This document shows, piece by piece, positions 1 to 64,000 of a DNA stretch of 64,000 nt. A model generated the notes under the pieces. That model was given only the letters and a program-made list of their open reading frames with translations. It searched no databases and was not told the origin of the DNA. A program made the translations under genes and the position numbers. The stretch comes from an uncultured Eggerthellaceae bacterium (GTDB lineage Bacteria > Actinomycetota > Coriobacteriia > Coriobacteriales > Eggerthellaceae): assembly GCA_947626195.1 (NCBI GenBank), contig CANQRF010000001.1, positions 62,001 through 126,000 on the forward strand. Direction: 5' to 3'. The stretch's first letter is position 1; every line of letters begins with the position of its first letter.

Positions 1-2
1 AG

Positions 3-539
3 CTCCCCCTGCTTGAATCGCTCATGCCGAATCCGTCCGAGATGACCGAATGGGAGACCGCCTGGGCGGCGGACGGCATGCCGGTCGGCGAACACGAGAG
101 TCCGGCCGGCCCGCAGTCCACGGTGCTCGAGATGGCTCTCGCCGGTTGCGCCATCGCCAACGACGGCCTCATCATGCAGCCCTACCTCGTGGAGGGCATC
201 TACAACGCCGAGGGGGTGCAATCGTTTTCCGCGAGGCCCTCGCGCTTCCTCGAGGCAGTGAGCGCTGCGACGGCGGAGCGGGTCCGCGACGTGCTCGCGG
301 ATGTGGTCGCGGGCGGCACCGGAACGGCGGCGGCCCTTCCCGACGTCACCGTGGCAGGCAAGACGGGCACGGCGGAGCGCGGCGACGGCACCGACAACAG
401 CTGGTTCGTCGGCATGGCGCCGGCAAACGATGCCCGCGTGGTCGTCTCCATCGTGGTTGAAAAGGGCGATTCGGGCACCGGCGCTGCGCGCGCCCATGAT
501 GTGCTCGCCACTGCTTTGCGTGTGACGGGCGGTCAATAA
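3..539 (+). CDS. pbpA: Penicillin-binding protein, C-terminal part (PbpA-like transpeptidase)
   Basis: This is the 3' end of a class B penicillin-binding protein; the frame is open to the left edge, so the start lies outside the window. The visible 179 residues cover the end of the transpeptidase domain. The KTGTAE box (KTG active-site triad element) is encoded near bases 360-377. The protein cross-links peptidoglycan stem peptides outside the membrane. The PASTA kinase PknB follows 90 bp downstream, matching the conserved actinobacterial rodA-pbpA-pknB order, which supports the PbpA name over FtsI. The serine active-site motifs are upstream and not visible. Confidence 0.88.
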   Translation, partial: LPLLESLMPNPSEMTEWETAWAADGMPVGEHESPAGPQSTVLEMALAGCAIANDGLIMQPYLVEGIYNAEGVQSFSARPSRFLEAVSAATAERVRDVLADVVAGGTGTAAALPDVTVAGKTGTAERGDGTDNSWFVGMAPANDARVVVSIVVEKGDSGTGAARAHDVLATALRVTGGQ

Positions 540-629
540 TGACATGTGTGCTATAGTGATTATGTTTGCGCAATTCGCATCAAATACTACAGAAACGCCG
601 TTCGCATGTGAGTAAAAGGAGCAGACAAA

Positions 630-2657
630 GTGGCGACAAACACTGGGATGACAGGCAGGGTATTAGGGGAACGCTACCTGATCGAGGATCGAATCGGAAT
701 CGGCGGCATGGCCGAGGTCTACCGCGCGCAAGATCGCGTGCTCTCTCGCTTGGTGGCGGTGAAGATCATGCTTCCGCAATTCGCAGCCGACGCCGATTTC
801 ACGCGCCGCTTTCGTCAAGAGGCCGCGGCCGCGGCGAATCTCTCGAGCCCCTATATCGTCAATGTCTATGACTGGGGCGAGGACAAAAACACCTACTACA
901 TCGTGATGGAGTACGTGCGCGGCTCCGACTTGAAGACCGCCATCTCGCAACGGGGCGCGATCAACCAGCGCAAGGTCGCCGAGATCGGCAGCCAGGTGTG
1001 CCAGGCGCTCTCCGCCGCGCACAACCAAGATATCATCCATCGCGACATCAAGCCGCAAAACATCATGATCCGCCCCGACGGCAACGTGAAGGTGATGGAT
1101 TTCGGCATCGCGCATGCGAAGAACTCGCTGAACGACCAGACCGTCTCGGTGCTGGGAACGGCCCACTATATCTCGCCCGAGCAGGCCCAGGGCAAAGAGC
1201 TCACCGCCGCGAGCGACATCTACTCCCTCGGCGTGGTGCTCTATGAGGCCGCCACGGGCAAGCTCCCCTTCGACGGCCCCGACGCCGTGTCGGTTGCCAT
1301 GATGCAGGTGAACGACCAGCCGGTTCCGCCACGCGAGATCAACCCCTCGATCAGCCCCGACCTCGAGGCGATCATCATGTGCGCCATGGCGAAGAACCCG
1401 CAGAACCGTTTCGCCACCGCGAACGACATGCGCGCTGCCTTGAACGACTTTCTCGCCGGGCGCCCTCTGAAGCCCTTCAACGTGAACAACGGCAACGCCG
1501 AAACGCAGCTGCTCAATTCGGTCGGCGCAGGTGCGGCGGCCGGCGCGGGCGCCACGGTGGCCTACGGCAACGCCGCCGAGACGCGCGTGATGACCGGCGT
1601 CTCCCCGCAGCAGGCAGCAGGGTCGATGGTCGATGCCACGCAGACCCTGCCGAGCAACCTCGGGCGCAGCGGAGGCATCGGCTCCTCCCCGGCGAATTTC
1701 CGCGCCGAGCCGCCGAAGAAGAGCAACGGTAAGCTCATCGTCGGCATCATCATCGCCATCGTGGCCGCCTTGGCCGTTATCGGCGGCGTGGCGTGGGCGT
1801 TTCTCGGCGGCGGAGGCGGCAACGGCGAACCGGTGCCGAACGTCATCGGCCTCACCCTCGACGAAGCGACCGCCGAGCTGCAAACGCAGGGCTTCGACGT
1901 GGGCTCGATCACCGAGGGGTATGACGAAGAGGCCGAGCCTGGAACGATCATCAAGCAAGACCCCGCGGCGGAGGCGAAACGTGAGCTTGGCACGAAAGTC
2001 AATCTCACGGTTTCCCAAGGCGCTGAGATGGTGAAGGTGCCCGACCTGTCGAATATGACCGCTGAGCAGGCAAAGTCGGCGCTCGACAAGGCCGGACTCG
2101 TCGCCTCGGCGGGTGATCCCGAATACAACAAGGACGTCGAGAAGGGCCACGTGTTCAAGCAGGATCCCGCGAAGGACACCGAGGTGAAGAAGGGCTCCGT
2201 CGTCACCTACGTGCTTTCCTTAGGCCCTGACATCATCGCCATCCCGAGCGTGGTGGGAAGCGACCAGCAGAGTGCGACGAGGACGCTTGAGGATGCGGGC
2301 TTCGTCGTGAACGTGCAATCTAGCGGCTACAGCAGCTCGGCAGCGAAGGGCACGGTGACGAGCCAAGATCCTTCCGCCAACTCGCGCCTCGAGCAGGGCG
2401 GCACGGTGACGATCTATGTGAGCGAAGGACCTCAGCCCGAACCTCCGGATGTCGAAGGAATGTACGAACAGGAAGCGATAGATGCCCTCACCGATGCTGG
2501 CTTCAAGTACGATGTTGAAAGAGGCCCAAGTGACACGGTAGATGCTGGCCGTGTATTCGGATACGAATTACAGGCAAACGGAGTGGTTACTATTTTGGTA
2601 AGCACTGGCCCGGGTTCGCAAGGAACAGGTGAAAACGAAAATCCATCCCTTCAGTGA
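630..2657 (+). CDS. pknB: Serine/threonine protein kinase PknB with PASTA domains
   Basis: This is a 675-residue membrane kinase. The cytoplasmic kinase domain has a glycine loop at residues 22-31, catalytic Lys45, HRD at 127-129 and DFG at 147-149. An Ala/Gly-rich juxtamembrane linker leads to one membrane helix at about 349-372. Four PASTA repeats of about 60-67 residues follow (about 380-664); these bind muropeptides or lipid II in the family. The start is GTG at 630, chosen for the AAAAGGAG site at 614-621. It links cell-wall status to division and wall synthesis and sits directly after pbpA. The fourth PASTA repeat is shorter and more diverged, and its DNA (from about 2440) is less GC-rich than the rest of the gene. 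Confidence 0.95.
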   Translation: MATNTGMTGRVLGERYLIEDRIGIGGMAEVYRAQDRVLSRLVAVKIMLPQFAADADFTRRFRQEAAAAANLSSPYIVNVYDWGEDKNTYYIVMEYVRGSDLKTAISQRGAINQRKVAEIGSQVCQALSAAHNQDIIHRDIKPQNIMIRPDGNVKVMDFGIAHAKNSLNDQTVSVLGTAHYISPEQAQGKELTAASDIYSLGVVLYEAATGKLPFDGPDAVSVAMMQVNDQPVPPREINPSISPDLEAIIMCAMAKNPQNRFATANDMRAALNDFLAGRPLKPFNVNNGNAETQLLNSVGAGAAAGAGATVAYGNAAETRVMTGVSPQQAAGSMVDATQTLPSNLGRSGGIGSSPANFRAEPPKKSNGKLIVGIIIAIVAALAVIGGVAWAFLGGGGGNGEPVPNVIGLTLDEATAELQTQGFDVGSITEGYDEEAEPGTIIKQDPAAEAKRELGTKVNLTVSQGAEMVKVPDLSNMTAEQAKSALDKAGLVASAGDPEYNKDVEKGHVFKQDPAKDTEVKKGSVVTYVLSLGPDIIAIPSVVGSDQQSATRTLEDAGFVVNVQSSGYSSSAAKGTVTSQDPSANSRLEQGGTVTIYVSEGPQPEPPDVEGMYEQEAIDALTDAGFKYDVERGPSDTVDAGRVFGYELQANGVVTILVSTGPGSQGTGENENPSLQ

Positions 2658-2714
2658 GGCTCGTCTGGTTGAGATGGATCTCTTTTCACGCAATCTGAGA
2701 ACGGTCTGCATGGG

Positions 2715-2741
2715 AAAGGGCGCCGCGGCGGCGCCCTTTTT
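2715..2741 (+). terminator. Rho-independent terminator after pknB
   Basis: A perfect 10-bp stem (2715-2724 with 2730-2739) has a 5-nt loop and is followed by T residues. It lies about 60 bp after the pknB stop and should end the pbpA-pknB transcript. Confidence 0.85.
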
Positions 2742-2887
2742 ACTCAGCAGCAACATCCGAGCGTCGATGCTTTCTCGAACCGGTGCTGCTTTCTCTCAGC
2801 AATCCGGCCTCGGTAACGGCACGGTTGCGGCTCGACATACCTGAAAAAACGATTCAAGAAAAGACTTTTTTTCGAGAATTTTGCGTG

Positions 2888-2893
2888 TATAGT
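2888..2893 (+). promoter_or_regulatory. Possible -10 box for the RNA candidate
   Basis: TATAGT at 2888-2893 would place transcription start near 2900, just where the closing helix of the RNA candidate begins. The matching -35 (around 2865-2870, T-rich) is poor, so this is weak support. Confidence 0.35.
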
Positions 2894-2900
2894 TCAAATC

Positions 2901-3112
2901 AGTCCTGATTCCGTCACACACTGCGATGGACCGACGTTACATTTGAGGGAGCTTTAGAATTGCGGGTGGAATGGGGATTCGTGTCCGTTGATACGAAAGC
3001 CAGGAATCTCGCTGCGAGCACCCACCTTCCAGGGTGGGTTCATCCTTCTGGCGGTCAGGGCTTCATCAGATGAATTGTGCCGACACCATTCGATGTCGGC
3101 ACAATTGTTTTT
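2901..3112 (+). ncRNA. Candidate structured small RNA (6S-like architecture possible)
   Basis: Three things are visible. First, a 10-bp closing helix including G-U pairs joins about 2901-2910 (AGTCCTGATT) with 3053-3062 (GGTCAGGGCT). Second, there is internal structure, including a 7-bp hairpin (ACCCACC with GGTGGGT, near 3021-3040) and a nested TTCGT/ACGAA stem. Third, a 13-bp perfect terminator hairpin follows. No reading frame here looks coding. The next gene has its own promoter downstream, so this is probably an independent transcript of about 160-210 nt, not a leader. The size, long-range closing helix and AGTCCTGAT-type 5' end recall 6S RNA, but the central bubble cannot be shown by eye. 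An unknown riboswitch-like element is the alternative. Confidence 0.45.
3073..3112 (+). terminator. Strong intrinsic terminator of the RNA candidate
   Basis: A perfect 13-bp stem (3073-3085 with 3094-3106) encloses an 8-nt loop and is followed by GTTTTT. It sits well upstream of the flavoprotein promoter at 3194, so it ends a transcript that starts earlier, most likely the RNA candidate. Confidence 0.85.
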
Positions 3113-3193
3113 CGCACATCGATCGAGACCCCGTGCAACCACAGGATGCGTCTCGCGCCACCTCATCGGTAGAGCGCGCGGAAACGCCACCGA

Positions 3194-3222
3194 TTGAATC
3201 CCCATCACAAAATCTCTATAAT
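3194..3222 (+). promoter_or_regulatory. Sigma-70-type promoter for the Tat flavoprotein
   Basis: TTGAAT (3194-3199) and TATAAT (3217-3222) are separated by exactly 17 bp, which predicts a start near 3229. A 9-bp inverted repeat (3228-3236 with 3249-3257) lies right at that start and could be an operator or a 5' mRNA hairpin. Confidence 0.75.
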
Positions 3223-3306
3223 TCCCCATGAGAGAGGAAACGGGACGTCTCTCTCATCCATCAAGGCATTCTGCCTATGCCACGTTTCTCAGGAGGAGGG
3301 AAAACC

Positions 3307-5103
3307 ATGGAACTCAACCGTCGTCAATTCTTGAAGGGCGCCGTCGCCACAGGAGCCATCGCCGCAGCAGGTGCGGGCCTTGCGGCATGTGCGCCGAGCG
3401 GCGGCAGCTCAAGTGCCGCGAGCACCACGCCGTCGAACACCTCTTCGGGAAGCACCGCTTCCACCGAGACCGTTCTCACCGCCGACACCTACGCGAACAT
3501 GAAGTGGAGCTTCATGATTCCACCCGAGCCGGTCACCGATTCCGAGATCGCAGAGACATACACGCACGACATCGTCATCGTGGGTGCCGGCCTCGCCGGC
3601 ATGACGTGCGCGGTCGCGGCTGCCGAGCAAGGCGCCGACGTCATCGTCTTCTCAGCGAGCTCCCGCCCGATCTCCCGCGGCGGCTCGAACCATGCCATCG
3701 GCACGCAATATCAAAAGCAGATGGGCATCGACTACAACGCCGACACCTCCGCCCCGATCGTCCACGACGAGCAGACCTTCGGCTCCTACTTCATGGACAA
3801 GCAGAAATGGGAGCGCTGGGTGAACAACTCGGGCGCATCGATGGACTGGGTCATCGAGAAGATGGAATCCCAAGGGCTGAAGGTCAGCCTCGAGCCGGGC
3901 TACACCGACGCCGAGAACCTGCTCACTATCCCCCCCGCTTCCCACAACTTCTGGAACGACGAGCAGCCCTTCGGCGCCCTCTTCGGCGCACCGCTTCAAG
4001 CTCAGGCGTATGGCACCATCTTCACCGACGAGATGGGCAAGGAGATCCATTTCAAGACCGTTGCGAAATACCTCATCCGCGAGGACAACAACACCGGCCG
4101 CGTCTCCGGCGTCGTGGCGCAGCGCGAGGACGGCTCCTACGTGAAATACGTGGCGAACAAGGCCGTCGTGCTCGCAACCGGCGACTTCTCGAAGGATCCC
4201 GACATGATGGCCTGCTACAGCCCTTGGGCGTGGGAGCAGTTCAAGGAAGACCTCACCATGGATCCGACGGTCGACTACGACGTGGAGCTGAGCTACAACG
4301 GGCTCATGCCGGGCGACGGCCAGAAGATGGGCCTGTGGATCGGCGCCGCGTGGCAGAAGACCTATCCCGTTGCCCCGATGATCAACGGCGGCGCGGCAGG
4401 GCCGTCCCACGACGTCATCTCGAACTTCTGGGGCCTCAACATGGACATCGACGGCAAGCGCTACCAGAACGAGTGCACAAATTTCGCCTACGGCGCCCTC
4501 TCCATGCTCAACCTCCCGCAGAAGACGGCGTTTTCCGTTTGGAGCGTGGACTACGCCAAGACGCGCGACCAGTGGGAGCAGTTCGGCTGCACCGTCGGGA
4601 ACGTGAACGGCATCATGCCGCTGACCCCCGATGAGCTCATCGCCTCATGGGACGCCAGCGTCGAGGACAATGGCGGCGGCCTCGGAACCGGCGCGACCTA
4701 CTACAAGGCCGACACCATCGAGGAGCTCGTCGACCAGATGGAGGGCATCAACAAGGAGCAGGCGCTCGAGACCATCAAGAACTACACCGAGTACGCGAAG
4801 GCCGGCAATGACCCCGAGTACCACGTGAACCCCGACATCCTCTATCCGATCGAGACTCCGCCGTTCTACGGCGCGAAGAAGGTCGGCTCGACGTTTCTGA
4901 CCGTGTGCGGCGGTCTGCGCACCAACGAGAAGATGCAGGTCTGCGACGCCGACGATCAGCCGATCGAGGGCCTCTACAACACCGGCATCATGACGGGCGA
5001 CTTCTACGCCAACTGCTACAACTTCGTCATGCCTGGCCAGAACCTCGGCGGCGTGTGCGGCACGCTCTCCTATCTGCTCGGCCTCGACTTGGCGAAACTG
5101 TAA
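3307..5103 (+). CDS. Tat-exported lipoprotein FAD-dependent reductase (fumarate/urocanate reductase family)
   Basis: The 598-residue protein starts at ATG 3307 after a strong AGGAGGG site at 3292-3299. The signal has the twin-arginine motif RRQFLKG (residues 5-11) and a lipobox LAAC with Cys28, so it is probably folded in the cytoplasm, exported by Tat and lipid-anchored outside. A Ser/Thr-rich linker (about 31-55) precedes the FAD Rossmann domain with GAGLAG at 93-98. The C-terminal half continues the FAD_binding_2 fold, including the GDGQKMGLWIGAA segment. No flavocytochrome haem domain or covalent-FMN domain is visible, so electrons must come from a separate donor. Such proteins are amplified in Eggerthellaceae and reduce varied organic acceptors; the substrate here cannot be read from sequence. 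Confidence 0.9.
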   Translation: MELNRRQFLKGAVATGAIAAAGAGLAACAPSGGSSSAASTTPSNTSSGSTASTETVLTADTYANMKWSFMIPPEPVTDSEIAETYTHDIVIVGAGLAGMTCAVAAAEQGADVIVFSASSRPISRGGSNHAIGTQYQKQMGIDYNADTSAPIVHDEQTFGSYFMDKQKWERWVNNSGASMDWVIEKMESQGLKVSLEPGYTDAENLLTIPPASHNFWNDEQPFGALFGAPLQAQAYGTIFTDEMGKEIHFKTVAKYLIREDNNTGRVSGVVAQREDGSYVKYVANKAVVLATGDFSKDPDMMACYSPWAWEQFKEDLTMDPTVDYDVELSYNGLMPGDGQKMGLWIGAAWQKTYPVAPMINGGAAGPSHDVISNFWGLNMDIDGKRYQNECTNFAYGALSMLNLPQKTAFSVWSVDYAKTRDQWEQFGCTVGNVNGIMPLTPDELIASWDASVEDNGGGLGTGATYYKADTIEELVDQMEGINKEQALETIKNYTEYAKAGNDPEYHVNPDILYPIETPPFYGAKKVGSTFLTVCGGLRTNEKMQVCDADDQPIEGLYNTGIMTGDFYANCYNFVMPGQNLGGVCGTLSYLLGLDLAKL

Positions 5104-5180
5104 GCCCAGGAGGCCCTCGGCCCAGGCAGGCCGCATCTTCGGAATCTCGCGCAGCGCGCAAACACACACAAGACGATTGA

Positions 5181-5213
5181 ACCGCGGGGGCTCTCAGAGC
5201 TCCCGCGGTCTTG
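5181..5213 (+). terminator. Probable terminator after the flavoprotein
   Basis: A stem of about 12-13 bp (5181-5194 with 5197-5209, one mismatch) lies about 80 bp after the stop codon. The T tract is short, so efficiency is uncertain. Confidence 0.55.
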
Positions 5214-5483
5214 CGCCCCTAATTATCCCTCGATTAGACAAATCCAACTTTTAATCGACGGGAGGTACTTACTTCTTTCGAGTTACGAAATTTCTGTTTC
5301 GTGAAACATAGCCCTGTCTTTTGCAGGAAGAGTGCGCATCATGCACCTGCCGCCCCTATCTTACGGCGAATCGCATGAAGCGGATGTCATCCCTGTTGCC
5401 GAATATCCCCATTGGCTGACACGTGGGAGTTATCCAAGAATCTACGAGATTGCGCCCCCTCTGTCCCTCATCATGCTATGAAA

Positions 5484-5526
5484 TTGAGCAAAAATGCTCA
5501 GTTATTGAGCATTTTTGCTCAATAAC
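5484..5526. promoter_or_regulatory. Nested TGAGCA/TGCTCA palindromes, likely operator
   Basis: The 17-bp arm at 5484-5500 is repeated inverted at 5506-5522. Each arm is itself a hairpin (TGAGCA-AAAA-TGCTCA), and the longer repeat GTTATTGAGC/GCTCAATAAC spans 5501-5526. A possible -10 (TACTAT or TATATT) follows within 15 bp, and the ATPase start is 57 bp downstream. The arrangement suits binding of a dimeric repressor over the promoter. The regulator is unknown. Confidence 0.6.
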
Positions 5527-5583
5527 TGATACTATATTGCCCATCCGCCGGTCTCCGCGTCAACCAAAGGAGATGAGACGCCG

Positions 5584-6774
5584 ATGTATGAGAGGTTCAT
5601 CGTCAACACGCTCAGGGTGCGCGTCGGGGAGAAGCGCCATCACATCCAGATGCTCATCGGCCCCCGCCAGACGGGCAAGACCACCGCGTTGAGGCAGCTG
5701 CTCTCGCACGTCGAGATACCCGCCCATAGCGCGGCCACGAGCATCGACACATCGAGCCGCGATTGGCTGCGCGCCCAGTGGCACGTCGCGCGCACCATGG
5801 CCGCCGCAAGCCCCGAGAAATGCGCGCTGCTCGTCATCGATGAGATCCAGCTGATCGACCAATGGTCCGCGGTGGTGAAGGAGCTGTGGGACGAAGACGC
5901 GTGGAACGACGTCGACCTGAGGGTCGTGCTGTCGGGCTCGTCCTCGCTGCTGCTCCAGCACGGCCTCGCCGAGAGCCTCACCGGGAGGTTCGAGCTCATC
6001 CGCTGCCCCCACTGGAGCCTGAGCGAATGCGAGGCGGCGTTCGGGTACGGCCTTGACGACTACCTCATGTACGGAGGGTATCCCGGCAGCGCGCAATTCA
6101 AGGACGACGATGCCCGCTGGCTCGACTACATGGTCGACTCCGTCATCGAGCCGAGCATCTCGAAGGACGTCATCGCGCTCGAGTCCATACACAAGCCGGC
6201 GCTCATGCGGCGGCTCTTCTACTTTGGAGCGCCCTATTCCGCCCAGGAGCTCTCGTATCGGAAGATGCTGGGACAGCTCGACGATGCGGGGAACACGACC
6301 ACGATCGCGCATTATCTCGATTTGCTCGGCGATGCGGGGCTGCTGTGCGCGCTGTCGAAGTACGATCCCAAGCTGCTCCGGAAGCGGACGAGCTCGCCGC
6401 GGCTCCTCGTCTACGATCCCTCGCTCATGACTGCCACGTATGGCGCTTATAGGCCGTTTCTCATCACCGATCCGGAACGAAAGGGCCATCTTGTGGAGAC
6501 GGCCGTGGGCGCCAACCTGCTGCGCCGCGCAAAGCAGGAGCACTTCGAGCTCTTCTGGTGGCGCGATGGAAACGACGAGGTTGATTTCGTGGCTTCCCAA
6601 GGGGACGAGGTGATCGCCATCGAGGTCAAGAGCGGCCGCGTGAAATCGACGCGCGGGCTCACGGCGTTCATCAATCGCTATCCGACGGCGCGGCCTCTCA
6701 TCATCGGCTCCCATGACCACCTGCTCGAAGACTTCCTCGCCAGCGACAAGCCGCTGTTCGAGCTTGCCCGCTGA
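5584..6774 (+). CDS. AAA-type ATPase with C-terminal DUF4143 domain
   Basis: The 396-residue protein starts at ATG 5584 after AAAGGAG (5566-5572). The Walker A motif GPRQTGKTT lies at about residues 22-30, Walker B is LVIDEIQ near 83-89, and a sensor-like SGSSSLLL follows. The C-terminal part has the DUF4143 pattern ending in EVDF...AIEVKSG, which resembles a PD-(D/E)XK nuclease core. The family is very widespread in gut bacteria. Its function is unproven; suggestions include regulation, DNA transactions or defence. It is preceded by the palindromic operator and has no operon partner. It is probably an accessory gene. Confidence 0.85.
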   Translation: MYERFIVNTLRVRVGEKRHHIQMLIGPRQTGKTTALRQLLSHVEIPAHSAATSIDTSSRDWLRAQWHVARTMAAASPEKCALLVIDEIQLIDQWSAVVKELWDEDAWNDVDLRVVLSGSSSLLLQHGLAESLTGRFELIRCPHWSLSECEAAFGYGLDDYLMYGGYPGSAQFKDDDARWLDYMVDSVIEPSISKDVIALESIHKPALMRRLFYFGAPYSAQELSYRKMLGQLDDAGNTTTIAHYLDLLGDAGLLCALSKYDPKLLRKRTSSPRLLVYDPSLMTATYGAYRPFLITDPERKGHLVETAVGANLLRRAKQEHFELFWWRDGNDEVDFVASQGDEVIAIEVKSGRVKSTRGLTAFINRYPTARPLIIGSHDHLLEDFLASDKPLFELAR

Positions 6775-6831
6775 TTCTGCCAAGGGGTTGGCTGCTGCTT
6801 CGTTGTGCCAAACTACCTTCCTCTCGTGAAA

Positions 6832-6866
6832 AGGCCGAGTCGCTTTTTTGTGAAGTAACTCGGCCT
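6832..6866 (-). terminator. Intrinsic terminator downstream of the flavoprotein relic
   Basis: A 9-bp stem (6832-6840 with 6858-6866) has a 17-nt loop. Read on the minus strand, the stem is followed by TTTT, so it serves the minus-strand gene ending at 6893. Confidence 0.6.
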
Positions 6867-6892
6867 CTCTAAAAAAGCTATTAAGTCAACTC

Positions 6893-7768
6893 CTATGCCA
6901 TATTTGCAAAATCCTGCGCTAAAAGCCGCGGGAATGTTAGGCAACATGCCCCATGGTTCTGGCCAAAAATCGTGAAACTGTAGTGGTTCGCATAGAAATC
7001 ACCAGTCATGATACCAACGTTATATAAGCCTTCGATCGGATTATCGTCCTCGTCGCAGACCTGCATATGCTCATTAGTTCTCAAGCCACCGCACACCGTC
7101 AAAAAGCACGGGACACTTCCAGCATGGAAATCATTGGTAATTTGAGATCGTGCTCCATAGAAAGGGCCTTCCGCAATAGGGAACAGATAATCGGGGTTAA
7201 CCAAATATTCTTCATCAAATCCCTGCTCGGCATATTTGTTATATGTGGCAATCGTTTCCAATGCATTCTCCGCATTGAGACCTTCAAGCTGTTTAACAAG
7301 CTCTTCAATGGTATCTGCTTTTGCCCAGTTGCCTTTTTCGACTTCATCTTCCCAGCGTTGAATCTCTTCTTCGGGCGTATACGGCATCGTTCCATTTGTG
7401 TTTTGATACGAGCATCCCCAATGAAGCCATCCATCGTTTCTGTATGCGTAAGCCTTATCCCAAATAAAATAAGCTTTTTGGTCCGGCTGCATGAGAATGG
7501 GATAAGCAGCGTGGGCAAAATTCGTGGTTTCAGCCATAAAACGTTTTCCGTCTTTGTTGAGGTTGATCCCCCAAAAATTTGCAGCGTAATGATATTTTGG
7601 CCCAATTGCACCACAGTTAATCATCGGTGCTGCTTCCGGAGCGTTTTGCCATGCAGCACCAACCCATAGACCCATCTTGTGTCCATCGCCAGGGAAGATT
7701 CCAACATAAGAATCAGACATATCAAGATAACGGTTCAGTGGGAGCGGATAGCTTTTTGCATGGTGCAA
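6893..7768 (-). pseudogene. 5'-truncated FAD-dependent reductase (C-terminal part only)
   Basis: The 291 residues match the C-terminal half of the flavoprotein at 3307-5103 (shared GDGHKMGLWVGAAW, FWGIN, TVCGGLRTNE and MTGDFYAN motifs). About 330 residues are missing: the Tat signal, the FAD GxGxxG loop and the first half of the fold. The apparent TTG start at 7768 has no ribosome site. Homology seems to begin just upstream of the GDGHKMG segment, and the divergent LysR start is only 66 bp away. A deletion joined the middle of the gene to the regulator's 5' region. The DNA is AT-richer than the other flavoprotein genes, suggesting separate acquisition. A functional product is unlikely. Confidence 0.8.
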
Positions 7769-7834
7769 TGAATTATTGCTTTTCGCGAGAAAATGCCTCG
7801 CTGTACCATTCTTAGTGCGTTCAAGGAGGGAGCT

Positions 7835-8725
7835 TTGACGTTAGAGCAAGTATACCTGTATGTGTTGGTGTGCGAATGCGGCTCTATTTCGCTCGCATCT
7901 AAACGTGCGTTCCTGTCACGCCAAGCAGTTTCTCAATCAATCATCAGCCTTGAAGAAGAACTCGGAACCCGGCTTCTTGAGCGGGACAATTCGGGGATTA
8001 GGCTTACTTCGCAAGGTTCATTTGTCTATGAGCAATGCAAGATTATTCTGGAAGCGAAGGATCGCATCGAGGTTAACACAACACTGCATAGCGCCTCTCA
8101 GACAGAAGCTTTGTCAATAGGGTTATCTCTTGGCGTTCTTGCCGCAATCGGCATTTCACGCTTTAAAAAACTTCAGGAAGATTTCCCTTCGATTAGGATC
8201 ACGCTCCATGATGATACTGATCTTGCTGTTGAGGCTAAGTTGCTTCAAGATGAATACGATATTGGATTTGTCATTGAGCCTGTTAACCGCAGCGACTTTG
8301 TCGTCCTTCCCCTCTATAAAGAGGAAAACTATTTGCGAGTATATAAAGGACATGCATTATTTGAGAATGAAAGGGTATCAATAGAAGATTTGACAGATCA
8401 AAAGTTTGTTTGTCCTGGGCCAGAGCAAAAATTTCATTACGGCTTCAGAGCTTGGTGCGAGGAAATAGGGATTCATCCCGACATTTTAGAGACGCAGCTT
8501 TGCACAGAATTCTCATCGATGGAGCTTTTAGCCATGCAAGAAAACGCGTTGTTTATGGCGCCTTCGCATATAGCAAAAATTGAGGCACCTTATGTAAAAT
8601 CATTCGAGCTTCCCGTTCCGATGTATTGGTCTGTTGCTCTTGCTGTCAAACGCGACAAAGCAATCACTTCAGGCATGCGCAAGTTCATCGATTACATCAA
8701 ATCATCGATGAACTTAAGCCAGTGA
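7835..8725 (+). CDS. LysR-family transcriptional regulator
   Basis: This is a 296-residue LysR regulator starting at TTG 7835, chosen because AAGGAGGG at 7823-7830 is ideally spaced. Residues 1-60 form the winged helix-turn-helix (LASKRAFLSRQAVSQSI region), followed by a periplasmic-binding-protein-like effector domain. It is divergent from the truncated flavoprotein, so it may once have controlled that gene. An imperfect palindrome, TTTTCGCGAGAAAA, lies in the 66-bp gap and could be its site. The gene is clearly AT-richer than the chromosome around it, like its neighbour, consistent with both arriving together. It may now be an orphan regulator. Confidence 0.85.
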   Translation: MTLEQVYLYVLVCECGSISLASKRAFLSRQAVSQSIISLEEELGTRLLERDNSGIRLTSQGSFVYEQCKIILEAKDRIEVNTTLHSASQTEALSIGLSLGVLAAIGISRFKKLQEDFPSIRITLHDDTDLAVEAKLLQDEYDIGFVIEPVNRSDFVVLPLYKEENYLRVYKGHALFENERVSIEDLTDQKFVCPGPEQKFHYGFRAWCEEIGIHPDILETQLCTEFSSMELLAMQENALFMAPSHIAKIEAPYVKSFELPVPMYWSVALAVKRDKAITSGMRKFIDYIKSSMNLSQ

Positions 8726-8926
8726 GCAATGAAATTAAGACTACGGTTATATACAAGCACGTACCGAGTTGCCATTTCGGGAAAGTTTGCGATGCGGAGA
8801 GTTTACCTTGTCTAATTAATATAGTAGGATGCAGTTCGGATCGTTTGCCCAGAGAGGGATAGCGCGAACTTGGGTTCTCAGCCTTCCCCGCCTTTGGACG
8901 TTTTCAGATGCGAAAGGAACTGCGCT

Positions 8927-9784
8927 TTGGAACCGTTTTGGTTCATCACGATGGTCACGCTTCTCTCCGGCGCCGGCGGCACCGGACTTGGCGGCATCGT
9001 CGGAGCGCTCTTCAAGAGCGACTCGAACCGCATCGTCAGCCTCCTCCTTTCCTTCGCCGGCGGCGTGATGACGGCCATCGTCTGCTTCGATCTTCTCTCT
9101 GAAGCGGTCACGGCGGCAAACGAGATCATCGATTCAGGCGTTTTCATCGTCATCGCCGCGGTTATCTTGGGCGTCGCCGTGGTCTTCGGACTCAACTACC
9201 TCATCGACCGCCGAACGGTGGGCGAGGTTCCCCATTCGGCCAAAACCGACCATCCCAAGACCCATGACGACCTCGATGAGCTCATCCACGCCGACCATTG
9301 GGCAGAGCACAAGCGCAAGCACGACACCCGCGCGCATCTGATGGTCGCGGGCATCGTCATGGCGTGCGCGATCGCCCTCCACAACGTGCCCGAGGGAATG
9401 ACGATCGGCGCGAGCTTCGCGCTCTCGGACGATCTTCTGCTAGGCACCGGCATGGTGATGGCGGTGCTCATCGGCATCCACAACATCCCCGAGGGCATGG
9501 CGGTGGCGGTTCCTTTGATCGCTGGCGGCATGCCACGCGTGAAGGCGGTTCTTCTCACGGCGCTCTGCGGCATCCCCACCCTGCTCGGCGCATGGCTCGG
9601 CCTCTGGCTCGGCGACATCGGCCCGTTCGGCCTCGCCGTCAGCCTTGGTTTTGCGAGCGGCGCGATGCTCTACGTGGTGTTCGGCGAGATCGTTCCTGAG
9701 TCGATTCTCATGTATCGCAGCAAAACACCGTCTTTTACCTTCATCGGAGGGCTATTGCTCGGCCTTCTCATCATCTTTCTGTAG
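8927..9784 (+). CDS. ZIP-family divalent metal transporter
   Basis: This is a multi-pass transporter of about 285 residues importing zinc or related divalent metals. The family signatures HNVPEGM and HNIPEGM, which form the intramembrane metal site, occur in two consecutive helices. Between earlier helices is a His/Asp-rich cytoplasmic loop (several His between DHPKTHDD and HKRKHDTRAH). About eight membrane segments are visible. The start is uncertain: TTG 8927 has an AAGGA site about 9 nt upstream, while ATG 8951 has none but would also leave an intact first helix. gpmA follows 38 bp later and may be cotranscribed. Confidence 0.88.
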   Translation: MEPFWFITMVTLLSGAGGTGLGGIVGALFKSDSNRIVSLLLSFAGGVMTAIVCFDLLSEAVTAANEIIDSGVFIVIAAVILGVAVVFGLNYLIDRRTVGEVPHSAKTDHPKTHDDLDELIHADHWAEHKRKHDTRAHLMVAGIVMACAIALHNVPEGMTIGASFALSDDLLLGTGMVMAVLIGIHNIPEGMAVAVPLIAGGMPRVKAVLLTALCGIPTLLGAWLGLWLGDIGPFGLAVSLGFASGAMLYVVFGEIVPESILMYRSKTPSFTFIGGLLLGLLIIFL

Positions 9785-9822
9785 CATAATAGGCACTGAC
9801 CGCGAAGAGAAAGGATGCCACC

Positions 9823-10611
9823 ATGACTGCAACTTCAGCTTCTAACGCTATGGACGGGAAAAAGGGCCACACCCTCGTGATCGTGCGCCACGGCGAGAGC
9901 GAATGGAACAAGGCGAACCTCTTCACGGGCTGGTCGGACGTGGATCTTTCCGAAACGGGCCGTGCTGAGGCTACCCAGGGAGGGCAGGCGCTCAAAGAAG
10001 CCGGATTCGATTTCGACCGCTGCTACACGAGCTATCTGAAGCGCGCTATTCACACGCTGCAGCTCATCCTCGATGCGATGGATCGCGATTGGCTCCCCGT
10101 CGAGAAGACGTGGCGGCTCAACGAGCGCCACTACGGTGCCCTGCAGGGCCTCAACAAATCAGAGACCGCTGCGAAGTATGGCGAAGATCAGGTGAAGATC
10201 TGGCGCCGGAGCTTCGATGTGCAGCCGCCGGCTCTCGAGCCGGGCGATCCGCGCGACGCCCACCTGCAACCGGCCTACCGCAACGTCGATCCGGCGGATA
10301 TTCCCTACACTGAATGCCTCGCGGATACGATCGAGCGCGTATGGCCGTGGTTCGAGGCCGAGGTGAAGTCCTTGGTCTTGGCTGACGAGCGCATTCTCAT
10401 CGCTGCGCACGGCAATTCCCTGCGCGCATTGGTGAAGCAGTTCGAAGGGCTTTCCGACGAGGAGATCATCGGCGTGAACATCCCCACCGGCGTGCCGCTC
10501 GTCTACACCTTCGACGACGATTTCAACGTCATCGAGAAGCGCTACGTCGGCGATGCCGAGACGATCGCGAAGAAGATCGACGCGGTAGCCTCACAGGGCA
10601 AGGCTAAATAA
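9823..10611 (+). CDS. gpmA: 2,3-bisphosphoglycerate-dependent phosphoglycerate mutase
   Basis: This 262-residue glycolytic enzyme interconverts 3- and 2-phosphoglycerate. The phosphohistidine motif RHGESEWN sits near residues 22-29, and the second catalytic His is in [10 protein letters not shown]. The [11 protein letters not shown] segment is typical of GpmA. There is a short N-terminal extension of about 15 residues before the core. ATG 9823 follows an AAAGGA site. Confidence 0.95.
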
Positions 10612-10654
10612 TTGCGACGTTCTGGCGAACGTCGTCTGCTAGAGAGGCTGCGGC

Positions 10655-10748
10655 TTTACGTGGTGCCCATCCTTGCCCCTTACATGCTTACCCTCGTTGG
10701 CGAAGCCAACTCAGCCGCATGACGGGGCAATTATGGGCACCACGTAAA
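10655..10748. repeat. 94-bp nested stem-loop element between gpmA and yhgE
   Basis: A perfect 16-bp inverted repeat (10655-10670 with 10733-10748) encloses a second 7-bp stem (10673-10679 with 10724-10730), a 4-bp stem and an apical GTTGGC-GAA-GCCAAC hairpin (10697-10711). There is no T tract. It lies between convergent genes, so it may be a bidirectional transcription stop, a REP-like element or a small MITE remnant. A separate 8-bp hairpin (10615-10634) directly follows gpmA. Confidence 0.6.
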
Positions 10749-10820
10749 CCCTCGCACGAACCAGTTGGATTATTCGTGCAGCACCCTCGCTTACTTACTG
10801 GCGAACCTAAACGACTACTT

Positions 10821-12989
10821 TTATAGCAGTTTGGTTTCCTCGAGTTTCTCCGTCACGGCGGTGTTCAGCTTGATCACCGGCCGGCGGAGCACGATGCCCA
10901 AGAACAGCGACGGAAGAAGCAGACCGAGAAGCGCGAGGATGCTCATCCAATACTGGTCGCCGTAGATGCCCGCGATGCAGCCCTCGAAGGCCACCATGGT
11001 GTGCGAGAACGGCAGCCATGGATAGATCACCTGGAAGAGCGGCGCCGACATCACCACCGGGAAGATGCCGCCCGAACCGGCGATCTGCAGCACGAGCCCG
11101 ACGATGGCGAGGGCCTCGCCCACTTTCCCAAACGAAAGTGTGAGGGTGTAGACGATGTTGTCGAACACGAGCGCCGCCACCCACGCGGCAAGCAGATAGA
11201 GGAAGAAGTGCTCGCATTGAATGCCGAGGAACAGCACGTTGCCGAGGATGACGAGCGTCGCTTGGCAAAAGCCTATGAGCCAGAACATGATGAAGCGCCC
11301 CAGATAGAGCTCGGTCGGGGTGGCGTTCGCCAGCTGCTTGCGCCTGCCCCGTGAGACGTCCGCCTCCATGAGCGCCACCATGAATATCGCCCCGATCCAC
11401 AGTGTGAGCGACGTGTAAAACGCCGCCATCGCGCTGCCGTTGTTCGCCATCGGGTAGACGGCACGGCGTGAGAGCTCGGTGGGCTGCGAGAGGAACTGCG
11501 CGATCGTCTGGGTGTTCGAGCCGATGATCTCCCGCACCTTCTCAAGATCGCCGCTCGCAAGGGCGCTTTGGAGCTCCGCGCGGGCCGAGATGAGCTCGCT
11601 CGAGGTTTGCGAGAGGATCGCCGCCGTGCCGGAGAGCGATGCGCTCACACCCTCGAGGTTTTGTGCGAGGGAATCCGACGAACGAGCCATGCTCTGCGAG
11701 GTGGCGTCGAGGTCGTCGGAGAGCTCCGTCACCGTTGCGGATACCGAAGAAAGCTGGGAGGCCAGTTGAGCGGAATTGTCCTGCAACGTCGAGTTCGCCT
11801 CATCATGGAGCGCATCGATGCTCGCCTTCGCCTGCGCGATCTGGCCTTCGATCTCCGAACGCGCCGCCTCGGCCTCGGAAGCACCCTGCGCGATGTCGTC
11901 TTTCGCATTGGTGATGCTCGCCTGAAGGCTCTGCAACGAGGCGATCACCTGATTGATAGTCGAAATCGCGGGACTCGCGGGATCGATGAGCGCTATATCA
12001 TCGCGAATCGTCTCGTAAGCGCTGATGAGCCCGCCGATGTCCGCCGATGCATCGTCAAGCGCGCTCTCCGCCGCGCTGGGAACCTCGCCGAGCTCATCGA
12101 GAGCGTTGTTGATCGAACCTTCCAACGCATCAAGGGCGGCGCTTGCCTCATCGAACACCTGATTCGTCAGACCGGCTGAGGCGTTGAGCGCTTGAATGCC
12201 CTCATCGATGCCGTTTTGCGCCGCCGAGAGAAGCGGGCCGGTAGAAGAGGTCACCGAAGTGGTGTTGCCCAGGATGGCGGAGGTCGCGCGCGCAAGGCCC
12301 TCAGACGATTGTGAAAGCGAGCTGAGCGCCTGCACCTCGCTCGTTGCGGCAAGCAGCCCGTCGATGATCTCGCCAAGCTGCTCATTCAGAGCGTTGCCGT
12401 AGTTGGCGATCCCGTCGCCATTGAGAAACGACACGAGGTTCGATGATGTGGAGAGCGCCACCTCGCTCACCGTCTTCGTGAACGTGCGATCGATCTCCAC
12501 CTGCAAATCATCGGCACCCGCCTCCGTCAGACGCGGCGCGACGGCGTTTTCCTTCTGGTTGGTGTAATAGTCGATCGTCGCTTTCTCAATGTCGCCCGCG
12601 CCCTCACCGCTGAACACCGAGATGAGATGGGCGCTGAACTCCTTGGGGATGACGATCGCCGCATAGTATTTCGCCGATTTGACGCCCTCGACAGCCTCAT
12701 CCTCGGTGGTGAAGACCCAATCGAACTGATCGTTCGCCCGAAGCGACGAGATGATTTCCTCGCCGGCATTGAGCCGCGTGGGCATGAGCGCGCTCTCGTA
12801 GCCCTCATCGACGTTTGCCACCGCCACTTGGAGGTTGCCCGTGTTCTCATAGGGCGACCAGAAGGCGAGCAGGCTGAACCACGCGTAGAGCGGCGGAATG
12901 AGAATGAGGCCCACGACGACGATCACCGCGATCACGTTGCCGCGCAGGCTCTTGAGGTCTTCGAGGAAGAGGCGCCCGACGTTACGCAT
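10821..12989 (-). CDS. YhgE/Pip family membrane protein (second of pair)
   Basis: The protein has 722 residues and starts at ATG 12989, chosen for the AGGAGGGG ribosome site; a longer open frame upstream lies inside the neighbouring gene. A membrane helix near residues 20-45 is followed by a large extracytoplasmic region rich in Ala/Ser/Gln and probably alpha-helical/coiled coil (about 200-500). Five or six C-terminal membrane helices resemble ABC-2 permeases. The YhgE/Pip family includes phage-infection and type VII-secretion-like membrane proteins. The start overlaps the end of the upstream paralogue by 8 bp, so the two are translationally coupled and may form a hetero-oligomer. The substrate is unknown. 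Confidence 0.85.
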   Translation of the reverse strand: MRNVGRLFLEDLKSLRGNVIAVIVVVGLILIPPLYAWFSLLAFWSPYENTGNLQVAVANVDEGYESALMPTRLNAGEEIISSLRANDQFDWVFTTEDEAVEGVKSAKYYAAIVIPKEFSAHLISVFSGEGAGDIEKATIDYYTNQKENAVAPRLTEAGADDLQVEIDRTFTKTVSEVALSTSSNLVSFLNGDGIANYGNALNEQLGEIIDGLLAATSEVQALSSLSQSSEGLARATSAILGNTTSVTSSTGPLLSAAQNGIDEGIQALNASAGLTNQVFDEASAALDALEGSINNALDELGEVPSAAESALDDASADIGGLISAYETIRDDIALIDPASPAISTINQVIASLQSLQASITNAKDDIAQGASEAEAARSEIEGQIAQAKASIDALHDEANSTLQDNSAQLASQLSSVSATVTELSDDLDATSQSMARSSDSLAQNLEGVSASLSGTAAILSQTSSELISARAELQSALASGDLEKVREIIGSNTQTIAQFLSQPTELSRRAVYPMANNGSAMAAFYTSLTLWIGAIFMVALMEADVSRGRRKQLANATPTELYLGRFIMFWLIGFCQATLVILGNVLFLGIQCEHFFLYLLAAWVAALVFDNIVYTLTLSFGKVGEALAIVGLVLQIAGSGGIFPVVMSAPLFQVIYPWLPFSHTMVAFEGCIAGIYGDQYWMSILALLGLLLPSLFLGIVLRRPVIKLNTAVTEKLEETKLL

Positions 12990-15681
12990 GGTCGCTCCCC
13001 TCCTCATCAAGAGGCTGCTCGGTCTCCGCCCCTTCCCCTTCGGTTTCCGGCGCCGCATCATCTTCTTCTCCGCCCTCGAGTGCGTCGTCTTCGTACGTAT
13101 CGTCTTCCTCAAAAGCGTCCGCGTCGCCTTCCTCTTCCACGTATTGCGCCTCACGCACGCGCTGCTTCATCGCCGCCGCCGACATGCCGCTTATTTCGAG
13201 CTGATAGCCGAAGGAGGTGTTGAGGTATTCCACGATGATGAGATAGCCTCCCACAAGGAAGATTCCCGCCACCATGCACACGAGCAGCACGACCTTCACC
13301 TCGTTATCCGCACCCACGGCAAGGGCGAGCGCAAGCGTCGCCACGAGGAGCAGGGCGACCGCTGCCCAGCCGATGCGGATAAGCCGCGGATACCTTTTGT
13401 GGAAGCGGGCGACCCGTTGCGCAAGCGCCTCGCGGAACTCCTCGACATCAAGGAGGGCGCGCAGCATCGTGCGAAGGCGGAAGCGCTCGCGCAGCGTGCC
13501 GGGCGCTTCGCAGATGAAGAGATTCGTCTGAGAGAGCTTGCGGTCGAAGAGGGCGTTCACGTTGAAAGCATAGCGTCCAACGACGAGCCCGAAGATGAGC
13601 GCGATGGCGGCAAAGGGAATGAGCGCCGTCAAATCCATCGCATAGTGGCCATCGTACATGCCCCCGATCGCCTCGCGCATCGCGTCGATGCTGTAGGTGA
13701 AGGGAAGAAACGGATGAATGGCCTGGAAGAACGGCGGCATCATCTCGACGGGGTATTCGCCCGAAGAGCCCGGGATCTGCATGATCAGCAGGATGACGCC
13801 GATGGCGCGGCCGAGATGGCGCATGGTGAACACGAGCGCGTACATGATGTTGACGTCGACGAACACCGTGACCAGGCCCGCGAAGATGAAGGCCGCGGGG
13901 TTTTCGCATTGGATTCCCAAAACGAGGTCGCCGGCGCACACGATGAGCCCTTGGATGATGCCGAGCAGCATGAACAGCAGCCAGCGGCCCAAATACGCCT
14001 GAGTCACGTTGAAGCGCCCGAGGCCCTTCGGATCCACCCACAGATGGATGATCGCCACGAGGATGAAGCCGGCCACCCAGAGGGCAAGGTTGGTGTAGAA
14101 GGGCGCGACGCCCGATCCGTAGTTCTTCACGGGATAGACGTCGACGGTCTTGAGCTCAACCGGCGATGACATGAAGCTCCCGATTTCCTCGGGCGAGAGC
14201 TCAAGGTATTCGGAGAGGCTTTTGACCGACTGCGAATCTTGAAGCGCTTTGAGATCGGTCAGCGAGTTCTCGAGGTTTTTCGCCACCTCCCCGAGCGAAT
14301 CGGCGGCGAAGGTGGTCGTCTGCTGGGCCTGGGTTATCGTCAAAGAGAGCGATTCGAGCGTCTGCTTGCCCTGCGTTATGTCGGGCTCAAGCGCCGTCGC
14401 CACGCCTTCGAGGACCCCGATGGCAGTCGAGAAATCGTCGAGGCTCTTTTGCACCGCCGGTATGATGTTTGTCTGCAAGTCGCTCGCGAGCGAGGAGATC
14501 TCGTTTGCCGCGGCCTGTGCCTCGTCGTTTATCTGCGTGGCAGCGGAAACGGCCGCCGAGGCAGCCTGCCCCACGCGGGAGGAAAGCGCTTGCAGGGCTG
14601 CCACCGTTTGCTCAAGATCTGCGTTCTCGCTCTGGAGCTCGGCGATGATCGAGGCGACCTCGGGATGGTCTTGCGCATAGGGCTCGAGCTCATCGATGAT
14701 GGCGGCGTTTTTCTCAAGAACGCCCTGCGCGTCGGCAAGCGCCGCGTTGAGAGCGCTCTCGCCCGCCGAGAGCTTCGCGCTTGCCTGGGAGATCGCGATG
14801 TTCGCCTGAGCCGCTGCGGCGCTCACCGCGGTGGCCGCCGACGTCGTGTCGCTGACGAGCTTGCTTCCATAGGCGCCGATCTCGTCGCGCATCGAGGTCA
14901 AGGTCTGCTGCGCCTCGGCGAGCGAGTCGGAGAGCTCGGGAAGCGCGTCGCCGAGCGTGGAAAGCGTCGTCTGCGCGTTGCCGAGCGTCATCTGCACCGC
15001 ATCGAAGGTCGGCGCGGTGTCGTTGAGCGTTTGCTGCGTCTTAGCGATGGCGTCGCGTGCGTTCTCCACCCCGCGCGTGAGGGAGCCCGTCGCCTCGCTC
15101 GAATCGCCTTCCACCTCGCCGCCCACCTTTTGGGTGATCGACACCACCGCCTTGCTCACCGTTTCCACGAAGGAGGTGTTGATCTGGTTCTCGATGGTGT
15201 TTGCCCCCGTGTCGGTGATCTTCGGCACGACAGCGGAAAGCTTCTCGTTCACGTAGTAATCGAGCACGGGACGCGTGAACTTCCCGCTGAAGACGCTGAG
15301 GAAATCGGCGCTGAAATCTTTCGGGATCACGATGGCCGCGTAGTATTTTCCCGACTCGACGCCATCCATCGCCTCGTCTTCGCTGACAAACTCCCAGCCA
15401 AGGTTGTGGTCTTCGTGAAGCTCATCGACCACATCCTTGCCGACGTCGATTTTACCCGTTAGCTCGCTTTCCGCGCCTTCGTCGAGGTTCGCCACCGCCA
15501 CCTTGATGGCGTTGGTGTTTTGATACGGATCCCAGTTCGCGGCGATGGTGTACCACGCGTAAAGGGACGGCATGAGGCAGACGCCGAACACGACGATGGC
15601 AGCGAGCGGATTGTGCAAAAGGCGGAGAAGATCCCGCCGGAAGATCGCGCATATCATATGGATGTTTTCCCGAAACCTCAT
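12982..15681 (-). CDS. YhgE/Pip family membrane protein (first of pair)
   Basis: This 899-residue paralogue of the next gene has the same plan. An N-terminal helix (LLHNPLAAIVVFGVCLMPSL region, about residues 20-42) is followed by the NLDEG motif, a long helical extracytoplasmic domain and a C-terminal ABC-2-like membrane block. An extra membrane pair then leads into a very acidic tail of about 60 residues (Glu/Asp-rich), which is unusual and may bind cations or a partner. The start could be ATG 15681 or ATG 15657; neither has a good ribosome site. Such tandem pairs occur in Gram-positive genomes and are likely coupled, but transport has not been demonstrated. Confidence 0.85.
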   Translation of the reverse strand: MRFRENIHMICAIFRRDLLRLLHNPLAAIVVFGVCLMPSLYAWYTIAANWDPYQNTNAIKVAVANLDEGAESELTGKIDVGKDVVDELHEDHNLGWEFVSEDEAMDGVESGKYYAAIVIPKDFSADFLSVFSGKFTRPVLDYYVNEKLSAVVPKITDTGANTIENQINTSFVETVSKAVVSITQKVGGEVEGDSSEATGSLTRGVENARDAIAKTQQTLNDTAPTFDAVQMTLGNAQTTLSTLGDALPELSDSLAEAQQTLTSMRDEIGAYGSKLVSDTTSAATAVSAAAAQANIAISQASAKLSAGESALNAALADAQGVLEKNAAIIDELEPYAQDHPEVASIIAELQSENADLEQTVAALQALSSRVGQAASAAVSAATQINDEAQAAANEISSLASDLQTNIIPAVQKSLDDFSTAIGVLEGVATALEPDITQGKQTLESLSLTITQAQQTTTFAADSLGEVAKNLENSLTDLKALQDSQSVKSLSEYLELSPEEIGSFMSSPVELKTVDVYPVKNYGSGVAPFYTNLALWVAGFILVAIIHLWVDPKGLGRFNVTQAYLGRWLLFMLLGIIQGLIVCAGDLVLGIQCENPAAFIFAGLVTVFVDVNIMYALVFTMRHLGRAIGVILLIMQIPGSSGEYPVEMMPPFFQAIHPFLPFTYSIDAMREAIGGMYDGHYAMDLTALIPFAAIALIFGLVVGRYAFNVNALFDRKLSQTNLFICEAPGTLRERFRLRTMLRALLDVEEFREALAQRVARFHKRYPRLIRIGWAAVALLLVATLALALAVGADNEVKVVLLVCMVAGIFLVGGYLIIVEYLNTSFGYQLEISGMSAAAMKQRVREAQYVEEEGDADAFEEDDTYEDDALEGGEEDDAAPETEGEGAETEQPLDEEGSDHA

Positions 15682-15890
15682 AGGAAAAAGTGTAGCCGTT
15701 ATGCCTGCATGATGGGCGAATGAGATAAATCCGAAACCTTGCTGCTATCTGCCCCTCCCCGCTGCTTCGCACCTTGCTGCGCAAACGAGCGCCGAAGTGC
15801 GTAACCGCTCTGTTACAATAAAGCGGTATGTTCTCGAATGGCGCTGTACTTTCGGCGTTTTTTGCCCGATACAAAACCGAGAGGAGACCT

Positions 15891-17423
15891 ATGGATCCCA
15901 TCAACGAGATGCTTGTCAGCGTGACAGGCCAGATCGACGACTTCATGTACACCTGGATTTTGGTGTTTCTGCTCGTCGCAGTCGGCATCTATTTCACGGT
16001 GCGGACGAAATTCGTGCAGATCCGCTACATCAAGGACATGTTCAAGAACATCACCGAGAAGAAGCACGTGGAGGGCGAGCACTCCATCTCGAGCTTCCAG
16101 GCGATGATGGTCTCCACCGCCTCCCGCGTTGGAACCGGCAACATCGCCGGCATCGCCACCGCCGTGGCGACGGGCGGCCCCGGCGCCGTCTTCTGGATGT
16201 GGCTCATGTGCATCATCGGCGCCGCCTCGGCGTTCGTGGAATCCACGCTCGCGCAGATTTGGAAGGTCAAGGCGGGCGGCGGCGAGTTCCGCGGCGGCCC
16301 TGCCTACTACATCCAGCAGGCGCTGCATTCGCGCGGCCTCGGCATCGTGTTCGCCATCGCCCTCATCCTCTGCTTCGCCTTCGGCTTCAACGGGTTGCAG
16401 GCGTTCAACATGACCTCGTCGCTTGAGTATTACATCCCCGACTACGCGACCAACGGCGTGGCGATCGGCGTCGGCATCGCGCTCGTCGTGTTCACCGCCT
16501 TCGTCATCTTCGGCGGCACGCACCTCATCAGCGTGATCTCCTCCATCATCGTCCCCATCATGGCAATCGCCTACATCCTGCTCGCCATCTGGACCACCAT
16601 CACCAACCTCGGCGAGATCCCCGAGATCTTCGCCCTCATCTTCGAATCCGCTTTCGACTTCCAGTCGATCGCAGGCGGCTTCGCCGGATCGGTCATCATG
16701 CTCGGCATCAAGCGCGGCCTGTTCTCGAACGAGGCCGGCATGGGTTCTGCCCCGAACGCCGCTGCGACCGCTTCGGTCTCCCATCCCGTGAAGCAGGGCC
16801 TCATCCAGAGCCTTTCGGTGTACATCGACACCCTGCTCATCTGCTCTTGCTCCGCTATGATGGTGCTGGTGTTCTGGGTGCAGAACGGCGGCCCGGCCTA
16901 CAACGCTGCCGGCGAGGTGATCAACGGCATGCAGTTCGTGCAGCTCGCCGTGGCGAACTCCGTCGGTGAATGGGGCATCCATTTCATCACGTTCGCGATC
17001 TTCGCCTTTGCGTTCTCAAGCATCATCGGCAACTACTTCTATGCGGAAAGCAACATCCGCTTCATCAAGGACAACAAGGTCGTCCTCACCGTGTTCCGCA
17101 TCTTCTGCCTCGCCGTCGTCATGTATGGCTGCCTGAACAGCTTCGATCTTGCGTGGAACTTGGCCGACATCTTCATGGGCTTCATGGCGATCATCAACCT
17201 CGTCGTGATCTTCATCCTCGGGAAATGGGCGCTCAAGGCCCTCGACGACTACACGCGTCAACGGAAAGCAGGCATGAATCCCGTGTTCATCGCCGAGAAC
17301 ATCCCCGGCATGCCGGCAACCGAGTGCTGGCATCTTGACGAGCTGGAGGATATCGGGCCGCAGCCGGTGAAGGAGTTCCTCGAAGAGGCCATCGACCTCT
17401 CAGAGCCGGTGCACTTGCGGTAG
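15891..17423 (+). CDS. alsT: Alanine/glycine:cation symporter, AGCS (AlsT) family
   Basis: This 510-residue inner-membrane symporter takes up alanine or glycine with Na+ or H+. ATG 15891 is chosen because GAGGAG stands at 15881-15886; an upstream in-frame ATG at 15828 has no such site. The AGCS hallmark RVGTGNIAGIA occurs near residue 80, followed by GGPGAVFWMW. About eleven membrane segments are visible. No partner genes adjoin; it is convergent with the TSCPD gene. Confidence 0.93.
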   Translation: MDPINEMLVSVTGQIDDFMYTWILVFLLVAVGIYFTVRTKFVQIRYIKDMFKNITEKKHVEGEHSISSFQAMMVSTASRVGTGNIAGIATAVATGGPGAVFWMWLMCIIGAASAFVESTLAQIWKVKAGGGEFRGGPAYYIQQALHSRGLGIVFAIALILCFAFGFNGLQAFNMTSSLEYYIPDYATNGVAIGVGIALVVFTAFVIFGGTHLISVISSIIVPIMAIAYILLAIWTTITNLGEIPEIFALIFESAFDFQSIAGGFAGSVIMLGIKRGLFSNEAGMGSAPNAAATASVSHPVKQGLIQSLSVYIDTLLICSCSAMMVLVFWVQNGGPAYNAAGEVINGMQFVQLAVANSVGEWGIHFITFAIFAFAFSSIIGNYFYAESNIRFIKDNKVVLTVFRIFCLAVVMYGCLNSFDLAWNLADIFMGFMAIINLVVIFILGKWALKALDDYTRQRKAGMNPVFIAENIPGMPATECWHLDELEDIGPQPVKEFLEEAIDLSEPVHLR

Positions 17424-17495
17424 CTGCGCTGCGGTAGTGCACTCACTCGGGTTCTATGGGCTTACGCTCCATCGCTCCATAGCTCCCATGACAGC

Positions 17496-17526
17496 AAAAG
17501 CCCCCGACGTCGCGCCGGGGGCTTTT
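17496..17526. terminator. Bidirectional intrinsic terminator
   Basis: An 11-bp perfect stem (17496-17506 with 17516-17526) carries A residues on one side and T on the other, so it can end both the alsT transcript and the convergent TSCPD transcript. Confidence 0.85.
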
Positions 17527-17549
17527 CGTTTTCCTTGGTTTTCTTCGAG

Positions 17550-17798
17550 TTAAACGGCGGCGCGGAGCGCTTTCGTGAGCTGGTCGGTGCATGAGGTGCC
17601 CTTCTTCCCGCAGGTGTTTCCCTCAAGCAGCTCGATGACGGTTTCCACGGGCATGCCCTTCACGAGCTTTGAGATTGCCTGCAAGTTGCCGGGGCAACCT
17701 CCCATGAACTCCACGGACTCAAGCGTTTTCCCGTCGTCGGACAATTCAAAATCGATACGCTTCGCGCAAACTCCCTGCGGCACATAGCTGTATGTCAT
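17550..17798 (-). CDS. TSCPD domain protein (TIGR03905-like)
   Basis: This is a small 82-residue protein starting at ATG 17798 after an AGAGGA site. It carries the TSCPD fold with the conserved GGCPGNLQAI segment and C-terminal cysteines (TCGKKGTSC). Related domains occur at the C-terminus of class II ribonucleotide reductases; stand-alone versions have no proven role and may bind metal or redox partners. No ribonucleotide reductase gene is in the window. Confidence 0.85.
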   Translation of the reverse strand: MTYSYVPQGVCAKRIDFELSDDGKTLESVEFMGGCPGNLQAISKLVKGMPVETVIELLEGNTCGKKGTSCTDQLTKALRAAV

Positions 17799-18042
17799 AT
17801 TTCCTCTTTTCTCCCCTACACGGCCCTCTTGAGCCGTTTCATTGCTTGCGAAGAGTATACGACGACAAAGAGGCGACAACCCTCCCGTCGGCCTCAAAGC
17901 ATCACTTTTCCCGATTTGCGAGAGCTTGCGTGATACGCCTGAAGCCGCGAGCGGGATGCCGCCTACGTTTTCAACATAAGGGCGAGAGCACAGCACGTAC
18001 CCTCGCTCTTGCGCCGTGAGGAAATCAACGGCGCGCAGCGTT

Positions 18043-18402
18043 TTATCGAGATACCGTCGAGGGCGAGATGCCGCGGTTGCCGCGCTCGCCCGTGCGGATG
18101 CGCACGACCTCGTCAACAGGGAAGATGAAGATCTTCCCGTCGCCCACTTCGCCCGTTCGGGTGGTGTCGCAGATGAGATCGACAAGCGCATCGACGCGTT
18201 CGTCCTCCACGACGATCTCGAACTTCACCTTCGGCACCATGTTCAGCAGCACCTCGGTGCCGCGGTAGTATTCCTTCCAGCCGTGCTGGCTCCCGCAGCC
18301 GTTCACCTGCGAGATCGTCATGCCCGAAACATTGGCCGCGAACAGCGCCTCTTTGAGCGGCTCGAGCTTCTCGGGGCGGACGATGGCTGATATTTTCTTC
18401 AT
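18043..18402 (-). CDS. P-II family nitrogen regulatory protein
   Basis: This 119-residue trimeric signal protein senses ATP/ADP and 2-oxoglutarate and, next to amtB, should gate ammonium uptake (GlnK role). ATG 18402 follows AGAGGAG. The fold is complete, including PKVKFEIVV and the C-terminal GDGKIFIFPV motif that contacts nucleotide. The T-loop reads KEYYRGTEV: Tyr46 is present, but position 51, the tyrosine that is uridylylated or adenylylated in many P-II proteins, is valine. Covalent control at that site is therefore not possible. The gene lies 70 bp after amtB on the same strand. Confidence 0.93.
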   Translation of the reverse strand: MKKISAIVRPEKLEPLKEALFAANVSGMTISQVNGCGSQHGWKEYYRGTEVLLNMVPKVKFEIVVEDERVDALVDLICDTTRTGEVGDGKIFIFPVDEVVRIRTGERGNRGISPSTVSR

Positions 18403-18472
18403 GAGAAACTCCTCTTCTCCCTGATCGATTCCTTGCTGTGCATCACATGCGCCTCTATCGGCCGTACTTCCC

Positions 18473-19798
18473 TTAGTCGAGCCCGATGAATGCCGGATAG
18501 GCGCTTTCACCGTGTGCCGCCACGTCGAGGCCCTGGGCCTCCTCTTCCTCGCTCACACGGAGGCTGCCCTTGAAGAGCGCCTTGATGATGATACCGAGAA
18601 CGAGGTCGGCGATGGCGACGAAGGCGATCGTCACAAGGATGCCGAGGATCTGCGAGATGAAAAGCGAGGGATCGCCCGTGTAGAACAACCCGCCGTATTC
18701 GGTCCACGAGAGCTCGGGGACGCAGAACAGGCCCGTAAGGATGCCGCCCACGATGCCGCCCACGCAATGGCAGCCGAAGGCGTCGAGCGCATCGTCGTAG
18801 CCGATCTTCTTCTTGCAAACCGAGATCGCGAAATAGCAGCAGGGCGAGACGATGAATCCCATGATGACCGCGGCCCACGGCTCGACGAAGCCCGCCGCTG
18901 GCGTGATGACGACGAGTCCAGCCACAAGACCCGTGCAGGCGCCGACGAGCGTCGGTTTGCCCACCTTCACGCGCTCGATGATCATCCACGAGACAAGTCC
19001 GGCAGCCGAAGCGGCAACGGTGTTCAGCAAGGCAAGGCCCGCCACGCCATCGGCGGCGAACTCGGAGCCTGCGTTGAAGCCGAACCATCCGAACCACAGC
19101 AGCGTCGCACCGAGCGCCACGAAGGGCACGTTATGCGGACGGTAGCTCATCATGCCGAAGCCCTTGCGCGTGCCCAGAAGGAGGCAGAGCACAAGCCCTG
19201 TGAGACCCGAGCTGATGTGCACGACGTCGCCGCCGGCGAAGTCGAGCGCACCGATCATGTCGCCGATGAACGATCCGTCGCCGCCCCATACCATGTGGGC
19301 GAGCGGTGCATACACCACGACGACCCAGATGACGACGAACGCGCAGATGGCGCCGAACTTCATCCTTCCAGCGATGGCGCCGGTGATGATCGCGGTCGTG
19401 ATCATGGCAAACGCCATCTGAAACACTATGTCGATGATCGCGGGATAGGTGGCGCCTATCTCAGGATCGACAGCGATTGCTCCCTGCTCGGCGGCGATCG
19501 TATAGGCCGTCGGCACGCCCGCAGCCTCCTCGATCATGTCGTTTGCCGCAGACAGGCAGCCGATTTGGTCGAATCCGCCGAAGAACGGAATCGAGCCGTC
19601 GCCGCCATAGGCGAACGACCATCCGCAGATGACCCACATGACGCCCACGACGCCGATGACCATAAAGGTCATGATCATCGTGTTCACCACGTTCTTGCGC
19701 CGTGAGAGCCCACCATAGAAAAACGCCAACCCAGGCGTCATAAGCAACACGAGCATCGCGCAGATGATCATGAAGCCCGTCGATCCAGTATCGATCAT
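18473..19798 (-). CDS. amtB: Ammonium transporter
   Basis: This 441-residue channel-like ammonium transporter has eleven membrane helices. ATG 19798 is preceded by GAGGAGG; the longer open frame upstream is not supported. The pore twin histidines fall in DVVHISSGLTG and in FGCHCVGGIVGG, as in AmtB. The P-II gene follows, giving the usual amtB-glnK pair in which P-II plugs the pore when nitrogen is plentiful. A possible nitrogen-control box lies upstream. Confidence 0.95.
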   Translation of the reverse strand: MIDTGSTGFMIICAMLVLLMTPGLAFFYGGLSRRKNVVNTMIMTFMVIGVVGVMWVICGWSFAYGGDGSIPFFGGFDQIGCLSAANDMIEEAAGVPTAYTIAAEQGAIAVDPEIGATYPAIIDIVFQMAFAMITTAIITGAIAGRMKFGAICAFVVIWVVVVYAPLAHMVWGGDGSFIGDMIGALDFAGGDVVHISSGLTGLVLCLLLGTRKGFGMMSYRPHNVPFVALGATLLWFGWFGFNAGSEFAADGVAGLALLNTVAASAAGLVSWMIIERVKVGKPTLVGACTGLVAGLVVITPAAGFVEPWAAVIMGFIVSPCCYFAISVCKKKIGYDDALDAFGCHCVGGIVGGILTGLFCVPELSWTEYGGLFYTGDPSLFISQILGILVTIAFVAIADLVLGIIIKALFKGSLRVSEEEEAQGLDVAAHGESAYPAFIGLD

Positions 19799-19971
19799 GC
19801 CAACCTCCTCAATTACGCTTTCAATCCGTTTGGCTGCGAACGCCCGCCGGCCATCTGCCGGCCATGCGGCGATCACGCCTTCAATCATGACGCAGATTCG
19901 ACGGACGCCTCCCCTGATCAAGGGGACGTAACATCCCGAATAAGAGGTTTTAACACGTCGGAATTTGCGCT

Positions 19972-19987
19972 GTTACACGCCCGAAAC
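19972..19987. promoter_or_regulatory. GlnR-like half site upstream of amtB
   Basis: GTTAC-N6-GAAAC matches the actinobacterial GlnR half-site pattern gTnAc-n6-GaAAc. A weaker GTAAC lies at 19928-19932. It is in the amtB/GNAT intergenic region, about 175 bp before the amtB start. Chance occurrence is possible. Confidence 0.3.
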
Positions 19988-20058
19988 ACCGCCCCCCCGC
20001 CCGCTCCGCGCACCGCATTGCGCTAGACTAAGCGGCACAGCAACGATAAGGAGTGAAG

Positions 20059-20607
20059 ATGATTATTGAATTCATCCCCGTGAAAACCGCCGACGACCAG
20101 CGCAAGCTCGCGACGATGGCACATGAGATCTGGCACGAGTATTGGCCCGCGCACATCGGCATGGCCCAGACCGATTACATGGTCGAGAAATTCCAAAGCC
20201 TCGAGGCGATCGAGCGCGACATGGCAGAAAACGATTACGAATACTGGTTCATCGCCGCAGGCGACGCCGAGCCGGCGCTTCCCGCTGAGGAGGGGAATCG
20301 CGCAGCGCACATCGTCGGCTACACCGGCGGGCACGTCGAGCCCGAGACGAACCGCTTCTTCATCTCGAAGATCTATCTGTTCGCCCGCGAACGGGGCCAC
20401 GGCTACGCCTCCGAGGTCGTCAGGTTCTATGACCGCCTCTGCCGCGATCGGGGCCTGAAGGGATCCTACCTCACGGTGAACAAGCACAACGATCAAGCGG
20501 TGGAAGTCTATAAGGCGAAGGGCTTCAAAACCATCGATGCGGTGGAGACCGACATCGGCGGCGGCTTCGTCATGGACGACTACATCATGGAAAAGCTCGT
20601 CTCGTAG
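20059..20607 (+). CDS. GNAT family N-acetyltransferase
   Basis: The 182-residue protein starts at ATG 20059 after AAGGAG (20048-20053). The acetyl-CoA-binding region reads KIYLFARERGHGYASEVV, matching the R/Q-x-x-G-x-A motif, followed by NKHNDQAVEVYKAKGF, the typical motif B. The C-terminal DIGGGFVMDDYIMEK resembles acetyltransferases acting on small molecules or peptides. The acceptor is unknown. A possible -10 TAGACT lies about 30 bp upstream. Confidence 0.88.
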   Translation: MIIEFIPVKTADDQRKLATMAHEIWHEYWPAHIGMAQTDYMVEKFQSLEAIERDMAENDYEYWFIAAGDAEPALPAEEGNRAAHIVGYTGGHVEPETNRFFISKIYLFARERGHGYASEVVRFYDRLCRDRGLKGSYLTVNKHNDQAVEVYKAKGFKTIDAVETDIGGGFVMDDYIMEKLVS

Positions 20608-20747
20608 ACCATTGCCTTTAGCGCCGAGCGACGTTTCCGCATGCGGGCAGCACCGTCATGCCGGCATGAGGATATGCGGGCAGTACCTCGGCATATCAAC
20701 TCTTCGTTGAGAATGCCGCTGGCGGCTCCGGCAGGAATCGCTCATTT

Positions 20748-20753
20748 TATAAT
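20748..20753 (+). promoter_or_regulatory. -10 box for the DUF1508 gene
   Basis: A consensus TATAAT lies 34 bp before the ATG. No good -35 is seen at the matching distance. The preceding 130 bp (20612-20740) contain several GC-rich inverted repeats of unknown role. Confidence 0.5.
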
Positions 20754-20786
20754 GTGGTTACCGAACCCTCGATAAAAGGAGCACTC

Positions 20787-20969
20787 ATGGCAAAGTTTGA
20801 AATCTCTTCCAACGACAAGGGCCAGTACCACTTCGTGCTGAAGGCGGGCAACGGCGAGATCATCGCCACCTCGCAGATGTACAAATCTCTTGACGGTGCC
20901 AAGAAGGGCATCGAGAGCGTGAAGGCAAATGCCGCAAACGCCGACGTCGTTATGGTCGAGAAAGACTAG
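20787..20969 (+). CDS. DUF1508 (YegP-like) small protein
   Basis: This 60-residue protein contains a single DUF1508 unit: FEISSNDKGQYHFVLKAGNGEIIATSQMY, then a helix and a final strand. ATG 20787 follows AAAGGAG. E. coli YegP has two such units in tandem; this is the single-unit form. Function is unknown, although the fold is well conserved. It is convergent with dxs, leaving only 7 bp between stop codons. Confidence 0.88.
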   Translation: MAKFEISSNDKGQYHFVLKAGNGEIIATSQMYKSLDGAKKGIESVKANAANADVVMVEKD

Positions 20970-20976
20970 CGCGCAA

Positions 20977-22905
20977 TCACTTATCGAACTGCTCTTTGAT
21001 GGTCTCGGCAATGCCGGGGCCATCTATTTTTAGGTCGCGAAGCAGAAGGCCCGTCTTCCCCTGCGCGACGAAGGTGTCGGGAATACCCAAAACGACGACC
21101 GGGGTTTGCAGGCGAAGCCGCGCCATCGCCTCTAAGACGGCACTTCCCGCACCTCCGGCGATAACGCCGTTTTCCACCGTGACGATCAGGCGCGCCGTTG
21201 CCGCCTCGCGTATCGCCTCCTCGTCGATCGGTTTCACCCATCGCATATCGTACACACGCGCGCGGATGCCCTCCGCGGCAAGCAAACGGGCAGCTTCTGC
21301 GGAGGGAGCGACACGGCATCCAAAGGCAAGGATCGCCACATCGGGTCCTTCGCCTTCCCGCTGCTTCCCTCTCGCCTCCTCGTCGTTCGAACCGCCCTCG
21401 AAGGCAATACGCGCCTTTCCCACCTCCCAAAGCTCGGGATCGGAAGGAATCGGCGCACCCGTGCCCTCTCCGCGAGGATAGCGCAGGGCAACCGGCCCCG
21501 AAAGCGCCAGCGCCGTGTGCAATGCTCCCACGAGTTCTGCCTCGTTGGAAGGGGCCATGATACGCATCGAGGGAATCTCGCGCAGATAGGCAAGATCGAA
21601 CTGCCCATGATGTGTCGGCCCGTCCTCGCCGACGAGCCCGGCGCGGTCGATGGCGAACACAATATCCAAATCGGGAAGCGCCGCATCGATGATCACCTGA
21701 TCGAATGCGCGCTGAAGGAACGTCGAATAGAGTGCAACGACGGGCTTGAGCCCCGCTATCGCCAAACCCGCCGCCATACCGAGCGCGTGCTCCTCGGCAA
21801 TGCCCACGTCCACGAATTGGTCGGGGAATCGCTCAGAGAATTCCTTCAGGCCCGTGCCGTCGCGCATGGCAGCCGTGATCGCGATAATGCGCTTGTCCTC
21901 TTCGGCAATACGGCACAGCTCCTTGCCGAACACCGAGGTGTAGGTTGGCGCCGCGCTCTCCTTTTTGACGGCGTTTCCCGTCGCCATATCGAAGGGCCCT
22001 GTTCCATGGAAGCGCACGGGGTCGTTCTCGGCGGGCTCGTAGCCCGCGCCCTTCTTCGTCACCGCATGGATGAGCACCGGCCCATCCATATCTAAGACGG
22101 TCGCGAGCATTTCCTTCATCTCGCGGAGATTGTTGCCGTTGATGGGCATCGTGCAGACGATGCCCAGCTGTTCGAAGATCATCGAATGCGGCAGGAAGAA
22201 CTGCTTCATCGATTCCTTCATACTGCGCCCGAAGTTCACGAGCGCATTGCCCACCGCGCCACCGCTCTCAAGGCGCTCCTGGACCGCATCGCGCGTCGTG
22301 CGGTAGTTCTGGTTCGCGCGGATGTTCCCCAAATGCTTCATGAGCGCGCCAACGTTGTGCGAGATAGACATCTCGTTGTCGTTCAGGATGATGACGAGGG
22401 GAAGCTGCTCCTGCCCGATGTAGTTCAGCGCCTCGAACGCCATTCCGCCCGAAAGCGAGGCATCGCCGATGACCGCAACGATCTTCTCGTCGCTGTCGTT
22501 CAGCTTCTTCGCCTTGGCAAGCCCTGCGGCTATCGAAAGGGAATCGGAGGCATGGCCCGAGGGATGCACGTCATAGGGGCTCTCCGATGGCTTCGGAAAG
22601 CCCGAGATGCCGCCGTAGGTGCGCAGCGTCTTAAACTCATTCAACCTCCCCGTGAGCAGCTTATGCGCATACGCCTGATGCCCCACGTCGAAGACGAGGT
22701 GGTCTTTGGGCGTATGGAGCAGGCTATGGGCCGCGAGGATGATCTCGACGGCACCCAGCGAGGATGCCACGTGCCCGCCCGTTAAGGAGGTGGTCGCGAC
22801 GATTTCCTCACGTATCTCCTTCGCGAGGATGATCAGCTCATCGTCGGAGAGTACTTTGAGGTCTTCGGGAGATGTTATTACGTCGAGTATTCGAAAGCTT
22901 CTCAT
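20977..22905 (-). CDS. dxs: 1-deoxy-D-xylulose-5-phosphate synthase
   Basis: This 642-residue thiamine-diphosphate enzyme condenses pyruvate and glyceraldehyde 3-phosphate, the first step of the MEP isoprenoid pathway. ATG 22905 follows a GGGAG site and lies 11 bp after the xseB stop. The ThDP/Mg motif reads GDASLSGGMAFEALN, the catalytic glutamate lies in GIAEEHALGMAAG, and the substrate motif is GLVGEDGPTHHGQFD. It is slightly long because of an insertion near residues 490-510 rich in Gly/Glu/Lys. It is the last gene of the long minus-strand block. Confidence 0.96.
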   Translation of the reverse strand: MRSFRILDVITSPEDLKVLSDDELIILAKEIREEIVATTSLTGGHVASSLGAVEIILAAHSLLHTPKDHLVFDVGHQAYAHKLLTGRLNEFKTLRTYGGISGFPKPSESPYDVHPSGHASDSLSIAAGLAKAKKLNDSDEKIVAVIGDASLSGGMAFEALNYIGQEQLPLVIILNDNEMSISHNVGALMKHLGNIRANQNYRTTRDAVQERLESGGAVGNALVNFGRSMKESMKQFFLPHSMIFEQLGIVCTMPINGNNLREMKEMLATVLDMDGPVLIHAVTKKGAGYEPAENDPVRFHGTGPFDMATGNAVKKESAAPTYTSVFGKELCRIAEEDKRIIAITAAMRDGTGLKEFSERFPDQFVDVGIAEEHALGMAAGLAIAGLKPVVALYSTFLQRAFDQVIIDAALPDLDIVFAIDRAGLVGEDGPTHHGQFDLAYLREIPSMRIMAPSNEAELVGALHTALALSGPVALRYPRGEGTGAPIPSDPELWEVGKARIAFEGGSNDEEARGKQREGEGPDVAILAFGCRVAPSAEAARLLAAEGIRARVYDMRWVKPIDEEAIREAATARLIVTVENGVIAGGAGSAVLEAMARLRLQTPVVVLGIPDTFVAQGKTGLLLRDLKIDGPGIAETIKEQFDK

Positions 22906-22916
22906 GAAGCTCCCTA

Positions 22917-23186
22917 TCAAAGGTCGGATCGGTTAGTTTCAGTTTGCTCTTCGTCGGGCGAGCCGTCATCGGCAGGCGCGCCTTCGTCGACGGCAGCGGA
23001 GCCCCCTTCGTCGTTTTCGAGGAGATCGTCCTCAGCCAGGTCGCACGCCTGAAGCGCGAGCTTGACCGCCTCATCGTAAAGGGAAAGGGCATCGTCGAGT
23101 GAAATGCCTTCGGCGCCCACCTCTTCGGCGATGGCGCTGAGTCTCTCGCGAATCGCGGGAAACGTGAGATTCTTCTCTTGCGTCAT
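22917..23186 (-). CDS. xseB: Exodeoxyribonuclease VII small subunit
   Basis: This 89-residue protein has the short coiled-coil XseB core (TFPAIRERLSAIAEE...SLDDALSLYDEAVKLA) plus an unusually long, acidic, disordered tail of about 35 residues. ATG 23186 has an AGAGGA site some 11 nt upstream. XseB pairs with XseA in a nuclease that degrades single-stranded DNA; xseA is not in the window, although it commonly neighbours xseB elsewhere. It lies between nusB and dxs. Confidence 0.88.
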   Translation of the reverse strand: MTQEKNLTFPAIRERLSAIAEEVGAEGISLDDALSLYDEAVKLALQACDLAEDDLLENDEGGSAAVDEGAPADDGSPDEEQTETNRSDL

Positions 23187-23214
23187 CAGATCACTGGTCC
23201 TCTCGCGCCCGATT

Positions 23215-23670
23215 TCAGGCTTCTTGCGAAGACGTTTCCCCGTCTTCGGCGGTCTTATCATCGATCAGCACGGCAACCCGTCCAAGGACGCCGTTGACGA
23301 AGCGCGGGGAATCGTCTTCCCCACCGAACTCTTTCGCCAGCTCCACCGCCTCGTTGATCGAAACCGAAACCGGGACCGCATCGATATAGAGCATTTCGAA
23401 CGTCGCGAGTCGCAGTATCGATCGGTCGATGATCGGCATTCTGGCAAGCGCCCAATTTTCGGAGATCGAAGAGAGCTTCGCATCGATCTCTTCGCCATGC
23501 TCTTCCACGCCGCGCACGAGCGCCTTGGCGTATTCGGGAAGTGCCTCAGAGCCCAAGATATACTGCTCGTCCCGCAAAAGCTCCGTCGGAGCCACGCGAT
23601 TCATCTCGCACGTGTAAAGCACCTCGATGGCCCGTTTTCGTGCCTCTGAGCGTTCATGGCGTCGTCCCAT
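23215..23670 (-). CDS. nusB: Transcription antitermination factor NusB
   Basis: This 151-residue all-helical protein binds boxA RNA with S10 (NusE) during rRNA transcription. The N-terminal RRHERSEARKRAIEVLY and the C-terminal FVNGVLGRV are family hallmarks. ATG 23670 has only a weak AAAGG ribosome site. It lies between asp23 and xseB with small gaps, the usual nusB neighbourhood. Confidence 0.93.
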   Translation of the reverse strand: MGRRHERSEARKRAIEVLYTCEMNRVAPTELLRDEQYILGSEALPEYAKALVRGVEEHGEEIDAKLSSISENWALARMPIIDRSILRLATFEMLYIDAVPVSVSINEAVELAKEFGGEDDSPRFVNGVLGRVAVLIDDKTAEDGETSSQEA

Positions 23671-23695
23671 GGAATGCGTGCCTTTCGCGGAACGG

Positions 23696-24043
23696 CTAAC
23701 GGTTGAAGTGGATGCCATCGACGTAGATGTCGATGGTGCTCACCGAGATGCCGAGCTGGTTCTGCAGCGCCTCGCTGACCAGGCGGCGCAGCTCGTCGGC
23801 GAGATCGGGAAGCACATAGCCGTAGTACACCTCCACGTGGATATCGATGTGAATCTGGTTGTCGTCATCCACTTTCACATCGATGCCGGAGGTTGAGGGC
23901 TTTTTCTGGAAACGGCTGCGCAGCCCCTTGGTGCTGTAGGAGCCGATGGAGGCGATGCCTTTCACCTCGTCGGCAGCGATGGAAACCACCGTTTCCACCA
24001 CGCTGGTAGCAAGCGTCATATCGTCGAGGGTAACCGTGCTCAT
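23696..24043 (-). CDS. Asp23/Gls24 family envelope stress protein
   Basis: This 115-residue Asp23/Gls24 protein has the typical VVSIAADEVKGIASIG motif and an IDIHVEVYYG segment. Such proteins often sit at the membrane in Gram-positives and occur next to accC/nusB in many genomes. ATG 24043 follows AAGGAG. The start overlaps the accC stop by 4 bp (ATGA). Confidence 0.92.
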   Translation of the reverse strand: MSTVTLDDMTLATSVVETVVSIAADEVKGIASIGSYSTKGLRSRFQKKPSTSGIDVKVDDDNQIHIDIHVEVYYGYVLPDLADELRRLVSEALQNQLGISVSTIDIYVDGIHFNR

Positions 24044-25395
24044 GCTGCTCCTTCCCCCATATGGGATTCGATAAAGTCGGTCGTGGCCTCACCACGGCAA
24101 AATACCTCGTTTTCCAGCACTTGTCGATGGAAGGGTATCGTGGTCTCTATTCCTTCGATCGCAAACTCATCGAGCGCCCGCCTTCCGCGCGCAAGCGCCT
24201 CCTCGCGATCGGAGCCCCACACGATCAGCTTCGCGACAAGCGAATCATAATAGGGCGAGATCACCGAACCTTCACCGACAGCGGTGTCCACACGCACGCC
24301 GGGCCCCGCCGGCATGACGAAGCGGGTGATCGTCCCCGGGCAGGGACGGAACCCATGTGCCGGGTCCTCAGCGTTGATGCGAAACTCGATCGCATGCCCC
24401 CACGGGGTGAAGGGCGCTCGGCTGGCGCAGGCCGCCGGCTCACCCGATGCGATGCGAAGCTGCTCTTTGATGATATCGCATCCGGTGATCTGCTCCGTAA
24501 CCGGATGCTCCACCTGAACGCGGGTGTTCATCTCCATGAAATAGAAGCGGTTATCGCGGTCAAGCAGAAACTCCACGGTTCCCGCGCTGCGGTAGTCAAC
24601 CGCCCGCACCGCTTTGAGCGCCGCAACGCTCATCGCACGGCGCAGATCGTCATCGAGGGCCGGCGATGGGGCCTCTTCGATGAGCTTCTGATGGCGCCGT
24701 TGAACGGAGCAATCGCGTTCGCAGAGCGCGATCTGGTTGCCGAAGCCATCCGCCAGCACCTGAATCTCCACGTGCCGTGGAGCGAGGATGAGCTTTTCCA
24801 GATATACGCCATCGTTTCCGAACGCCGCTCCGGCTTCGGCTCGCGCCGCCATGTACTCGCTTTTGAAGTCCGCCGGATCGTGGACCTCGCGCATGCCCTT
24901 TCCCCCGCCGCCGGCGGTCGCTTTGATGAGCACGGGATAGCCGATCGAACGGGCAAACTCCTCCGCCTCCTCAACGGTATCCAAGCAGCCCCGTGAGCCG
25001 GGTATGGTCGGCACACCGCACGCGCGCATCGTATCGCGCGCCGCGCTCTTGTCGCCCATGCGCTCGATGCACTCGGCAGAAGGCCCGATGAACACCACGT
25101 CGTTTTCCGCACAGGCACGGGCGAAATCGGCGTTTTCCGCGAGGAAGCCGTACCCCGGATGGATCGCCTCGGCGCCCTTCGTCAGCGCCGCCTCGATGAT
25201 GTTCGAAATGACAAGATAGCTTTGCCCTGCGGGAGCGGGGCCGATGCACACCGCCTCGTCCGCCTCGCGGACCGGCAGCGTGTTTGCGTCCTCCGTCGAA
25301 TACACGGCGACCGTTGCAACACCCAGCTCGCGGCACGCCCTGATGATGCGCAGGGCCACTTCACCGCGATTCGCTATGAGGATCTTCGAGAACAT
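24040..25395 (-). CDS. accC: Biotin carboxylase subunit
   Basis: This 451-residue ATP-grasp enzyme carboxylates biotin on a carrier protein using bicarbonate and ATP. The start ATG 25395 gives the canonical FSKILIANRGEVALRII N-terminus. The glycine loop ATAGGGGKGM and the active-site MEMNTRVQVEHPVTE are intact. Its partner is the carboxyltransferase-biotin carrier fusion directly upstream (25-bp gap). No accA/accD is in the window, so with this partner it could make a pyruvate carboxylase-like complex, or also serve acetyl-CoA carboxylase through subunits encoded elsewhere. Confidence 0.94.
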   Translation of the reverse strand: MFSKILIANRGEVALRIIRACRELGVATVAVYSTEDANTLPVREADEAVCIGPAPAGQSYLVISNIIEAALTKGAEAIHPGYGFLAENADFARACAENDVVFIGPSAECIERMGDKSAARDTMRACGVPTIPGSRGCLDTVEEAEEFARSIGYPVLIKATAGGGGKGMREVHDPADFKSEYMAARAEAGAAFGNDGVYLEKLILAPRHVEIQVLADGFGNQIALCERDCSVQRRHQKLIEEAPSPALDDDLRRAMSVAALKAVRAVDYRSAGTVEFLLDRDNRFYFMEMNTRVQVEHPVTEQITGCDIIKEQLRIASGEPAACASRAPFTPWGHAIEFRINAEDPAHGFRPCPGTITRFVMPAGPGVRVDTAVGEGSVISPYYDSLVAKLIVWGSDREEALARGRRALDEFAIEGIETTIPFHRQVLENEVFCRGEATTDFIESHMGEGAA

Positions 25396-25420
25396 CTTGA
25401 CCGTCCGCCTCAAGCCCTGC

Positions 25421-27367
25421 TCAAGCGCTTTCCGGACCGATGGGCTCGGTGCTCGAAATGGGCTCGAGGTAGAACAAGACGGTGCCGTACTCCACGGGCG
25501 TCGCATCGCTTAAGCACACTTCGCGAATCGTTCCCATCTCCTCGGAGGTGATCTCGTTCATGAGCTTCATCGCCTCGATGATGCAGAGGGTGTCGTTCAC
25601 CGAGACCACGTCTCCCACCGCGACGAACGCGGGCTCGCCCGGCGCCGGTGCGGCGTAATAGGTTCCCACCATCGGGCTCGTTATGGGCTTCCAGGTGCTC
25701 GGCCGATTGCCGCAGTCGTCGGCAGCGGCCTTGCTCCCCTTGTCCTCCGCTTCCGAGAGATGGGCCTCGGCGGCGGCAGATGGCGCTTCCGGCGCGCACG
25801 GTGCCGTCGAAGCCGCCGATGGAGCCATCGGCACCGCAGCAGGTGCCGTGCCGTCCGCAAGCGCCTGCGGCATCCTCACCGCGATGCGCGTGCCCTCCTC
25901 TTCGACGACGATCTCGCCGACGCCGCTTTCCTCCGCGACGCGCACGAGCTCGCGAATCTGATTGATATCCACGTAATCGTCCTCCTTCGTGCCGCTCGAC
26001 TCCTGGGCCAAAAGGAAATCGACCCGCTCGGAGGAACGGTGCTTGCTGAGGTAGGTGCGCGCCTCGTTCGGGAAAAGCGCGTACATCAAAACGTCTTCCT
26101 CAGTTTTCGCCAAATCGCCGATCTCCTCGGCGACCTCATCGAACGTCGTCGTCACGAGCGAGCCCGGCGCCACATCGGGCGGCAGGCACTCAGAATCGCC
26201 GACCACCTTCGCGACAACGTCCTTGTCCATGCGGCCAGGGGCCTTGCCGTAATAGCCGCAGATGTAATCCTTCATCTCCTTGGAGACGACGCTCCAACGC
26301 TTGCCCGTGAGCACGTTGAACACAGCCTGGGTGCCGACGATCTGCGAGAGCGGCGTCACGAGCGGCGGATAGCCCACCTCCGCGCGGACGCGGGGAATCT
26401 CCGCCATCACCTCGCCCAGGCGGTCGCGGGCGTTTTGGATCTCGAGCTGCGAGATGAGGTTGCTCATCATGCCGCCGGGCACCTGATGGGAATACACCTT
26501 CATGTGCGTGAGCGATGAGACGCCGCGCTTGAAGCGCCCGCGCTTGCGCACTTCCTCCCAGTATTCGGAGATCTCGAAGAGCAGATCGAGATCGAGGCCA
26601 GTGTCGTATCGGCTCTCCTGGAAGGCCGCGACGATCATCTCCACCGCCGGATGGGAGTTGCCGAACGCGAGCGGCGCATGCGCCGTGTCGGCGATGGCGG
26701 CACCCGCCTCGGCGGCCTTGATGATGTTCGCCGGCGCCATGCCGCCCACATAGTGGCAGTGGATATGGATCGGCAGGCCGATCTCGGCGTTGAACGCCCG
26801 CACCATGCGCTCAGTGCGATAGGGCGTCAGCATGCCCGCCATGTCCTTGATGGCGATGGTGTCGGCACCGAGGTCTTTCAGCTGCTGGCCGTATTCGAGG
26901 AAGCTGTCGAGCGTGTGGACGGGCGAGATGGTGTAGGAGATGGCGCCCTCGAAATGCGCGCCGCACGCCTTGATCGCCTCGGCGTTGTCCACCACGTTGC
27001 GGATGTCGTTCAGCGCATCGAAGACGCGGAACACCTCGACGCCGTTTCTATGGGCAGCCGTGATGAAATGATCGATGATGTCCTTCGAATAGTGCTTGTA
27101 TCCCACGAGGTTCTGCCCACGCGAGAGCATCGCGAGCGGCGTGTTCGGCGTGTTCGCCTTGATCGAGCGCAGCCGCTCCCACGGGTTCTCGTCGAGAAAG
27201 CGCAGGCAGGTGTCGAAGGTCGCCCCGCCCCATGCCTCGATCGCCCAATACCCCACCCGATCCATCTTCGAGAGGATGGGGAGCATGTCGCCTATTTGCA
27301 TACGCGTCGCCCACAGGCTCTGCTGGCCGTCGCGTATGGTGGTGTCCATGATTTGCAGCCGCGGCAC
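25421..27367 (-). CDS. Carboxyltransferase 5S-type domain fused to AccB-like biotin carrier
   Basis: The 648-residue fusion begins at GTG 27367 (AAGGA site upstream). Residues 1 to about 465 are a TIM-barrel plus PYC_OADA domain of the oxaloacetate decarboxylase alpha/pyruvate carboxylase B type, with TIRDGQQSLWATRM and the metal motif HIHCHYVGGMAPAN. From about 468 the protein looks like AccB: DINQIRELVRVAEESGVGE, a Pro/Ala linker, then the biotinyl domain with EAMKLMNE. With AccC it could carboxylate pyruvate to oxaloacetate. The AccB-like N-terminal segment is not expected in ordinary oxaloacetate decarboxylases, so the carrier may be shared. No sodium-pump subunits are seen, which argues against a decarboxylase pump here. 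Confidence 0.88.
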   Translation of the reverse strand: MPRLQIMDTTIRDGQQSLWATRMQIGDMLPILSKMDRVGYWAIEAWGGATFDTCLRFLDENPWERLRSIKANTPNTPLAMLSRGQNLVGYKHYSKDIIDHFITAAHRNGVEVFRVFDALNDIRNVVDNAEAIKACGAHFEGAISYTISPVHTLDSFLEYGQQLKDLGADTIAIKDMAGMLTPYRTERMVRAFNAEIGLPIHIHCHYVGGMAPANIIKAAEAGAAIADTAHAPLAFGNSHPAVEMIVAAFQESRYDTGLDLDLLFEISEYWEEVRKRGRFKRGVSSLTHMKVYSHQVPGGMMSNLISQLEIQNARDRLGEVMAEIPRVRAEVGYPPLVTPLSQIVGTQAVFNVLTGKRWSVVSKEMKDYICGYYGKAPGRMDKDVVAKVVGDSECLPPDVAPGSLVTTTFDEVAEEIGDLAKTEEDVLMYALFPNEARTYLSKHRSSERVDFLLAQESSGTKEDDYVDINQIRELVRVAEESGVGEIVVEEEGTRIAVRMPQALADGTAPAAVPMAPSAASTAPCAPEAPSAAAEAHLSEAEDKGSKAAADDCGNRPSTWKPITSPMVGTYYAAPAPGEPAFVAVGDVVSVNDTLCIIEAMKLMNEITSEEMGTIREVCLSDATPVEYGTVLFYLEPISSTEPIGPESA

Positions 27368-27409
27368 GGTTACCGTCCTTCTGCTCTTTTACGAAGCACG
27401 CCGCGCTGC

Positions 27410-27973
27410 TTAAACGCGTTTGACGAAACGGCCGTCGCGCGTGTCGATCTGCAGCACATCGCCGATCTCGACAAACGTGGGCACCTGGATCGTCGCGCCC
27501 GTCTCAAGCGTCGCGGGCTTCGTCGTGTTGGTGGCCGTATCGCCCTTGTAGCCGGGCTCCGTCTCCGTTACCTCGAGCTCGACGAACATCTGCGGCTCGA
27601 GGCTGATGAGCTCATCGCCCGCATAGAGCAGGCTCGCCTCGTCGTTTTCCTTGAGCCATTTCGCCGCATCGCCCACCACATCGGCGGGAATCCCCAGCTG
27701 CTCATAGGTGTCGTTGTCCATGAAGAAATAGTCGGCGCCGTCGTTGTACAGATATTGCATCTTGCGGGTCTCAAGGCGCACCGACTCGAACTTCGTGCCG
27801 GAATTGAACGTGTAGTCGACCACGCGCCCCGTTTTGATGTCGCGGAGCTTCGTGCGCACGAACGCCCCGCCTTTCCCGGGCTTGACGTGCTGAAATTCCA
27901 CGATTGTGCACAGCTTGTTGTTGTACTCGATGCACATGCCGTTACGGAAGTCCGCTGTTGAGATAGAAGCCAT
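27410..27973 (-). CDS. efp: Elongation factor P
   Basis: This 187-residue translation factor relieves ribosome stalling at polyproline. It has three beta-barrel domains. The loop reads VKPGKGGAFVR with Lys34 at the tip, the residue modified in many bacteria. No modification enzyme (EpmA/B, EarP, YmfI) is in the window. ATG 27973 follows AAGGAG. It lies between pepP and the carboxyltransferase fusion. Confidence 0.97.
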   Translation of the reverse strand: MASISTADFRNGMCIEYNNKLCTIVEFQHVKPGKGGAFVRTKLRDIKTGRVVDYTFNSGTKFESVRLETRKMQYLYNDGADYFFMDNDTYEQLGIPADVVGDAAKWLKENDEASLLYAGDELISLEPQMFVELEVTETEPGYKGDTATNTTKPATLETGATIQVPTFVEIGDVLQIDTRDGRFVKRV

Positions 27974-28005
27974 CGTTTGTTTCTCCTTGTTGTTTCCTGA
28001 ATCGT

Positions 28006-29202
28006 CTAGTCTATTATAACCATGTCGTGAGGGGTTTTCGTGATGACCTCAAAGCCCTCCTCGGTGACGACGCCGAAATCCTCGAGCCGCATGCCGAACC
28101 GGCCGGGCAGATAGATCCCCGGCTCCACGGTGACGACGTTGCCCGCACGAAGCTCCGCCTCGTTTCTCAGGGATAGCGTCGGCTGCTCGTGGATGTCGAT
28201 TCCCACGCCATGTCCGAGGCCGTGGCCCATCCGATGCGCGAATCCGGCCTCTTCGAGAAGCTGTTCCGCCAGCTCGTGGATCTCCCTTCCCGTCTTTCCC
28301 GCACGGATGGCCGCCTCGCAGGTCTCGTTCGTCTTTTGCAGCGTCTCGTACGCCCAGCTGATCTCCGGCGAGGGCTCGCCGAGTGAGACGGTGCGCGTCA
28401 TGTCCGCGCAATAGCCGCCTGCGCGGGCGCCGAAATCGAGCACGACGACGTGGCCTCGCTCAAGCACCGTATCGCCGGGGATCGAGTGCGGCTTTGCCGC
28501 GTTCGCGCCCGTGGCGACGATTGTCGGAAACGAGAGCGAATCCGCGCCAAGGTCGAAGAGGCGGTTCTCAAGCGCACGCTGGACCTCGCGCTCGGTCATA
28601 CCGGGGCGGATGACGCCTGCGATGTATTCGAATGCCTCGTCGGTGATGCGCTGCGCCTCGCGCAGGCGGGCGATTTCCGCCGCGTCCTTCACCGCGCGCA
28701 GATTCTCGACAAGCTGCTTCGTCTCGAAGGGGTGCTTCACCGTCTCGCAGACGCGACGGTATTCCGAAAGCGAGACGGTGTCCTCGATCGCCAGCACGTC
28801 GGCAGCGCCCACGTCCGCCCCGCAGGATGCGAGGACGCGCGCCGCCACCTCCTCATGCTTGGCCACCTCGTCGTCTACCTCGATCGGGCCGCCTTCGGCC
28901 GCCTGCTTGCAAGCGGTCGCATAGCGCGAATCGGTGTGGAGGACCGCTCGCTCGGGCGTGACGATGAGGGTATGCGCGCGCTCCTCGTCGAACACCCCGT
29001 CGAAGGCGGAGAGCCAGAAGATGTTCGAGGTATCGCGGACCATCATCGCGAAGACGCCCTTCTCAGCGAGAACCGCGCGCAGCTTGGCAAGACGTCGCGT
29101 GGAGAGCTCGGCCGCTGCGAACGCCCCCTTCCCCTCCGCTTGCCCGATCAAGTTCCCCGCATGGGCAGTCAGGTTCTCAGTATGCATGCTCGATGAGCAC
29201 AT
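28006..29202 (-). CDS. Xaa-Pro aminopeptidase (M24B)
   Basis: This 398-residue metallopeptidase should release N-terminal residues before proline. The five metal ligands are in VLDFGARAGGYCADMTRT (two Asp), GHGLGHGVGID (His), VEPGIYL (Glu) and RLEDFG (Glu). The N-terminal creatinase-like domain includes DTSNIFWLSAFDG. I chose ATG 29202 because AAGGAGG stands 6 nt upstream, inside aroQ; this gives a 26-bp overlap with aroQ. The aroQ-pepP-efp order is common in Gram-positives. Confidence 0.92.
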   Translation of the reverse strand: MCSSSMHTENLTAHAGNLIGQAEGKGAFAAAELSTRRLAKLRAVLAEKGVFAMMVRDTSNIFWLSAFDGVFDEERAHTLIVTPERAVLHTDSRYATACKQAAEGGPIEVDDEVAKHEEVAARVLASCGADVGAADVLAIEDTVSLSEYRRVCETVKHPFETKQLVENLRAVKDAAEIARLREAQRITDEAFEYIAGVIRPGMTEREVQRALENRLFDLGADSLSFPTIVATGANAAKPHSIPGDTVLERGHVVVLDFGARAGGYCADMTRTVSLGEPSPEISWAYETLQKTNETCEAAIRAGKTGREIHELAEQLLEEAGFAHRMGHGLGHGVGIDIHEQPTLSLRNEAELRAGNVVTVEPGIYLPGRFGMRLEDFGVVTEEGFEVITKTPHDMVIID

Positions 29203-29614
29203 CAAGCGCCTCCTTATAGCCGGCGAATCCCTTCCCCTTGATCTGCGCCACGCACTCGGGCGCGATCACCGAGACATGGCGAAACTCCTCGCGCGTGCTG
29301 ATGTCGGAAAGGTGCACCTCCACCACGGGGACGTTGATCGCCGCCACGGCGTCGCGCAGCGCGTAGGAATAGTGCGTATGGGCGCCCGGATTGTAGATGA
29401 TGCCGTCGAACTTCGCCCAATGGGCCGCGTGCAGCTTGTCGATGAGCGCGCCCTCATGGTTCGATTGGAAGCATTCAAGCCCGACGCCCTTCTCTTTGGC
29501 ATACTCGCGCATCATCTGCTCGAGATCGTCAAGCGTTCTCAGGCCGTAGACGTCTGGCTCGCGCACGCCGAGCATATCCAGATTCGGCCCATTGATCAGC
29601 AGATACTTTTTCAT
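29177..29614 (-). CDS. aroQ: 3-dehydroquinate dehydratase, type II
   Basis: This 145-residue dodecameric enzyme performs shikimate step 3. The catalytic Tyr is in NLDMLGVREPDVYG, and NPGAHTHYSYALRDA and VEVHLSDI are the active-site His/Arg segments. ATG 29614 follows AAAGGGG. It lies 34 bp after aroB, and its end overlaps the aminopeptidase start. Confidence 0.96.
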   Translation of the reverse strand: MKKYLLINGPNLDMLGVREPDVYGLRTLDDLEQMMREYAKEKGVGLECFQSNHEGALIDKLHAAHWAKFDGIIYNPGAHTHYSYALRDAVAAINVPVVEVHLSDISTREEFRHVSVIAPECVAQIKGKGFAGYKEALDVLIEHAY

Positions 29615-29648
29615 GCAAACCCCTTTCGGTCTGTTGTGCCGCCCGATG

Positions 29649-30752
29649 TCAGGCAAACCATTCCTTGAGCTCGGCCAAGACAGCCTCGTCGGCGACGTGT
29701 AAAAGCCCCCATTTCCCCACGTCGGAGGGAAGCACGAAACGCACCTTCCCATCGCGCACCTTCTTATCTCCCTTCATCGCGGAGAGCACCTCCTCGGGCG
29801 CGGCCTTCCAGCCAAGGCGAGGCAGGCCAAGGCCGTCGAGCAGCTCGTCCTGCGCGGCGACGAGCTCGTCGGGGGCTCCCACCTCCTTCTGGGCGAGGCG
29901 GATCGCGAAACGCATGCCCTCGGCGACGCAGGCGCCATGGGAGAACGTGCCGTAGCCGGCGAGCTTTTCGATGGCGTGCCCGAGCGTGTGCCCGTAATTC
30001 AGGCACTCGCGCACCCCTTGGCTCTCCTTCTGATCGGCCGCGACGACACCGGCCTTGAAGACGACCGAGCGCGTGATGGCCTCGATGACCGCCTCCTCAT
30101 CGCGCTGGGCGAGATCGTCGGCCACATCGCAGAGCCAGAAGAAGAAATCGTCGCCGTCGATGACCGCCGCCTTCGCCACCTCGGCGCATCCGCACGCCCA
30201 TTCCCGCTCGGGAAGCGTGGAAAGCGTCGCCGTCGAAGCGCAGACGAAGGCCGGCTGCGTGAAGGTGCCCGCAAGGTTCTTTCCCGCCTCGAGGTTGATG
30301 GCGGTCTTTCCTCCCACGGAGGAATCGACCATGGCGAGAAGGGTCGTCGGCGCCTGAACGCAGGGAACGCCGCGCAGGTACGTTGCCGCGGCAAACCCCG
30401 CCAGATCGCCGACCACGCCGCCGCCGAGCGCCACGATCGCGCCGTCTCGCGAGAGCTTCAGTGAGGCGAGCGCCTCCCAAACCTCCCCGAGCACCTCGAC
30501 CGACTTCGCATCCTCGCCGGCAGGCACCACGATGTCGCTTGTGCGGAAGCCGCTTCGCGCGAGGCTTTCCTTCGCCGCAGCGAGATAGAGCGGCGCCACG
30601 TTCGTGTCGCTCACGATGACGACGCGCGAGGCGTTGGCGACCCGTGGGATCCGCTTGAGCGAATTGCCCAAGTCGTCAAGGACCTGAGCGCCGATGCGCA
30701 CATCGTAGGGAACCTCATCGGGTATCGAGACGACTACCTTGGTCGCAGGCAT
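29649..30752 (-). CDS. aroB: 3-dehydroquinate synthase
   Basis: This 367-residue NAD- and metal-dependent cyclase performs shikimate step 2. The NAD motif GGGVVGDLAGFAA, the phosphate loop DSSVGGKTAIN and the metal region NYGHTLGHAIEK are intact. ATG 30752 follows AGAGGGGA and overlaps the end of aroK by 19 bp, so translation is coupled. Confidence 0.96.
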   Translation of the reverse strand: MPATKVVVSIPDEVPYDVRIGAQVLDDLGNSLKRIPRVANASRVVIVSDTNVAPLYLAAAKESLARSGFRTSDIVVPAGEDAKSVEVLGEVWEALASLKLSRDGAIVALGGGVVGDLAGFAAATYLRGVPCVQAPTTLLAMVDSSVGGKTAINLEAGKNLAGTFTQPAFVCASTATLSTLPEREWACGCAEVAKAAVIDGDDFFFWLCDVADDLAQRDEEAVIEAITRSVVFKAGVVAADQKESQGVRECLNYGHTLGHAIEKLAGYGTFSHGACVAEGMRFAIRLAQKEVGAPDELVAAQDELLDGLGLPRLGWKAAPEEVLSAMKGDKKVRDGKVRFVLPSDVGKWGLLHVADEAVLAELKEWFA

Positions 30753-31321
30753 AGTATCCCCTCTTCCTTCAATATCGCAGTCACCTCGTCGGCGACCTGC
30801 GAGACCGTCTTCCCCGCCGTGGCAATGCTCACATCGGCCACTTCCTCATACAGCGGATGACGCTTCTCATAGAGCTTCTTCGCTTGGTCCATATTCTGAA
30901 AAAGGGGGCGCGTCGCCGTGGAGCTGATGCGAGCGGCCGCTTCTTCCGGCGCCACGTCGAGATAGACGACGAAACCGCCCTCCTTCAGCATGCGCCGGTT
31001 TTCCTCCCGTCCGATGACCCCGCCGCCGCACGAGATGAGCTGCGCCTCGCCCGAGGCGAGCTCGCCCAGCACGGCGCTCTCAATATCGCGAAACGCCTCC
31101 TCGCCGTCGCGCGCGAAGATCTCGGAGATCGCACGGCCCTCGCGCCGTTCCAAATACGTGTCGCAGTCGATCGAGGACACGCCGAGCAAACGCGCGAGCT
31201 TGCGTGCAAGGGTCGTCTTGCCCGCACCCATGAATCCGACGAAGAAGACGGGCCTTCGGAGCACATAGGACGGTCGGGAGAATCGCAACGTGGCATATGG
31301 CTTCTTCAACGGCTCTTTCAT
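30734..31321 (-). CDS. aroK: Shikimate kinase
   Basis: This 195-residue kinase phosphorylates shikimate at O3. The P-loop GFMGAGKTT is at about residues 29-37, the substrate Asp is in SIDCDTYLE, and the shikimate-binding loop is SCGGGVI. ATG 31321 follows a G-rich site 11 bp after aroC. There is an N-terminal extension of about 22 residues before the first strand, and a longer open frame upstream lies within aroC. Confidence 0.94.
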   Translation of the reverse strand: MKEPLKKPYATLRFSRPSYVLRRPVFFVGFMGAGKTTLARKLARLLGVSSIDCDTYLERREGRAISEIFARDGEEAFRDIESAVLGELASGEAQLISCGGGVIGREENRRMLKEGGFVVYLDVAPEEAAARISSTATRPLFQNMDQAKKLYEKRHPLYEEVADVSIATAGKTVSQVADEVTAILKEEGILCLRPR

Positions 31322-31332
31322 CTTCGTCCCCC

Positions 31333-32505
31333 CTAGCGCGAGGCGGTGCGCAACCGCTGGCGGTACGCTTTGATCGCCGCCTTGATGTCGTGCATGTTCG
31401 CGTTGCCGAACATCTCGAGATACGCGTCCGCAAGGGCAAAGGCCACCTCGGCCTCCGCCACGACGGCGGCAGCCGGCACCGCGCAGACGTCGCTGCGCTC
31501 CTTGGATGCCTCCGCGGGCTCGAGCGTGTCGAGATTGACGGTCGCAAGCGGATTCATGAGCGTCGGTATCGGCTTCATGGCCGCCGTCACGATGAGCGGC
31601 ATGCCGTTGGTCATGCCCCCCTCGAGGCCGCCCGCGTTGTTCGACGTGCGCAGAAAGCCGCGGCGCTTGTTGACGGTGATCGGGTCGTGCACCGCCGAGC
31701 CGCAACGCCTCGCGGCCTCAAAGCCGATGCCGAACTCGACGCCCTTGATCGCAGGAATCGAGAAGAGGCTCGCGCCGATGCGCGAGGTGAGGCGATCGCG
31801 CGGCGTCGCATAGCTCCCCAAACCGGCGACAAGCCCGTTGGCCACCACACGAAACGTTCCGCCGAGGCTCTCGCCCGCCTTCCGCGCTTCGTCGATCGCC
31901 TCGATCATCTTCTGCGTCGTCTCATCGTCGGGGCACCGCACGGGCGAGAGTTCGATCGCCAGCGGCTTGTAGTCCGGCGCGGCCTTCATCGGATCGTCCT
32001 CTTCCAAGGCAACGCCGCCAATCGACGTCACGTAGGAGAACACCTCCACGCCGACGTCGGCGAGAAACTCGCGCGCGATTCCCGCCGCAGCGACGCGCGC
32101 CGCCGTCTCGCGCGCGCTCGAGCGCTCGAGGATGTTGCGGCAATCGTCGGTGTTGGTCTTGAGCGCCCCCACGAGATCGGCATGGCCCGGGCGCGGGGTG
32201 ACTTCGCGGACGAGTTCTTCCGGCTCCTCGCCGAAAGGCGCCATGCGCGACTCCCAATTCTTCCAGTCCTTGTTCTCGATGGTGAGCGCGATGGGCGAGC
32301 CGATCGTCTTGCCGAGCCTCACACCCGACGTGACGCGCACGCGGTCGGTTTCGATTTTCTGACGGCCGCCGCGCCCATAGCCCGACTGACGCCGCGCGAG
32401 ATCGGCGTTGATCTGCTCTTCCGAGATGGAAAGCCCCGCCGGCACGCCATACACGATGGCGGTGAGACCTTGCCCGTGGCTTTCTCCAGCGCTGATGTAA
32501 TGCAT
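31333..32505 (-). CDS. aroC: Chorismate synthase
   Basis: This 390-residue FMN-dependent enzyme performs the last step of the shikimate pathway. It begins with SAGESHGQGLTAIVYGVPAG and contains GYGRGGRQKIE, SSARETAARVAAG and MTNGMPLIV, all expected signatures. It is first of the tight aroC-aroK-aroB-aroQ run. aroA (EPSP synthase) and DAHP synthase are not in the window. Confidence 0.97.
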   Translation of the reverse strand: MHYISAGESHGQGLTAIVYGVPAGLSISEEQINADLARRQSGYGRGGRQKIETDRVRVTSGVRLGKTIGSPIALTIENKDWKNWESRMAPFGEEPEELVREVTPRPGHADLVGALKTNTDDCRNILERSSARETAARVAAAGIAREFLADVGVEVFSYVTSIGGVALEEDDPMKAAPDYKPLAIELSPVRCPDDETTQKMIEAIDEARKAGESLGGTFRVVANGLVAGLGSYATPRDRLTSRIGASLFSIPAIKGVEFGIGFEAARRCGSAVHDPITVNKRRGFLRTSNNAGGLEGGMTNGMPLIVTAAMKPIPTLMNPLATVNLDTLEPAEASKERSDVCAVPAAAVVAEAEVAFALADAYLEMFGNANMHDIKAAIKAYRQRLRTASR

Positions 32506-32594
32506 GGATGCGTCTTTCCCTCAGCGAGGGGCCTCGCCCGCGCGAGACGCCCTCCCCACAACGAATTATCGGTTCCTATTGTAGCGCAGAACGA

Positions 32595-33539
32595 TTAGAC
32601 GATGAGGCTCTGGAAGCCGGCGGCCTCCGCCATCAGAGCAAACATCTCGTCCCACGAAAGTTCGAGCGCGATGCCCTTGATGTCGCAGACGATCTGCACC
32701 GTCGCGATCGCCTGTCCGACGAGCATGCCCTCGCCGTTGAGGAAGCGGGAACCCGCCGCCTGAGCGCCCGCCGCAAATGCCGTCTCCCCATGTCCATAGA
32801 CGACGTCGAAGGCCGTCTGATCGGCTGAGAGGAGCGCCACGTCGAACGGCGCGCCATCGCCCTTCTTCATGCCGAGCGGCGTCGTGTTGATGACCACGTC
32901 GGCGCGGCGGATCGCTTTCGTCGATGTGCGATAGCTGCCGTAGCGAAGCGCCACCTTGTCGTACGCCTCGCGGAGCGTCAGCCTGCCTTTCTGCGCCGCC
33001 GGCAGCTCGAAATCGAAGGCGAGCATGCGCTCGCAGCTCTCGACATATTCCTCAAGCGCCGCCTTCGCCCGCACAACCTCGCGGGAGAGCAGCACGACGG
33101 ATTCGGGACCGCAGAGCGTCGCCGCATGGAGGATCGCGAGCGAGGTGGGCCCCGTGCCGCAGATGGCGACGTTTCTGCCTGCAAGCTCCACCCCCGCATG
33201 CCTCAGATAGGCGATGCAGCCCTCGCCGTCGGTGTTGTAGGCCAAAAGGCGCTCCTTGTGAGCGACGATGACGTTCGCCCCCTTGGCAAGCTGCGCGGAG
33301 GCCGCCGCCACATCGGCCGACGCGAATGCGAGCGGCTTGTAGGGGGTGGTCACGTTGAGCGCGAGGAAATCCTTCGCCGCGAGAAACGCCTCCGCCTCCT
33401 CCGGCGCGGCGCGATCCGCCAGCTCATAGCGCCAAGGAAGGCCGAGCTTTCGATAGACGGCCTCATGCATCACCGGCGATTTCGAATGGGAGATCGGATG
33501 GCCGAGAAGGTAGAGCCTCTCTTCGGAAAGCTGCGTCAT
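32595..33539 (-). CDS. aroE: Shikimate dehydrogenase
   Basis: This 314-residue NADP enzyme reduces 3-dehydroshikimate. The substrate site has SHSKSP, the catalytic Lys in NVTTPYK and the Asp in NTDG. The nucleotide loop is GTGPTS rather than the common GxGGA, so cofactor preference may differ. The protein is about 40 residues longer than E. coli AroE, mainly through an insertion between the two nucleotide-binding halves. The start overlaps yqeG by 4 bp (ATGA). An 89-bp gap separates it from aroC. Confidence 0.93.
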   Translation of the reverse strand: MTQLSEERLYLLGHPISHSKSPVMHEAVYRKLGLPWRYELADRAAPEEAEAFLAAKDFLALNVTTPYKPLAFASADVAAASAQLAKGANVIVAHKERLLAYNTDGEGCIAYLRHAGVELAGRNVAICGTGPTSLAILHAATLCGPESVVLLSREVVRAKAALEEYVESCERMLAFDFELPAAQKGRLTLREAYDKVALRYGSYRTSTKAIRRADVVINTTPLGMKKGDGAPFDVALLSADQTAFDVVYGHGETAFAAGAQAAGSRFLNGEGMLVGQAIATVQIVCDIKGIALELSWDEMFALMAEAAGFQSLIV

Positions 33540-34165
33540 ATTTGCCTCCCTTTACACATCGGAGCGGCCACAGAGGGCGCCTCGGCCATCGGCGCCGACT
33601 GGGGCAAGAGCGCTGTCTGCTGTGCGATCTGCTGCGCCGCCTGCTGCGCGGCTTGGGGAACCGACGACAGGGGCTCCGGCTGGCGATCTCCCATGAGGAC
33701 CCGCTCGAAATGGCGGAGGAAGAGCGTATGGGGAAGATCCTGCTCAACGAGCGGCTGCAGCATATAGGCCGCCATGCCGACGAAATGCGCCCCGAGGACG
33801 TCGGTGATAAGCTGATCGCCGATGACCACGGTGTTGCGCCGTTTCGCGCCGAGCTTCTTCTTCGCGCGGAGGAACGCCGGAGGCAGCGGCTTGACCGCCT
33901 TGGCGACGAGCGGCAGTTCGAGCTCGCCCGCCAACTCGTATACCCCATGGTGCCAGTTGTTCGAAAGGAGGCAGAACCGGATGCCGGCGTCGCGCGCCTT
34001 TCCCAGCCACATGCCGACGTCGCGCGGAACCTCATGCGTGTCGCGCGTGAGGATGGTGTTGTCGATGTCGAGCAGCACGTTCTCAAAGCCGCAATCGATG
34101 AGGTCGCGGCCGATCACGATGTGGCTGATGCGCGAGAAGTATCTTTCCGGAGTCCAAAGCGGCAT
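33536..34165 (-). CDS. yqeG: YqeG family HAD-type phosphatase
   Basis: The 209-residue HAD IIIA hydrolase has motif I LLDIDNTIL, motif II SNNWHHG and motif IV GDQLITDVLGA. YqeG proteins often lie next to aroE in Gram-positives; the related eukaryotic enzyme acts on phosphatidylglycerophosphate, but the bacterial substrate is not established. It has an odd tail of about 45 residues rich in Gln and Ala (QAAQQAAQQIAQQ) ending in a Lys/Arg motif. Confidence 0.88.
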   Translation of the reverse strand: MPLWTPERYFSRISHIVIGRDLIDCGFENVLLDIDNTILTRDTHEVPRDVGMWLGKARDAGIRFCLLSNNWHHGVYELAGELELPLVAKAVKPLPPAFLRAKKKLGAKRRNTVVIGDQLITDVLGAHFVGMAAYMLQPLVEQDLPHTLFLRHFERVLMGDRQPEPLSSVPQAAQQAAQQIAQQTALLPQSAPMAEAPSVAAPMCKGRQI

Positions 34166-34193
34166 GACGTGGTTTGCCTTCGTGTGAGCGAGG

Positions 34194-35309
34194 TCAGCCT
34201 ATGTTGTTGAGGTGTTCCTCATAGGTGGTCGAGAAGCTATGGCTGCCATCGCCGTTCGCGATGTAGAACAGGTAATCCGTCGTCTCGGGATTCGCCGCCG
34301 CCTGGATGGACGCGAGTCCGGGCGAGCAGATGGGGCCTGCGGGCAGGCCATATTGGTCGTAGGTGTTGTAGGGCCCCGGCTCATGGAGCTGCTCGGGCGT
34401 GAAATCGGGCCCGTAGAGATACGCGGTCGTCGCGTCGATCTGCAGCTCGATCACCTCGCGGAGCCGGTTGTAGATGACCGAGGCGATGACAGGCCGCTCC
34501 TCATCGAGCAGCGCCTCCTTCTCGATGAGCGAGGCGACGATGAGCACCTGGTAGTTGCTGTAGCCCGCATCGTTCATCGACGTGAAATCGACCGCCGCGG
34601 TGGCATCGCGGTATTGCGAGAGCATCATGCGAACGATGCTGTCCGCCGTCACATCGTCGGCGAGATAGTAGGTCGCGGGATAGAGGAAGCCCTCAAGCGA
34701 ATTGTCATAGGCCCCTTGGACGAAGGGAAACGCCTCCGCATAGCCCTCGGCGTTAGAGGCCGCCGCCTCGAAATCAGCTGCCGTCACCTTTCCGCCGCTG
34801 ACCTGCTCGACCGTCTGGGCGGTCTGAGCCACCGTGTAGCCCTCGGGGATGGTGAGCGGCGTGCCGGTGGGCAACCCACCCGAGAGGAGCACGTTGATGA
34901 CGTCGTCAAGCGACAAACCGCCGCTGATCGTAAAGGTGCCCGCGCGAAGGGAGGAAGCCGCGCCGAGCGTGTTCACGCGCTGGACGAACTCCGAGGACGA
35001 AGAGATGACCCCCGCCTCGGCGAGCGCATCACCGATGGAACGGGCGTCCTGCCCCTGCTCGATGACGATCTCGACCTGCTGGTCGGCGGGAAGCAGCTCG
35101 GCCTGGTCTCGCGGGATGAAGATGAACGCGAGTATGGCCACCACGGCCACCGCGAGGACGATGGCGAGGATCGTCGGCCACTTGCTCTTCTTGGGACGGA
35201 TATAGCTCGTATCGTAGGTCTTGAATTGCGATTCGCCGCGCGAATGCGCTACCCGAGCCGCGTACGTTGGATGTTCGGAATAGGTGACTTGCTTTTTATG
35301 AAGGCCCAT
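34194..35309 (-). CDS. mltG: Endolytic murein transglycosylase MltG
   Basis: This 371-residue membrane enzyme cleaves nascent glycan strands and sets their length. It has a cytoplasmic tail of about 43 residues, one membrane helix (about 44-65), then the YceG domain with catalytic Glu263 in ASLIEKEALLDEERPVIASV. The end motif PGLASIQAA is typical. ATG 35309 follows AAAGGCGG. It sits in the usual ruvX-mltG order and links to the PbpA/PknB wall genes functionally. Confidence 0.94.
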   Translation of the reverse strand: MGLHKKQVTYSEHPTYAARVAHSRGESQFKTYDTSYIRPKKSKWPTILAIVLAVAVVAILAFIFIPRDQAELLPADQQVEIVIEQGQDARSIGDALAEAGVISSSSEFVQRVNTLGAASSLRAGTFTISGGLSLDDVINVLLSGGLPTGTPLTIPEGYTVAQTAQTVEQVSGGKVTAADFEAAASNAEGYAEAFPFVQGAYDNSLEGFLYPATYYLADDVTADSIVRMMLSQYRDATAAVDFTSMNDAGYSNYQVLIVASLIEKEALLDEERPVIASVIYNRLREVIELQIDATTAYLYGPDFTPEQLHEPGPYNTYDQYGLPAGPICSPGLASIQAAANPETTDYLFYIANGDGSHSFSTTYEEHLNNIG

Positions 35310-35347
35310 GCAAATCCGCCTTTCACGGAAGCTGCCAAGATGATGCT

Positions 35348-35794
35348 CTAGGGGCACACCCCATCTGCCCCCGAGGCCCTTTGCCCCGCACGTCCATCGA
35401 GCCACGCTTGGAGAAAAAGGCATGCCGCTATCATATCGATTTTTCCGCGCATCTCGCGCTCCCCCATGCCCTTTTCACGCAAACTCCGCTTCGCCTCTTG
35501 GCTGCTCAGGCGCTCATCGACAAACGTATAGGGCAATTTGCACGCTGAGGCGATGCGTTTCGCCGTCTCCTTGACGGCGCGGGCCTGCGGGCCTGCTTTT
35601 CCGCTCAGGGAATAGGGCATGCCGAAGACAAGATACTCCGGCTCCCAATCCTCAAGGAGCCGGAGGAACGTGCGGTTGCGATTGACCACATCGGAAGTGG
35701 AAAGCACGCAAAGAGGCGTCGCCACCGCCTCGGCGGGATCGCTTATGGCGAAGCCGATGCGCGCTGCGCCGATGTCAAGGGCCATGATTCGCAC
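35348..35794 (-). CDS. ruvX: Putative Holliday junction resolvase / pre-16S rRNA nuclease YqgF
   Basis: This 148-residue RNase H-like protein of the RuvX/YqgF family has MALDIGAARIGFA (first Asp), VFGMPYSLSGKAGPQA, the FVDERLSS motif (Asp/Glu) and IDMIAACLFLQ (last Asp). The usual family role is 16S rRNA 5'-end processing. GTG 35794 or ATG 35785 may be the start. It is 4 bp after alaS. Confidence 0.92.
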   Translation of the reverse strand: MRIMALDIGAARIGFAISDPAEAVATPLCVLSTSDVVNRNRTFLRLLEDWEPEYLVFGMPYSLSGKAGPQARAVKETAKRIASACKLPYTFVDERLSSQEAKRSLREKGMGEREMRGKIDMIAACLFLQAWLDGRAGQRASGADGVCP

Positions 35795-35798
35795 GAAA

Positions 35799-38435
35799 CT
35801 AGAGAAGCATCTCCCGTGCCTTCGCCAAGGCGTCGTCGATGCCCTCGGCGTTCTTCCCGCCCGCCTGGGCCATGGCCGGCTTTCCCCCTCCGCCGCCGCC
35901 GATGGAAGGTGCGATGGCCTTCACGATGGCGCCGGCATTGAATCCGGCCGCGACCGCCTCGTCGGATCCCGCGGCGAAGATGACCGGCTTGCCGTTCTGC
36001 ACCGACGCGAGCACCACGGCTCCGGGGCGATCCATGCGCGCGCGGATGATGTCCCACGAATTGCGGAAGCCGCTCGTGTCGCGGATGTCGGTGCGCGTGA
36101 CGATGACGGGATAGCCCGCCTTCGCATCCCGCACCATGCCGAGAAGCGCATTCACGCCGTCGTCGGACACCGCTTCCTTCAAGCGCTTGCTCTTGGTCTG
36201 CAGCTCCTTGAGCGCCTTGAGGTTCGCGACCGTCCGCTCGCTCACGTCGAAGATCGGCACGCGCAGCTCCGCCGCCGTCTCCTTCAGCTCGGCCTCCACC
36301 TTGTTGATGTAGGCAAGCGCGCCGTAGCTTGTCACCGCCTCGATGCGGCGCAGGTTCGCGCCGACGCTCGATTCGGACATGATCTTGATGAAGCCGATCT
36401 CGGCGGTATTGCGCACATGGCAGCCGCCGCAGAGCTCCTGCGAGAACTCTCCCGCCGCCACCACGCGCACGCGCTCGCCGTACTTCTCGCCGAAGAGCGC
36501 CGTGACGCCGCTTTCGCGCGCCTCGGAGAGCGAGGTCTCGTAGATGGTCGTCGGCGTGGCCTGCATGACGACGTTGTTCGCGATGCGCTCCACCTCCGCG
36601 ATCTGCTCCGGCGTCATCGCCTCGAAGTGCGTGAAGTCGAAGCGCAGCCGGTCGGGCCCCACGTAGCTGCCTGCTTGGCGCACATGGTCGCCGAGCACCT
36701 TGCAAAGCGAGGCGTGGAGGATGTGCGTCGCCGTATGGTTGCGCTCGATGCTCGCGCGGCGAAGGGCGTCCACCGTCACATGGATCGTGTCGCCCACGGC
36801 GATTTCGCCTTCCTCGACGCAAACCGAATGTGCGTAAAGCCCTGCCTCGGGCAGCTGCGTGTCCAAAACGTAGGCGCGCATCTCGGTGGATTCAAACAGG
36901 CCCGTGTCGCCGATCTCGCCGCCCATCTCGCCGTAGAACGGCGTGGCGTCGAGGATGACCTCCGCCGTCTCACCGGCGAAGACTTTCTCGGCCCTCTCGC
37001 CGTCTTTCACGATGGCGGTGACCGTCGCCTCGCCTGAGGTGGTGTCGTAGCCGTAGAAGCGCGTGGCCCCGAGCTCGGCGCGCAGCTGCGCATGGATGCC
37101 GCCATAGGTCGACCAGGCGGCCTCGGTGTCTTTCGTGTTCGCCAAGCGGGCGCGGTCGCGCTGCTCTTCCATGAGGCGCAGGAACCCATCGCCATCCACG
37201 GCGATGCCGCGCTCCTCGGCTATTTCGCGCGTGACCTCGATCGGGAAGCCGTAGGTGTCGTGAAGCGTGAACGCGACCTCTCCCGGCAGCAGGTCTCCCT
37301 CAAGATCGCTGAGCGCTTGCTCCAGATAGGCTTGCCCGTTCTTCAGCGTGTTGCCGAAACGCTCTTCCTCCGAGAGGATGACGCGCCTCGCCAGCTCGCG
37401 GTTCTCCACGATCTCGGGATACACGTGCCCCATGAGGCGCACGATCTCGTCCACATAGTCATTCAAGAACGGCCCTTGGATGCCGATGAGCTGGGCCTTC
37501 ATGACGGCACGGCGAAGCAGATGGCGCAGCACATAGCCGCGCCCCTCGTTCGAGGGCAAGATGCCGTCCGAGATCATGAAGGTGACGGAGCGCGAATGGT
37601 CGGCGATGATGCGAAGCGAAAGATCCGATTTCGGATCGCTGCCATAGGCGATGCCCGAAAGGCGCTCCCCCACCGCGACGAGCGAGCGGAGCACATCGGT
37701 CTCGTAATTGGATTGCACGCCCTGAAGGATGGCGGCGATGCGCTCAAGGCCCATTCCCGTGTCGATGTTCTTCTTCGGAAGCGGGACGAGCGTGCCATCT
37801 TCCTGGCCGTCGTATTGCGTGAAGACGCAGTTCCAATACTCGAGGAAGCGGTCGCAATCGCAGCCCGGGCCGCAGGTCGGCTTGCCGCAGCCGAATTCCT
37901 CGCCCTGATCGTAATAGAGCTCCGAGCAGGGGCCGCAAGGGCCGGTCGGTCCGGCGCGCCAGAAGTTGTCTTCCTCTCCAAGCCGCGAGATATGGCTCTC
38001 TGGAACGCCGAGGCCCTTCCAAATGTCGATCGTCTCATCGTCGTCGACGAAGACCGTGAAATAGAGGCGGTCTTTGTCGAGGCCGAGGACGTTCACGGAA
38101 TAGTCGAGCGCCCAGGCGCACATCTCCTTCTTGAAATAGGCGCCGAAGCTGAAGTTGCCGAGCATCTCGAAAAACGAGAGATGGCGCCCCGTCGTTCCGA
38201 TGATGTCGATGTCGTTCGTGCGGACGCATTTCTGCACGGTCGTCGTGCCGATGTAGGCAGGATCGAGCTGCTTCTGCTGGAGGAAATATGGTTTGAACTG
38301 CACCATGCCGGCGCTCGTCAGCAGAAGCGACGGGTCGTCGGGTATGAGCGATGAGGACGGCATGCGCAAGCAACCCTTCACCTCAAAGTAGTGCAGGAAC
38401 GATTCGCGAATTTCAGCTGTTGTCATATATTTCAT
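35799..38435 (-). CDS. alaS: Alanine-tRNA ligase
   Basis: This 878-residue class II synthetase charges tRNA-Ala. The N-terminal aminoacylation core begins with TTAEIRESFLHYFEVKG, and the editing domain zinc ligands are in NHTATHILHASL and CGGCHVRNT. The C-terminal DHHA1 domain ends with SIGGGGGGKPAMAQAGG. Length and domain order match the family. It starts 12 bp after the AI-2E-family gene and is followed closely by ruvX. Confidence 0.97.
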   Translation of the reverse strand: MKYMTTAEIRESFLHYFEVKGCLRMPSSSLIPDDPSLLLTSAGMVQFKPYFLQQKQLDPAYIGTTTVQKCVRTNDIDIIGTTGRHLSFFEMLGNFSFGAYFKKEMCAWALDYSVNVLGLDKDRLYFTVFVDDDETIDIWKGLGVPESHISRLGEEDNFWRAGPTGPCGPCSELYYDQGEEFGCGKPTCGPGCDCDRFLEYWNCVFTQYDGQEDGTLVPLPKKNIDTGMGLERIAAILQGVQSNYETDVLRSLVAVGERLSGIAYGSDPKSDLSLRIIADHSRSVTFMISDGILPSNEGRGYVLRHLLRRAVMKAQLIGIQGPFLNDYVDEIVRLMGHVYPEIVENRELARRVILSEEERFGNTLKNGQAYLEQALSDLEGDLLPGEVAFTLHDTYGFPIEVTREIAEERGIAVDGDGFLRLMEEQRDRARLANTKDTEAAWSTYGGIHAQLRAELGATRFYGYDTTSGEATVTAIVKDGERAEKVFAGETAEVILDATPFYGEMGGEIGDTGLFESTEMRAYVLDTQLPEAGLYAHSVCVEEGEIAVGDTIHVTVDALRRASIERNHTATHILHASLCKVLGDHVRQAGSYVGPDRLRFDFTHFEAMTPEQIAEVERIANNVVMQATPTTIYETSLSEARESGVTALFGEKYGERVRVVAAGEFSQELCGGCHVRNTAEIGFIKIMSESSVGANLRRIEAVTSYGALAYINKVEAELKETAAELRVPIFDVSERTVANLKALKELQTKSKRLKEAVSDDGVNALLGMVRDAKAGYPVIVTRTDIRDTSGFRNSWDIIRARMDRPGAVVLASVQNGKPVIFAAGSDEAVAAGFNAGAIVKAIAPSIGGGGGGKPAMAQAGGKNAEGIDDALAKAREMLL

Positions 38436-38447
38436 GGTCTATGCGCT

Positions 38448-39872
38448 TCACTTCTCTTTGCTTTGGTTGGTTTCGGCTTCCTCGTCGCGCTCCTCGCCGT
38501 CCAAGCTCTCCCTTCTCGTCCAGTGGCGCTTGCCCTTCAAGCGCTCGCTGTGATTCAAATGGTGGTGCCTCGGCGATTCGACGACATTGCCGCCTCCGGG
38601 AGAGGTCGCGTCGCCCATCGGATCGACGTCGGTTCCAGGCGCTGGCTTTCCTTTGAACAAAACGCCGTCCTCTGCAACGATGCGCCGCCCGTTGCGCTTC
38701 TCGAAATAATACACGAAGATCGACTTGGCGACCGCAACGGCAGGGATGGAAAGCAGCATCCCGACGAGAGATCCGGTGAGTCCGCTCATGGCGCCGCCAA
38801 TCGCCGATCCCGCCATCAAGGCGAGGAAGGTGAGCGCCGGATGCACGTCGACCGAATTCGACATGATCTTCGGCGAGATGAAGGTGTAGACGAACTGCTG
38901 GATGATGACGGTGCCGACAAGCGCGATGATCGCGACAAGGGGGCTCACGAAAATGCCGACGATCGCCGCGAGCGCACCGCCGAGCCAAGGCCCGATGATG
39001 GGAACGATGTTGAGGAAGCCGGTGATGACGCCCAAGGCGGCGGCGTTGGGAATCCCGAGAACCGCAAAGAGGACTCCGCATGCGATGCCGATGCTTGCGC
39101 ACTGCAGAAGCAGGGCTTTCAGATAGCCGCCCATGACCCGCGTGAAGGTGACATGCAGAAACTTCGCGTCCTCAACGTGCTTCTCATCGACAAGGCGCAT
39201 CACCTCTCGCCCCATCTGCGGAAGCTCCATGAGCACCCAAAAGGCGATGACAAACGCGAAGCCGATAGCCACAAGCCCGTTGACCAGCGCCGATCCGGCT
39301 GAGACAAGCCCGTTTGCACTCGCCTCGGCGAGCTTCGACGCCATCGACGTGAGCTGGTCTTGCAACTGCGTGATGACATTGCGGATCGTCTCGTTGTCAA
39401 AGAACTGAACGTGCTCGCTATAGAGGGAATTGCCCCAGGCGATGATCTCCTTCATATAACGGGGGATCGAATCCATGAGATTGGTGAACTGAGAGGAAAA
39501 GCCGAAGACCGGCGAGAATAACAGAAGCCCCAAAAGTACGATGACCACGATCATCACCACATAGGCGATTATCGTTCCCGCAAGGCGCCCGATGCCGCGT
39601 TCCTCAAGTTTGTTGACGATCCCCCTCAGGCAAAAGACGATGATGACGGTCCAGATGATCATGCTGACCGGTATTGCCAGCAGGTTCAGCAGATAGACGA
39701 CGACTACCGTGAGGAGCGCCACGGCGACGATGGTCCAAGTGGTGAGGAACCACCGCCGAAGACGCGCTTCCTTCGCCATCCCTGCGGCGAGGCTTGCAGC
39801 CGAGGAAGCCTCTGCGGCCTTTTGCGAACCCGTTATACTGTCCCTGCTGGTGTTCTTCGGATCTCGTTCCAT
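38448..39872 (-). CDS. AI-2E family transporter
   Basis: The 474-residue protein has about eight membrane helices and the PurR/AI-2E-exporter hallmarks: a GIPNAAALGVITGFLNIVP region followed by the GPWLGG turn. Family members export AI-2 or act as Na+/H+ antiporters; which applies is unknown. Both ends are hydrophilic: about 40 residues at the N-terminus and a charged C-terminal tail of about 60 residues rich in His/Arg/Glu. Start ATG 39872 has a GAGG site. The alaS neighbourhood is common for this family. Confidence 0.9.
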   Translation of the reverse strand: MERDPKNTSRDSITGSQKAAEASSAASLAAGMAKEARLRRWFLTTWTIVAVALLTVVVVYLLNLLAIPVSMIIWTVIIVFCLRGIVNKLEERGIGRLAGTIIAYVVMIVVIVLLGLLLFSPVFGFSSQFTNLMDSIPRYMKEIIAWGNSLYSEHVQFFDNETIRNVITQLQDQLTSMASKLAEASANGLVSAGSALVNGLVAIGFAFVIAFWVLMELPQMGREVMRLVDEKHVEDAKFLHVTFTRVMGGYLKALLLQCASIGIACGVLFAVLGIPNAAALGVITGFLNIVPIIGPWLGGALAAIVGIFVSPLVAIIALVGTVIIQQFVYTFISPKIMSNSVDVHPALTFLALMAGSAIGGAMSGLTGSLVGMLLSIPAVAVAKSIFVYYFEKRNGRRIVAEDGVLFKGKPAPGTDVDPMGDATSPGGGNVVESPRHHHLNHSERLKGKRHWTRRESLDGEERDEEAETNQSKEK

Positions 39873-39912
39873 GTAACCTCGCGCAATGTCTTACCGCATA
39901 GCATCCAATTGC

Positions 39913-40626
39913 TTATTCGGCGTTTTTCCCGCCTTCGGCGTCCGTCGCCTCTGCTGCAGCGCTTTCCGTTGCCGTTTCGCCTTCGGGGTCCATCGCATCG
40001 AGGATCACATCGCGCGTGGAGGCGATCTTCTCGGAGAGCTCCTTCTCGTTGGCGGCCTCGGCGGCCTGCTTCTCTTCACGCGCCGCCTTGCGATCCGCCA
40101 TCTTCTGACGTTGTTCCTTGGCCGCGTCCACGGCGGCGTCCACCGAAGCGTCGACAAATTCGGCAACGGCGCCTTTCGGCTCGGCGTCTTCGGCGCCGCC
40201 GAGCTTCATCGATTCGTTGCTCGCGTATTTCGGCTTGAAGACCGAGCGCACCTTCTTCGTCACCGAATTCACGAACTCCACCGGAGCGCTCGTCACCGTG
40301 TCGACCGCGCCCACCGCCTTGTTCACTGAACCGGTGATGTCGGTGACGTTCTCGAGGATCTGGTCGACGCGCATGATCTCAAGGTTCGCCGCATCCACGG
40401 TGAGCGACACGCGCTCGACCAGCGGATCGACCTTCGTGATAACCGGCTCGAGATCGGCCGTGATCTTCTTGATCGAGGCAAGGGAGGGATCGATCTCCTC
40501 TTTTATGGCAGTGACGGTTTTCCGCGTTTTGCGGATGGTAAGAGCGAGCTCGACGACAAACCAGACGAGTCCAACGCCGACGATGATATACACAATCGGT
40601 AAGATAATGCCGAGGACGTCGTTCAT
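39913..40626 (-). CDS. DUF948 domain protein
   Basis: This 237-residue protein has an N-terminal membrane helix (residues 7-28) and then a DUF948 region with long helices and regular hydrophobic spacing (ADLEPVITKVDPLVERV). The charged Ala/Glu-rich C-terminus is probably coiled coil. ATG 40626 follows AGGAGG. Members are general-stress membrane proteins of unknown role. Confidence 0.85.
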   Translation of the reverse strand: MNDVLGIILPIVYIIVGVGLVWFVVELALTIRKTRKTVTAIKEEIDPSLASIKKITADLEPVITKVDPLVERVSLTVDAANLEIMRVDQILENVTDITGSVNKAVGAVDTVTSAPVEFVNSVTKKVRSVFKPKYASNESMKLGGAEDAEPKGAVAEFVDASVDAAVDAAKEQRQKMADRKAAREEKQAAEAANEKELSEKIASTRDVILDAMDPEGETATESAAAEATDAEGGKNAE

Positions 40627-40669
40627 ATCTGCCTCCTGACAACCTTTCGCCTCGAAAAACAGTCCTTGC

Positions 40670-42052
40670 CTATTCTATCGGTGACTGCTTCCCTCTCTTA
40701 CGAGTTTTTTGAGGAGTTTCCTCCGTGTTACCCGCATCTTTCCCGCTCGCCCTGTCGCGCTGCGTCGCCTCGGTCCGATATGCCTCCCATCCGCGTTCGG
40801 TGGGATGGTAGAAGCAGCCCCGTTCGAGCCCATCGGGAAGGTACTGCTGGTCGACCCATCCTCCCGGGTAGCTATGGGGATAGCGGTAGCGGCCGCAGCT
40901 CTCTGCTCCGGGGCGATGGCGATCGCGCAGGTGGTTGGGAACGGAGCGAACCGGCCCTTCGCGCACCTCCTTTTGAGCGGCATCGATTCCCGCAATGACA
41001 GCGTTGCTCTTCGGCGCGAGCGCCAGATAGGTGGCGGCCTGGGCGAGGTTGATGCGGCATTCGGGGTAGCCGATCACCTCGGCGGCCTTAAACGCCGCCT
41101 CCGCCACGAGGATCGCCTGCGGATCGGCGTTTCCGATGTCCTCAGAGGCGGCGATGAGCATCCTGCGCGCAATGAATTTCGGGTCCTCCCCGCCCTCGAT
41201 CATGCGCGCGAGCCAATAGAGCGCCGCATCGGGATCGCTGCCCCGCATCGATTTGATGAAGGCCGAGATCACGTCGTAGTGCATGTCCTTGTTTTTATCA
41301 TAGGGAATCGCCCGATGGGGCGTCGCGGCAGTGACTTGGGCCTCGCCGATGAGCGCAGGCTGCTTCCTCGTGCCGGGCGCGATGAGCGAGGCCGCGAGCT
41401 CCAACGTGGTGAGAGCGCCCCGGGCATCGCCGCCCGAAGCCACGATGATCGCGTCGCGCGCCCCGTCGGAGAGCTCATAGGCGCCGTCGAGGCCGCGCTT
41501 GTCGTCGCAGGCGCGCTCAAGCACGACGGCGATCTCCTCATCGGTGAGATTGTGCAGCTCCACGATGCGCGAACGGGAGATGAGGGCGGAGTTCACCTCG
41601 AAGAAGGGATTCTCCGTCGTCGCGCCGATCAGCACGACGAGCCGATCCTCCACCGCATGGAGCAGGGCGTCCTGCTGCGAGCGGTTGAAGCGGTGTATCT
41701 CGTCAACGAAAAGGATCGTGCGCTCACCGAAGGTGCCGAGGCGCTCCTTCGCCGCCGCTATCTCGCGTCGGAGATCGGAGACGGTGCCGCCGATTGCGGA
41801 GACCTCGACAAAGACCGCCTTCGTCGTCTCGGCGATGATATGGGCGAGCGAGGTCTTCCCCGTGCCCGCTGGTCCGAAGAAGATCACCGACGAGAGAGCG
41901 TCCTGCTCGATGGCCGAGCGCAACCAGCTTCCCTCGCCCACCGCTTCCTGCTGCCCCACAAGCTCATCGAGCGTGCGCGGGCGCATGCGCACCGCGAGCG
42001 GCGCCGCCTTGGCGATTTGCGCGTCCTCTATTTCGCGAAAGAGCGTATCCAT
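40670..42052 (-). CDS. rarA: Replication-associated recombination protein A
   Basis: This is a 460-residue AAA+ ATPase of the RarA/MgsA clamp-loader-like family that acts at stalled forks. Walker A is FGPAGTGKTSLAH, Walker B is LFVDEIHRF, and sensor 1 is IGATTENPFFEVN. The C-terminal tetramerisation region includes RGSDPDAALYWLARM. ATG 42052 has no ribosome site, but TAGTAT lies about 7 nt upstream, so a leaderless mRNA is possible; an in-frame GTG at 42088 is the alternative. The last 40 residues are Lys/Arg/Thr-rich. It is the first gene of the long minus-strand block. Confidence 0.93.
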   Translation of the reverse strand: MDTLFREIEDAQIAKAAPLAVRMRPRTLDELVGQQEAVGEGSWLRSAIEQDALSSVIFFGPAGTGKTSLAHIIAETTKAVFVEVSAIGGTVSDLRREIAAAKERLGTFGERTILFVDEIHRFNRSQQDALLHAVEDRLVVLIGATTENPFFEVNSALISRSRIVELHNLTDEEIAVVLERACDDKRGLDGAYELSDGARDAIIVASGGDARGALTTLELAASLIAPGTRKQPALIGEAQVTAATPHRAIPYDKNKDMHYDVISAFIKSMRGSDPDAALYWLARMIEGGEDPKFIARRMLIAASEDIGNADPQAILVAEAAFKAAEVIGYPECRINLAQAATYLALAPKSNAVIAGIDAAQKEVREGPVRSVPNHLRDRHRPGAESCGRYRYPHSYPGGWVDQQYLPDGLERGCFYHPTERGWEAYRTEATQRDRASGKDAGNTEETPQKTRKRGKQSPIE

Positions 42053-42243
42053 AACCGTTATACTAGCATGTTCGTATGCAGCTAGCACCCCCTCAAACAG
42101 AAGGCGGAATTGAGGTGCCTAACACGATGGAGGCAGACGTTTTGTTCGGTTTACCTGCGTCTTTGCAGAACATACACGTTGAATGCACAACTTCTCCAAA
42201 GGCGGCACACAGGTTATTCAAGTATGACCTTTATACTTAGTTT

Positions 42244-42368
42244 TACCAAGCAGAAAGATTCTCCGTTTTTGCTTGTCTGCTTAATCTTTCATAAGCAGAG
42301 CGGCAGTCAGTGCCGCACATCCCCTCCTTGAGGTCCGGCGAGCTCCCCTCTCGCCGGACCATTCCTTT
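42244..42368 (+). ncRNA. Candidate small RNA with switch-like hairpins
   Basis: On the plus strand, three hairpins follow one another: TCTGCTTA/TAAGCAGA (42276-42283 with 42292-42299), GCGGCA/TGCCGC (42300-42305 with 42311-42316) and the terminator. The segment TCTGCTT can instead pair with an upstream AAGCAGA (42249-42255), and GAAAGATT (42253-42260) with AATCTTTC (42283-42290), so two folds are mutually exclusive. A possible -10, TATACT, is at 42232-42237; the -35 is poor. No plus-strand gene follows for more than 6 kb, so this would be a stand-alone RNA. Confidence 0.35.
42332..42368 (+). terminator. Strong plus-strand intrinsic terminator
   Basis: An 11-bp perfect GC-rich stem (42332-42342 with 42350-42360) with a 7-nt loop is followed by ATTCCTTTTT. 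It is oriented against both flanking genes, so it implies an unannotated plus-strand transcript. Confidence 0.8.
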
Positions 42369-42456
42369 TTCAGAGCCTGAATCGACCCCGCCCCCGCAAA
42401 GCCTGTAGGCCCGATGTCAAACCCCTGCACGTCCCGACGTCATGCAGGCTTACTAT

Positions 42457-42485
42457 CAAATCACGATTTGACAAATCACGATTAT
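42457..42485. promoter_or_regulatory. Repeated CAAATCACGATT operator-like site
   Basis: The 12-mer CAAATCACGATT occurs twice, 15 bp apart. The first copy extends to the palindrome CAAATC-AC-GATTTG (42457-42470). It looks like a protein-binding site. No adjacent regulator explains it. Confidence 0.4.
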
Positions 42486-42602
42486 TAAAAGCACACAGCA
42501 CTTGATTGCAACCGTCTTCACCCGTAATAACGCGTTGCAAAACCCGCTGACCACGAGAAGAGCGAGGGCAACGGGCAGAGATTGCGTGAAATGATTGGCA
42601 GC

Positions 42603-43436
42603 TTATTGCGGGCAGCAGGTTTTCTGCGCTTTGCGGCGTTGGTAGAGGATGTTGTTCGTCTCGATCCACGTGTCGACGGTGCCGGTGTCGAATCCGTCTT
42701 CGGGATCGACGATCAGCGCATACATCTCCTCTTCCTGAAGGAGCGCATCGAGGGCGTCGGTCAGCTGGATCTCGCCCTCCACCGTCGGCTTCGCCTCGGC
42801 GAGCAGCTCCATGACGCGCGGCGTCAGCAGGTAGCGCCCGAACACCGCGAGGTTCGAGGGCGCCTCATCGACGGACGGCTTCTCCACCAGCGAATCGACC
42901 TTCCACACGCCCTCGGAGACCGGCTCTCCCGCGATGATGCCGAAGCGGCTCACCTGATCTTCGGGCACCGGCATCGCGGCGATCACGCTCGCACCGCCGT
43001 GCTCGTTGGAAACGGCCTGCATCGCAGGCAAGATGTTGTTGTCGGGAACCAGCACGTCGCCGAGCAGCACGAAGAAGGGCTCATCGCCGGTCTTCTCGTG
43101 CGCGCAATAGATCGCGTGGCCGAGTCCGAGTGCATCGCACTGGTAGACATAGCTCACGTTGAGGCTGCTCACATGCTCCACCTTCGCGGCAAGATCATCC
43201 TTTCCGCGCGCGCGGAGCGTTTTCACGAGGTTCGGGTGTGGCTTGAAGTGGTCTTCGATCGCCGTTTTGTAGGGGCTGTTGATGATCACCACCTCATCGG
43301 CCGTCGATGCGAGACCTTCCTCGACCACATACTGGATCGCGGGCCGGTCGACCACAAGCATCATTTCCTTGGGTTGGGCCTTCGTCGCGGGAAGGAACCG
43401 CGTTCCAAGTCCTGCGGCAGGAATGAGAGCCTTCAC
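42603..43436 (-). CDS. galU: UTP-glucose-1-phosphate uridylyltransferase
   Basis: The 277-residue enzyme makes UDP-glucose for envelope glycans. GTG 43436 is chosen because AAAGGTGG lies 5 nt upstream and gives the family N-terminus KALIPAAGLGTRFLPATKAQPKE. The GVWKVDSLVEKP and GDVLVPD motifs are intact. It follows the ccm operon after 45 bp on the same strand. It may be read through from it, though the functions are unrelated. Confidence 0.95.
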   Translation of the reverse strand: MKALIPAAGLGTRFLPATKAQPKEMMLVVDRPAIQYVVEEGLASTADEVVIINSPYKTAIEDHFKPHPNLVKTLRARGKDDLAAKVEHVSSLNVSYVYQCDALGLGHAIYCAHEKTGDEPFFVLLGDVLVPDNNILPAMQAVSNEHGGASVIAAMPVPEDQVSRFGIIAGEPVSEGVWKVDSLVEKPSVDEAPSNLAVFGRYLLTPRVMELLAEAKPTVEGEIQLTDALDALLQEEEMYALIVDPEDGFDTGTVDTWIETNNILYQRRKAQKTCCPQ

Positions 43437-43481
43437 GAAAACCACCTTTCACGAAAGAACGCGCTATGTGAGGTTGGCTTA

Positions 43482-43721
43482 TCATACCCCATCTTGCCGT
43501 GGTGTGGCAGAGGTTTCGTCAGCCGCGGCCGATTGCAGTTTCGCCTCCTGCGCGGCGAGCTCCTCCTCAAGAAGCGCCATCTGCGCCTGTGCCTTCTTCG
43601 TTCCCCTCATGATGAAGAGCAGATAGACGAGAAGCGCCACCCAGATGAGCGCGTACGCCGCGATGATGTAGGGCGCCGAGGGGATAACGGTGGAATAGAT
43701 TTGCTCGAGAATCGGATTCAT
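43482..43721 (-). CDS. ccmD: CcmD-like small membrane protein
   Basis: This 79-residue protein has one membrane helix (residues 17-39) followed by a helical Ala/Glu/Gln-rich tail, the usual CcmD build. CcmD assists release of haem-loaded CcmE from CcmABC. Sequence identity in this family is low, so the call rests on position: the start overlaps the ccmC stop by 4 bp (ATGA) and GGAGGAG precedes it. Confidence 0.75.
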   Translation of the reverse strand: MNPILEQIYSTVIPSAPYIIAAYALIWVALLVYLLFIMRGTKKAQAQMALLEEELAAQEAKLQSAAADETSATPRQDGV

Positions 43722-44491
43722 TGTCTCTCCTCCAATGTTTGCTTCATCGCCTCGACGCGCTGCGTGAGCCGTATTTGGTTAAAGCGGGCGCGATAGAGCG
43801 CAAACCCGACGCAGAGAAGCCCGACAAGGCAAACGACAAGGCAGATGCCCATGTCGGCGGTCATGCCGCCTTCGCGCAGCACGACGGGATGGATGCTCGA
43901 GGGAATGAGGCGCGTCACCATGAAGCAGATCGGCACGTCGATGAGCGCGATGATGCTGACGACGGCCGAATAGGTTGCGCTGCGCTCAGGCTCGTCGACG
44001 GCATTGCGCAGAATGAAATACGCGATGACGATGAGCATGAGAATGAGATAGGTGGTCAGCCGCGGCTCCCACGTCCACCACACGCCCCATTCGAAGCGCG
44101 TCCACATCTCGCCGGTGATCATCGTGCAGATAACGAAGAGAAGCGCCACCTCCATCGCCACCTGCGAGCACGAATCGAAGCGCTGCTCCTTCGTCATGAG
44201 GAAGCGGATGGCGTAATAGGCGGCGAACGCCAACGCGATGAAGGAGACGATGGCGACGGGCATGTGGAAGTAGAAGATCTTCTGCGAGATGAGCAGCATC
44301 TGCGATACCATCGAGCCGCCGATGAGCTCGACGCCGTCGACGCTCGCACCATAGACGGGCCCCACCCACAGAAACGCCAGCAGAAAGCCGAGCGTTGAGA
44401 GCACGATGCCCACGCCGAGGATGACGGGGGCCATGCGGTCGGGCCACTGACCTGCCTCGGGCAACTTCACCTCCCGCGTTTTTTCCTTCAT
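43718..44491 (-). CDS. ccmC: Haem exporter subunit CcmC
   Basis: This 257-residue protein has six membrane helices. It presents haem to CcmE at the outer face of the membrane. The tryptophan-rich WWD motif WGVWWTWEPRLT is at 135-146, flanked by the two haem-ligand histidines His76 (FYFHMP) and His201 (SSIHPVV). ATG 44491 follows AAAGGAG. A 42-bp gap separates it from ccmB. Confidence 0.93.
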   Translation of the reverse strand: MKEKTREVKLPEAGQWPDRMAPVILGVGIVLSTLGFLLAFLWVGPVYGASVDGVELIGGSMVSQMLLISQKIFYFHMPVAIVSFIALAFAAYYAIRFLMTKEQRFDSCSQVAMEVALLFVICTMITGEMWTRFEWGVWWTWEPRLTTYLILMLIVIAYFILRNAVDEPERSATYSAVVSIIALIDVPICFMVTRLIPSSIHPVVLREGGMTADMGICLVVCLVGLLCVGFALYRARFNQIRLTQRVEAMKQTLEERQ

Positions 44492-44533
44492 AGGCCATCG
44501 TCTCCTTTCCAGAAATGCCGAGGCGCTTTCCCT

Positions 44534-45247
44534 TTATGCACCCACGACGAAATCATAGAGAACCCACGAAGCAAGAATCATGATCACATCGTACCCCGCT
44601 GCCAACGCGAGCGAGACCATGAACGATTCGGCCATCAAATCTCCACCGACGATGGCCGCCGTCGTCGCCGACACGCACGCATAGAGCAACGGGAACACGA
44701 TCGGCACGAACAGGAGCGCGAGCATCACGTCTTTGCCGCGCGTGTTCACCGTGATGGTGGAAAGGAGCGTGCCGATGCCCGCGATGCCGATCGATCCGAT
44801 GAGAATCGGCACCACCATGAGCCAACCGGTTTCGGCGGGATGGGTGAGCGAGGAGAAGAAAAGCCAGTAGAGCGGGATGGCGATCACCTCCACGATGAGC
44901 AGGAACACGAGGTTCGACGTCGCCTTCGAAAGGAAGATCACGCCGTGGTCGAGCGGTGCGAGCAAAAGGCCCTCCAAGCTCTCCTCTTCCACCTCATGGG
45001 AAAACGAACGGTTCAACCCGAGCAACGACGTGAAGGCGATGAGCGCCCACAGAAGGCCAGCGGACACCTCGAGGAACTCTTCGCCCGGACGTGCGAAGCT
45101 CAATGCCACGCCGAACACGACGATGACGAGCAGCGCGTAGACGCCCATGGAGATGAGCATCTCCTTCGTGCGGAACTCCTGGCGCAGATCCTTCGCGAGC
45201 AACGTCTTGTACTGCGCGAAGCCGGAGGGGCGTTTCGGCGTTTCCAT
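44534..45247 (-). CDS. ccmB: Haem exporter permease CcmB
   Basis: This 237-residue ABC-2-like permease has six membrane helices. With CcmA it forms the ATPase complex that frees holo-CcmE. The N-terminal RQEFRTKEMLISMGVYALL and the SHEVEEESLEGLLLAP loop are typical of CcmB. ATG 45247 is embedded in the ccmA stop (TGATG), implying coupled translation. Confidence 0.9.
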   Translation of the reverse strand: METPKRPSGFAQYKTLLAKDLRQEFRTKEMLISMGVYALLVIVVFGVALSFARPGEEFLEVSAGLLWALIAFTSLLGLNRSFSHEVEEESLEGLLLAPLDHGVIFLSKATSNLVFLLIVEVIAIPLYWLFFSSLTHPAETGWLMVVPILIGSIGIAGIGTLLSTITVNTRGKDVMLALLFVPIVFPLLYACVSATTAAIVGGDLMAESFMVSLALAAGYDVIMILASWVLYDFVVGA

Positions 45248-45987
45248 CACGCCACCCCCATGCCGACCGTCGAACGGTACAGTTCGCGGAACTCCTGAGC
45301 ATCCAAATTCTCCACCGGCGAGAAGCTGACCACCCTCCCCCGTGCGAGCACGAGGGCATGGGTGCAGAGCGCAAGCCCCTTTTCCAGATCGTGGCTCACC
45401 ATCACGAACGTGCGATCCGCCCGCACGCTCTCGATCAGCTCGTCAACGATCTCCACCGCATGGGGGTCAAGCCCCGAATAAGGCTCGTCGAGCAAGACGA
45501 TGCGCGGATCGTTCACCAGTGCTCGCGCGATGGCGGCGCGCTGCCTCATCCCCCGTGAGAACGTGCGCACACGGTCGTGGCGGCGCGTACGCAAACCGAC
45601 GACGTCCAACAGCTCTGCCGCGCGCTTTTCCGGCTGCGGCACGCCATAGAGCTTGCCATACAACACGAGGTTTTCCTCCGCCGTGAGGTCGGGATAGAGA
45701 AACGAATTGTGCGAGATGATGCCGATGAGCTCGCGCACCTCGTCGGGCTTTTCCTTCGCATCCACACCGAGCACCTCGATCGTGCCGGACGTGGGGCGCG
45801 CGAGTGTCGCGAGCATACGCAGCAGTGTGGTCTTCCCCGCGCCGTTCGGCCCAAACACCGAGAGAAACGCCCCTTGCGGAAGCGTGAATGAGATGCCGTC
45901 GGCTGCCTTGCGCGTACCGAACTTCTTCACGAGATCGGCCACCGCAAGGGCGGGCGTATCAGGGCTAATCGCCGACTGGCTGCTCAT
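45247..45987 (-). CDS. ccmA: Haem exporter ATP-binding protein CcmA
   Basis: This 246-residue ABC ATPase has Walker A FGPNGAGKTTLLR, the signature FSRGMRQRAAIARAL (a variant of LSGGQ) and Walker B RIVLLDEPYSGLD. Start ATG 45987 overlaps the ccmF stop by 4 bp. Context with ccmB/C/F fixes the role. Confidence 0.92.
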   Translation of the reverse strand: MSSQSAISPDTPALAVADLVKKFGTRKAADGISFTLPQGAFLSVFGPNGAGKTTLLRMLATLARPTSGTIEVLGVDAKEKPDEVRELIGIISHNSFLYPDLTAEENLVLYGKLYGVPQPEKRAAELLDVVGLRTRRHDRVRTFSRGMRQRAAIARALVNDPRIVLLDEPYSGLDPHAVEIVDELIESVRADRTFVMVSHDLEKGLALCTHALVLARGRVVSFSPVENLDAQEFRELYRSTVGMGVA

Positions 45988-48089
45988 TGCCTCCGCCTTG
46001 CGATGAGGGCAACGAATCCGCCGACCACCAAAAGCCCGAAACCGATCCAGACGAACGTGATGAGCGGATTGATCCTCACATCCAGCGAGAAGGCGCCCGC
46101 ATCGTTCACACCCCGGTAGACAACGAAGAGGTCCTCGGTCGGAAAGCCGATCACGCTTGCGATGAGCTTCGTCTGCTGCGTCGTTTGCACGAGCTGCACC
46201 GCCGGGCTGACGGTGCCCACGTATTCACCGTCGCGCGTGACATCGAAGGTGACGGTGTAGATGATATCGTCGCCGTTTTCCGCCTCTTCGACCGTGTTGC
46301 CCACATAGGTGAGCTCGTAGTTCTCAACGACGAAGGGCTCGGGCGCTGTGTCGGTTTCCTCGTCATACGCCATATAGCCGGCCCTCTCGTAAACGTACAT
46401 CGAGGATCCGATGAGGCCCACGAGGATGATCGACATCGCGAAGTGGGCGATGCCGCCGCCAAGCGCGGGGAACCGACGACGCCCGCCGTTTGCGCGCAGT
46501 GAGCGAACGAGCATGAGCCCGGCATTGAAGAAGAGCAGGCTCGCCACCGCGAATCCGACGATGGCAAGCCCGTTGTAGTACCACGCGGGGCCTTCCTCCA
46601 TGAGGCCCTCCGCCTCGGTACCGCCTGCCGCGATCATCGCATCGTAGTTGGGCAGAAGCGTGGTGAAGAAGAGCGCCATGAGCAGAACGAACAAAATAAT
46701 GGCGCAGATGAGCGGGACGCGCGCCTGCTTCCAGAACTTCGCCTTGTCGGTTTTGCCCCACGCAAGCAACGGGCACACCGCGATCAGCGCGCAGTAGATG
46801 ATGCCGAGCGGGCGCGCGATGGCGTTGTAGGTGCCGGCGCTCAGCGCCTGGCCTCCGAACGGCAGCCAACCAGGCAATGCCGAGGCGATCGTCATGTAGG
46901 CGAGCAGCACGGCGAAGACCACCATGACGAGGTTGTTCACGTAATACGCGGCCTCCTTCGACGCCACGCTTTGAATCTCATCGTGGGCGGCCACATCGGC
47001 GCCGAAGCTCTTCCGACGAAGGAGGAGCCCCACCGCGCCGGCTGCAAGCGAGAGGACGATCAGCGCGAGGAAGAGCACGAGCGAAACCGGATCGCCCTCG
47101 AAGGCGTGCACCGACTGCACGAGGCCCGAGCGCGTGATGAAGGTGCCGAGCACCACGAAGGAGAACGTGATGCACGCGCACATGATAGACCAGCGCTTGA
47201 AGGCCCCGCGTTGGCGGTAGACCGTGAAGCTGTGGATGAGCGCCACGCCGACGAGCCACGGCAGAAGGCTCGCGTTCTCCACCGGATCCCATCCCCAATA
47301 GCCGCCCCAACCAAGCACGACGTAGGCCCACACCGCGCCGAGGCCGATGCCGATGCCGAGCATGAACCACGAGAACATGAGATAGGGCGTGCTCGCGCGC
47401 ACCCATTTGTCGGAATCGTCGTTCACGATGAGCGCGGCGATCGCATAGGCGAACGGAATGGTGAGGCCGGCATAGCCGATGAAGAGCGTCGGCGGATGGA
47501 TGGCCATCGCCCAGTGCTCAAGTAGGGTGTTCATCCCCCACATGAGCGCCGCCCCCTGAAGGTTGCCCTGAGCATCGATGTATTGCGCCGCCAAGGCGGT
47601 GAAGGGCATGTTGTCCTCAGAGAACAGCAGCACGCCGACGAAGGCCGCAAGCACGAGCTGGGCGACGAAGAGCGCCATATTGTCGAGAGGGCGCTGCCCC
47701 TTGCGCGTGGCGAACACCACGATGCAGTTGAACACCGAGATGAGCCACGCCCAGAAAAGCAGCGAACCCTGACGGCCACTCCAAAGGCCCGCCAGCTGGA
47801 AGAGCCAGGCGAGATCGCCCGAGGCGTCCGAGCGGTTGCGCACGACGTAATCGATCGTGATGTCGTTCGTGAAAAACGCCACCACCAGAATCGCACAGCA
47901 GAACGTGAGCGCTATCGTGCCGACGACGACAGCGGCCCGCCCCGCCCACGAAAGCGTTTCGGCGCGCTCCTTCGCACGCTCGCCCGCCTTTCCGCCGCGG
48001 CCAAGGATCTGCCCCGCAAGGAGGCAGATGAGGGAAATCACAATGCCGGCGAAGCCGACTAAGAGACCAAGCAATCCAAAGGTCGACAT
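45984..48089 (-). CDS. ccmF: Cytochrome c haem lyase CcmF
   Basis: The 701-residue membrane protein has about fifteen helices. It attaches haem to apocytochrome c at CxxCH. The WWD motif reads WGGYWGWDPVENASLLPWL, and His residues nearby (WAMAIHPP, ALIHSFTV) fit the haem ligands. The extracytoplasmic region before the last helix (about 585-675) is mostly beta. It begins 6 bp after ccmE. In classical System I, CcmF works with CcmH and CcmI, which are not seen here. Confidence 0.95.
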   Translation of the reverse strand: MSTFGLLGLLVGFAGIVISLICLLAGQILGRGGKAGERAKERAETLSWAGRAAVVVGTIALTFCCAILVVAFFTNDITIDYVVRNRSDASGDLAWLFQLAGLWSGRQGSLLFWAWLISVFNCIVVFATRKGQRPLDNMALFVAQLVLAAFVGVLLFSEDNMPFTALAAQYIDAQGNLQGAALMWGMNTLLEHWAMAIHPPTLFIGYAGLTIPFAYAIAALIVNDDSDKWVRASTPYLMFSWFMLGIGIGLGAVWAYVVLGWGGYWGWDPVENASLLPWLVGVALIHSFTVYRQRGAFKRWSIMCACITFSFVVLGTFITRSGLVQSVHAFEGDPVSLVLFLALIVLSLAAGAVGLLLRRKSFGADVAAHDEIQSVASKEAAYYVNNLVMVVFAVLLAYMTIASALPGWLPFGGQALSAGTYNAIARPLGIIYCALIAVCPLLAWGKTDKAKFWKQARVPLICAIILFVLLMALFFTTLLPNYDAMIAAGGTEAEGLMEEGPAWYYNGLAIVGFAVASLLFFNAGLMLVRSLRANGGRRRFPALGGGIAHFAMSIILVGLIGSSMYVYERAGYMAYDEETDTAPEPFVVENYELTYVGNTVEEAENGDDIIYTVTFDVTRDGEYVGTVSPAVQLVQTTQQTKLIASVIGFPTEDLFVVYRGVNDAGAFSLDVRINPLITFVWIGFGLLVVGGFVALIARRRQ

Positions 48090-48095
48090 GGGCGC

Positions 48096-48764
48096 CTAGC
48101 CTTCGAGCGCAACATCGGTCGCCGTGAAGCGCCCGTCGCCGCCGATCGAACCGGTGAGAACAACTGTGGCGCCTTCTACGGCTTCGTCGGAGAGAGCGCC
48201 CTCATAGACGATCGCAAGCTCGTCGCCGCTTTCGCCATCGACGATCACCATGCGCTCACCCTGGCCTGCTGGTGCCAAGGTTCCCGCCTTGATGGCACCC
48301 GCGACCTTGACCGGCTTGTCAAGCACGCTGTCGCCATAGCCGAGAAGCTGGCTTATCGTGAGCGCCTCCTCAGCGTTCTCGTATTTGGAAGGACACTTCG
48401 TCACAAGCTCGCTCGCGCTCAACGTGCCGTCATCGCCGATGCGTCCCGTGCAGATGGCGGTGACGTCGTTGCCAAACGTGGAAGATGCCGCGCCGTCATA
48501 GCGCACGACCAGCTGATCGGTTTCGCCCGCATCGGGATCGTAGATGCTGAATGTGAGCACATCGTCGACGGTCGAGAACGAGCCCGGCACCACGTTGCCC
48601 GACACCTGCACCTTCTGCCCCGCGAACGACGAGTTGCCGACCACATCGCCGACCTTCACCGTCTGCGCTGCGGTATTGCCGCCGACAAATGCCAGCACGA
48701 GAATCAAAACGACGACGATGATGCCGGAGACGACGATCATCCTCTTCTTAAGCTTTGCGTTCAT
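48096..48764 (-). CDS. ccmE: Haem chaperone CcmE, CxxxY type with duplicated OB domain
   Basis: The protein has 222 residues starting at ATG 48764 (GGAGGGG site). A short cytoplasmic tail and a membrane anchor (about 9-28) lead to a CcmE OB fold. Where most CcmE have HxxxY, this one has CPSKY with Cys124 and Tyr128, the variant known from some archaea and sulphate reducers. A second OB-like unit (about 145-222: PVKVAGAIKAG, VVLTGSIGGDGRFTATDV) follows and lacks the haem residue, so it looks like an internal duplication. It is the first gene of the ccmEFABCD operon. Confidence 0.88.
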   Translation of the reverse strand: MNAKLKKRMIVVSGIIVVVLILVLAFVGGNTAAQTVKVGDVVGNSSFAGQKVQVSGNVVPGSFSTVDDVLTFSIYDPDAGETDQLVVRYDGAASSTFGNDVTAICTGRIGDDGTLSASELVTKCPSKYENAEEALTISQLLGYGDSVLDKPVKVAGAIKAGTLAPAGQGERMVIVDGESGDELAIVYEGALSDEAVEGATVVLTGSIGGDGRFTATDVALEG

Positions 48765-49054
48765 GCGCGAACCCCTCCATGAGGCGATTGAGTTTGAGTT
48801 CCCTGAATTGCTTATGCAAATAGTAACCCAAACAAGCAGCAAACATGATAATTGCACACGAAGCCTAGATGACACTCATATTTCGCCATGAGATAACAAG
48901 GCATTGAAACGTTGAGATTATGCATCCTGCGCAACTGAAGGTTGCCTCTGAAAGGCGTCCCTCTCGGGTATCATTGACGGTGGAGGGAAAAATGAGTGGT
49001 TATGTGCAGATGTGCGGCCGTTCAGAATTATTCGTTCGAAGGGGCGTTTAAGAC

Positions 49055-49957
49055 ATGGATTTCCGCCAGCTTGAGTATTTCGTCGTGACGGCCCGAGCGG
49101 GCAACTTCACGAAAGCCGCCAAAACGTTCTACATTTCGCGGCAAGCGCTGAGAAAAGCCATCACGAACCTCGAGAGCGAGATCGGCGCTCAGCTCTTCAA
49201 GGTGAAATCACAAGGTTTGGAGCTCACCGACACCGGCCAGCTCTTGCTCTACGAGGCCCTTCCTCTCGTGGATTCGTATCACCAGCTGCAGATGCGCTTC
49301 TCGCGCACGCACAACCTCCAAAACCCGCAGCTCTCGCTTTCGCTCTGCGTCGTGGCCGGCGCGTTTTTCACGTTTCAGCCGAACCTGCTTGAGACGTTCA
49401 TCGACGAACATCCCGAGATCCTCGTGACGATCGAGGAATGCAACACCGCCACCGCGACCGACTTGGTGCGGACGCAAGACGCCGACGTCGGCTTCGTCGG
49501 TGCGATTCCGCACTATCTGGAGGATTTTGACTACAAGCTCATCCGGCACACGGGCGTCTACATTTTCGTCCCGCGCACCTCGCCTTTGAGCGAGCAAGAC
49601 CATCTCACGGTGAAAGACATCGACAAGCAGCCCTTCGTCACCCAAGGGCGGCACGATTTCCTCCACCGCTTCCTCGTGGAAGCATGCACGCAGGAAGGCG
49701 TGATGGTCGACATCATCTTCTCGTCGTCAAACGATAAGCTGCTGATCAACCAGGCCATTCGCAGCCAGGCAATGTTCTTCGGCTTCCCGCAGTCGATTCT
49801 CACGCTCGCCACGCCCTATGAAGGGCAGTTCAAGCTGCTTCCTCTCATGGCGCCCCACGCCGACGAGTTCGGGACCTACGCCATCGTGAAGAAGGGAACG
49901 CGGCTCAACACCGCGATGACGGAATTCTGGAACTATCTCGACAAGGCGATTCGCTGA
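49055..49957 (+). CDS. LysR-family transcriptional regulator
   Basis: The 300-residue protein has a typical N-terminal HTH (FTKAAKTFYISRQALRKAITNLE) and effector domain. It is divergent from the ccm operon with a 290-bp gap, so it may control ccm or itself; the target is not shown by sequence. ATG 49055 has a GAAGGGG site about 10 nt upstream. Confidence 0.88.
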   Translation: MDFRQLEYFVVTARAGNFTKAAKTFYISRQALRKAITNLESEIGAQLFKVKSQGLELTDTGQLLLYEALPLVDSYHQLQMRFSRTHNLQNPQLSLSLCVVAGAFFTFQPNLLETFIDEHPEILVTIEECNTATATDLVRTQDADVGFVGAIPHYLEDFDYKLIRHTGVYIFVPRTSPLSEQDHLTVKDIDKQPFVTQGRHDFLHRFLVEACTQEGVMVDIIFSSSNDKLLINQAIRSQAMFFGFPQSILTLATPYEGQFKLLPLMAPHADEFGTYAIVKKGTRLNTAMTEFWNYLDKAIR

Positions 49958-50080
49958 ACGCGTGAGTGAGCGTTGCGAGCCTGTGCGCTCGGCGCTCTGT
50001 GCGTCCGGCGGTTCGCGCGTTCAACGCTCCGTGCGTTCAGTACCCGCTCGCCCAAGGTTCGCGCGGTCAGCGCGCCAACC

Positions 50081-50647
50081 TCAGCACTCGCCCTCCTCCT
50101 CGAAGCTTTCGCAGAGCTCAAGCGTTTCAGCATAGTCCTGCTGATACGCTTCCACCTCATCGGCAAGCGCTTGGAGCTCGTCTTCGGGAAGAACCGCCGC
50201 CTGCGCCTCCTCTTCGTTTGCGAAACCGGCTTCCTCAAGCGCCTTCTTCAGGAGAAACTCATCGTTTTGCATCGGCGCCGCCTTATAGCCCTTCATCGTG
50301 CCCCAATAGAAGAGTTCGCGATTGCGCTGGCCGATGACCTCCTGCGACGCACCTTCATCGCGCGCTTCCATCGCAGCATCCATCGCCTTCTTCTCCTGCT
50401 TGAGCAGATCCTCGAACTCCAAGCGCTCGAAATGCACCTTGCGCGCGAGCTTGACGATTTCCTGCGCTTTCCGCGCCCGCGTAAGCACCCTCCCCTTCTC
50501 TTCCATCGCGGGAAGCATGTCTACCAAAGTTTGGAGCCTCGCAAACGCCTGCTCCTCCCGCGTCTGTTCATCCTGCGCCTGCTCTTCTTCCAAAGCACGC
50601 TTCTCCTGAGCTTTTTCTTTTCGGTCAAGGCCGTTCCCGAAAGCCAT
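50081..50647 (-). CDS. Coiled-coil hypothetical protein
   Basis: The 188-residue protein starts at ATG 50647 after GAGGAG. It is almost wholly helical and highly charged: Glu/Gln/Lys/Arg-rich residues 8-40, then a hydrophobic helix (FARLQTLVDMLPAM), and a C-terminal acidic end. No membrane helix, signal or known motif is visible, and I do not recognise the family. It is convergent with the LysR gene across a GC-rich 120-bp gap full of short GTGCG-type repeats. Confidence 0.7.
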   Translation of the reverse strand: MAFGNGLDRKEKAQEKRALEEEQAQDEQTREEQAFARLQTLVDMLPAMEEKGRVLTRARKAQEIVKLARKVHFERLEFEDLLKQEKKAMDAAMEARDEGASQEVIGQRNRELFYWGTMKGYKAAPMQNDEFLLKKALEEAGFANEEEAQAAVLPEDELQALADEVEAYQQDYAETLELCESFEEEGEC

Positions 50648-50755
50648 CGCCAACTCCTCACGGATCGTCTGTCTCAGACCCCAGCAAGGGAAGAGGGCTC
50701 CGGTTTCCCGAAACCCTCCATAAGGATACTTTGAAACTATGCCGCGGCAAGGCGC

Positions 50756-52405
50756 CTACGCGAGATCTTTACCCAACAAATACCCGTAGGTGATGCAGCG
50801 CCCGTGGCTGTTACCCGCGACGTTGATCGGGTAGTCGACGGCGGTGATGTCGCCCATGCAGTTGCCGAGCGCATAGAGGCCCTCGATCGGCTCGCCATCG
50901 GCGTTCAGGCATTGGAAGTCGGTGTTGACCTTCAGGCCGCCGGTCACGGTGAGCAGCGCCGGTCCGACGGAGAGCGCGTAGAACGGACCTTCCTTGACTG
51001 GCGTCAGGAAGACGGGCTTCTTGTAGTAGTCGGTGTCTTCGCCGGCCTCGCACATGCCGTTGTAGCGCTCAACGGTCGCCTTCAGCGTCGCCGCATCGCA
51101 GCCGATTTGCTTCGCGAGGTCGTCCAGCGTGTCGGCCTGATACGCGATGCCCTGCTCCACATAAAGCGGAATCTGCGTCTGGAAGTAGTCGACCGCCTCC
51201 TGCAAGTCGGATCCGTAGGCGCGGAAGCTGTCCCAGAACATGCCGCCGCCATAGGGCAGGCCGTTCTTGAGGTCGGTCGGCCAGTTGGCGTCGAAGATGG
51301 AATAGGCGATGCCGTCGGGCTGGCGGTTGATCGCGAGCGACTTGCCCTGCACCCACGTATCCTCGCACATGAAGCGCTCGCCGTTCAGGTTCACGAACAG
51401 GAATGGGCCATGGAACCAGCAGAACGCCTGCGGATGCATCATCGTCGGCAGCGGCAGGTCTTGCAGCTGAGCGCCGACCCACATGCCCATCTTATGGCCG
51501 TCGCCGGTGTTCACGCCGACGGGGGTGTACTGGCTGCGCGGCTGGCCGTATTCCACGCAGATCGGCGCATACGCCTCGCACATCTCGACATTGCCGCCGA
51601 TGTCGCCAGCTGCGAGCACAACGTTCTTCGCGTTGTACTTCACATAGCCGTCAGCGGTCTCGCAGATGGCTCCGGTCACCGCGCCGGAGTCGTCGGTGAC
51701 AAGCTGCACCGCCGGAGAATCGAACACGAACGTGGCGCCCGCGTCCACGGCATCGAGATAGAGAAGCTCGGCACCGATGAAGCCGGTTGACGAGAGGCCC
51801 GCATCCTCGGGGGCCATGCACATGTGATAGCCCGGCTGCTCAGCGTACACATCGTCGTGGCTGTAGAACGCACCGACCATCACGAAGCAGTTCTTCGCCT
51901 CGGCCTTGTCGAGCAGCCAGTTGCTCGCCTCTTCCGAGTTGTTGAAGAACTTGCTGATGAGGTCTTCGTTTGCACGGCTGGCGCACTGGGCGATCCAGTG
52001 CTGCTTGGCGTTCACCTTGTCGACGACGATGTTCTGGGCGTCCATGTAGCGCGATTTGATGGCGCCGAATCCGCCGCCGCGGCCGTTCCAGCTGCTCGTC
52101 TTCTCAACGACGGTCACGTTGCCGCCGCTCTCGGCGAGCGAGCATGCGCAGGCGCATCCCGAAAGACCCGCGCCGATGACGAGTGTGTCGGTGTCGACCT
52201 CGCTCGCGATGTCGGTGATGGGCTCGGGCGGCGTCTCCCACGAATAGCCGCCGGACTGCGCCGGCTCTGCGGTGGACGTGTTGCTGCTTGTCGAGCTCGT
52301 CTGCGCCGGCGAGCAACCGGCAAACGCGCCAAGGGCGGCAACGCTGGCGGCGCCGACGGCAGCACCCTTGAGCAGGTCACGACGAGAAACGGTAAGCTTT
52401 GACAT
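50756..52405 (-). CDS. Tat-exported lipoprotein FAD-dependent reductase
   Basis: The 549-residue protein starts at ATG 52405 after GGAGGAGGG. The Tat signal SRRDLLKG (residues 7-14) and lipobox FAGC (Cys31) predict export and lipid anchoring. A Ser/Thr linker precedes the FAD domain with GAGLSG at 78-83; GDGHKMGMWVGA and a C-terminal TVTGGLKVNTDFQ...NCMGD segment complete the FAD_binding_2 fold. No haem or FMN domain is present, so the electron donor is separate. It is the second of four members in this window and clearly divergent from the one at 3307. The acceptor is unknown. Confidence 0.9.
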   Translation of the reverse strand: MSKLTVSRRDLLKGAAVGAASVAALGAFAGCSPAQTSSTSSNTSTAEPAQSGGYSWETPPEPITDIASEVDTDTLVIGAGLSGCACACSLAESGGNVTVVEKTSSWNGRGGGFGAIKSRYMDAQNIVVDKVNAKQHWIAQCASRANEDLISKFFNNSEEASNWLLDKAEAKNCFVMVGAFYSHDDVYAEQPGYHMCMAPEDAGLSSTGFIGAELLYLDAVDAGATFVFDSPAVQLVTDDSGAVTGAICETADGYVKYNAKNVVLAAGDIGGNVEMCEAYAPICVEYGQPRSQYTPVGVNTGDGHKMGMWVGAQLQDLPLPTMMHPQAFCWFHGPFLFVNLNGERFMCEDTWVQGKSLAINRQPDGIAYSIFDANWPTDLKNGLPYGGGMFWDSFRAYGSDLQEAVDYFQTQIPLYVEQGIAYQADTLDDLAKQIGCDAATLKATVERYNGMCEAGEDTDYYKKPVFLTPVKEGPFYALSVGPALLTVTGGLKVNTDFQCLNADGEPIEGLYALGNCMGDITAVDYPINVAGNSHGRCITYGYLLGKDLA

Positions 52406-52590
52406 AGATTTCCCTCCTCCTTTTGGGAATTGTCTCTGCCCCGCCCCATCCCATATGGTTGCGGGGCAATAAACAGTAAGGTAGCAGTACCGTAACATCG
52501 AGAAAACGGCGCGAGAACCCCTCAAACAGTTACCCCGCAACCCCCCGTTGCGCATGTATGAATGAGCAAATGCGCTCAACCAACACGCTC

Positions 52591-52645
52591 AACATTTCCT
52601 GCTTTCGCGTAAATCAAGCTGCGAGCATTTCCAGCTTTCGCGCAA
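52591..52645. repeat. Two copies of a 33-bp-period repeat
   Basis: AACATTTCCTGCTTTCGCGTAA (52591-52612, split here as 22 bases of one unit) recurs at 52624-52645 with 3 changes, exactly 33 bp later. The same motif family with the same period occurs at 58566-58648. Confidence 0.7.
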
Positions 52646-52698
52646 TCACGGACCGTCCGTTTCATACACGGGGAGGGTCACTGTTCCGAAACAAGGAA

Positions 52699-52737
52699 GG
52701 CCCCGTCCCCAAGCTCAAATTAAGCAGGGGCGGAGCC
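52699..52737 (-). terminator. Possible minus-strand terminator
   Basis: An 11-12-bp stem with one mismatch (52699-52710 with 52727-52737) is followed on the minus strand by TTCCTTGTTT. It lies about 150 bp after the flavoprotein stop at 52890. Confidence 0.45.
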
Positions 52738-52889
52738 TCTATGAACTCCTATCAGCCATTTCTTTCCGAAAGGCCACTAATTTCCTTCACGAAGGTCTTT
52801 CGATCTTTTCCCGACAGAACCTCACTTATCTCCCACAGAACTACAGGGAGCTTTGTCGTCTTCTTCCGTCTTCCGCAGAATCTTGCCGT

Positions 52890-54596
52890 TTACTCTTCGT
52901 CTTCCAAGCCGGCGAGGCGGCGTCCCACCAGATAGCCAAAGCAGACGCAACGTCCATGGCTGACGGCGCTGATATGGTGCGGATAGGTGCCGAAGAACAT
53001 CGAGCCGCTCGTGTTGCCCAATGCATAGAGATTCGGGATGACCGCACCGGCGTTGTCGAGGACTTGAGAGTTCTTGTTGATCTTCAAACCGCTGACCGAG
53101 GTCAAGCACGAGCCGCTCTCCTCAATCGCGTAGAACGGAGCCTCGTCGAGAGGAAGCAGAGTTGTCGGGTTCTTACCGAAGTCCTCATCGACGCCCTTTG
53201 CGCAGAGCTCGTTGTAGCGCTCCACCGTCGCCTTGAGATTCTCCTTGTTGACGCCGATCTTATCGGCCAGCTCATCGATGCTGTCTGCCTCGATGAGAAC
53301 ATCTTTGCAGTTCTCGTACATATCCTCGGCAGTCCACGGTATGACGCCCTTCATGATGTCGAACGCCGCAAGCAAATCGCCTGAGAGCAGAAGGTAGTCA
53401 TGGGCGCCAGGCTGATACATCAGGGCGTTGTTCACGAGCTCGAACGACTGGCTCTCATTCACGAAGCGCTTACCGTCCTCGTTCACGCGTGGGAAGGCGA
53501 AGATCGCACCGTTCGCGCGGAAGCCGGCAGTGCATCCGCCTGGGTCGTTCATGAGGATGTGGGGATAGTCATCCTCGGCCGCATTGATCGCCGTGGCCAT
53601 GAGATGCCCGTCACCGGATTCAGTCATGGTCGGGTTGATCCACGCATACACCGCGAGGTCGCGCGGGCGAATCCTCTCCGTCAGGCAATCCCAGTTGTTA
53701 TCGTAGCCGCCGGTCGCCAATACGACACCCTTGGAGGCGTTCACCTTGATATAGCCATCTTCACCCTTCGCGAAAACACCGGTCACAGCGCCACTCTCGT
53801 CGGTGATGAGTTGGCAAGCAGGGGTCTCGAAACGAATCTCCGCACCGTTGAGCTCTGCATTGTCAAGCATCATCTTGACAAAGGAGGAAGTGCCGCCCTG
53901 AACGCGAACACCAGTCGCCCAGGTCTTCACACCCTCATAAACGGAATGGTCGCCCACGACGCTGAACTCGCCGCACTCGCTCGTCGGCGTGTTAGATGAG
54001 GTTTCCATCGCCCATGCCATCGCCTCACCGGAGCGGTCGATGTATTGCTGCCAGACAAAACGGTCGGCGCGATAGTGGGCAAAGGAGAGCGCATCGCCCA
54101 AGAGCTCTGCCGGATCAACCGTCACGCCGGCGGCTGTATGGAGAGGATCGTTGATGGCGCCGATCTCGCTTCCGCGTGCGGCGAACGTCGTGCCCTTCTC
54201 GAGCAGCAAAACGTTCAGACCGTTTTGCGAAGCGGAGGCTGCCGCCGTCGTTCCCGCCATACCGGCACCGCATACCACGACGTCGACGTCGATGGTCTCG
54301 GTAACTTGGTCGTCAGTGATCGGGTCGGCGACGAAATCGGGCTCGCATTGCACCGATTGCGAGAAATTCAGATTCTCCTTGTTGGGCAGAAGCGTTTCGC
54401 CCGTCTGCGCAGAAGCAGACGTCGTGCTGTTGGTCGGCGTGTCCGACGTGTTGCTCGACGTCGAGCTCGGCGACGGCGCGCATCCGGTTGCCGCGAGCGC
54501 CGTGAGCGCTGCAACCGAGGTTGCTACGCCGAGAAATCCACGACGCGACATCGCGCCGTTGGCTCCTTTGATGGCCGTTTTGTTGAGGTCTTCCAT
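52890..54596 (-). CDS. Tat-exported lipoprotein FAD-dependent reductase
   Basis: The 568-residue protein has a Tat motif SRRGFLG (residues 17-23) and lipobox ATGC (Cys39). A long Ser/Thr-rich linker (about 41-65) leads to the FAD loop GAGMAG at 110-115 and the AARGSEIGAIN segment typical of fumarate reductase-like flavoproteins. The C-terminus has SVSGLKIN and VSHGRCVCFGYLVGRRLAG. ATG 54596 follows AGAGGAAGAGAGG. It is divergent from the membrane LuxR gene, so the pair is probably a regulator and its target. The substrate is unknown. Confidence 0.9.
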   Translation of the reverse strand: MEDLNKTAIKGANGAMSRRGFLGVATSVAALTALAATGCAPSPSSTSSNTSDTPTNSTTSASAQTGETLLPNKENLNFSQSVQCEPDFVADPITDDQVTETIDVDVVVCGAGMAGTTAAASASQNGLNVLLLEKGTTFAARGSEIGAINDPLHTAAGVTVDPAELLGDALSFAHYRADRFVWQQYIDRSGEAMAWAMETSSNTPTSECGEFSVVGDHSVYEGVKTWATGVRVQGGTSSFVKMMLDNAELNGAEIRFETPACQLITDESGAVTGVFAKGEDGYIKVNASKGVVLATGGYDNNWDCLTERIRPRDLAVYAWINPTMTESGDGHLMATAINAAEDDYPHILMNDPGGCTAGFRANGAIFAFPRVNEDGKRFVNESQSFELVNNALMYQPGAHDYLLLSGDLLAAFDIMKGVIPWTAEDMYENCKDVLIEADSIDELADKIGVNKENLKATVERYNELCAKGVDEDFGKNPTTLLPLDEAPFYAIEESGSCLTSVSGLKINKNSQVLDNAGAVIPNLYALGNTSGSMFFGTYPHHISAVSHGRCVCFGYLVGRRLAGLEDEE

Positions 54597-54759
54597 GTTC
54601 CCCTCTCTTCCTCTTTCGATGGGTTAACTCAAAAGGGCATCAACCGTGGGTGTATAATGCAGGTTTGCGAAATCGGCATTTCCCCCGTTGATGCCCACAC
54701 GCTTCTGCAGCGCGCAGGAAGACCTTAGCGCAGTCATGGGAGTGGGAGTATCCGACAAT

Positions 54760-56250
54760 ATGGCCAACTTTGCCAAATCTGCCATCGGACAAAAAGTACG
54801 ATGGTTTCCCATCAGGCTTTCTGGAGCCGGCGTCGCCGCCTGCTCCATCGTCGGAATGGCGCTTTTCTACGCATGGAACCTCTATGCTATTTACTACGGC
54901 CCCCTCGTCTCGACGCAAGGCTATATGTCAACGACCCTTGGAACCATCGTCACCAGCATTTCGGCAACGCTCGGGTTCGTGGTGATAGGAGCTTGGCTCT
55001 ATCGGCTGCGGCATTTCGAGATCATTGGCATGGCGATTTCTGCGGCAACCGTCGTGTTCGTTCCACTTGCCGTCGTGCTCCGCGATAGCGGCATGCTCAA
55101 TCCCACCGCCGCACAGCTGCTCATCGATGTGGTCAGCAGAATCTGCTCGTGCTGGGTGATCGTCTCGTGGGGAGCACAGTATTCTCGGTTCAAGCCGCGC
55201 TTCATCACAATATTCGCGCTCGCCTCGTTCCTTATCGCCTTGGTCGTCTGCTTTTCCTTAAACGCCTGTCCAATTGCCGTGAAAGTCACGTTCGCAAGCA
55301 TCACCCTGCCGCTTTCCATGGTGTTTGCCTTGCTGGTGAAGGGAAGTAAAGGGGAGGCGTTCGCCCCAAATGCCCCAGGGCCGTCAAACGAGACATTTGT
55401 CGGCCTTACTTGGCGGATCATCGTCGTGTTCTTCTTGTTCGGCATCGTCACCTGGGTGGGAATCACACTCGCCCAAACCGATTTCGACAAAACGCGATCG
55501 TTGGCGGATCTTTCCATCGTCGGCAGCGGAACCATCGTAGTCATTTTCTTGCTGATCGCGCTTTTCACGAAGGGAACCTTCTCCACGTCTTTCATCTATC
55601 GCGTGGCGCTTCCGCTCGTTATGACGGGAATGATGCTCGTCACCATACCGAGCGTTGAGACTCCCGTAGGGACGGCGCTCATCGCGATGAGCTACACCTG
55701 CTTCGATCTCTTCTGCTTCACGCTTTTCGCGAACGCCTGCCGCAAAACGGGAACCGACCCGCGAAAAGCCTTTGGCTGGTGCCGCGCCATTGAAAGCAGT
55801 GCGCCTATTCCCGCCATTGCCCTTATCACCATGACGAGCAACCTTTTCCCGCCGGAGAGCCACCTTCTCTCCACGCTTATCGTGGCGGCGAGCGTTTTGG
55901 TGGCAGCTGCCCTGATGCTGTTCAGTAGCACCAAGATTTTCGAGAAGGTGCAAAGCCCGCAGACCGAAGAGAAGGGACTGGGGTTTACCGAGGATATGAT
56001 GCAATTCGCGTTGCAGTTTTCAAAAGCCGTCCAGAGCGCGGCGCTCTCGCCCCGCGAGGCGGAGATCCTCAGCCTGATCGTCCGCGGCAGAAGCGTGCCT
56101 TATATAGCCGAGAAGCTCGCCATCTCACGGAGCACGGTGAAGACGCATATCGCCCACATTTACGAGAAGCTCGACGTTGCCGATCGCCAGGAGATGATCG
56201 ACGCCATCGAGGCGATTCCGCTTGATGAAGGCAATGAGATAGCAAGTTGA
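54760..56250 (+). CDS. Membrane-embedded LuxR-type transcriptional regulator
   Basis: The protein has about 496 residues. The N-terminal 390 residues form ten to twelve hydrophobic helices with no recognised enzyme motif. The last 70 residues are a LuxR/GerE helix-turn-helix: LSPREAEILSLIVRGR, IAEKLAISRSTVKTHI and HIYEKLDVADRQEM. This build, a transporter-like membrane sensor fused to a DNA-binding domain, is frequent in Eggerthellaceae next to Tat flavoproteins. The start is uncertain: ATG 54760 (GGGAG 11 nt upstream), ATG 54736 or ATG 54691. It probably senses the substrate of the divergent flavoprotein. Confidence 0.88.
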   Translation: MANFAKSAIGQKVRWFPIRLSGAGVAACSIVGMALFYAWNLYAIYYGPLVSTQGYMSTTLGTIVTSISATLGFVVIGAWLYRLRHFEIIGMAISAATVVFVPLAVVLRDSGMLNPTAAQLLIDVVSRICSCWVIVSWGAQYSRFKPRFITIFALASFLIALVVCFSLNACPIAVKVTFASITLPLSMVFALLVKGSKGEAFAPNAPGPSNETFVGLTWRIIVVFFLFGIVTWVGITLAQTDFDKTRSLADLSIVGSGTIVVIFLLIALFTKGTFSTSFIYRVALPLVMTGMMLVTIPSVETPVGTALIAMSYTCFDLFCFTLFANACRKTGTDPRKAFGWCRAIESSAPIPAIALITMTSNLFPPESHLLSTLIVAASVLVAAALMLFSSTKIFEKVQSPQTEEKGLGFTEDMMQFALQFSKAVQSAALSPREAEILSLIVRGRSVPYIAEKLAISRSTVKTHIAHIYEKLDVADRQEMIDAIEAIPLDEGNEIAS

Positions 56251-56269
56251 TGGGGCAGTGCTATCTCAT
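56234..56269. terminator. Hairpin at the convergent LuxR/VWA junction
   Basis: A perfect 11-bp inverted repeat (56234-56244 with 56259-56269) overlaps the LuxR stop codon. There is no T tract. It may slow both converging transcripts. Confidence 0.45.
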
Positions 56270-56286
56270 CGCCCTGATCGAGCATC

Positions 56287-56922
56287 CTATCGGGAGGCGT
56301 TGTCCTTCTCCACCTCATTCGACCATGAGTCGTTGAGCATGCCCTCGCAGCGCATCATGCACGTGGCATCTGCCATGGCACCGTACACTGCGTGCGTGCC
56401 CACCACATCGGCATGATAGTTCACTGCACGGTTGGCGGCGATTCCGATGCGCCCCGCCTCGGCGGCGGCATCGATGTTCGCGCCCATGAAGATGAACTCC
56501 CAGCCCTTCGCCTTCTTCTTCTCGATGAGCTTCTTCACATCCTTGTAGCTATATTCCCTGCTCGCATTTTCCATGCCGTCGGTGGTGATGACGAAGATCA
56601 CGTTCTTGGCGCGATGGCTCTTCGGGAGGATCTTCTGCACCTTGCTGACGTGCGTGATCGCCCCGCCCACCGCATCGAGCAGCGCTGTGCAGCCGCGCAC
56701 GTAATACTGCTTGCTCGTGATGGGGCGCACCTCCTGGATGTCCTTGCGATCGCAGATGACGTCGGTGCGGTCGTCGAAGAGCACGGTGGAGACCACGGCG
56801 TCGCCCTCGAGCTCTTTGTGCTTTAAGAGCACGGAGTTGAAGCCTCCAATCGTGTCGGCCTCAAGCCCTGCCATCGATCCGCTGCGGTCGAGGATGAATA
56901 CGATCTCGGTGTAGTCTTTCAT
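56287..56922 (-). CDS. VWA domain protein
   Basis: The 211-residue protein consists of little more than one von Willebrand A domain. The metal-ion-dependent adhesion site reads FILDRSGSM (DxSxS) at about residues 10-18, with the further Thr in GCTALLDAVG and Asp in ITTDGMENAS. There is no signal or membrane helix, so it is cytoplasmic. ATG 56922 follows AAGGA. The macrodomain protein is 105 bp upstream on the same strand, so the two probably act together. The partner or substrate is unknown. Confidence 0.85.
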   Translation of the reverse strand: MKDYTEIVFILDRSGSMAGLEADTIGGFNSVLLKHKELEGDAVVSTVLFDDRTDVICDRKDIQEVRPITSKQYYVRGCTALLDAVGGAITHVSKVQKILPKSHRAKNVIFVITTDGMENASREYSYKDVKKLIEKKKAKGWEFIFMGANIDAAAEAGRIGIAANRAVNYHADVVGTHAVYGAMADATCMMRCEGMLNDSWSNEVEKDNASR

Positions 56923-57027
56923 GGTTCGTCCTTATCTCTTCGGAATTGCTTGACGATAAGGACTTTACCCGCGCGGCAGGCGCCGCAGGTAAACCGCGAG
57001 GCGACATCTTGCGCGGGGGGGCAAGCG

Positions 57028-58308
57028 TTACCCCAGCAGTGGCTGATCATAGGCGTAAAGCGCCTCGTTGATCTGGAAGATGTCGTAGATGCTGTTCACG
57101 AGGAAATACTCGACGATGACATCGAACTTCGAGCTATGGGAAAGCGTGAAGCTCGCCCGTGCAAGCAGAGCGAGCGCATCGTCGTAGTCGAGCCTGAGCG
57201 CGATTGCGAGCGCGCAGGCGGTCTTTTTCGTCGGGCGATAGCCATCGTCTTTGCGGATCTTCGCGAAGAGCTGGCGCGACATATTGGCGCGCTTGTAGAC
57301 CTCCACGTCGGTCATCCCGCGCTCGTCGATCAGCCTGAGCACGGTAGCCGCGAACGACTCATCGAGCCGCGCGAGGCGTGATTCGAGGCTTTCCCGTGTC
57401 TCGCGTCGCCTTATCCTTCCGAAACGACGCTTGCGCCGCGGAGCCGATGATTCGTGCGGCGCAGCCATTTTTGGAGACGGTGCCATTGCCGGAGACGGTG
57501 CCATTGCGGGCGGCGATGGCATTGCGGGCGGCGCTCCGTAAGTTATTGGTGCCAAAGGGGCAGCGGTCGGCTGAGTTTCTTCGTGCCGCGGAAGAGCCTC
57601 ACCTTCACCGCGCGAGCTTGCCTTTTGCCGAGGAACCTCCTCGTCTTCGAGCAAGCTCGCCTCCTGCAGAAATGCCTCTTCGATTACCTCATCAGATAAC
57701 GATATGCCTATCTGCTGCTGAGGGAGCTGGGGAAGCGGAGCATCGCCGAGCCGAGCCGTGCGCCCGTAGCTGTGCTCGCCCACATACACGTCATCGATGT
57801 ACTCTTCTATTTCATCGAATATGGCGCGACCTGCCCGCACCGACGCGCGGTCATACAGGACGAGCCATACATCAACGTCGTGACCATCGAGGAAACGCTG
57901 AATGGCGCGGGTCTCAATATCGATGGCCTCTCCCATGGGATAGCCGAAGGAGCCCGTCGAGAGCAAGGGGAGCGCCATCGAGGTCGCCCCCGCCTCATAG
58001 GCCACACGAAGCGCTTCGCTCACGCACGAGAAAAGCGCATCCGCCTCGCCGGAAAAGCCGCCCATCCACAAAGGCCCGACGGCATGCACCACCATCTTCG
58101 CAGGGAAATCGAAGGCGGGCGTGACGACCGCCTTGCCGACGGGGCATCCGCCGAGCTCATCGCACGCCTCCTGCATGCGCTGCCTGCCAGCGATGCGGGC
58201 GACCGACGCCCCTGCCCCGCCGTCGATCAGCAGATGCGAGTTCGCCGGCACCACAACGGCGTCCGTGCGCATATTCGCGATGTCGTCCCTCACGATGTGC
58301 AGCGGCAT
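57028..58308 (-). CDS. Macrodomain protein with C-terminal helical (HTH-like) domain
   Basis: The protein has 426 residues. Residues 1 to about 170 are a macrodomain of the ADP-ribose-binding type: VVPANSHLLIDGGAGASVARIAG (loop 1, here quoted as separate motifs NSHLL and GGAGASVA), VVHAVGP and LLSTGSFGYP (loop 2). A disordered Pro/Ala/Met linker with PSPAMA-type repeats (about 255-290) and a basic stretch (RRKRRFGRIRRRE) follow. The last 110 residues are helical, with an HTH-like part (GMTDVEVYKRANMSRQLFAKI). ATG 58308 has a TGAGGA site. It is likely to read or remove ADP-ribose, with a DNA- or partner-binding tail, and is paired with the VWA gene. Confidence 0.85.
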   Translation of the reverse strand: MPLHIVRDDIANMRTDAVVVPANSHLLIDGGAGASVARIAGRQRMQEACDELGGCPVGKAVVTPAFDFPAKMVVHAVGPLWMGGFSGEADALFSCVSEALRVAYEAGATSMALPLLSTGSFGYPMGEAIDIETRAIQRFLDGHDVDVWLVLYDRASVRAGRAIFDEIEEYIDDVYVGEHSYGRTARLGDAPLPQLPQQQIGISLSDEVIEEAFLQEASLLEDEEVPRQKASSRGEGEALPRHEETQPTAAPLAPITYGAPPAMPSPPAMAPSPAMAPSPKMAAPHESSAPRRKRRFGRIRRRETRESLESRLARLDESFAATVLRLIDERGMTDVEVYKRANMSRQLFAKIRKDDGYRPTKKTACALAIALRLDYDDALALLARASFTLSHSSKFDVIVEYFLVNSIYDIFQINEALYAYDQPLLG

Positions 58309-58692
58309 GGTTCCTCACATTCCTCCCACGAAGGCTCAGACCTTCGGTGGACATTACGGCGGTGCCCTCTACGGAACAACTCGATTATCACATTATCGTC
58401 GATGATCGTGCTAAGAATATGATAACTCCCCCTCCTCTATCACAACCGTCTTCGACGCCTTGAAGTTTTTCGCATTCGAAAACGCATGAGGATTTCGCAG
58501 CTCTTGTGCCGCTACGGAGTTTAGCTGGTGACCTTTGCTGCACTATCACAGGGCAACCCTTGGACAACATTTTCCGTTTTCGTGCAAATCGGTGCTCAAA
58601 CATTTTCAGTTTTCGTGCAATAATGGCCTCAAACATTTTCCGTTTTCGGAATATGAGCACGTCAATGGCAGATTTCTGCATACCTCTTCTTT
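58309..58692. other. 384-bp intergenic region upstream of the macrodomain gene
   Basis: It holds the macrodomain promoter region, with ATTATC/GATAAT-type inverted motifs near 58380-58430, and the 33-bp-period tandem repeats at 58566-58648. Open frames across it are repetitive and show no recognisable protein. Confidence 0.55.
58566..58648. repeat. Three copies of a 33-bp-period tandem repeat
   Basis: Copies start at 58566, 58599 and 58632, each beginning AACATTTTC and continuing to TTTTCG. The first two share 21 of 22 bases over their cores; the third diverges after TTTTCG. Spacing is exactly 33 bp, about three DNA turns or 11 codons. A related pair lies at 52591-52645. Confidence 0.75.
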
Positions 58693-58920
58693 CTACGCGA
58701 TGCCCGCCGCGCTGAGATCCATTTCTACAAGATGGCGAAGGTAGTCGGAGCGTTTCATTCCAAGATGTTTTGCCCGCGCATCGATGGCGGCGTGTTTGCA
58801 TGCTTGTCAATAATCAGGTCGTCCAACTTTGAACCTTTCAATTTCGTCCAACGTAATTTTAGAACGCCAAGTTGGAGCACAACAGCTTCGCCGTGTTGAA
58901 TACATACTATGTGCTTTCAT
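58693..58920 (-). pseudogene. Relic of a ribbon-helix-helix antitoxin-like gene
   Basis: A minus-strand frame ends with AAIDARAKHLGMKRSDYL followed by RHLVEMDLSAAGIA and a stop at 58693. That pattern is typical of the C-terminal half of CopG/Arc-type ribbon-helix-helix proteins. In the same frame, upstream, KITLDEIERFKVGRPDY is followed by a TGA at 58807-58809 that breaks the gene. The possible ATG is at 58920, directly after the helicase stop. No toxin gene is seen beside it. It is probably inactive. Confidence 0.5.
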
Positions 58921-58933
58921 GAGCAAACAGTTT

Positions 58934-61900
58934 TTAACGTAACGTTTTAACAAAGGGACAGAGATTGATGAAGAGTTCTCGTAATTCCTGTTCTTCCAGA
59001 TCTCCGCAAGCAAGTCTATCTTTTAACCGGCTAAGAAGCTCTTCTTGATCAGGCATCCCAATAACAGCTCGGTACCGATAGACATCTTCACGTAATTGCT
59101 CATAGAGAGCTGCATCTTGGCTGAAGGGATAGAGATACACATAGCGTTCGACCTTTGAAATGGGGCCATGAGTGCCGACTCCCCAGAACGGCAACAATCC
59201 TGACGCCTGCTTGCCGTAGCCACTGCGGGATTCGCGTTGTTCGGCAATGCGAAAGAGCTGCTCCCAAATCGGTCCTTCGTCGAACTTCATGCGGCCATAG
59301 CGAGCGGCTACGCTTTGTCGTACCGCAAGCCCTTTATATCGATTGATGCGCCCTTCCCGTTGTTCCAAATCGATAGGATTGTGCGGAAGGTTCCAATGGC
59401 AGATCTTTCGGCAATATTGGTGGAAATCGAGACCCTCCTGCCCAATCGATGTGCTGATGAGCACAAATGGCCGGAAGGGGGAATTGAAGGCGTTTCTAAG
59501 GCGCGATCTTGTTACCTCGTTATCGTCGCCTTTTCGGGTATCCATAAAGGCCGATGCAATGTTAGTTCTGAGCACCATCGTGCCTAGGCGTTTTTTGGCT
59601 ACACCGCTATTGGGCACAAGTACGTTATGCCGCGTCTCGACGTTATGGCAGGATGGATTATTGCCTTCACCAACCATGGCTTTATATGTGCGAAGTAACT
59701 TTTCCCTCGGGGAAAGCTCGCCACTCACCGGCAAGCTCATATGGGCGTATTCATCCACTACCGCCTGCAAGTTACCATCACACGCGTAGTCGAGCATGTT
59801 TTTCCAGTGCGCACTTCGCTGGTTCCGCGTCTCTTTTGCCGCAGCGACCGCCAGTGTCGACGATGCGGTGTTCATTCGGTTGATAAATGCGTGGCCGAAT
59901 TCGAATGCTAGACTTAGAGGCATATCATCGATCAATTGCCTATAGCAACGGAGCGCGCACACCGCTGGTGAACCGATCGCCGCGTTGACTAGCTGGTCAA
60001 CAAGATCAGCAGAATAAAGGCTGGGATCTTGAAAATTCCATGCTTTATATCTTGTTTGGATGGCCTTAAAAACGCGGCCTTCAATGCCATAGCGTTCGCC
60101 CAAATTGCTCATATGCCCATCGGTGCCGTTGAGCAGATCGTTTATCACGTTATGGCCGTTCGCTTCGTCCAGCCTGAGCGCCGCCATGATGTATCCGTCC
60201 ATCGTCTGCCGAGCGCTTGATGCAGATGGCTTCCATAGACGTTCGATGCCAAGCGCCGAGGCGAGATCATGGCTCACACGTTTGTACAGCTCTCTCCGAA
60301 GCTCAGCAAGAGACTTTCCGCTATTCGCCAGCTCAGCGACATCGATCAGGCTGGCAAGATAGGGCGAAGGGTATAGCAGAAGGAACGCGTTTTGCTGTTG
60401 GCTGTCGAATCGGATGCGGCGACGGGGAAGAGCTTGATCGTCGGCTTCCTCGTCAATCCCTGATTCGTCATCTTTGAAATATCGGTAGGATTTACCTGTT
60501 GCAGCTTCGAGCGTGCGCACATTGCGGCGTTCAAGCTCATAGGAGATCAATGTCGCCAACGACGGCGGCACCATCGACCATGCGGAGAACAGGAGAAACT
60601 TGGAGAAACCCTTCGCCTGAGCAAATGGAGATCTCGTCGGCACGGAATAATACGGTCGGCTAGCTGGCACCCAGAGCAATTGCTCAATCTTCAGCGTGTT
60701 TGATTCCGTGAGATCTTCCATGAATGCCGAATAACGCGCATTGCCATTACGAAGTTTTTCGTAATTATTAATATCCCAACGTCTGAGCCAAAGAATGCCA
60801 GCATCATATTTCTTGTCAGCTTTTACCAAGTATTTGTCTTTCTCCACCTCGTTCTTGAGCTTATCCATGAATTTGTATTGACCCATGAACGAAAGCGGGA
60901 AGGGGCATGATTTCGAAAAATCCGTATAAAGGAACCTGCCCGAGATTCGCGCCGCTGCCTCAAGTTCACGCATTTTTACGAACGACAGCACATCGTTGCT
61001 CGTGATTTCAAGAGTTCGAGCATAAGAGAGATTATCAGTGATCGGCCCTAACTCTCCTGTGGACTGTCGTTCAGTTCGAGCAGTATTGCGATGGGCAGTT
61101 TCCTCAGCCCGCTGTTTCGATTGCCGCAAGGCGACGATGTCGCACGAACCGGAGCTAAGCTTTTGAATCGATGTGGTGAAATCACTCCAGACCTCGATAA
61201 ACTCCTGACGGCTCTCGTTGTCGTCATCGTTGAGAAACTCCATGATCTCCAAGAACTCTCGGTGCGAGTCGCCAAATCCACCATCGTCGATCTCAGCGGC
61301 TGTCGAATACATCCGATAGGGCGTCGCCGAGAGGAGCAGAACGCGCGTGTTGCCGCCGAGAAATCGTCTTGCGAGAAGCGCCGATTCGGTATCTGATTCA
61401 GCTATGAGTTCGTGAAAACGCTGAAACTCGTCCATAATGACGAAATCCGGATCGAGCATATCGACACAGGCTTTTGAAAAAGCCTTTCGTAGATCGACGA
61501 TGATGTCATGTTCTACTTGCCGATCTTCTCTCCCACCATCGATGTAGGAGACGATGTTTGTCAGAGTCGTGCGACCGTCCGCTTCCAACTCTTGGTCGAC
61601 CTTTTCGAGCACGTCGTAAGGGTAACCAGCACGTGCTCCCCTGCAGGGATCCATCTGACGTGCACTTTTCACCTCAGCGGCAGCGCGCTGATCCCTCCAC
61701 CATAACCAGTTATCTTCAACGGAGCCGATACGGGGATCCCATAGAATATCGCTCAGGCGATCATAGCGCGAAGAGCCCTTTTTCAGCCGATCATCGTAGG
61801 ACAAGACCGCAAGCATGAGAGCGCGCTCATACATTGTTCCCGTGCCGCTCGTGATCGAGAACGATGTGCTGGGCGTCAACGGCGTGATTTGTATATAGCG

Positions 61901-62293
61901 ATCGCGGAGCTCCGCATCGCCTCGCTCTTGCGCTATGACAAGGTGCTGCATCGAAAGTCGCGAAGCATCCGAAGAAGCTAGCTTAACATCGCCGTCGATT
62001 GAAAGTTTTTCGATGTTCTGGGCGGCTATCGTGCTGTTGGAACAGATGTAGGCGATCTTGACGAGATCGTCGCCTTCTTTGGAGCGCAGGCTCGCGATCT
62101 TCGCAATTACGCCACGTGCAACGAGCGTCTTGCCAAGCCCCACCTCATCAGCGACAAGCACGCGTTTGCGCCCCTGCTCGTAGATGTTCGATACGTGCTC
62201 GACGGTAGCACGTTGGAAAGGAGCGAGGCCATCGAGTACCTTTCGCTCGATTTCGGCAAGGCGGTTTTGGACATTGAAGGTTTTGTCCGTCAT
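58934..62293 (-). CDS. SF2/SNF2-type helicase, probable defence protein
   Basis: The 1119-residue protein has Walker A in VADEVGLGKTL (about 48-57), a DEFQ Walker B (288-291), LLLSATPYRM (motif III, about 319-328), ISTSIGQEGLDF (motif V, about 945-957) and QREGRINRYKG (motif VI, about 978-988). The two RecA-like lobes are separated by some 600 residues, a very large insertion with no recognised domain. Start ATG 62293 overlaps the upstream gene by 4 bp. The architecture resembles helicases of multi-gene phage-defence systems that act with nucleases. Base composition is lower in GC than core genes nearby, consistent with transfer. Confidence 0.85.
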   Translation of the reverse strand: MTDKTFNVQNRLAEIERKVLDGLAPFQRATVEHVSNIYEQGRKRVLVADEVGLGKTLVARGVIAKIASLRSKEGDDLVKIAYICSNSTIAAQNIEKLSIDGDVKLASSDASRLSMQHLVIAQERGDAELRDRYIQITPLTPSTSFSITSGTGTMYERALMLAVLSYDDRLKKGSSRYDRLSDILWDPRIGSVEDNWLWWRDQRAAAEVKSARQMDPCRGARAGYPYDVLEKVDQELEADGRTTLTNIVSYIDGGREDRQVEHDIIVDLRKAFSKACVDMLDPDFVIMDEFQRFHELIAESDTESALLARRFLGGNTRVLLLSATPYRMYSTAAEIDDGGFGDSHREFLEIMEFLNDDDNESRQEFIEVWSDFTTSIQKLSSGSCDIVALRQSKQRAEETAHRNTARTERQSTGELGPITDNLSYARTLEITSNDVLSFVKMRELEAAARISGRFLYTDFSKSCPFPLSFMGQYKFMDKLKNEVEKDKYLVKADKKYDAGILWLRRWDINNYEKLRNGNARYSAFMEDLTESNTLKIEQLLWVPASRPYYSVPTRSPFAQAKGFSKFLLFSAWSMVPPSLATLISYELERRNVRTLEAATGKSYRYFKDDESGIDEEADDQALPRRRIRFDSQQQNAFLLLYPSPYLASLIDVAELANSGKSLAELRRELYKRVSHDLASALGIERLWKPSASSARQTMDGYIMAALRLDEANGHNVINDLLNGTDGHMSNLGERYGIEGRVFKAIQTRYKAWNFQDPSLYSADLVDQLVNAAIGSPAVCALRCYRQLIDDMPLSLAFEFGHAFINRMNTASSTLAVAAAKETRNQRSAHWKNMLDYACDGNLQAVVDEYAHMSLPVSGELSPREKLLRTYKAMVGEGNNPSCHNVETRHNVLVPNSGVAKKRLGTMVLRTNIASAFMDTRKGDDNEVTRSRLRNAFNSPFRPFVLISTSIGQEGLDFHQYCRKICHWNLPHNPIDLEQREGRINRYKGLAVRQSVAARYGRMKFDEGPIWEQLFRIAEQRESRSGYGKQASGLLPFWGVGTHGPISKVERYVYLYPFSQDAALYEQLREDVYRYRAVIGMPDQEELLSRLKDRLACGDLEEQELRELFINLCPFVKTLR

Positions 62294-64000
62294 CGCTCCA
62301 CCGCCGCTATGAAAGTACGGATCATTGCCTTAAGGGCTTCCACCTCTTCGGCGTCGACATCGTCGGGAATGAGGCTGATCAGATACTCCGCCTGCACAAT
62401 CGATTCAGGATTTGAGTATGCCATTCTTAAAAGCCGTTCATAAAGGCCGTGGGGAATAAGTGCTCGAGAACGCGCGGTGCTGTGCGATAATTTCGATGTT
62501 GGCTCTGTGTCACCACTATACTCGGCTTCCGGCATTCTGAACGCATGTGCAATATAGAGCGCAAGGGCACCCTGGTTAGCGGCCAGCATGGAATCGAGTA
62601 ATGCGCGGCTGCGCATATCGAAATCCACCTCATCATCGTAAAACAGATCATGAGGACAGCAGAGAATGCATGATACAGCGTTATTGCCCTCGTCTTCCCC
62701 CTCCACGATGAATATCGATGATACTTGCTCGAGCTTCAATGGGCCGAAGACGAGATGCTCGCTCCCTCCGTTTGAATTAATCCCAACCTTTTTCCACGAG
62801 ACCGAGAGAAGCGGACGCATACGATACGAGATGCTGCCGCTCTCTTTGGTCGCTTTTTTCAATTTGTACGTGACGTCAAGGAAAATTGCGCCACCCTTCC
62901 AGATTACCTTAACGGCTGTGAAGCTGATTGTTTTTACGCCGGCTTGAAATATTCGACTGAATTTCCGATTCTTTTCGTCGGCAGGTACAGGTGCGGGATC
63001 GGGTATATAGGGGGCAAACGCTCCTTTTGTCTTCTCGTCGCCGATGAATGATTTCGTGAATTGCTCGAATGTGAGCCGATGTGGCCTCACCGTAAGATGA
63101 AGCAGCGCTTCGACGTTGTTGATTGTGCCATTGCGGGAAGCATTGAGCGATCCGATATAGAGGTGGCGCTGAGAATTCGGCTCCTGCGCATAATAGATCT
63201 TCGCGTGGAGGTCTGAATAATCGGCTGCGAGAGGACCATCTTCTCCTTCGAGTTCTACATTTGCAAGCCACGAAACCGGCGCATAGCATTCATAGGCTTC
63301 CTTGAGCTCGTCGTCAATATTCTCAAGCGAGTCATCTCTGCTGATGAGCAGGTATTTTCCGCTCTGACCGCTGCGATGCTTCACAAATAATCGAAGCGGC
63401 GAATCTTCAGCACTGCTGAGAAACGGCGATACGACGAGTAGATGATGGTATTTTTGAGACAAAAGATCGATCGAACGAGCATCGAGCAGCATGCCCTCTT
63501 TGTCATCCACGGGACCGATCGGAAGAAACTCGACTGATGTGAAGTAGTTCTCATCGATCTCGAAATCGACGTGACTAACGGCGTCCGCGAGTTGTCGGAC
63601 ACGAGCCGAATGTGAGCCCCTCTTTCGCATGTTGTCTCTTTCCGTATCCGTGTACGAATCTCCTAAAGCGAGAAAATCAAGGAAGGCGGCAAGACGGTGG
63701 GCGCACTCGTCTCCCGCGCCGAGATGGCCATCAATGGAGATCGCAGCATCCCAAGAGGTGTCGAAGGTGAGATTGCGGCTCATCACGATGAGACGGTAGA
63801 GGTTTTCCTTATCCAGCTCAATCGGCTCGTATTCGACAACCCATACCTTAGGATGAAAGGACGAGAGTCCGTCTGCGGAGCGCTTATGGACGTGAACTTG
63901 GTGGATCATATTCTCAAGAAGAATCGCCAGACTTGAGGATCTCGCATCACCACCGATATCCGCGTTGATATGACCCTTATCGCAGTAGATGACGATTTTT
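62290..64000 (-). CDS. Phospholipase D-like protein, 5' end outside window
   Basis: The visible 569 residues are open to the right edge, so the true start is missing. Two PLD-type HxK motifs are present: FHPKVWVVEY with MSRN about 25 residues later, and DLHAKIYY followed by YIGSLNAS. Together they form one complete PLD active site, as in PLD-family nucleases. The C-terminal 300 residues are a mixed alpha/beta region without known motifs. The stop overlaps the helicase start (ATGA), so the two are made together. It is probably the nuclease of a helicase-nuclease defence module; a role in lipid metabolism is unlikely given the partner. Confidence 0.85.
   Translation of the reverse strand, partial: KIVIYCDKGHINADIGGDARSSSLAILLENMIHQVHVHKRSADGLSSFHPKVWVVEYEPIELDKENLYRLIVMSRNLTFDTSWDAAISIDGHLGAGDECAHRLAAFLDFLALGDSYTDTERDNMRKRGSHSARVRQLADAVSHVDFEIDENYFTSVEFLPIGPVDDKEGMLLDARSIDLLSQKYHHLLVVSPFLSSAEDSPLRLFVKHRSGQSGKYLLISRDDSLENIDDELKEAYECYAPVSWLANVELEGEDGPLAADYSDLHAKIYYAQEPNSQRHLYIGSLNASRNGTINNVEALLHLTVRPHRLTFEQFTKSFIGDEKTKGAFAPYIPDPAPVPADEKNRKFSRIFQAGVKTISFTAVKVIWKGGAIFLDVTYKLKKATKESGSISYRMRPLLSVSWKKVGINSNGGSEHLVFGPLKLEQVSSIFIVEGEDEGNNAVSCILCCPHDLFYDDEVDFDMRSRALLDSMLAANQGALALYIAHAFRMPEAEYSGDTEPTSKLSHSTARSRALIPHGLYERLLRMAYSNPESIVQAEYLISLIPDDVDAEEVEALKAMIRTFIAAVER

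Follow-up and report, generated by a model that had tools for sequence, protein, structure and literature searches.

A tandem-OB CcmE with a single CPSKY haem motif in an Eggerthellaceae bacterium and its relatives in Coriobacteriia

The analysed window, a stretch of 64,000 nucleotides from an uncultured Eggerthellaceae bacterium (GCA_947626195.1, contig CANQRF010000001.1, positions 62,001 to 126,000), contained a ccm operon in the order ccmE-ccmF-ccmA-ccmB-ccmC-ccmD, with ccmE first and the whole set on the minus strand (Table 1). A ribosome-binding site (GGAGGGG) was present immediately 5' of the ATG of ccmE, the gene under study, at 48764, and the plus strand over 48096-48764 carried an unrelated reading frame. 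The ccmD-like protein contained a single hydrophobic stretch, and a homologue of its gene was found at the same position in all 14 Eggerthellaceae-type loci checked. The replacement of WxWD by WxWE in CcmC was seen in 42 of 62 Eggerthellaceae-type loci, and also beside single-domain CcmE in three loci (L227, L228 and L230). Genes near the operon encoded a LuxR-type regulator whose N-terminal part is long and hydrophobic, and two FAD-binding reductase-like proteins, one of which matched a twin-arginine signal slightly below the cut-off.

Table 1. Features of the ccm operon, of the tandem-OB CcmE and of nearby genes (positions in the window)
Feature	Position	Strand	Evidence
ccmE, tandem-OB haem chaperone, 222 aa	48096-48764	-	PF03100 twice in one ORF; translation
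Membrane helix at the N terminus, residues 3-28	48681-48758	-	AlphaFold2 helix 3-28; hydrophobic sequence
D1, first OB barrel, residues ~34-123	48396-48665	-	PF03100 stretch 37-130; AlphaFold2 strands 51-123
CPSKY haem-attachment motif, residues 124-128 (Cys124, Tyr128)	48381-48395	-	Class alignment
D2, second OB barrel without haem tail, residues ~135-221	48102-48362	-	PF03100, AlphaFold2, Foldseek, HHalign
Arg171, invariant, D2-specific	48252-48254	-	28-sequence class alignment and 73 Eggerthellaceae-type sequences
ccmF, haem lyase, 701 aa	45984-48089	-	PF01578 and PF16327; TIGR00353 E = 2.9e-91
ccmA, ABC transporter ATPase	45247-45987	-	PF00005; TIGR01189 E = 3.1e-36, slightly under cut-off; operon position
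ccmB	44534-45250	-	PF03379 E = 5e-28
ccmC, WxWE replacing WxWD	43718-44491	-	PF01578 E = 3.1e-23; TIGR01191 E = 7.4e-27, under cut-off
ccmD-like small membrane protein, 79 aa	43482-43721	-	PF04995 sub-threshold, E = 0.03; overlaps ccmC stop
FAD-binding reductase-like protein	50756-52579	-	
FAD-binding reductase-like protein	52890-54596	-	
LuxR-type regulator	54688-56250	+	

The whole CcmE gave two matches to the Pfam CcmE family (PF03100) within the single ORF (E = 2.7e-28), and its score of 98.7 bits against a cut-off of 24.6 placed it in the family, whereas the best score against the NCBIfam CcmE equivalogs (PRK13254 and others) was 58.6 bits, below the curated cut-off of 126. The N-terminal membrane helix and OB barrel of the family were recognised by AlphaFold2 and Foldseek, and the gene lies in a ccm operon beside ccmA, ccmB, ccmC and ccmF. 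The first domain (D1) closes with the haem motif TKCPSKY. As the first-pass annotation had proposed, the translation placed CPSKY at residues 124-128, with Cys124 in the position of the usual His. Because a second OB domain (D2) comes after this haem tail, the protein was filed as a variant; the layout of one OB domain with a C-terminal haem tail is the usual CcmE architecture and no condition for membership of the Pfam family. AlphaFold2 modelled the whole protein as two OB barrels (mean pLDDT 83.8), and their mutual placement is not fixed, since the pTM was only 0.47. The spacing from CPSKY to the first helix of D2 was just ~8 residues. All five CPSKY residues were 96-100% conserved in a class alignment of 28 sequences and invariant in 73 Eggerthellaceae-type sequences. 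Taken as an architecture of two barrels with a single haem site, this description of the protein is almost certainly correct.

The replacement of His by Cys, with Tyr four residues further, assigned the protein to the CxxxY subgroup of CcmE, which has been described in archaea and Desulfovibrio together with a System I lacking CcmH (PMC9084895, PMC3884852). The operon conformed to that association, which had been pointed out beforehand: CcmH was absent from the own genome, and none of 199 sampled Coriobacteriia genomes had a CcmH over the family cut-off. The Desulfovibrio (D. vulgaris, 2KCT; D. desulfuricans) and archaeal (for example Methanosarcina acetivorans) CxxxY proteins share the OB fold, the Cys/Tyr motif and the lack of CcmH with the present one, and 2KCT, the D. 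vulgaris CcmE, was the best PDB match of the tandem-family profile. They differ in that those described have one domain only, whereas the present protein continues behind the haem tail with a second OB domain, and in that the archaea lack ccmD (PMC9084895), of which a likely counterpart is present here. The classical HxxxY CcmE of E. coli (8CE8 chain E, 1SR3) also has the membrane helix and the CcmE-type OB fold, which both D1 and D2 resemble, but it carries His instead of Cys, has one barrel and works with CcmH.

The relationship of D2 to the CcmE family was recognised by several methods. D2 alone (residues 132-222) matched PF03100 with E = 3.7e-10 and 40.5 bits. The match spans positions 5-89 of the 99-position profile and lacks its end, which holds the haem motif; the D2 of all 73 relatives matched the same family. 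When the profiles of the two halves were aligned by HHalign, the probability was 99.1 with E = 1.4e-18 and 25% identity, in agreement with the repeat suggested by the first reading. AlphaFold2 folded D2 by itself into a confident OB fold (pLDDT 91.6, pTM 0.81), contrary to the outcome that would have spoken against a second OB domain; the top PDB match of this model in Foldseek was the E. coli CcmE (8ce8_E, E = 3e-5, TM 0.74), and a D2-only sequence profile retrieved solved CcmE structures, with 2KCT from Desulfovibrio as the first. The repeat expected at about residues 145-222 was thus confirmed as an OB domain, although it starts near residue 135 and the earlier boundary was slightly late. 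Its description as a domain without a haem residue also held, as no conserved Cys, His or Tyr was found in D2 across the class alignment. A second haem station, at which D2 would bind haem or another ligand non-covalently, is consistent with the retained CcmE fold, and the lack of both a haem tail and any conserved Cys, His or Tyr makes it highly improbable. In contrast, Arg171 of D2 was 100% conserved both in the 28-sequence class-wide alignment and in the 73 Eggerthellaceae-type sequences, and has no counterpart in D1.

The distribution of the tandem form was surveyed within Actinobacteriota. CcmE was present in 170 of 298 sampled Coriobacteriia genomes (85 of 125 genera), and PF03100 matched it twice in nearly all of the 170; among the matches listed, the two-domain profile likewise gave a full-length match in nearly all CcmE genomes. 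Five genomes of the class had a single match (G091, G103, G131, G133 and G149): G103 and G131 proved tandem once inspected, G091 and G149 had partial CcmE matches, and the only match found in G133 was an insert in CcmF. The 80 named loci belonged to Eggerthellaceae or allied organisms, Eggerthella, Adlercreutzia, Gordonibacter, Slackia and Raoultibacter among them, with an uncultured Eggerthellaceae bacterium as the nearest (96%). In the rest of the phylum, CcmE was found in 145 sampled genomes and the proteins read were single-domain; 11 of the 145 had two matches, and those located (all but G370) were separate loci or separate neighbouring genes. A plasmid search returned only two matches, from Bacillaceae, of which the one read was a single-domain CcmE. 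As nearly all CcmE of the class were tandem and those read elsewhere in the phylum were single-domain, the tandem looks like a class trait, a Coriobacteriia-wide form not limited to the source genome. The duplication and the Cys, for which a survey of the class had been proposed, were both general features. The suggestion that a tandem form may be undescribed also stood: no description of a tandem-OB CcmE, or of a CcmF with an OB insert, was found in the open-access literature, an absence that is weak evidence because the search covered open-licence papers only. The best reading is that the tandem CcmE represents a new class-wide form of CxxxY CcmE.

In a tree of OB domains, the D1 domains of the class formed one clade (98/99), and D2 also formed one clade save for a mislabelled class member; the sequences are short. 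The row concerned (L080_S12), labelled as single, was no single-domain protein; it was the D2 domain from a member of the class. With D1 and D2 each in one clade, a single origin and long retention of D2 are probable, and the tandem probably arose once. Internal duplication of D1, corresponding to D2 as sister to D1, is one possible origin (AU p = 0.236). Origin by fusion of adjacent ccmE paralogues was considered as another and was rejected, as the paired genes of other clades did not cluster with D2. Such adjacent pairs were seen in other Actinobacteriota (L061 to L065), where the other copy carried CPENY, CPDNY or CPDKL. They resemble the present gene in having two CcmE domains per locus, and differ in that the two domains come from separate genes, whose products each have their own membrane helix; in three of the five loci both copies carry CPxxY. 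Since they lay apart from D2 in the tree, they most likely reflect an independent duplication.

The closest relatives of D1 found outside the class (E ~1e-26 to 1e-28) were single-domain CPSKY proteins of other Actinobacteriota (L045 and L050, for example), which are likewise encoded in a ccmEFABCD operon that has no CcmH. These proteins lack D2, and their ORFs are ~130-157 aa. This comparison bears on the possibility that D2 is a substitute for CcmH, gained to hold the apocytochrome at CcmF, as could be supposed from the sampled Coriobacteriia, which lack CcmH and carry D2 wherever they have CcmE. Eight sampled genomes of Actinobacteriota outside the class also lacked CcmH, had a single-domain CPSKY CcmE and showed the same gene order where the operon was examined; moreover, CXXC is absent from D2. 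Because the single-domain CPSKY CcmE sits in the same CcmH-less operon, no gene is missing in comparison with those Actinobacteriota for which D2 would stand in, and the loss of CcmH needs no gain of D2. Replacement of CcmH was accordingly rejected as the main idea and is regarded as quite improbable. The same comparison implies that D2 is presumably dispensable in principle, as the single-domain form would work in that operon elsewhere in the phylum.

The association of motif type with CcmH was also noted in the other Actinobacteriota. C-type CcmE occurred in genomes with CcmH at ten loci (L039, L041, L048, L052, L053, L059, L061, L065, L069 and L070), with CxxxY or, in four of them, CxxxF; these loci run counter to the rule that CxxxY accompanies the loss of CcmH. 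All 17 genomes checked with H-type CcmE had CcmH.

The search with the tandem profile detected an extra D2-like match inside CcmF in two genomes of another Coriobacteriia family, G109 and G133 of f19. The insert was an in-frame OB domain of ~88 residues in the CcmF loop that joins the WTPGG segment to the GPTFSPATFD.LARP segment (L171:1558-3948 in G109; L172:2031-4199, minus strand, in G133). In both genomes it scored higher with the D2 profile than with the D1 profile, and the nearest sequence to the G109 insert was the D2 of CcmE from the same genome (37%, 4e-19). The insert lacked an equivalent of Arg171. The search gave no match of this kind in the remaining genomes of the family, and where the loop was read in other CcmF of the class, the insert was missing. 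The loop bearing the insert would face outward, judging from the alternation of the helices and the outward position of the WWD domain. CcmF of the class also bears small class-specific insertions, which on the same reading of the topology would lie mostly in outward-facing loops. A domain found in the CcmE of most class members and also inside the CcmF of two genomes may act where CcmE and CcmF meet, which suggests that D2 works at the site of haem handover from CcmE to CcmF.

A role of D2 at the loading step instead was also considered, in which it would bind CcmC/CcmD or CcmAB and aid the formation or release of holo-CcmE. According to two reports, loading requires close contact between CcmE and CcmC (PMC6204919; PMC10457321), and most Eggerthellaceae-type loci have the WxWE variant of CcmC. 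The occurrence of WxWE also with single-domain CcmE, together with the sole evidence of domain transfer pointing to CcmF, makes an action at loading unlikely.

D2 was less conserved than D1 both in the class alignment and in dN/dS (median 0.37 for D2 against 0.29 for D1), and its most conserved positions were glycines and likely core residues. Among the closest pairs, which are the better guide because many pairs behind the median are far apart, the dN/dS of D2 was 0.08-0.36, indicating that the domain is under purifying selection. The lower conservation and the nature of the top positions are what a stabiliser, a spacer or a leftover of the duplication without a specific partner would be expected to show, for example a domain that orders the haem tail or sets the distance from the membrane. 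Such a role appears of low probability in view of the almost class-wide retention of D2, the purifying selection, the invariant Arg171 and the homologue within CcmF.

We therefore return to the handover from CcmE to CcmF, for which our leading, if tentative, reading is that D2 serves as a docking or capping domain at haem and CcmF; we put this slightly below an even call. In ordinary CcmE, the haem-carrying tail is the free end. In the tandem protein, haem would be loaded by CcmABCD onto Cys124 and Tyr128 would serve as its axial ligand, in line with proposals for other CcmE; it would be attached at this one site only, on D1. The short linker would hold the haem tail between the two barrels, and D2 should therefore adjoin the haem. 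D2 could then cover or orient the haem on Cys124 and bind the outer face of CcmF, from which the haem would pass to the CcmF active site. Published knowledge on CcmE and CcmF, combined with inference, underlies the CcmABC steps, the part given to Tyr128 and the loop orientation. Whether haem from CcmE enters CcmF from the periplasm or from the outer leaflet is debated, and both routes are on the outward side (PMC10663686). The retention of D2 in nearly all CcmE of the class, the purifying selection, the invariant Arg171, the linker of ~8 residues and the CcmF insert argue for a docking or capping role. The confinement of the insert to two related genomes and its lack of an Arg171 equivalent, the uncertain placement of the barrels (pTM 0.47), the lower conservation of D2 relative to D1 and the single-domain CPSKY CcmE that presumably functions in the same CcmH-less operon elsewhere in the phylum argue against it. 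A more far-reaching version would make the second barrel, throughout the class, a specialised lid for haem and docking domain for CcmF that was later copied into CcmF in one genus; this is rather doubtful. If true, it would define a variant of System I whose haem handover site derives from a duplicated chaperone domain.

The handover of haem from CcmE to CcmF is unsettled, with two competing models of entry, and structures of the synthase with its donor have been called for (PMC10663686). A natural CcmE that has a further domain next to the haem, together with relatives that have a similar domain within CcmF, gives direct access to the docking surface, and the insertion in CcmF is the most useful lead. 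Cgr1, the digoxin-linked cytochrome of Eggerthella lenta, could not be supplied with haem in foreign hosts, for which an incompatibility of maturation factors was put forward as one reason (PMC5953540). As Eggerthella has the tandem system, found here in Eggerthella sinensis (L103), its own ccmEFABCD operon is the obvious set for co-expression with Cgr1. In the genome carrying the present operon, six CXXCH codon patterns were clustered on one strand (G000:C1:195299-195733), and this cluster likely encodes a multihaem cytochrome served by the ccm system.
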